Source: Brachionus koreanus | Lineage: Eukaryota > Rotifera > Eurotatoria > Ploima > Brachionidae | Assembly (NCBI GenBank): GCA_016987375.1 | Contig: PJRA01000503.1 | Span: 5,737-35,493, forward strand | Length of the DNA: 29,757 bases | Direction: 5' to 3' | Shown here: positions 1 to 29,757 of the stretch, in pieces | How positions within the stretch are numbered: position 1 is the first letter of the stretch | Layout of the letters: each line of letters opens with the position of its first letter | Translations under genes and position numbers: made by a program | Notes under the pieces: generated by a model | What the model was told of the DNA's origin: nothing | What the model saw: the letters and a program-made list of their open reading frames with translations, nothing else | Databases searched by the model: none

Positions 1-1234
1 CAAGTATCAAGGATGTAGCAACCACTTCCCGGAGTATGCCATCAACTATTGTAAATACACAGACTCGTGGACTTGCATTAGAAATATTGTCTCAAATGCC
101 AACCGACAGCGCACTCACAAGAACAATCAATAGAAATCGGCAGAAGAATTCTATTTATACAACGGATCCAGAGCTTATAATTGATCTAAGGATCCCGGAA
201 GATTTAAAATTTACAGCACGGGGACAACGATTTCTTTTGTGGGATTCTCATGATGATGATGATGAAAAGGCCCGTATTATCATCTTTGTCACAGACAAAA
301 ATCTGCAAGTATTATCGGAATCGCGAGACTGGTTTGCGGATGGTACTTTTAGGACAGCTCCACTTTTATTCACCCAATCCTGGAATATTCATGCCAAAAT
401 TAGCGATAAATCTTTTCCACTTGTATTCTGCCTGCTAGAAGACTAGACAGAACTTACATATACCAGGGTTTACGAAAAACTTTTAGAAACTAAACCAGAC
501 CTTAATCCAAAGACCATTATGACGGATTTTGAAAAAGGCGCAATGAATGCTGGAAGTTCCGTTTTTAGACAATCAAATATCAAAACTTGTCTTTATCATC
601 TCACTCAAAATATATGGAAGCATATACAGTTACTTGGTCTCTCTTGTCTATACAAAGCTCCAGTGTCAAGCGAAGAATCAACTCAAAAATTTAATGAGGA
701 CTGCAAAAAACATATGAAATATTTATTTGCCATAGCGTTTGTCCCAGTCGACGACGTATAAAATGTTTTTGAAATAATCGAGAAAGATATCCCTTCCGAA
801 TTGGACTTACTTTATGATTATTTTGAGACCAACTATATCGGAGAAGTTGTTCCACAAGAAGGCGTTGGTCGTCGACGAAAAAAAAGGATCGCAAAGACCC
901 TTTATTTTAAATCAGTGTTTGGAATATGTATGACAATGTTCTGTCTGATTCGTCGAGAACAATCAATTGTTTAGAAGCTTGGCATCGAGTTTTCAATAAG
1001 AGAGTTGCAATTTCTCATCCTCAAACACCAGTATTTATCCAGCATATAGTTGAAGTGCAAGATAAAGTGGAACGAGATCTTAATCACATGGATAATGGCG
1101 TTCCGAACACTCAACGATAGAATCAACGAATACGTGATCATAGAATCAAACGAATCGTCGAAAAATACAACGATTCAGATACAATTCAATATCTTAATAG
1201 TATATGTAATTATTTCGATTTTATTCATAATTGA
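1..1234 (+). pseudogene. MULE transposase, decayed, 5' end outside window
   Basis: Remnant of a Mutator-like (MULE) transposase. The reading frame is open from the first bases, so the gene begins upstream of the window. One frame carries the catalytic core: the WFADGTF stretch near 333, MTDFEKGAMNA at 519 and the Cys/His segment CLYHLTQNIW at 585. These match the spacing of acidic and C/H motifs of the MULE domain. That frame is broken by in-frame TAG (444-446) and TAA (759-761). Around 920 it shifts to the frame starting at 926, which holds the typical C-terminal segment RTINCLEAWHRVFNKRVAISHP, broken once more by TAG near 1119 and ending at TGA 1232-1234. Several independent lesions show it is dead. 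Family identity is from motif recognition; the FLYWCH-type DNA-binding part expected upstream is not visible. Confidence 0.85.
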
Positions 1235-1412
1235 CAACTTTTTATCAGTTTTTTATTTTTATTTTCCATTTTTTTCAGATATTCCATCATTTCAGTCTTT
1301 TGTTCATTTCAGTTTCTTTTTTTTTCATTATATTGCTATTTTAATTAATTATTAATTATAATAAATTAAAAAAAAATTAGTTAAGTTTTTTTTATTTAAT
1401 TTAAAAAAAAAT

Positions 1413-1551
1413 TGTCGGATCGAGTTTTATCGGAAGTGACTTATCGGAAATTATTTTGTCGGAAAAGGCATTGTCGGATCGAAATTTGTCGGAAATGACT
1501 TGTCGTAAGTGACTTGTCGGAAGTGACTTTGTCGGAAAGGTCTGCCAGCCC
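1413..1551 (+). repeat. Subterminal short-repeat array at the 3' end of the MULE
   Basis: Nine copies of a 14-15 bp unit around the core TGTCGGAAGTGAC, with cores starting at 1413, 1428, 1442, 1457, 1472, 1487, 1501, 1515 and 1530. Copies vary (TATCGG, TGTCGT). The array ends at GGTCTGCCAGCC, read from outside as GGCTGGCAGACC, the probable transposon terminus. Arrays of short repeats near the ends are usual in MULE-type elements, where transposase binds them. The matching 5' end would lie upstream of the window. Confidence 0.7.
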
Positions 1552-1620
1552 TTTGACATCGTTTTTTTGATTTGAACTGTACTCAGTAGTGTTATTCATC
1601 TTAACAAGTTTGCATTTGTC

Positions 1621-1836
1621 CTATAGTGACATGTTTTTGTCTTCCAATTCTCTGGTAAGTTCCAGGATTTCGCTATTGAAGTCATTCCGAATCGGTTGTT
1701 TTGCTAGCTCAATCATCATCTTCTTAGTGAGTTCATTTTCAATTAATCGATTGTATAAGTCAACCCTAATGTTTTTGATGATGTAATCCGTAGTCATGAT
1801 ATTCAAAGACAAGAATAAGCTTGTTGTACGACACAA
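1621..1836 (-). CDS. Unassigned ORF, possibly exon or element fragment
   Basis: An uninterrupted minus-strand frame of 71 codons ending at TAG 1621-1623. The peptide has mixed charge, with a helical-looking C-terminal half (NELTKKMMIELAKQ, then SEILELTRELEDKN) that could form a short coiled coil. The first residue is TTG, not ATG; the first true Met lies 13 codons in, so the open frame may be the 3' part of something longer. It sits between the MULE terminus and the conserved 3' coding end of non-LTR copy A. It does not match the C-terminal segment seen in copy C, so it is either lineage-specific sequence of that retrotransposon or an unrelated fragment. No family recognised. Confidence 0.25.
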   Translation of the reverse strand: MCRTTSLFLSLNIMTTDYIIKNIRVDLYNRLIENELTKKMMIELAKQPIRNDFNSEILELTRELEDKNMSL

Positions 1837-1856
1837 CTTGTTGAGACTGTCAGTAG

Positions 1857-3355
1857 TTTAAGTTTATTATATGCCTCATGATATAATAAGTTAGAGGGAG
1901 TATCATAAAGTATAGAACGAACCGCTAAATTTTGGATTACTTTTAATATTTTTTAAATTGGTTTATGAAAGAGAGTTAAAACAAGTGAAAGAATAATCTA
2001 GATTAGATCCAATCAAAGACTTAAAAAGTTATAAAGTCAAGGCCCCATTTTTTTTGTTGACAAGATTTTGATTAAGTTTAGCCTTGAATTACAAAGTTCT
2101 TTAATTTCTTCTATCATTGAAGAAAAGGTTAGTTTAGATAAGAATTTATTTCCTAGGAACTTCATTTTTTTTAGGTTTTCGATTTTATTCCCATTAATCC
2201 TTTAATTAAAACATAGAACTTTGTTGTTTATAGTAAAAATCATTAAGCAAGACTTTTCACGCGAAATCTTTATTTTCCACTTGAAAATTTTGTAATAATA
2301 ACAGGTCGACAATTTGACGGGTCTTGTGTATGAGAAGATTTCTTAGAGATCATAGTGATTTTGACACTTTTCCAAGCTTTAGGAACTGTAACTTCTTGAA
2401 GACTAATATTTAAAAGTTCTTTTATCTCTTTTAATAAATTTAAAAATTGAAGGTAGTTTTTTTGACATTAGATTGTGGATAAGGTCAGGTCTGCAAGTTG
2501 CTTCTCCCTTTGGCTATTTTAATGCCGAAATTATTTTATTAGGGCTTATCGGTTCCTTGAAGTTAAGCTGACTATTGCTTTTAAAATATTTTATATTAGA
2601 GTGAGTAATTTTTAAATCTTTTTCATTGTTTTTATGACCAGGATTAAGACTGAATGTTGAAGATAATTGGGTTAAATTTGGGCCTTTATTTGATCTAAAC
2701 TTATTTATTTTTTCCAAAATGTTCTGCTTGATAATGGGTTTTTCCCCATATTATTAATAAAATCAAACCAATTTTCATTTCAAAATTTTTCTAGGCTAAT
2801 TTTAATTTCGAATGTTAACTGAAAACTAGAAATAAATCAAGAATTTCAACATAATATCAATTAAAGATATTAAAAGTAGGGGTTTAATCATTAATTACGG
2901 AAAAATCTAATTGATTAATTATCCTTTCCAAAATAATTCAATTTTGATTTTCTCCTAGACAGCCTACTTGTTTTTTCCGAGCGTTAAGATCACCTCCGAG
3001 AATAATATTTTTACATATGCTTTTTATTTTTCAAACAGATAAAAATTAACAAGTTCATTTGGTAGGTTATAGAGGCTAAATAAAAATAAATATTTGAGTC
3101 ACTCAAATCAACTTTTATTTCGTCAAATAATACTATATCAGGAAATTTGTGAGACAAAAAATTTTCTTATAGTTTAACCTTACTAGGAAGATGAGCACAA
3201 TTCAAATGTGTAATTAATAACCTTTTTTTTTGAAAATTGTTTTTTTTTTTGCAATTTGAAATATTCATTCTGAATTTTCTTCAAATTTGAACGGGTTGAT
3301 TTAATGATTTAACGGTTTACTCTAAATTCAAGTTTTGTCAGATTTATTCTTGCAG
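1857..3355 (-). mobile_element. Non-LTR retrotransposon copy A, degenerate
   Basis: Jockey-like LINE remnant. Read on the minus strand it begins with an apurinic endonuclease region: a start resembling LLITHLNCAHLPSK near 3200 and the motif GGDLNARKKQVGCLGEN at about 3010-2950. It continues through the linker EPISPNKIISALK (2520-2560) and PSNCRPVIITKF (about 2310) into the thumb region. The palm with YxDD is deleted. The 3' coding end (AYNKLKLLTVS, about 1860-1880) matches the same place in copies B and C. Frames are broken by many stops and shifts. The 5' limit is set by where recognisable sequence ends and is approximate. Confidence 0.75.
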
Positions 3356-3497
3356 CTTTTTAATTCTATAATTTAAATTACTTTACTTTTATCTTATTTT
3401 TTCTTTAAATTTTTATTTTATTTTATTTTTAATTAATTTTAATTTATTATTTTTTTATTAATATTTTTTTTTTAATCTGAAAGAGCGTTACCACGAA

Positions 3498-3835
3498 GTA
3501 TGCTTTAAAACCTACACCCGTCAAGATTGAGAAAAAACAACACCGGGTGTAAATCACAAAATTTTTTATAAAAAGCCCATTTTTTTTAGCACATTTACTT
3601 TTGCTTACCTGAATTTTATTATACAATTTTTTTTTTGTAAAAAATAAATCATCATCATATTAAAATTTTAAATGAAAAAAAATACTTCAATACACCCAAA
3701 AACACCCTTGTAATTTTCGTGATTCACCCAAAAACTAATAATATTTTCAACTAATAATATTTTCTAATTCATATTTTTAAGAGCATAAAAATATGAATTA
3801 GAAAATGTTAGTTTTATAACTAAAATAATATGATT
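3498..3835 (+). repeat. Left terminal inverted repeat of the 3498-5058 element
   Basis: Pairs with the right arm. Just inside position 3745 it contains a short tandem duplication (CTAATAATATTTTC twice) and then a 21-bp perfect hairpin (3759-3779 with 3786-3806), neither present in the right arm in that form. A CACCCG segment recurs twice near the outer end (ACACCCGTC and ACACCGGGTGT, the latter self-complementary). Confidence 0.85.
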
Positions 3836-4266
3836 TTGCTATGAAAAATTGAAAAAATAACTTTTAATGTTTTGAGATGATACACCCTGATTTTTTTGCC
3901 AAATCCCATTTTTTTTCACTAAAAAAAAATTGCTATAGAAGGTTTTCGACCATCAGGAATACTAAAATTTGGTTATTTTTTTAAATATAAATTAATTTTT
4001 AAAGTAAGTTTTTTCTAATAATTTTTTAAATGTTTGTAAAACATCAAAAATGACATACTAAAGTAAAAAGAAGAAAACATTAGAAATTTTTTTTCTTTAA
4101 TCATGAAATTTAATTATTTTGAATTTTTATTTTATATTTTTCATAAATTAGATTAGAATAAATTAAATTTTATATATTATTTATTAAAAAAAAATTGTTC
4201 TTTTATTTTTATTTATATATTGTATAGATTTTATATAAAAATCATATTAATTTTAATTTTTAGTAA

Positions 4267-4575
4267 TTAACAATTTTTCCTATAACTTGACGTAATTGTT
4301 TTTTCCATCACTGCTTTATTTAATTTACTTTTTAAAAAAGATTCGATTTTTTTTTGTTGCTCTTCTCTTGTTAGTTGGCTCCATCGTCGTCTTGTATATT
4401 CGTAGTGTCGAAAATATTTTGAAACTGTATACTCGCCACTTCCTCTCATTGCTAAAATACTTTGATCAACTTGTCCGTCGGCTAAACTTTTAAATGTGTC
4501 AAAAATATCATATAAATATTTTTTTTTATGATTTGTATATTCTTTTATCTTATGATTAATACCTTTAATGGCTTA
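4267..4575 (-). CDS. ORF fragment inside the long-TIR element
   Basis: A minus-strand frame of about 100 codons, open from near 4575 to a TAA at 4267, with a possible start at the Met coded at 4447-4449. It is Lys/Arg-rich: YFRHYEYTRRRWSQL is followed by an amphipathic stretch REEQQKKIESFLKSKLNKA. A DNA-binding or transposase-associated role would suit its position inside a TIR element, but no catalytic D/E motif is seen. A second readable stretch upstream (DRQNSFIVSENETDFYSRSDS, about 4630-4720) may be an earlier exon or the same gene after a frameshift. Likely the residue of a transposase gene in a deletion derivative. Function is not claimed. Confidence 0.45.
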
Positions 4576-4744
4576 AGTTAGAATTTTTATTTATCATCTT
4601 TTTTATATGGATGCTTAAATTCCTTAAGATTTTTAATCACAGAATCTGATCTAGAATAAAAATCAGTTTCATTTTCTGAAACTATAAAACTATTTTGACG
4701 GTCTTTTCTATTACCAAATATCTCAATCAATCTGTTTTTTTGGT

Positions 4745-5058
4745 CTAAATCATATTATTATAGTTATAAAACTAACATTTTCTAAATCATATTTTTATGC
4801 TCTTTAAAGAAATATTATTAGTTTTTGGGTGAATCACGAAAATTACAAGGGTGTTTTTGGGTGTATTGAAGTATTTTTTTTCATTTAAAATTTTAATATG
4901 ATGATGATTTATTTTTTACAAAAAAAAAATTGTATAATAAAATTCAGGTAAGCAAAAGTAAATGTGCTAAAAAAAATGGGCTTTTTATAAAAAATTTTGT
5001 GATTTACACCCGGTGTTGTTTTTTCTCAATCTTGACGGGTGTAGGTTTTAAAGCATAC
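4745..5058 (-). repeat. Right terminal inverted repeat of the 3498-5058 element
   Basis: Reverse complement of the left arm, ending at 5058. It lacks the roughly 30-bp internal gain of the left arm, so it is probably closer to the ancestral arm. Confidence 0.85.
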
Positions 5059-5778
5059 GGCACATATAATACAAATAAATAAATAATGATAATTAGTCTT
5101 TTCATAGTTTCAGTACCAAAATTTACTCAAATATTTAATAGATCTTCAAATTTTTTTTTAATCAACTGAAGTAAAATCAAGTTGATTCTATTTAAGGGGC
5201 ATCATATTTGAAAAATATATACTTGCAAACGCAGTTAGAAATTCTTATTTAGACTTGTCTTAATTTGACTTGCAAATTGCCTCTAAATCAGTTGAATCAA
5301 ATTCTTCTCGCTCACTGAATTTGTTTCGTTTAGATTAATTTTTGTAAAATAAAGCAAAACAATAAATATTAATGAATGATCAAATAAAATTTTTCCATTT
5401 TAATTTTTATGCTACTATTGACTTATTTATTTTTCGAATTTTTTAAACATGTTGTTTTAAACAATATTTTTTATTTTAAAACCTGCAAAATAATATATCT
5501 AATTAAATTAATTTAAGTGCTTAATATAGAAAGATCTTCTTGATATTTTAAAGTAAATTCAAAAAATAAAAAAGTCAAAAGTAGTATAATTAATTGCTAT
5601 TTCTAAAAAAAAATTGTACGCATAATATAAGAAACAAATATTGCAATATAAACGAGAAAAAAAAATCTTTAATATTTAGTCATAACTTTTAGAAAAACAC
5701 AAATTTTTTCCTCAAAATCAATTTATTACATTTTATATTAATCAAATTTAGATATTTAGTTTAATAAGTGTTCAAAAT
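5059..5778. other. AT-rich spacer without recognisable gene
   Basis: Mostly A/T runs. No frame of interest on either strand. It separates the long-TIR element from the 5779-7536 gene and presumably holds that gene's promoter, which I cannot define by sequence. Confidence 0.5.
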
Positions 5779-7536
5779 ATGCTACCCACTTTTGATCGTC
5801 TAAAACAGAACTCATTTAATCCTATAATGAGAAAATCGGCTGAAATTTATGAAATTGATTTAGCTCAGGGTGTGTTTGAACGGTTTGATTGTCCAATCCT
5901 TAATGAAACTGGATGTATGTATCGTTTTGTATCAAACTTCCAAATTCAGTAATTAATTAAAAAATATTTAATTTTTTGTTTTCTAAATTTAATTTGACTT
6001 TGATTTTAAAAAATTTGATTATGATGATTTTTAAAAAAAAAATTAATTATTAAATTAGTAGTTAGCTTATTAAAAAAACGGGAATTAAAAATTCGGCAAT
6101 TCTTTTGTATTTAGTGTTGAGTGCGTTCAGTCGATTCCATAGGACGGCCAAATAATTTTTTGGCAGTTTCGATAGCCATGTAAGAAAATAATGTCTGAAA
6201 AATTTTCAAATTTTTTTTTTCAATAAATAAAACAATGGTGTGGAAAAAATGTGGAAAATTAAATTTTTTTCCTTCATCACCATCAAAAAGCCCAACACCA
6301 TTCTTTGGCGGTTCTATGTCGGCCACTGACGGTACCTAATTGAATAAGTTGGTATTTATATTTTTTCTTAATTTTCATGTTCATTTCTGTGTCCAATTAG
6401 GCTACTTTTAGTTTTCCAAATTCAAATAATTTTGATATAAATAAATAGATAAAGATTTTTCAAAGCTCATTTTTTTTCCTCAAATTATTTTTAGAATATT
6501 TGAACAAGAAATAAAAAGGAGAGTTTTCCTCGTATTATGTTTGAATAAAATTTTATAAAGAAAAAAATTTAAAAACTTGTTTTGTAAAATTTTATTAAAT
6601 CCATAAAAAAATTTTATTAAGAAATTCAATATTCTAAATAGTATTTTTTAAGCAATGACACATGATTCATTTCATATAAAAGAGAGCAGTACCTATAAGC
6701 AACTTTATGAAAGTGCTAAAGAAAAAGATCAACAACATATTATTCATCCAGATGAACCAATCGTTGTCTGTAGGCTAAATGATATTAAAGAGAATCTAGA
6801 GGGTGATTATGGAAGAGTAAAAATATTTTATGATACTATTTACCTTCATCCAGAGTCTCAAGTCCACGCAATAGCAAAATGCAAGATTCTTGTTGATATT
6901 AATCGGTCTCTTCCTGATACCGTTCGTAGTTCATATTTTTATGCTTCAATGCTTGTGCCTGTATTCAACAAATATGCATGTGGAAGGATACATTTCAAAT
7001 ATCCTGATTTTAACTTTTTCAAAGGACAAAACGTTGAAAATTTGGTTCTAGTTGGCGAAATAGTATTTCGGCATGAAACAGAAAAACAAATTCTTCTTGA
7101 ATCAATACATTATCTTACTGAATACACTCCTATCCAGCTCGCTATTACTGTAGTTCTTCCTCGCCACTTTTATAGTGGATTTAGAATGCAACTAATTTTG
7201 ATACATAGGGATATCGAATTCGATCCTGAAAAAAGAAATCTATTGAAATCGTTATTAGAAAATGGAGAAAAAAAAATTGACGAATGTAGCAGATACGATT
7301 GTCCATTGAATATTTTAGAATGGAAAAAAAATCAATCACTTGCAGCTATGTTCAATGTTAAACCGATCAAAGTAATTGAATACAGTGAAGATGACTTTTA
7401 TCAAGGTAATCCGATTAAATTTGATATTCCAGGTTCTATTTTCGATTACTCAGAATCTATCAAAATAACCATCGAATTTGAAACAATTCAAGCAATAAAA
7501 TTGGAATGGGAAAAACACACAAAAAGATATCCTTAA
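5779..7536 (+). CDS. Unrecognised protein gene, probable two-exon model
   Basis: The main exon is a 293-codon open frame from ATG 6655 to TAA 7534-7536. It is the longest plus-strand frame in the window and uses varied residues rather than AT-driven low complexity. The protein looks soluble: no signal peptide or membrane segment. It has alternating hydrophobic beta-like stretches (LVLVGEIVFRHE, LAITVVLPRHFY, QLILIHRDIEFD) and a charged C-terminus. I recognise no family. An upstream frame at 5779 (MLPTFDRLKQNSF...) reaches a consensus donor GTATGT at 5915-5920. A T-rich acceptor ends at AG 6651-6652, and joining 5779-5914 to 6653-7536 keeps frame, giving 339 aa. If the first exon is not used, translation would start at 6655. 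AATAAA at 7543-7548 follows the stop directly. The main exon is well supported; the join is inference. Confidence 0.65.
5915..6652 (+). other. Proposed intron of the 5779-7536 gene
   Basis: Donor GTATGT and acceptor TTTTTTAAG flank 738 bp of AT-rich sequence. Donor and acceptor phases match (one base before, two after). It is far longer than the 42-62 bp introns of the FAM81 gene and contains a minus-strand open stretch at 6111-6345, which may reflect an inserted sequence. Confidence 0.35.
6111..6345 (-). CDS. Possible minus-strand exon fragments
   Basis: Two short readable pieces on the minus strand. One follows a candidate acceptor CAATTAG and reads VADIEPPKNGVGLFDG (about 6275-6330). The other follows a candidate acceptor TTTTTCAG and reads MAIETAKKLFGRPMESTERT (about 6111-6180), then TAA. 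Between them is AT-rich sequence that looks like an intron. The continuous frame begins with GTG, not ATG. A different frame of the second piece is open as well, so the coding call is weak. No family recognised. Confidence 0.2.
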
Positions 7537-7542
7537 ATACAA

Positions 7543-7548
7543 AATAAA
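7543..7548 (+). promoter_or_regulatory. Polyadenylation signal AATAAA
   Basis: Canonical AATAAA beginning six bases after the stop codon of the 5779-7536 gene, implying a very short 3' UTR. Confidence 0.5.
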
Positions 7549-7744
7549 ATTATAGCTGAATTTAGTTAAAAAAATTTTTACTAATAAATTTTATAAAAAT
7601 AAAAATTTTAAATTTTTCTTATTTATCTTAGTTTTAGTACCAAAATTTCTTAAACATGATTATTCAAATATTTAAAAGTTGTAAACAATTTTTGTTGCGA
7701 TATTCAAAAATAAGATAAATGATTCACTTTTAATAGTTGACAAT

Positions 7745-9481
7745 ATTATTATTTATTTCTTTTTCTGTACCGACTTAATGCTTCTTCAGAATAAAATAGA
7801 AAAAAAATCCATTCAATTCTGTCCAAACTTATCTTTCACTCAACTCAAAAAGCCGATTGGAAACTGTTAGTAATTTAAGTTTATTTAAAGAATCATAATG
7901 CAATATGCTGGAGGGAGTAACATATTTTAACTTAAGGATAGATCTGACTTCTGTGTTCTGAAATGCTTTTAGTTTTTTGATATTATTTTCCAAAAATGAA
8001 TTCAAGCAAGGAAAAGAATAGTTTAAAATTGATCCGACTAAAGTTTTTTATAAATTTCCTTGTGTGTTTTGAGTAAGATCCCATTTTTTTATTTGACATT
8101 ATCTTAATAATATTTAACCTTATATTTCAGCTTATTTTAATCTCGTCTCCTAATATATTAAAGTTTAACTTAGAAACAAATTTAATCCTAAGAATCTTGA
8201 TTTCTTTTTTGTCTCACTATTCTGTTTCCATAAATTTTTAAGTTTAGATTTTCACTCTCTTTTTTGTACCTAGAAAAGATTACAGAACACGACTTTTCAA
8301 CTGATATCTTCATTTTCCATTTAACAAGCCATCTAGTTCGTTGGTGTATTTATTTATCTTATTTTCAAGGTTCCCCTTTTTGAAGAATGTAACTAGATAA
8401 TCTGCAAAAAGCAGAGAGTATTCATTGTTTTGTTTCTTTTGGGGATGTCATTAATATATAAACTAAATAAAAGATGACTGATTACTGAGCCTTGAAGAAC
8501 ACCTGCAGTTATTTAAGGTTTTAGAAATATCAAGAAACAGGCCGCGAACTTTTTTTCTATTAAATGATTCCACAATTTTTTGAATTAAAAAGAAAAGATA
8601 ATCTGATGTTCTCCAATGTTTCCTAAATCCACACTGCTCCTGGATAAGGAATGAATTTTGTTCAAAATAATTTTATAATCTTAATTTTATGATCTGAATA
8701 TACTTAAATAACTCGTTTTACAAATTGGTCTATAATTTAATGGATCTTGTAAAGTAGAGGCCTTTTTTTGAATCATAGTAATGTTTGAAGTTTTCCAAAC
8801 TTTTCGGATTTACTTTCTCTAAGAGATAAATTGATAAGTTCTAAGATTTCTATTAATTAATTTAACATTAAATAAGTTTTTTAACATTAAATTATGAATT
8901 TGGTCAGATCCTGATCCCGCTTCATTTTCAATCTTTTTAAAGCTATAATTAATACTGAAAAAGGTAAGGAATGCCTTATGTGATACAGAACTGATTTTTT
9001 CTGTAATTTTATCATTTAGTTGATCTATAATGAGGTAACTATCAGGGATATTAACTATTTGGGAATTTAAAATCTCGCTAAAAAATTGCCTGTTTACTTT
9101 CTTATATTTAATTTTTGACTTAACTTAACTATTTAAATCATTGAAGCCGGTAATTTTGTCAAAAAGTCAAGTTGAAACTAAGAACAGATCAAGAAATTCA
9201 AATTAATTCTTGTTAAAAATATTGAAAGTAGAGCGCTTATAATTAATTACTGAAAAGTCTAACTCATTAATTATCCTTTCCAACTTAATACCGTTTTCAT
9301 TTTCTCCTACGCATCCTATTTGTTTTGTTCTATCGTTTAGATCACCACCTAAAATGCAGTTTATACATTTTTTATTAACTGTTTTAAAAAAATTAAAGTT
9401 CAAAAGTACATTGGGTGGATTATAAAGACTAATTACAACATGCAAAATAAAATAAAATAATAAAAATGAATGAATGATCAA
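7745..9481 (-). mobile_element. Non-LTR retrotransposon copy B, degenerate
   Basis: Same family as copy A. Minus-strand order: endonuclease motif GGDLNDRTKQIGCVGEN (9303-9360) followed by ELDFSVINYKRSTFNIF (about 9215-9265); linker GSGSDQIHNLMLK (about 8890-8920); RT segments EQCGFRKHWRTSDYLF (about 8585-8640), GVLQGSVISHLLFSLYINDIP-like sequence (8440-8505) and LFADYLVTFF (8381-8415), where the second catalytic Asp of ADD has become Tyr. The C-terminal LTVSNRLFELSER (about 7825-7865) is followed at once by the 3' UTR, so the last coding part is deleted. It ends in a degenerate stem-loop and a short AAATAA-type tail at 7745-7765. Numerous stops and shifts: dead copy. Confidence 0.85.
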
Positions 9482-9850
9482 ATAAAATTTCTATTTTTGA
9501 TTTTTCCATATACGACAATCAAGAATACATTAATCTTAAAAAAAATTTAGATTATTGATGCTTGTCCTGTGAAATTTAAAAAATTATACTTAAATTATTG
9601 ATTTTTAGAAATTAGTTTTATGAAATTTGTTTATCCTTGAACATTTATTATACTTATTTCTAGAGAGTCTAGAAAAATCACGACACTAACTGAAAGCTAT
9701 TTTATATTAAAAAAAAATAATTGTTCATTATTTTAAATACTGTGAAAAAAATTTTAACAATTTCAAAAAAATCTTTATTTAAAATTAAAAAAGTTTGAAT
9801 CGAACAAATTAAACTTTTTTTCAGTAGATGAAGTATTTAGATTTAAAAAA
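9482..9850. other. Spacer and FAM81 3' flank
   Basis: No coding frame. On the minus strand an AATAAA (TTTATT at 9774-9779 on the plus strand) lies about 72 bases downstream of the FAM81 stop and is the best candidate polyadenylation signal. Confidence 0.5.
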
Positions 9851-11087
9851 TCAAATTAGAACCACCATTTTTCGAATTCTTTCAATTTCTTTTTCAAGTT
9901 TATCTTCTGAAAGCTTAATTTTACCATCAACAACCCTTTGAAGTGCAATTATTGAATCTTGAACACTTTCGAAGCCCGTTTTCAATTCTTTTTTTAGTTT
10001 ATCATGCTCATTAGATGATTTGTTAAATCTATCATCAATTCCTTTATTAACTTTGTTCTCTAATTTCTGAAATAACAAATTTTTTAGACTAAATTCAAAG
10101 AAAAATTAAATTTACTTCAATACTAGTAGACAATTTGTTTAGATTTTTATGAAATTCGTCTTCGAATGAAACAAATCGTTTATTCATTGATTGCGTATAC
10201 TCTTCGACTTTTCTGTCTAAACGATCAAATTTTTCTGTATTGCGTTGGCTATCATCTATTTTGGAATTCAGTCTGCTTTCCAATCGAGACAAATCACTTT
10301 CTTGATTAGCTTTCAACTGGTTCACTTGGCTGCGAATATCATCAAGCATCTTTTTTACAAAAAAAAATCACAATTTTTAATTTTCTATTAAATATAAATT
10401 TTACTGTTCGAGTTTTTCCATCAATAAGCTGAATCTGTTTAACTGTATCCCCTTCTACATTTTTCAAAACCATTGTCTGTTCCATCATCACGGAATCAAA
10501 TTTTTTGTTCAATTCATTTATCTATTTCAAAATTAATTCTAAAAGTAGAAAAAACTAAATTATTTAGGCAAAAAATAACCAACTCTGCTCTCAATTTCAT
10601 TCATTCTCAATTGAGCGGATCGGTTGTTATCTTGGTACTGAAATTGTAGTTCTTTCAAACTGTTCGAATGATTCATGATGTCATTTTCAATTCTATTTAG
10701 CTGGTTGTCGTGCCTGGTTAGTTTAAACTGGTGATCTTTATTTATGGCCATGAAATTAGCTTGTAGATCATTTGTTTTGAATTCTACATTATTCATTTGA
10801 AAAGCTCGTTCAGCCAACTGAGAGTCCAGAGCTTCGATGTCAGTGTTCAATTTTTTACATACTGAAGAAATGACACGAATTTGCTCATCCAGTACTAGAC
10901 GCGCTCGTCGTTCATCTGACAAAAATTCCGACATCCCTTAAATAAATATTTGAAAAAATAATTTCGTTATGATTTAACATAGAATCTGACTATCAGCTGG
11001 TACATTTAATGGCTCATTTAAAGTTATTGGCTGAATGATCGGTGGTAATCTAGGGGTTGTGTCTCTACGTGGTGTAAAATTCGACAT
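9851..11087 (-). CDS. FAM81: FAM81-family coiled-coil protein, five exons
   Basis: Minus-strand gene. Exons: 11087-10979, 10936-10584, 10521-10405, 10349-10116 and 10066-9851, with phases consistent throughout, giving 342 aa (vertebrate FAM81A is of similar size). Introns are 42, 62, 55 and 49 bp, all GT-AG. After a Pro/Thr-rich N-terminus (1-36) the protein is almost wholly predicted coiled coil. It recalls vertebrate FAM81A/B in two places: ERRARLVLDEQIRVISSV with KLNTDIEAL (about 43-75), and LKTGFESVQDSIIALQ followed by KIKLSEDKLEKEI near the C-terminus. No signal peptide or membrane segment. Vertebrate FAM81A is reported at the postsynaptic density; the role here is unknown. The start is the ATG at 11087; the next Met, at the start of exon 2, would drop the first 37 residues. 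Donor 2 was placed before GTTGGT because only that choice keeps frame. Confidence 0.85.
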
Positions 11088-11786
11088 ATTTAACACAGAA
11101 ATTTAAATTCGCAATGATTTATAATGTCAGATTCTAGTCAAAATTTATGACGCATACATAAATAATTATACATACCTATGTAAAACTCTAATCAATCAAA
11201 ATGTTTCTTAAAAAAAAGGTAAATCGAAAATTTTGGTTTTTCAATACAAAAAATGTAAATTCATCACAATAATATATACAGTTCCTAAGGAAACTTGAAT
11301 TTATTTTAATATATTAAGATTCTGATAAAAGTTTACCTGAATAGCATGAAAATTCTTAATTTATTTTTTAATTTAAAAAAAAAAAGTGAAGACAATGAGG
11401 CATTGAATTTTGTACTCGTCAACGAGAGTGGGATGTTATAACACATATACTATATGATTACTTCTCTAGGCATTTGAATCTAGAACTTAGATCACACGCT
11501 AAAAATGGAAAAATGTTGAGAAGGTTATTTAGAACAAAAAAATTCTATCGTTGTTGCTATAGACAAAATCCAGATAAAGATTTTGGCTGATTATTTAGAA
11601 TACTTGGAACAATTTCTTTCAGTTTATTCAATTCAATTCACCTAGGCTCCTCTTTTCAAATATAAAATATTAAATGTTCGTAGGATATGATAAAACTCTA
11701 ATATTTTTTCTTTTGAAATCATTCCTTCACTATTGTAGTACTATGACAATTGTTCATTAAAAAAATCTAAGCAAAAGAAAACACAT
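11088..11786. other. FAM81 upstream region and unassigned sequence
   Basis: Contains the presumed FAM81 promoter (divergent from nothing obvious). No TATA box can be told apart from background AT. From about 11380 a plus-strand stretch with readable pieces (ALNFVLVNES, SLLLYYD-like) may be the worn endonuclease part of the non-LTR element that is clear from 11787 on, but this is not secure. Confidence 0.35.
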
Positions 11787-12549
11787 CAATCTCCACGTTT
11801 TGATGCTGAATTAAGATCATTAAGAATACTTAGGGATTATTGTTATCATAATTAAATGATGGACAAAAATATTATAGAGTGAACAGAATCATTATAGAGA
11901 AGCTAGAAGGAAGCATCAAAGAATAAAATTATTTTTAGAGGCTAAAAAGTCTAAAGACTTCAAACATTTTGGAATTTTTATAAAGCATCCATAAAATTTA
12001 GAGGAGATGCTGATTTTGACAGCTTTCCAGAAGAGCCTTATTGAGATGTTAAAAAAGCCTCTAATATTGTTTATCAAGTGCAAATGTTTAATAGTTGCTT
12101 GCATTGATTCTTCCTCTTCGTCCAGTGAAACTGAAAAAAAAAGGCTGTTGACGAACTTCCTTCATCAAGCTCTCCTCAAGCGCTTTGGAATTAAAACTAA
12201 AGTAATTGAAAATATTAGCGAATTTTTTGTTCCATTACTTTAAGAGCTCTTCAATAACAGTTTAGTTTTTAAAAAGATAAAGAAAATTGCCATTGTTAAT
12301 CCCTAATTTAAAAATAAAGCTTGTAGGTCAGATATAAACAATTATCGAGTGATTCCAGTTTTATCACCAGTAGAAAAAAAATTAGAAAAACTATTGACAT
12401 CTATCTTACTATTTTGAACCGATAAGATTTTATTTAATGGACAACATGATTTTAGATCTGAACATTCTTTTCAAGCAACCATCCATATGAGTAAATAAGT
12501 GAAACGAATAAAGCATTTGATGTTATTGATACAAATTTATTACTTTTAA
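11787..12549 (+). mobile_element. Non-LTR retrotransposon remnant, second family
   Basis: Plus-strand remnant of an ORF2. Recognisable order: linker SPRFDAELRSLRILRDY (11790), KDFKHFWNFYKASIKF (about 11955-12000), ELFNNSLVFKKIKKIAIVNP (12244-12303), then RT segments SDINNYRVIPVLSPVEKKL (about 12330-12385), NGQHDFRSEHSFQA (about 12436-12478) and, after a frameshift, KAFDVIDTNLLLL (about 12508-12547). In-frame stops occur at 12241, 12304 and elsewhere. The KAFDVID motif differs from the AFDRVWH of copies A to D, so this is another family. The RT is cut at a TTAA by the piggyBac-like MITE at 12550. Confidence 0.75.
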
Positions 12550-12665
12550 CACTTGAAGCACCAAGCATTTTTCACATTTTTTTAATTAAAAAAATATTTT
12601 ATAAAAATACTATAATAAATTTATAAAGTAATTTCATTATTTAAAGAAAACCTTAAAATCGAAAA
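12550..12665 (+). mobile_element. Truncated piggyBac-like MITE inside the non-LTR remnant
   Basis: Starts right after TTAA (12546-12549) with CACTTGAAGCACCAAGC. It aligns with the reverse complement of the right half of the complete MITE at 21942-22149, including a shared TTTATAAAGTAAT segment. Similarity is lost near 12665, so the other half is deleted or diverged. Confidence 0.65.
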
Positions 12666-13514
12666 TCGAAAGTAGTAAATGTTAGAAAATATGTTTAAAA
12701 TAGCAAAGTAAATTAAAAAAGCTGACATTAGCTAAGTTTAAATTATTTTCTTTTTTATTTAATTATGATTTTTTTAGAAAGTTAAATAAAAAAAATTAAT
12801 TATTTTTTAAATAAGAATTTTAACAGAAAAATATAAAAAAGGCTGGGCCTAAGCTTTAAAAAAAAACTAGAATATATAACTTAAGCAGAAGAAGGATGCT
12901 TGGAAAATTTAATAAAAAAATTATACTATTAAAAATTTTTGGTAATTCTTGAGTTAACTAATTGATAATTTTATGAACCTACCAGAGTACAATTTTACTC
13001 TTTCGCAAAAAATTTGTCATACAAGTGTAGTTGTAAATTTTTTTATTTTGTTATTTATTTCAAACTCATGTAATCATTGTTTTTAATTTTTCAACAAAAC
13101 CAATTTAACCTTTTTATGGTTATATTGTAAAATTTACTAATTTTACCCCCAGACATTAGGGCTGAAAAGAGGGATATAATCCACTCTGAACTGTCCCGGG
13201 CTGTAAAATGCCAAAATTAATAAAAATATGTGTAAATGTATAATCTGATGGTAAATTATTTCAATTTTTTTGTTAATTTAACAGTCCTATTTTAATTAAT
13301 GCTTTTTTAACCTATCTTTATTTCACACAATGCCAAATTGTTAATGCTATTTTGTTAATTGCTTTTTTAATGTGACAACATCCACTGATGGAAGAAGCTA
13401 TTTTCAAACATTTCAACGATTAAAAATTCTTCCAGAAAATTTTATTTAAAAAAATTTAAACACTTAAAATTTAAATAAAATTAAAAAAAAAATTGAGCAT
13501 GATATGTGTTTCAT
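12666..13514. other. Spacer between retroelement and GPCR gene
   Basis: AT-rich without gene. A small less AT-rich patch (13145-13210, containing ACTGTCCCGGGCTG) stands out and may be a transposon scrap. TTTATT at 13441-13446 gives an AATAAA on the minus strand about 70 bases downstream of the GPCR stop. Confidence 0.45.
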
Positions 13515-15260
13515 TCAGTTATCACTAGGCCTTTGCTCAGTTGAACTAAAATTTTTTTGTCCTTCATTAATAAATGAATTTTCTGCAGAACAACAATTGC
13601 TAAACGATTGATCCCTATTAACTTGCAAGCAGCTTCTAGATGATCGCAAATTTGGCTTATAGTCTACTGTTAAATTGAATTGAGCGTTTTTTCTATTTGT
13701 TTGAACATTTTCCGTCTTGCATGCGTACAATATGTTCATGAAAATAAAACCAAATTCTTGTCTAAATTTGGCTGGTCCAAAAACAATATAGAGCAAAAAA
13801 TTAATACTAGAATTGCACATTATTAAGAAATTTGATAGATCGAGACAAATTGAAGCGAATGCGCTTTTATCAAACTCGATAGTTGGGTAAATTACATAGA
13901 TTATTTTGGCGATGGCGGCAGGAAAATGACATACAAAAAAGATGGCAACTACACCAAATAGTGTGAGTGTCAATGCTCGTCCTCTATGTGAATTTTTACT
14001 ATGCTGTATATTCGAGCTCGATGACGGTTTGGTAAAGCTCAAGCTTGAAACAATGCTTGATTTGGGAGCTAATGTGCATCCAAGCGTTGTTTCTTTTAGC
14101 TCAGACTCGTTTTTAGAGGCCTCATCACAATTTGTATTGACTGAATTGTAGTCCTTAAGAATTTGACTAGGATCTCTTTTGAGTCTGTATTTTTTACATC
14201 GATTTTTAGACTTGAAATAGGCACGTAATAGAACTAAATTGAATATTAGAATGAGAATAAATGGAAATATATAAATGGCTATCATGTAAAACCAGAGGTG
14301 AAATATTTGACGGAATAGACGGGTTTGACCAAAACTAGTAATTGTCGTAAAGACATACGTTTTGTGCTGAATTTCAATTGAACTTAGCTTTTTTTCAAAC
14401 ATTTGTGGTACCAAATAAACAATGGCCATTACATACAACATCATAATTGTTAGCTTAACTCTTTTTATTTTATTTCTGGTGGTCACTTGATTTTTTAGAC
14501 AATCTGAATTTGATTCTAGATTAGATATTGATACATTTTTAAATGTTGAATGCTCTTTTAACCTAACCGAGCACCAACATAAAGGAATAAAACAATTTTT
14601 TTTTGAATAAAATTTTAACTCATAGGTATTTTGTGTACAGTTGTTTTTTAGTTTAACATGACAAAGAAATGCTTGTGAATGTTCAGAATTTTTGTTGTCT
14701 GAGTCATTGAGCGCATATTTGCGTTTTTTTATTGAGCTAAAAAAATTAGATGGTTTGACAATAGATCGGCATCGGTGAATGGAAAAGGCGCAAATGAGCC
14801 AAACACTCAGAGCCTGAAGAGTGGTTGCTATAGGATGCGTGTAAACTGAAATACTTAAGCAAAATTCTCGGTATTTGGTTAAGTTTATTTCCAAGTATGG
14901 AGGTGGCATATACTCGAGCATATTTAATATGGCGAATATACAACTGAACAAGTCGCAAAAACTCAATGCTGTAAGATAAGCATAAAAACTGGATAGTTTG
15001 TACTCGAATGAAAAATTTTGTCGAGACCTCGGATTAAAAGAATATTTTCGGCCTCTTGTAAGACTTGGCATGAATAGAATATACAAACTTATAATATTAC
15101 CCAGTATGCCAAACACTGATATTACAACTCCGAGTGACCCGAAAACATGTCTCCAGATCTCTAGGTCCGAATTGTGACGAACTTCGTAATATATTTGATG
15201 CTGCAAATAGTCATTTTGTATTTCAGTCACATTTAAGTGACTTGAATTTTTTGCAATCAT
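13515..15260 (-). CDS. Rhodopsin-class GPCR, FMRFamide-receptor-like
   Basis: A single exon encoding 581 aa. Seven membrane segments: TM1 38-62 (GILGN, Asn55), TM2 92-115 (LSFCDLF, Asp103), TM3 143-166, TM4 269-287, TM5 322-346 (Pro333), TM6 428-452 (FVCHFPAAI with CxxP), TM7 470-495 ending NSSINFLLYIVFG, then helix-8 motif AKFRQEF. The TM3 start, the TM5 context and the NSSxNF..Y TM7 are typical of invertebrate FMRFamide-type peptide receptors. N-linked sites (Asn5, Asn10) sit in the extracellular N-terminus. Oddities: DRY is replaced by HRC (162-164), NPxxY by NFLLY, and the loop between TM3 and TM4 is about 100 residues and Cys-rich instead of about 20. The TM5-TM6 loop is long and Ser-rich, and no Cys is seen in the second extracellular loop to pair with Cys134. 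It likely signals through G proteins at the plasma membrane; the ligand is unknown. Confidence 0.85.
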   Translation of the reverse strand: MIAKNSSHLNVTEIQNDYLQHQIYYEVRHNSDLEIWRHVFGSLGVVISVFGILGNIISLYILFMPSLTRGRKYSFNPRSRQNFSFEYKLSSFYAYLTALSFCDLFSCIFAILNMLEYMPPPYLEINLTKYREFCLSISVYTHPIATTLQALSVWLICAFSIHRCRSIVKPSNFFSSIKKRKYALNDSDNKNSEHSQAFLCHVKLKNNCTQNTYELKFYSKKNCFIPLCWCSVRLKEHSTFKNVSISNLESNSDCLKNQVTTRNKIKRVKLTIMMLYVMAIVYLVPQMFEKKLSSIEIQHKTYVFTTITSFGQTRLFRQIFHLWFYMIAIYIFPFILILIFNLVLLRAYFKSKNRCKKYRLKRDPSQILKDYNSVNTNCDEASKNESELKETTLGCTLAPKSSIVSSLSFTKPSSSSNIQHSKNSHRGRALTLTLFGVVAIFFVCHFPAAIAKIIYVIYPTIEFDKSAFASICLDLSNFLIMCNSSINFLLYIVFGPAKFRQEFGFIFMNILYACKTENVQTNRKNAQFNLTVDYKPNLRSSRSCLQVNRDQSFSNCCSAENSFINEGQKNFSSTEQRPSDN

Positions 15261-15469
15261 TACTAATTATCTAAAACTTGGCTATAAATCACCTTTTAAC
15301 ATAAAATATAGCTTTTATTAAAAAAAAGAATATTTATTTGTGAAAATCAAAGAAATATATTAGAATTTAAGATTTATAAAATTTTATCAAAATTTTCTTA
15401 AAAATTAAAAATCGAAAAATGAAATTTCCAATAAAAAATTTTATGTTTTATCATTTTTAAATTGTAACA
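15261..15469. other. GPCR 5' flank
   Basis: AT-rich, about 200 bp between the GPCR start codon and the retrotransposon tail at 15470. It must hold the proximal promoter unless a 5' untranslated exon lies beyond; no distinctive site is visible. Confidence 0.4.
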
Positions 15470-15620
15470 TTTATTTATTTATTTGTTTTGTGTACCGAGC
15501 TAATGCTCTTTCGGAATAAAAGAAAATTAAAATGTAGCAGATAATTGAAAAGAGGAAAAAATAGATAAAATGAAATAAAGAGCAAAACTGATGCTCAGGA
15601 AAAAAGTAGGAAATAGTATG
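15470..15620 (-). mobile_element. Non-LTR copy D, 3' end with AAAT tail
   Basis: Minus-strand 3' end: a stem-loop GAGC/GCTC (15497-15508), then a GGTACACAAAACA stretch and a run of AAAT units reaching 15470. The same terminal sequence closes copy B and, on the other strand, copy C. The RT fragment at 15907-16069 in the same orientation is probably the upstream part of this copy, separated by the hAT MITE. Confidence 0.7.
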
Positions 15621-15914
15621 GTAGCAATCAGAATTGTTTTTAAGTCACAAGTCTTAAGTCAAGTCAAGTCATAACTTTGATTAATTTTTGTGATTTGAAC
15701 AAGAGATATTTCGGCTTTGAGGGGCCTGGGTCAAAAAGTAGAGAAGTAATGCTAAGTGCAAAAATCCTATCTTAAAATTTTAATTATTTAATTAAATTAC
15801 CTTTTTTTCCTGAAAAATTGGCGTTTATTTCTTGACTAAAAAAAAAACAAAAAATTTAAGTCAATTCATAGCTTAGACTTAAAATTGTGACTTATAAACA
15901 AGTCTGGTAGCAAA
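15621..15914. mobile_element. hAT-type MITE, 278 bp, with 8-bp TSD
   Basis: The element spans 15629-15906. Its termini are CAGAATTGTTTTTAAGTC and, from the other end, CAGACTTGTTTATAAGTC, both followed by ACAA. It is flanked by GTAGCAAT (15621-15628) and GTAGCAAA (15907-15914), an 8-bp duplication with one mismatch. Terminal CAG and an 8-bp duplication are the signature of the hAT superfamily. There is no ORF; it is non-autonomous. A second member lies at 18771-19028. Confidence 0.85.
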
Positions 15915-16069
15915 TACACAATGTAAATGAAATGTAAATCACTTAAATTATTATTAACACTGGCTCTGAATTTCCTAGAGTCGATTAAAGAGTTTTTCCA
16001 GTGAACAACTGGAATATTCATTTTAATAAACTTAGAAATTAGACCATCATGCCAGACTCGATCAAATGC
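15907..16069 (-). pseudogene. Non-LTR copy D, reverse transcriptase fragment
   Basis: One open stretch on the minus strand reads AFDRVWHDGLISKFIKMNIP and, further on, SRKFRASVNNNLSD. This is the RT palm segment with its first catalytic Asp (FDRVWHDG). The next expected motifs (LQGSVLSP, YxDD) are absent, so the copy is internally deleted before its 3' end. The hAT MITE is inserted directly downstream. Confidence 0.75.
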
Positions 16070-18762
16070 TTAATTCTAACATTGATCTACTTAATTTAAA
16101 ACCTAATTTTTATCATTTTTAAGATCAATATAATCTCCTTTAATTTAAAAATATAATTTAACACAACACTTTAATCAAAATATGGATTTTAATTGAAATT
16201 TTATTTAAGACTTAGTTTAAAAAGTCTTTATTCTAATCTGTTAAAAATAACGTCTTAATAAAAATTTTAATAGGAATATTAAAAGGCTGAAATCTAGACA
16301 AACTTTTATTTCTTATATTCACACAAATGTTGTTTAATAGAAAAAAAAAGCATACGCTTTTTTCAATTCAGTATTAAAATTTAGATAATAATCTTAATCG
16401 ATTAATCTTGAAAATTTTATTTTCTGATTACATATTTGATTTAAACCATTACTGCAATTTTGATAAATACATACACTGAACTGAACAAACTTTCCAAGAC
16501 CAAATTTTGCTAGCAAAAATGATGAGGATTGATTTTTTAAATTGATTTTATTTGATTTGAATAGTTCATTATTTTTCACCTTTTTTTCGTTATTTATAAA
16601 AACTACTATGAAATAATAATATTAAAACATTTATTTTTCACATGAGTTTTTACATTATTGTAGTAAATTTAGATTATAAATTTAATTTTGAACTAGATAA
16701 TATTTGGATAATTCTTAAAAAGATTTTAGAAAAATAAATTTCTTTAACTTTTAAAGTCTTTTTTTCACAACTATTTTTATTTTAAATAGAAAAAAAATTA
16801 ATCTAATTTTGAAAAAAATCAAATATGCTCACTTTAAAAATATTTTTTAATCTTTAACTCATTCATTTGTAAAATTAAAAAAATAGTTTATGGGAGAAGA
16901 TTCAAATTCCTGTGTATTAGTAAATCTGATTATGTAGTCTAATCGAAATTAAAAATTATGATTTTATTGTCTGAATAATTGAATGAATGATAACAATCTT
17001 ATATTTGAGACATTACAGATGTTTTTTTTTTTTTATTCAGCATTTAATTAAATAATAATTATTTTTTATTTTAAGATGATGGAATTTTTTTTTCAAAATG
17101 ATTTTCAATATTAAACTTCAGATGTAGATGTAATTAGATATAGACAATTAAAACAATATCCAAACAATGAAAAAAATGAATTACGATTAATTTAGCTAGA
17201 AATAATTGTATCCGTTTAAAAAAAAAATTTCTAAAATTCACTAAAAAACCATTTAGAAAAAATCTGTAATTAATATTGAACGATTTTTGTTGTAAATTTT
17301 TTGTCCAGTGTTTGAATGAGCATAAATTCAGATTGGATTTATTTTAAATTTATACTAGAAATTTTACTATTTGAGTTATTATATTTATGCCACAAATTAC
17401 CAGAGGTAATAAACATGATTGATAGAGCTCAACTTGCAACAAAGTAACATGAAAAACTCCGAACTCAATTTTTTTTTCATGATTTCATAAATCGGATTAA
17501 TTAATAAAAGTTTCGTGTCGAATGAAATCCCTATTTGTAAAATTTCTTTTCAAAAAATGAAAATAGCTGTAATTTTTCCGATTAATTTTAACTAAGCTTA
17601 TTTTCATTACTAGTATTTCTCTTAATTAGCTTCATCGCACAAACAATCTAAATTCAACATTAATTGTTAAATATTTCTGCTGATTATTAATATGTCAAAA
17701 AAAAAACTTAGACTAATTTATTTGAAAAATGAAATCTTTATACAATATTTGTGAAGGAAAACGATTGCTTAAATAGTTAATTTTTTATATAATCCTTTAT
17801 AGACAAAGTGCATCTTGGCTCCGAAATTCAGTAAAATTGATTGAAAACTGAAAAGGATTATTTAACTGAAAAAAAATTGTTTAAGTATTATTCAAAATCG
17901 ATTTACTTGTGTCTACCATTCTTAATGTTGACGAGTTGAGTATATAAGCATATTTTCGAAAATATATTCACGGTGAATACACGATTTATTCTTGATTTTA
18001 AAAAGCAAAAATTTTGTACAATATAACCAATTAATTTGTTTTTATAATTACTGAGTTTTATTTTAATAGACAATTATGCTATTTAAGTAAATTTTCTAAA
18101 GAAATAGTCTTTTTTTTTTAATAATTAAAATCTAAGATATTTTCTGCTTCATTATGGTGACCAGCTAAAGTCTTCTTAAGAAGCTTTATTCAATTATAAA
18201 GGAATAATCTCTTGATACTCCATGATAATACTGAGCTAATTGAATTTAAAATTCAAATTTTCTTCAGAAATTTCTGATGAATTGATTATTTATTTTTTTA
18301 TTTTCTTTCTATTTCAAAATGAGCTACTTAAATAGACTTGAGTCTCATTTTTTTTCATTTAATTATCTAACCACTTTAAAGTGATTAATTAAAACCCTTT
18401 TAGATTAATTAATTTAAGAAACAATTGTGCTGTGTTTTCTCTTTGATTCTTTATTATTGTATTTTTTTTAATATATAAACATTGAGAAAAAGAATAAGTT
18501 CTTAATTTGAAATAAAGCAAATGAGGCAATTTGATTGAATAAGGCTCAATCGAAGCGAAATACTATGAAGTATGAAAAATTGAGATACGAATAAGTTTTT
18601 TAGTGTTTTGTTATAAAATTACACAATTAAACTGTCATATATGTTTCATTCATATGTCTATCATTGTTTATAGTTCTATGTTTTAACGAATATGAATATA
18701 ATATGACATAATTCATATTGATCTTTTAGGAGAAAACATAATAATCTATTTAATTTTCATAT
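16070..18762. other. Gene-poor AT-rich stretch
   Basis: Scanned on both strands. Only short chance frames, such as 16394-16579 minus, and homopolymer A/T runs were found. No mobile-element terminus with a target duplication was recognised. Confidence 0.5.
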
Positions 18763-19036
18763 ATTTATATCAGGCTAGTACAAAAGTCAGCAAAAAAGGT
18801 CTCAATAAGTCATTAAAAGTTAAATTCAAGACTTTAACTTGTTGGATTAAAATAAAAAAATAAAGTACTTTAAAATTTTTTTATTAAATAAGAATATTTA
18901 CTTAAAATAACTTTAATAAAAAAATGTTTAGTTTTTATTTAAACGCTTTAAAAAATCAAAACTACCCCGCAAAATTGTTGAAATTTTTTCCAACAACTTT
19001 AAAATTTTGTGACTTTTAAACAACTCTGATTTATAT
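18763..19036. mobile_element. hAT-type MITE, 258 bp, with perfect 8-bp TSD
   Basis: The element spans 18771-19028, flanked by ATTTATAT on both sides (18763-18770 and 19029-19036). Ends: CAGGCTAGTACAAAAGTC on the left and, from the right, CAGAGTTGTTTAAAAGTC followed by ACAA. The right end closely matches the MITE at 15629-15906, so they form one family. Within it, TTGTTG (about 18973) and CAACAA (about 18991) form a small internal stem. No ORF. Confidence 0.85.
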
Positions 19037-19100
19037 GTTTTATTTAAAGTATTCTTGCTTATAATTTCCTATAATAATTTCAATATTCAATATTTTCATA
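19029..19100 (+). repeat. 72-bp direct repeat, copy 1
   Basis: Matches 19420-19491 with a few substitutions at an offset of 391 bp. It starts exactly at the right border of the hAT MITE and includes its target duplication. Confidence 0.7.
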
Positions 19101-19419
19101 GAAAAGGGTTCAACGAAGCCTTATATTGTTGATGGAGGTTAAAGGTAAATATTGAAATAACTGATAATAAACCGTTTGTGATGCTAATAAAAACTAAACC
19201 GAATACAAAAAATAATTTTAGAGTTTAAATAAATTACTAATCAATTTTAATTTAATTTTTTTTTTCATTAAAACTTTGTAGCACTATTAAGTATTATATA
19301 TTTTTCTGTAGCTTAGGCATTATGCTTTTAAACGATATACTTTTATACTTACTTTATATTAAAATTGTTGAAATATTCATCTATTAAAGTTACCATATCC
19401 TAAATTTAAAAAAACCTGT

Positions 19420-19491
19420 ATTTATATGTTTTATTCATAGTATTCTTGCTTATAATTTCCTATAAAAATTTCAATATTCAATATTTTCATA
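19420..19491 (+). repeat. 72-bp direct repeat, copy 2
   Basis: Second copy. The bases just before it (AAAAAACCTG) weakly resemble the end of the hAT MITE, so the duplication may have included the MITE border. Confidence 0.7.
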
Positions 19492-19546
19492 CTCTAATAC
19501 ATTTTTTTCATATTATTTATGAATATATTTCAGTTTATTTATATTT

Positions 19547-19677
19547 TAGTGCTTCACACTTAACTCGAACTCGAGAGAAGAAATAGAAGAGTACGAGGTA
19601 AATCATTACTCTAAGAGAGTAAAAGGGTTAGACTTTTCTCAGAGTCCCGAAGAGTTCGAATTAAGTTTGGTACACTG
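19547..19677. mobile_element. Small Tc1/mariner-like MITE, 131 bp
   Basis: Imperfect terminal repeats of about 26 bp: TAGTGCTTCACACTTAAC from the left and CAGTGTACCAAACTTAAT from the right, both continuing TCGAACTC. A TA follows the right end, while the left flank is TT, so the target duplication is not fully preserved. The interior carries a further small hairpin (ACTCT/AGAGT near 19608-19620). No coding capacity. Confidence 0.6.
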
Positions 19678-19797
19678 TATTCATTTAAAATCATATGATA
19701 TATTAATATTCAAATTTTTTATAATTGCTCTAAAATTTGGCGTCTGTTTTTGGGTTACGGCTTTTGCTTTAAAATTCAAGGAATTTTAGACAAAAAA

Positions 19798-19973
19798 TTA
19801 AATTTGTCTTTTATTTTTATTTATTTATTTAAATAATAATTTAAGGGCGGTGACCCTTGGGAAGTTCAGAATGGTCTAGAACCTTCTTTTCAACCCCCAT
19901 GCGGTTATAGAAATGTTTAATACAATTAAAGAGATATAGATAAGAATTTTTGTACGTTTAAATTTGTCTTTTA
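19798..19973 (-). mobile_element. 144-bp retroposed element with 16-bp TSD
   Basis: The element spans 19814-19957 on the minus strand, with an AAAT-type tail at its left end. It is flanked by a perfect 16-bp direct repeat TTAAATTTGTCTTTTA (19798-19813 and 19958-19973). Just upstream of the tail, AAGGG/CCCTT (19843-19858) forms a stem-loop. It is either a short SINE or a 5'-truncated LINE 3' end. No RNA polymerase III box could be confirmed. Confidence 0.8.
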
Positions 19974-21937
19974 ATTGCTATCATATAATCAATCCTAAAC
20001 TTTATAAAAGAATTAAACGAAACCAACACAGGACAAAAACATATTTATGTTATTAATGTTAAAAATGTACATTAATTAGAAGATTGTTAATGTGGTATGG
20101 TTTAACATGTTATGCTACACATGAAAATATTTCTCTTTATTAAAATCTTTCAATTAAAAAAAATTCTTAAGAATTTTTAAATTAAAAATATAACTAATTT
20201 TGTTTAATTTTTTTTCTGAGAAATTTAGGACTTTCGAAAATTATTAAAATTTAATATCTTATGCTTATAATTTTCCTAATAAAATTTAAAATAATAAACT
20301 TTTTAAAATTTTAGTTTCAATTATAATCTGTATGAAAAAAAATGAAGGATACAATTAAATAAGTTTTAAATGATTTATTCTTTTAAAATTCATTTATTCA
20401 ATTGTATTAAAATAGTATTTACAGACCGTCATAATAGCGAACATCGTTAATAGATCTATAGTTCAAGAGAATTGAAATTTAAATCCCGTTTTCCTTTGCT
20501 TTAGGCTACCAACATAAATCGGAAATGCATTTTTTGCTTTATTTTGAAAAAAATTTTATTATTGAAAATAAAAATTTAAGCTTTGCTTTTTTGTCTCTTA
20601 TTATTTTAGCCTTTAATTATGCAAAATAAAACCTTAAACTCTAAATTTGAAACGAAACAAAATACTGTTTGAAAGATTAAAAATAATCAATTTAAATTTA
20701 AGGAAATATTTTTAAAAATGTATTATTTAGTTATTGATTAAATGAGAAAATGATATTAAACAAACATTTTCTTTTGCTTTCCGAGCATTTTAAAATTTTG
20801 CTTTTGAATAGTTTGAAATCGATTGAAAACAAATTTCTCAGAAGCAAAAACAATTTTTTGGGATAATAAATAAGCTATTTAAAGTCTTTTAAATTTCTTC
20901 AATATCTACTATAATAAAATTATTTTTTTAATATAAAATAATTTAAAAGCTTCTCTCATTTCTGATAAAATTTAAAAAATAAAATAAAATCATGCAATTT
21001 CAGAAACTAATCAGTGTTGTTTTTAATTCAAACAATTCTTTTTAAATATCTTTTGTGAAATGTGTTCCAATGACTTAAAAATCGTGTTTCAACACCCTTA
21101 AATTCTAATTAGTTGAAATTTTAATTTAGAATGTGAAAGTAAAAATTATGATTTTTTGAATGACAATTTGACATTTTTATGTTTGGATTTAAAATACAAT
21201 AAAACAAAGTTTTAAATTCATTGTTTATTTTTTCAAAATTAGTTTTATGAAAAAAATCGTTTTGTGACTGACGTATATATGTGGAAATAATAAGATGTGA
21301 ATAAAAAAGAGATTAAATGGGTAGATTTTTTTAAAAAAAAATTTAAAATATAGTTATACTTTAAAACATTCGGAATAGTCGGCCTGGCATTTAATATCTA
21401 TAGTACTATTGTACTTTCTAAAATAAATTTTTATGCTTAAAAACGTGTTATTCTACCTAATTAAATTTTCTTTTTCAGCACGTAACCTTTTTTTAAAATG
21501 AATATTTTACTTATGAATATGCTCAAATCAAAATAAAAACTACATCCTATTAAGCTTATTGACAGTAATGAAATGTGAAAAATCATATTCAGCGAAAAAA
21601 ATTAGCTATTCTAAAATTAGGCTCTTTGAACATATTCAAAATAAAAGTAATCTTTATAAAATGAACTTGAAATTAAAAATCATAACATTTAATCTTATTT
21701 AAATGAAAGGTTCTGGATAAATTAATCTCCAAGTAATGATTTTTAATGTTGAAATCAATAAGAAAAAGTTTGATTAAAATACAAGATAAATATATGTAAG
21801 CTATCTAGTTAAACCTTCATCAAGACAGCTATGTATACTTGATATACTCATTTGAAATAAGCCGCTTGAATTTAAAATAAAATTAGCGTTTTCAGAAAAC
21901 TTTCTCTTGTCTTGTTAATATCGAAGAATTAAAGAGT
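19974..21937. other. Gene-poor AT-rich stretch
   Basis: No convincing frame, RNA gene or element border on either strand. Confidence 0.5.
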
Positions 21938-22153
21938 TTAACACTAGAAGAGCCAAAATGACTCGTTTGAAAAATTTCTATATCCTCATATCTTTTGAAT
22001 GGATTTTTCAAATAAATATATCTGTTTTGAATTATGTAGATTTTAAAATTTTCTTTAAAAAATGGTATTACTTTATAAAATTATTTTAGTTTTTTTATAA
22101 AATATTTATGAATTAAAAAAACCTGAAAAAATGCTTGGTGCTTCTAGTGTTAA
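21938..22153. mobile_element. piggyBac-like MITE, 208 bp, in TTAA sites
   Basis: The element spans 21942-22149 between two TTAA tetranucleotides (21938-21941 and 22150-22153). The ends are inverted: CACTAGAAGAGCC on the left and CACTAGAAGCACC from the right. TTAA target and CACTAGAA-type termini fit piggyBac-like non-autonomous elements. The open frame at 22131-22313 crosses its border and is chance. Confidence 0.75.
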
Positions 22154-22253
22154 ATGTTCAAAAATTTATATTATTCAGGGTTTAGCATTTGATCAATTAT
22201 GTAATAATTGGCATAAAACAAACCTAATCTTGATTAGAATCAAAATAGAGAAT

Positions 22254-22616
22254 ATAATGGGAGCGCTGACCAAAAAAAATTTAAAACTTTGTTCGATTTT
22301 TTCCTTAAAATAGCACCAATCTCATAAATTCATTCTTATTCTACACATTATTTAATTTTAATTCAAATTTTTTTAGTTAAAGTTTACATAATGAGTTTTT
22401 AATTCTTTCTAGATAAATCATTGTAAATTTCTTTTCTAACATTTAAAAATTTAAAAGCTAAACTCAATCTAAATTAACTTTTTTGTTATTTTGCAACATT
22501 GGGCGACACCAAAAAATTAATCATGTGCCTGAAAGGAAGGACTAAGTCTCCATTCCAACCGGCCAAGGCTTCGCCTAAATTATTTTAAATAAATAAATAA
22601 ATAAATAATGGGAGCG
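22254..22616 (+). mobile_element. Retroposed 3' end, 339 bp, with 12-bp TSD
   Basis: The element spans 22266-22604, flanked by a perfect 12-bp direct repeat ATAATGGGAGCG (22254-22265 and 22605-22616). It ends in a run of AAAT units (22587-22604). Upstream of the tail is a less AT-rich segment (22500-22580) with the stem-loop AGGC/GCCT (22566-22576). The rest is AT-rich and non-coding. Interpreted as a 5'-truncated non-LTR 3' UTR or SINE. Confidence 0.75.
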
Positions 22617-25600
22617 TTTGTAAGCAAGAAAAAACTGATTAAAATTTAGTAGTTTTATATTCAAAGAAATTACTAGAGGTCCAATTTTTTAACATCATTG
22701 AAATTTACTTTTAATAGGCTACTTTTATATCCTAATTTTCCCATTTTTAGATTTTTAGAATCATTGTTAAAATCTAATAATTAAAATTTTTACTCTTTTT
22801 TTCCAAATAGACATCGAGTTTTTCATTTAAAGTTCAAAGATGAAAAATGAAAATAATTTTGAATTTATTAAAACAAAAAAAAATTAAAAATAACATTTTA
22901 CTTTCTTTTGAATCTAACAGCATCTACTTATTTGTAGAAATAGACTTAGATTTTGCATCTTTTTGATTTCCTCAATAATTGAGAAAAATGAGTAAAAAAG
23001 TTGTCGTCGAAAATAAATTACGGCTTTTAATTTATTTAAATTTTTTAATACTAAACAAAAATTGAGAGAGGTAAGACTTAGTTATTTTTTCCTAAATTAT
23101 TTGAATTTATTTTATATCAAGTTCTATTTAAAAGATAATAATACAAGATGAAAAAATATGGTGATCTCATAATCTTTAAAAAAAAACAAAGAAGTTTAAC
23201 AAAATTAACTATCTTTCTTTCTAGTGAAAAGAAAATTTCAAAGAGAATTAACAGTTAAATTATCTGTGTCATAGTTAAAAACAGATTCAGATTTTGTAAT
23301 CAAGAAAACTAATCTGTATGATTCTTTTATGTAAATAGTTAAAAAATAGAGGAAGAGAGAGAGAGAGAGTTTTTTAATGTTACAGGAATTAAGCTAAAAC
23401 GATTTTCTAAAAAAAGAAAAGAAGGAAAAGAATAATTTTTTTAATTATCGCTTAATTAATGACTCATTCAACGCTTGAATTAAAAACTTAATGCAAATTC
23501 TAAAAAAATAATTTTTAAAAGCTGTTTAATTGCATCAAAGTTCAATCCTTTTTAAAAAACTATCGTGCTGAAATAATTTCAAGTTCTTAATAATGTACTC
23601 GAATTAAAGCATCATCAGTAATAAAAATAAAGCAGTAATAATTTATCTATCTTGATTTATTTCATAAAATAAATAATTTATTTTAAAATTCACTAGATTT
23701 ATGAAAAAGAGAAAATCTTAATTAGAATCAAACAAACCATGTTAAAATGCAATTAAAAAAGATGTTTTTGAGCAATCTTTTTGATTTAATGTACTTTGGC
23801 TCGAAAGAATTAAAATTAAATGAAGAAATTAAGCAATTTTGGTTGTTTTAAAACAACGACAAAATAAAAGCTTTTTTTTGTTGAAAAATTGATGTGTTTT
23901 TCCGGTAATTTGGCCTTCAGCTGCCTTAATTTATTGAAAGCACATCAGTAAATTTAATCAAAAAAAAATGTTAGCAAAATTTAAAAAATTCATAAAGGCG
24001 AATCATCATTTGAATTTTGTCGTTTGAACACATTTATCTCTTGCTGTTACTGTAATAAATTAATTACTTATTAGATTGGATTTGATTCATTGTAATGTAT
24101 AAAACATTTTCAGTTTTGCCTTTGGTGCTAACTTCTTTTAATAAATACTAATAATTTATTTGTTATTTCAAAGATTTTTCATTTTCTTCTTGATTTTACT
24201 AACAACAAAATTAGATAATTCATAAAATAAAATGACTGCAATCGAATAAGTTTTTTATTATTTAAAAAATTCGGCAAACATTTTGACAATGTGAAAAAAT
24301 AAAAACCACTTTGGGCTTATTCAGGATTCTCGTACATAACTACTATGATAAATTTAAATTCCAAAAATTTGTCATATCTAATAAAATTAACTTTTATTAT
24401 CAAGAAATAGAAAGAAACAGGAAGCTTATTGATAAGTGTTTTAAGAGTGTTTTTCCAAAATTACAAGTTATTTGATTAAGTAAATTAATCAAAATTTTCA
24501 AAAAAATCAATAAATTTCCATAAATTAACTTAAAGATTCGAAAAACTAAAAAAATTTTAAGATTTATTAATTTTTATTAATCAAATTTTTATTATGATTA
24601 AGTTTAATTAGAAAAATATAGCCGCATTTAATAACTTATTAAAAAAGAAGTTTTTGTCCTTAGGCACTTTTATTTTAATAATTTGACTAAAATCTTTTTT
24701 TAAGTTTTGTTGATTTTTTGCGTTTCATAAAATTAATGTTGAATTTAGGAATTTTATATTTATTTTTCTCCTCCATAATTTGAAAATATTTGAGCATTAA
24801 AACAAAAGAATGCTGATAAAAAATCAGATTTTTTGCAGTCTTCAATTATTTGTATTCCAAAGCAGATAAGAAAGATGATGGTAGAAAAAAAAACTTTAGT
24901 TAAAATTTAAGATTTAAAAAATAGAAAAATTTAATTTTGAATAAGATTAATAATTGTTTAAAGTTTCTCAAGTTAATATTTTTATTATTGCTTACAAGTG
25001 GACTAGTCATGGTATTACAATTGTAATTTTTTTAGATGCTTTTCTTTAAATGAAAATTTATTTACAATTAGTGTTAGTATTTGTAGTAATGTTTACTTTA
25101 GATTAGTACCCTAGGGCCGTTCTATGCGATCCTCACGTTAGACGTTTTAGTAAGCAACTATTTTTGCTCCATGTAAACCAAAAAGCTTATGGTTTAGTTA
25201 GTTCACAAATCAAGTGATATCGACAACGATGTAAATATGCTCAGTGCATTTCATTTTCACAAGAAAATAAATTTATTAATTAAAATTAATTAACTTCAAC
25301 AATAAATATTTTTACATTCATTTAGAAATTTTTTTTTTTTGACAAAATGTAAATACTTTTAAATTCTTGCATTTTCACATTTAAATATTTTCCAAAAATT
25401 TTTAAAAGCTTTCCAATTTGAACAAAATAAAATACATTGAAAAAATCTGCTCTTATGTAAAAAGTAGACAACTAGTAAAACATCTTTACAATTTAAATTG
25501 ATTATTGATTTGATTTTCTAAATAAAAAGAAAGTATAAGTTTTGATTTAGATAAAAAAGGTGAAATAAATTATTTAAAATTTAATTTATTTCTTTTTATC

Positions 25601-25864
25601 TTTAATGCAAATAAGAAAAATCTTAAAAAAAGTAAAATCTGATTTTTAAAAGAAAATCAGTAAAATGTTACTTATTATCTTTAATATTTATAGGAATATG
25701 GAAAAATTATCTCTCATTGCTTTTTACTTTCAAGAACAAACAAAGTTGAACAAAAATGCTGACGCATAAATTCTTGATGATTGCTTTTAAAAAAAATATT
25801 AGCTGTACAAAAAAAAAAATTTAATAGTCTTTAATTTGAAAATTAAAAATGTTTTTTAATCATC
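22617..25864. other. Gene-poor AT-rich stretch
   Basis: No gene seen. It holds a short (GA)n microsatellite at about 23352-23369 and one compositionally distinct patch near 25110-25150 (GGGCCGTTCTATGCGATCC), which may be a transposon end. An AAACCA/TGGTTT stem lies near 25177-25196. Confidence 0.5.
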
Positions 25865-25866
25865 TA

Positions 25867-26392
25867 CAGCGGTTCTAATAAAAACGAAACGGTCCCAGGC
25901 CAGCCGGCGATTTGCCGACCATTTTGCGTCCCGGCCGACCTATTCATCCGACCAGTCCGTCCGACCAAACCGTCCGTCCTAGCCATCCATCAAAGCCGTT
26001 CCATCCGGCCGTCCCATCCGGCCATCATAGCCGACCTAAAAAATAAATAAATTAATTTAAAAAAATAAATTTTAAAAGCTGGATATGACGGATGGGTCGG
26101 CCAGATGGAACGGTTTTGATGTCCGGTTGGGACGGCCGGGTCGGTCGGATGGGTCGGCTATGATGTCCGGGTCGGCCGGATGGGACGGCCGGGTCGTTCG
26201 GATGGGTCGGCTATGATGGCCGGATGGAACGGTTTTGATGGCCGGTTAGGACGGCCGGGTCGGTCGGATGGAACGGCTTTGATGGATGGCTAGGACGGAC
26301 GGTTTGGTCGGATGAATAGGTCGGCCGGGACGCAAAATGGTCGGCAAATCGCCGGCTGGCCTGGGACCGTTTCGTTTTTATTAGAACCGCTG
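25867..26392. mobile_element. GC-rich foldback MITE, Tc1/mariner-like termini
   Basis: A 526-bp element between TA dinucleotides (25865-25866 and 26393-26394), with termini CAGCGGTTCTAATAAAAACG. The left arm 25867-26006 and right arm 26266-26392 are inverted copies. They are identical over 127 bp except for a 13-bp gain (AGTCCGTCCGACC) in the left arm. Most of the element is GC-rich, in sharp contrast to its surroundings, and is built from GGCCGGATGG-type words. The inner right side is a tandem array (26082-26265) and an AT-rich spacer (26034-26078) separates the arms. No ORF was found. TA flanks with CAG termini suggest mobilisation by a Tc1/mariner-type transposase. Confidence 0.9.
26082..26330 (+). 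repeat. Tandem GC-rich array within the foldback element
   Basis: Irregular repeats of 45-60 bp built from GATGGGTCGGCTATGATG, GATGGAACGGTTTTGATG and GGACGGCCGGGTCGG modules. GATGGGTCGG begins at 26091, 26148 and 26201; GATGGAACGG begins at 26104, 26223 and 26267. The array overlaps the right inverted repeat and explains the arm-length asymmetry. Confidence 0.8.
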
Positions 26393-26394
26393 TA

Positions 26395-27535
26395 AATTGA
26401 ATTCTTAATTCAAAATAGACCTAAGTAGTACCCAAAAAAATGTTGAATGTTACTCATCAGCTTCCTTCTTATATCTGATTGAATCAAAATTTAAATTTAA
26501 AGGGTTGATTTTAAAAATTACTCATGCTAAATGTGAAAATTATGAAGCAAAACCTGACAATCTTATTAATCAATTAAAACAGATCTGAACATTTGATCTA
26601 AGGAATATTTTATTTTCATTTTGGTACTTTAAAAATTTTAGAAGAATATTAATATTTTAGTAACTCTAAAATATTGCCTGAAAATCTTCATAGAACAAAC
26701 AATTGATCAAATAAAATCAAATATCAATTAACAAAAAGAGAATTTTTATTTAAATAAATTTTAAAAAATATCCAGAATCAAAACTAAAGAATATTTTAAG
26801 TAATAATTGAAATCGTTCTTTATATATGCTTCAAATATTAATTTCGAAATAGAATTTTAAGAAAGAGCGAAATCAGACTAAAAATTTTTGTTTTCAAAAT
26901 TTTGTAAATTTAATTATCAAAGGATTGGGATACTTTAATTGATTGATGACATAAAAAAACTCCTGAACCTCAATTAATCTGCATTTATTTTTCAATTAAA
27001 ATGATTTTAGTATAATCTGAAAAATAAAATTATAATTGCAAATAAGTTTAGTTTAGCAAAAAGTGATGTTTTTCATTCATTCAATTAGTTGAAATTATAA
27101 TAATCACTCTAAATTTTTTTACATTCCCTTAAAGGCGTTAAATGAATGAATGAATTAGTATATATTAGATAATTTAGAAATGTCAATTAAAATAAAAAAC
27201 AAAATTTATTTATTTTATTCAATCTTAAGCATTTAAAACTAAAATTATCAAGCTTGAATTCCTAACACTTTATGAAAAGTTATGTTACATGATTTTTGAA
27301 AAAAGTACAAAATCAATTACCCTAAAATTTACAATAACAATTTGAATCGTAGGGAAAAAGTAAAGTTTTTAAGCATCACAAAACTTTAAATGGAGGATGT
27401 AAAAACAAGTTGTAATTCAAGACTTAACATAATAAAATATCTATCAAATAAAAATGGCCTCTGAAACCTAAAACATCATAAAATCTATACAAATCTTTGA
27501 TAGGATCAATATTAGACTATTAGTTACTTGGTTTA
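26395..27535. other. AT-rich spacer without gene
   Basis: No frame or element end recognised on either strand. Confidence 0.5.
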
Positions 27536-27537
27536 TA

Positions 27538-28334
27538 CAGTATGTTGCAAAAATTTAGAAATTTTTTTGTTTGTGGACACAAAGATTGTTTTTATGTATG
27601 TAAAAGGCGGGAAAATAAAAGGCGGCTCTCTGAGTTAGCGGTATGTGCTGAAGCCCCATCTTGTCGAAAAATCCAAAGATCATTTGGATCAAATAGAAGT
27701 TCAACAGATGGTAAAAGATTGTTTTTCAAGGTGTTAATGTAGACAAATTGATTAATTTGTCCTGTATAAATGTTGCATATACCACTGCCTTAGTAGGAAA
27801 TGCATCTCCATATACTGGCTCTAAACCTTTTTTTTTGGAGATATCTCATTATAGTATACTTACTTATCCTAAACACTAGAGTCTAAAAATTAAAATTAGT
27901 GGCGAGTTTTTGATAGCTAGTAGTAGGATCTTCTTTAATCTGTCAAAAAATGTAATTTTCATCCCTAAAAGTTAGCTTCCGAGGTCTACCAGAACGGCTT
28001 CAGAGACAGAACCAGTCTCTTTATATCATTCCTTGGTTGAAGAGACACATTTTGGACATACACCTAACAACTTGGCTATTTCGTTTTGCTTTTTATCTCC
28101 ACTTTTTAGCCAGCCACGATCTGCCATTTTTTTTGGGCTAGACACATTTTTTTATCCATCTTTTGCCAAATTAAAAATTTTTTGGTAATGTTATTTAGAG
28201 ACCAAATGAGCAATCGGAGAGTTTTTAAATTAAGCAGTTTAAGAGAATAGAAATAATCATAAAGTTGTGAAAAAATTTAGTAATGATTGTTAAAACTTTT
28301 AGATTACCCGAATTTAAACTTTTGCACCGACTTA
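27538..28334 (-). mobile_element. Internally deleted Tc1-like transposon
   Basis: Its left border follows TA (27536-27537) with CAGTATGTTGCAAAAATTTAG. The right border, read inward as CGGTGCAAAAGTTTAAA, resembles it, giving worn inverted repeats. Inside is a broken Tc1 transposase on the minus strand. At about 0.8 kb it is well short of a full Tc1 element (around 1.3-1.6 kb), in agreement with the missing middle of the gene. Confidence 0.7.
27600..28127 (-). pseudogene. Tc1-family transposase, broken
   Basis: Minus strand. The N-terminal helix-turn-helix is readable from ATG at 28127: MADRGWLKSGDKKQNEIAKL and then LGVCPKCVSSTKE, followed by a stop and YKETGSVSE. After a frameshift comes SGRPRKLTFRDENY, the standard GRPR linker of Tc1 transposases. 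The central part, with the first catalytic Asp, is missing. Near 27740-27620 the frame VYINTLKNNLLPSVELLF leads into LWIFRQDGASAHTA, the segment with the second catalytic Asp of the DDE domain. Stops and shifts rule out function. Confidence 0.85.
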
Positions 28335-28435
28335 AGTTTTTTAATTTTTAGAGGAAGTTTTTTGATTATAAATTTTTACAAGATAATTATATTTTTATGC
28401 CAAGTGTGATACATCAAATTGCAGAGGAAAAAAAA

Positions 28436-28565
28436 TTTTCAATTAAGTTTATTTTTTTTTCTTTTGCACTCTAATATTTGTAAAATTCAATATAAAAAAA
28501 TTTTCAATTAAGTTTATTTTTTTTTCTTTTGCACTCTAATATTTGTAAAATTCAATATAAAAAAA
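28436..28565 (+). repeat. Perfect 65-bp tandem duplication
   Basis: Unit 28436-28500 is repeated without a mismatch as 28501-28565 (both contain CTTTTGCACTCTAATATTTG and a nine-T run). Identity even in homopolymer lengths points to a very recent duplication, or to an assembly artefact. Confidence 0.85.
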
Positions 28566-28639
28566 TTTAGATAAATAAAATAATTTATTTTTAAACTATT
28601 GCAACATTATTTATATTCAGAAACAAACATTAAAAAATT

Positions 28640-29333
28640 ACATGTTATTCAAAATTCAGCAGTTCGATCTATTTTGAAGCTGAAATAATATGCCCCCTCC
28701 AATATTATGCATCAAGAGGCTTTCAATAAACTTAAACTTGAGTGAGAGATACGTCAGTCATTCTGTTCTACTGGTTGTCAGATTGGTGGAAGAATATAAG
28801 GAAGGTTTCGAATCAAGATATATTGAATACCCTACTCCACTTTGTAATTGCTACCTCACTATTATTATTGCTTTTTCTGATATTAAACATTTGTATTCTG
28901 TTAATTTCATTTTATCTTTTTTTTAATATTTTTCTATCTATTTCCTTAATAAATTATATTTACTATATTTTTATATTAATTCATTTTATTCTAATTTTAA
29001 ATTTTTGTTAACGTATAATTGTAAAACATGCAAATTTTTAAATTACTGAGTGAATTTTTTAAAAATTAAAAATCTGAATATTTAATAAAATTTCTGACGA
29101 TTATTTCAGTAAATAACTTAAATGGAAATTAATTTTTACAAATTTACTGATCTATACGTTAATTTAGAAAATTACTGGAAAAAAAAATTTCAAACATCAT
29201 TTTTGTTTCATTATTTTAGATATTTACTGATCAACCAGAAAAATTAGAAAATTCGGTGGTTTACATTTTACTATTACATAAATTTTAATCTGAAGGAGCA
29301 AATGCTCAGTAAAGAAAACAAATAAATAAATAA
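28640..29333 (+). mobile_element. Non-LTR copy C, 3' end
   Basis: Plus-strand 3' portion of the family seen in copies A and B. It carries the sequence ending ...TCCAATATTATGCATCAAGAGG and the coding words EAFNKLKL, LSERYVSHSV, VVRLVEEYKEGFESRYIEY and PTPLC (28690-28850). These form the usual extreme C-terminus of Jockey-type ORF2 and are split by frameshifts. It is followed by an AT-rich 3' UTR, a perfect stem-loop GAGCA/TGCTC (29296-29307) and an AAAT-type tail ending near 29333. 5'-truncated. No target duplication was found. Confidence 0.8.
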
Positions 29334-29757
29334 TAAAAGTATCCTTCAAATTATCGATTCAAAAAATTCAAAGAAAATACTTGAGATTTAAGTTTAATTT
29401 AGAAAAAATATCATACAAACCCAAATTCAATACAAACATGTTAAACTTTAATAATCTTTTCATACTTATTTTGAAATCGCATAAAAAATGCACTAGGCGG
29501 GCAAAACTTGATGATGCCCGTCTTGAAGGCTGCGGAGGATAGAGTTTTTTTACTAAATTTTCACTTTTTTTTTTATTCTCAATACTTTTATCTATCAAAT
29601 TTGGTTTTATGAAACAAAAGAACAGAACAAAATGTTAAGAATTCTTTTAACTTTTGTTTTTAAAATCAGAAGCAACTTCTTTAAATGCAACATGCTGCAA
29701 CATTCAAAGTTGCACAATTATGAAAAATCTGGTAAAATTCTGCAAACTTAGCATAAT
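29334..29757. other. Right-hand flank, no gene recognised
   Basis: Contains a minus-strand open frame of 76 codons (29368-29598) of low conviction and a stem-loop CGGGCA/TGCCCG (29498-29520) within a less AT-rich patch. That patch could be another retroelement end, but no tail follows on either side. Confidence 0.4.

Follow-up and report, generated by a model that had tools for sequence, protein, structure and literature searches.

What kind of element is the strikingly GC-rich inverted repeat that occupies positions 25867-26392 of an otherwise AT-rich stretch of 29,757 nucleotides from the rotifer Brachionus koreanus (hereafter termed the window), and how did it come to reside there? The analysis described below points with high confidence to a non-autonomous, internally deleted DNA transposon of the Tc1/mariner type, which is MITE-like and possesses a foldback architecture. 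The original prediction, made from the window alone, had guessed at a TA-inserting foldback related to the Tc1/mariner type, and this guess is now supported by dispersed copies, an empty target site and the transposase of a long relative (locus L061).

Structure of the Foldback Element

The whole element (25867-26392, assigned to no strand) is 526 bp long with a GC content of 56%, and lacks open frames of at least 100 aa. It is constructed of a left arm of about 169 bp, the C-rich strand (25867-26035, plus), whose inner part consists of CCNNCC-type repeats, an AT-rich spacer of 45 bp (26036-26080, plus), and a right arm of about 312 bp (26081-26392, minus), which carries imperfect tandem repeats of 22, 44 and 53 bp and has its tip at 26313-26392. 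Both ends of the element bear the tip CAGCGGTTCTAATAAAAACG, and the coordinates, the CAG...CTG termini and the TA flanks were all found to be exactly as predicted.

The left tip (25867-25946) agrees with the right tip at all 80 bp. In the alignment of the arms, these 80 identical bp are followed by one 13-bp indel and another 45 identical bp, giving 125 of 125 aligned bases; the identity of the "127-bp perfect arms" first described is thereby borne out, while the length of 127 is reached only when the flanking TA is counted. Inward of the aligned bases the arms are merely similar and their lengths unequal (about 169 versus 312 bp), and both are built of CCNNCC-type units with imperfect periods of 13, 22, 44 and 53 bp. 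The 13-bp stretch is confined to the left arm (25947-25959, plus) and had been taken for a gain. The indel is indeed present, but the left arm of L061 also has this stretch, which makes it no less likely that the right arm has lost it.

The description of the element as compositionally alien holds, since its GC content is 56.3% (about 59-61% in the arms) compared with 24.8% in the rest of the window, where the most GC-rich other stretch of 526 bp attains 39.2%. The long, stable hairpin expected upon transcription was likewise recovered, with a predicted RNA fold of -406.7 kcal/mol versus a mean of -204.4 for 100 shuffles (z -30.6), a value that restates the inverted repeat. An Rfam scan of the window gave 0 matches. 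The claim that no coding sequence is present is valid for frames of at least 100 aa; the arms are traversed by two shorter stop-to-stop frames, of 67 and 69 aa.

Dispersed Family and Its Ends

The genome searched comprises 83.26 Mb in 92 contigs, the window included. With the left arm as the query, at least 44 matching stretches were detected genome-wide, which are arms rather than elements and are often found two per element, and a pattern composed of the tip and TA, with up to two mismatches allowed, gave 49 matches versus 3 for the reversed control pattern. The proposed check for other copies in the assembly was thus answered in the affirmative. Among the fetched loci, at least 13 two-ended copies were recognized, one of which measures 3,450 bp and the other twelve 102-530 bp, in a list where an element lying in two loci was counted once and L019 107-1973 was left out as a chance pairing with a poor match; in about a dozen further loci, the 1.5 kb retrieved contained a single end. 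The copies seen number in the tens, a lower bound drawn from the fetched loci, and the short two-ended ones vary from 102 to 530 bp, instead of the high copy number and homogeneous length of a classical MITE.

Since the pairing of ends into two-ended copies favored TA, the count of TA flanks rests on a separate collection of 42 distinct ends, which did not favor it and which was drawn from the fetched loci with at most four edits to the tip; ends beyond four edits and the loci L063, L064, L068, L070, L072 and L073 lie outside this count. TA is located outside 39 of the 42 ends and is lacking at the other 3. Seven of the 42 derive from the pattern search that contained TA, and for the ends from loci found without TA in the query the figure is 32 of 35. 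Conservation of the ends peaks in the first 30 bp, with means of 0.95, 0.91 and 0.83 for each 10 bp, and declines inward.

Target Site and Empty Sites

An empty-site query was assembled by placing a single TA between the 150-bp left and right flanks of the window copy, and it matched contig C8 across the junction at 81% identity over positions 3-300 of 300. The C8 sequence contains one TA and no element, and represents a paralogous empty site of the sort whose search had been advised. It belongs to an older, diverged duplicate of the neighborhood at 24003-27491 of the window (no strand assigned), which is composed of four matching pieces of 73-88% identity and is devoid of the element. The absence of the element from this duplicate, together with its single TA, indicates an insertion with duplication of the target, of which 25865-25866 is the left copy and 26393-26394 the right (neither assigned to a strand), and also indicates that the insertion in the window is younger than the duplication of the neighborhood. 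TA comprises the only target bases duplicated in the C8 alignment.

The copy on contig C29 is embedded in another AT-rich repeat, and its joined flanks yielded 48 matches, 2 of which are the C29 locus itself. Two other copies of this host repeat were aligned; both are continuous across the junction and lack the element, and the sequence at the exact point of insertion is TA in neither of them. For the copy on contig C5, the joined flanks found no match spanning both flanks, one match extending nine bases into the left flank.

Long Relatives and the Origin of the Short Copy

L061, on contig C7, is a relative of 3,450 bp (locus positions 99-3548) with TA on both sides and the same tips as the window element. 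Its arms have a GC content of 52% (left) and 54% (right) around an interior of 26%; the plus strand carries broken pieces of a transposase with internal stops, and the minus strand a second, divergently oriented gene. On this reading, the 56% GC of the element within a window of 25% GC is a property of the transposon ends and not as the mark of a foreign insert. L066 (contig C11) shows the same tip, a GC-rich arm and the C-terminus of the transposase, followed by a masked stretch, and L065 (contig C1) is a remnant with the same tip and sequence of the second gene. L063, L068, L070 and L072 are further remnants. In L063, two GC-rich blocks (45% and 37%) on the two sides of a 25% GC region are inverted repeats of each other (50 bp, 86%), while L066 and L068 each have one block of 50% GC adjoining AT-rich sequence; the block of L068 yielded no inverted-repeat partner. 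A search for an autonomous Tc1/mariner-type element sharing the window element's end had been advised. L061, and L066 with one end, are such relatives in their ends, but their transposases are broken or partly masked, and no intact autonomous copy of the L061 family was present among the loci read.

The spacer ties the short copy to this long form. It matches positions 300-344 of L061, immediately inward of the left arm of that long element, at 44 of 45 positions, in comparison with 34 of 45 for the best control among other loci totalling 220,470 bases (with overlaps counted; L074 and L075, which match at 45 of 45, were left out of the controls as being the window itself) and 31 of 45 for the best match elsewhere in the window. 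This agreement implies that the window copy is a deletion derivative of an L061-like element, rather than one that merely shares its tips.

Identity of the Transposase

None of the pieces of L061, L063 or L064 that were scanned exceeded a Pfam cut-off, and a PDB sequence search with two L064 pieces gave nothing at E <= 1. L064, on contig C48, is a distant relative that was found through a piece of L061 (36% identity) and shows an open frame over its readable extent. Its exon-by-exon reading retrieved P0031, a metagenome protein of 288 aa, at 41% identity over 73% of the query (E 3.3e-35), which was the sole match of L064 at E <= 0.01 in the protein search. P0031 scores 55.8 bits against Pfam DDE_3, above the cut-off of 28.6, and 25.1 bits against HTH_Tnp_Tc3_2, below the cut-off of 31.5, and it aligns with the Sleeping Beauty transposase SB100X at E 1.5e-11. 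In single pairwise comparisons, P0031 was matched by the L061 pieces (E 9e-15 and 3e-12), L064 (E 4e-20) and L066 (E 8e-15). As these Pfam and PDB searches with single pieces gave no match, the Tc1-type assignment runs through P0031. The spacing from the second D to the E is 34 residues in P0031, the family of the window element itself being known from broken copies.

Across the transposase pieces without stops, third codon positions were the most different in 4 of 6 comparisons, a test from which the middle piece was excluded because it contains stops. Elsewhere in the genome, 61 matches to DDE_3 were recorded at E <= 0.001, some of them below the family cut-off. Matches to a Tc1-type transposase at 272912-273592 of contig C10 and 1281895-1282575 of contig C26 each lie in a stop-free frame of 495 aa, and these two frames possibly belong to a recently active family in this genome.

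The Second, Divergent Gene

The second gene is kept within the family, with 56% identity between L061 and L063 over 87 aa (E 2e-31). For the three pieces that are in frame, third codon positions were the most different in 9 of 9 comparisons, and the differences summed over these comparisons, which are not independent, amount to 67, 62 and 102 at codon positions one, two and three; g2_ex3 and g2_ex4, two of the nine pieces, were excluded as being out of frame. Exon 1 aligned between L061 and L064 with a BLASTP E of 0.010, a score equaled by 2 of 2000 shuffles, while another exon gave no alignment between these two loci. The link between the second genes of L061 and L064 is consequently weak, and all three comparisons that involve L064 should be read with care. 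When the exon-joined second gene of L064 was compared with a large protein collection, 123 candidates were returned, with 0 at E <= 0.1. A putative relative on contig C9 (E 4e-6) was discarded, as tblastn on the C9 locus gave a best E of 0.25.

Age and Homogeneity of the Arms

The window element is likely young, in agreement with the earlier view, which is supported by the 125 identical bases of its arms and by the 79 of 80 tip bases that it shares with the left arm of the C29 copy (the left tips differ at 1 of 80 positions). The other possibility raised at the outset, that the arms are kept identical by gene conversion, left no clear sign. When each of the 26 arms of 13 copies was compared with its partner arm and with the best arm of other copies, the partner was closer in 4 cases and more distant in 19, the remaining 3 being equal to two decimals; the four arms closest to their own partner are both arms of the window copy and both of C2b. 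With the partner closest in just 4 of 26 arms, homogenization within elements is not borne out, and the identical arms of the window copy are attributed to the recent arrival of a copy whose arms matched.

Classification and Alternative Explanations

The features gathered above combine three types of element. The duplicated TA, the inverted repeats starting with CAG, and the Tc1-type DDE transposase in partners that are broken or partly masked are those of Tc1/mariner elements; a short, non-coding copy whose ends and sub-terminal sequence are common with a longer coding copy is that of a MITE; and the long, internally repetitive inverted repeats are those of a foldback.

An inverted duplication made by the host, or a locus for hairpin RNA such as a source of small RNAs, might equally be expected to fold into a very stable hairpin and to be free of frames of 100 aa or more, but such an origin is very improbable in view of the precise TA-flanked insertion relative to the empty C8 duplicate, of the ends with the same tips that are dispersed in the genome, and of the transposase-bearing copies that have these tips as well; a small-RNA role could have been acquired later. 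A foldback of another superfamily (hAT, P/Galileo or Mutator), adjoining TA by chance, would fit the tips starting with CAG, which occur in hAT elements too. It would also fit the long, internally repetitive TIRs, which resemble those of Foldback and Galileo elements (PMC3688188, PMC3573991). This reading is given even less credence, because the C8 empty-site alignment duplicates TA only, TA lies outside 39 of 42 ends, and the linked transposase is of the Tc1 type. The target-site duplication of hAT elements is 8 bp long, so that membership of hAT was rejected on the duplication of TA alone, and membership of the P superfamily was rejected on both the linked Tc1-type transposase and the TA duplication.

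The striking contrast in GC content might also be taken as the sign of a contaminant or an assembly artefact. This explanation has almost nothing to recommend it, as numerous contigs of this assembly carry the family, one copy (C29) lies inside an AT-rich repeat of the genome, the same kind of arm flanks the 26% GC interior of L061, and the exact 28-bp tip is absent from viral and prokaryote contig collections.

Other Features of the Window

Several neighbors of the element were also recorded. An AT-rich foldback at 3498-5058 possesses two arms of 249 bp that are 100% complementary and lie 1063 bp apart. Its arm gave at least 42 genome matches among the 40 of 57 candidates scored, the two of the window included, and some of these form opposite-strand pairs separated by 0.6-1.5 kb (contigs C1, C4 and C14), which reveals another inverted-repeat family. 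At 27592-27789 (minus), 1.2 kb from the GC-rich element, a short open stretch with the motif RQDGASAHTA looks by eye like a decayed Tc1/mariner-type transposase, probably of a different family from the element, within a relic that perhaps extends over 27500-28250; it has no Pfam match, and tblastn against four Tc1-type sequences was not significant (best E 0.48). Broken frames at 1-1120 (plus) resemble by eye a transposase of another kind, possibly Mutator-like, and a Pfam scan of the frame 3-446 gave nothing above the cut-off. The window further harbors a perfect tandem duplication of a 65-bp unit at 28429-28558, and an FMRFamide-receptor-like gene at 13515-15260 (minus) with 82% full-length identity to a Brachionus plicatilis protein.

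Proposed Mechanism of Mobilization

For a deleted Tc1/mariner-type element as proposed here, the transposase would be supplied in trans by an intact relative and would bind the conserved tips, whose conservation is strongest in the first 30 bp; it would cut at CAG/CTG and then paste the element into TA. The inner GC-rich CCNNCC arrays may represent high-turnover sequence, which would grow and shrink by slippage or exchange. They could in addition act as extra protein-binding sites, by analogy with Galileo, for which multiple transposase-binding sites in the TIR repeats are reported (PMC3688188).

A more speculative model, which we put forward tentatively and consider rather unlikely to be right in full, is that the rotifer Tc1-type clade operates as a two-component system of a transposase and a divergent second protein. 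The end arrays, GC-rich and CCNNCC-type here, and AT-rich and ACGT-centred in a sister family, might have grown into fast-changing binding platforms for either protein, and the foldbacks would be pure end-arrays that parasitize the system.

Comparison with Known Systems

The element is unusual in uniting foldback-style, internally repetitive GC-rich arms with a two-gene parent. No description of a GC-rich Tc1-type foldback in rotifers, or of a Tc1 element with a divergent second gene, was found among the titles and abstract openings listed for a few sets of search terms in the part of the literature that is under open licence; Tc1 and foldback are absent from the main texts of PMC6555955 and PMC7943196, mariner appearing only in a reference of the former. 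The questions raised concern the factor that binds the arrays, the role of the second gene, and any input of such hairpins to small-RNA silencing in rotifers.

The commoner terminal start of Tc1 elements is CAGT, from which the tip of the window element departs at the fourth base. With the MITEs of the Tc1/mariner (IS630-Tc1-mariner) group the element has in common the duplication of TA and a short form whose ends and sub-terminal sequence recur in a longer copy bearing a transposase. It differs from them in its long, internally repetitive arms of about 59-61% GC, in the tens of copies seen, which is low for a MITE, and in the second, divergent gene of the long copy. Tc6 of Caenorhabditis elegans is a palindromic repeat with Tc1-related ends and offers a likeness in its palindromic form, while its sequence and host differ.

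A closer counterpart is L086 on contig C26, an element at about 445-1995 whose transposase falls in the same clade (48% identity to P0031, residues 216-288) and which likewise has TA-flanked tips, in this case CAGTGG, and long, internally repetitive inverted repeats. Its arms, in contrast, are AT-rich and made of ACGT-centred repeats, which means that not every member of the clade is GC-rich at its ends; long repetitive ends may be common in the clade of L061 and L086, with GC-richness particular to the L061 family.

Galileo and the Drosophila Foldback element resemble the window element in their long, internally repeated TIRs, which vary between copies and between the arms of one copy. Galileo is assigned to the P superfamily (PMC3573991), whereas the element described here is linked to a Tc1-type transposase and duplicates TA. 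A foldback-type element is hereby tied to a Tc1/mariner-type transposase within one genome, in parallel to Galileo in the P superfamily, which suggests that different DNA transposons acquire long, internally repetitive ends independently of one another.
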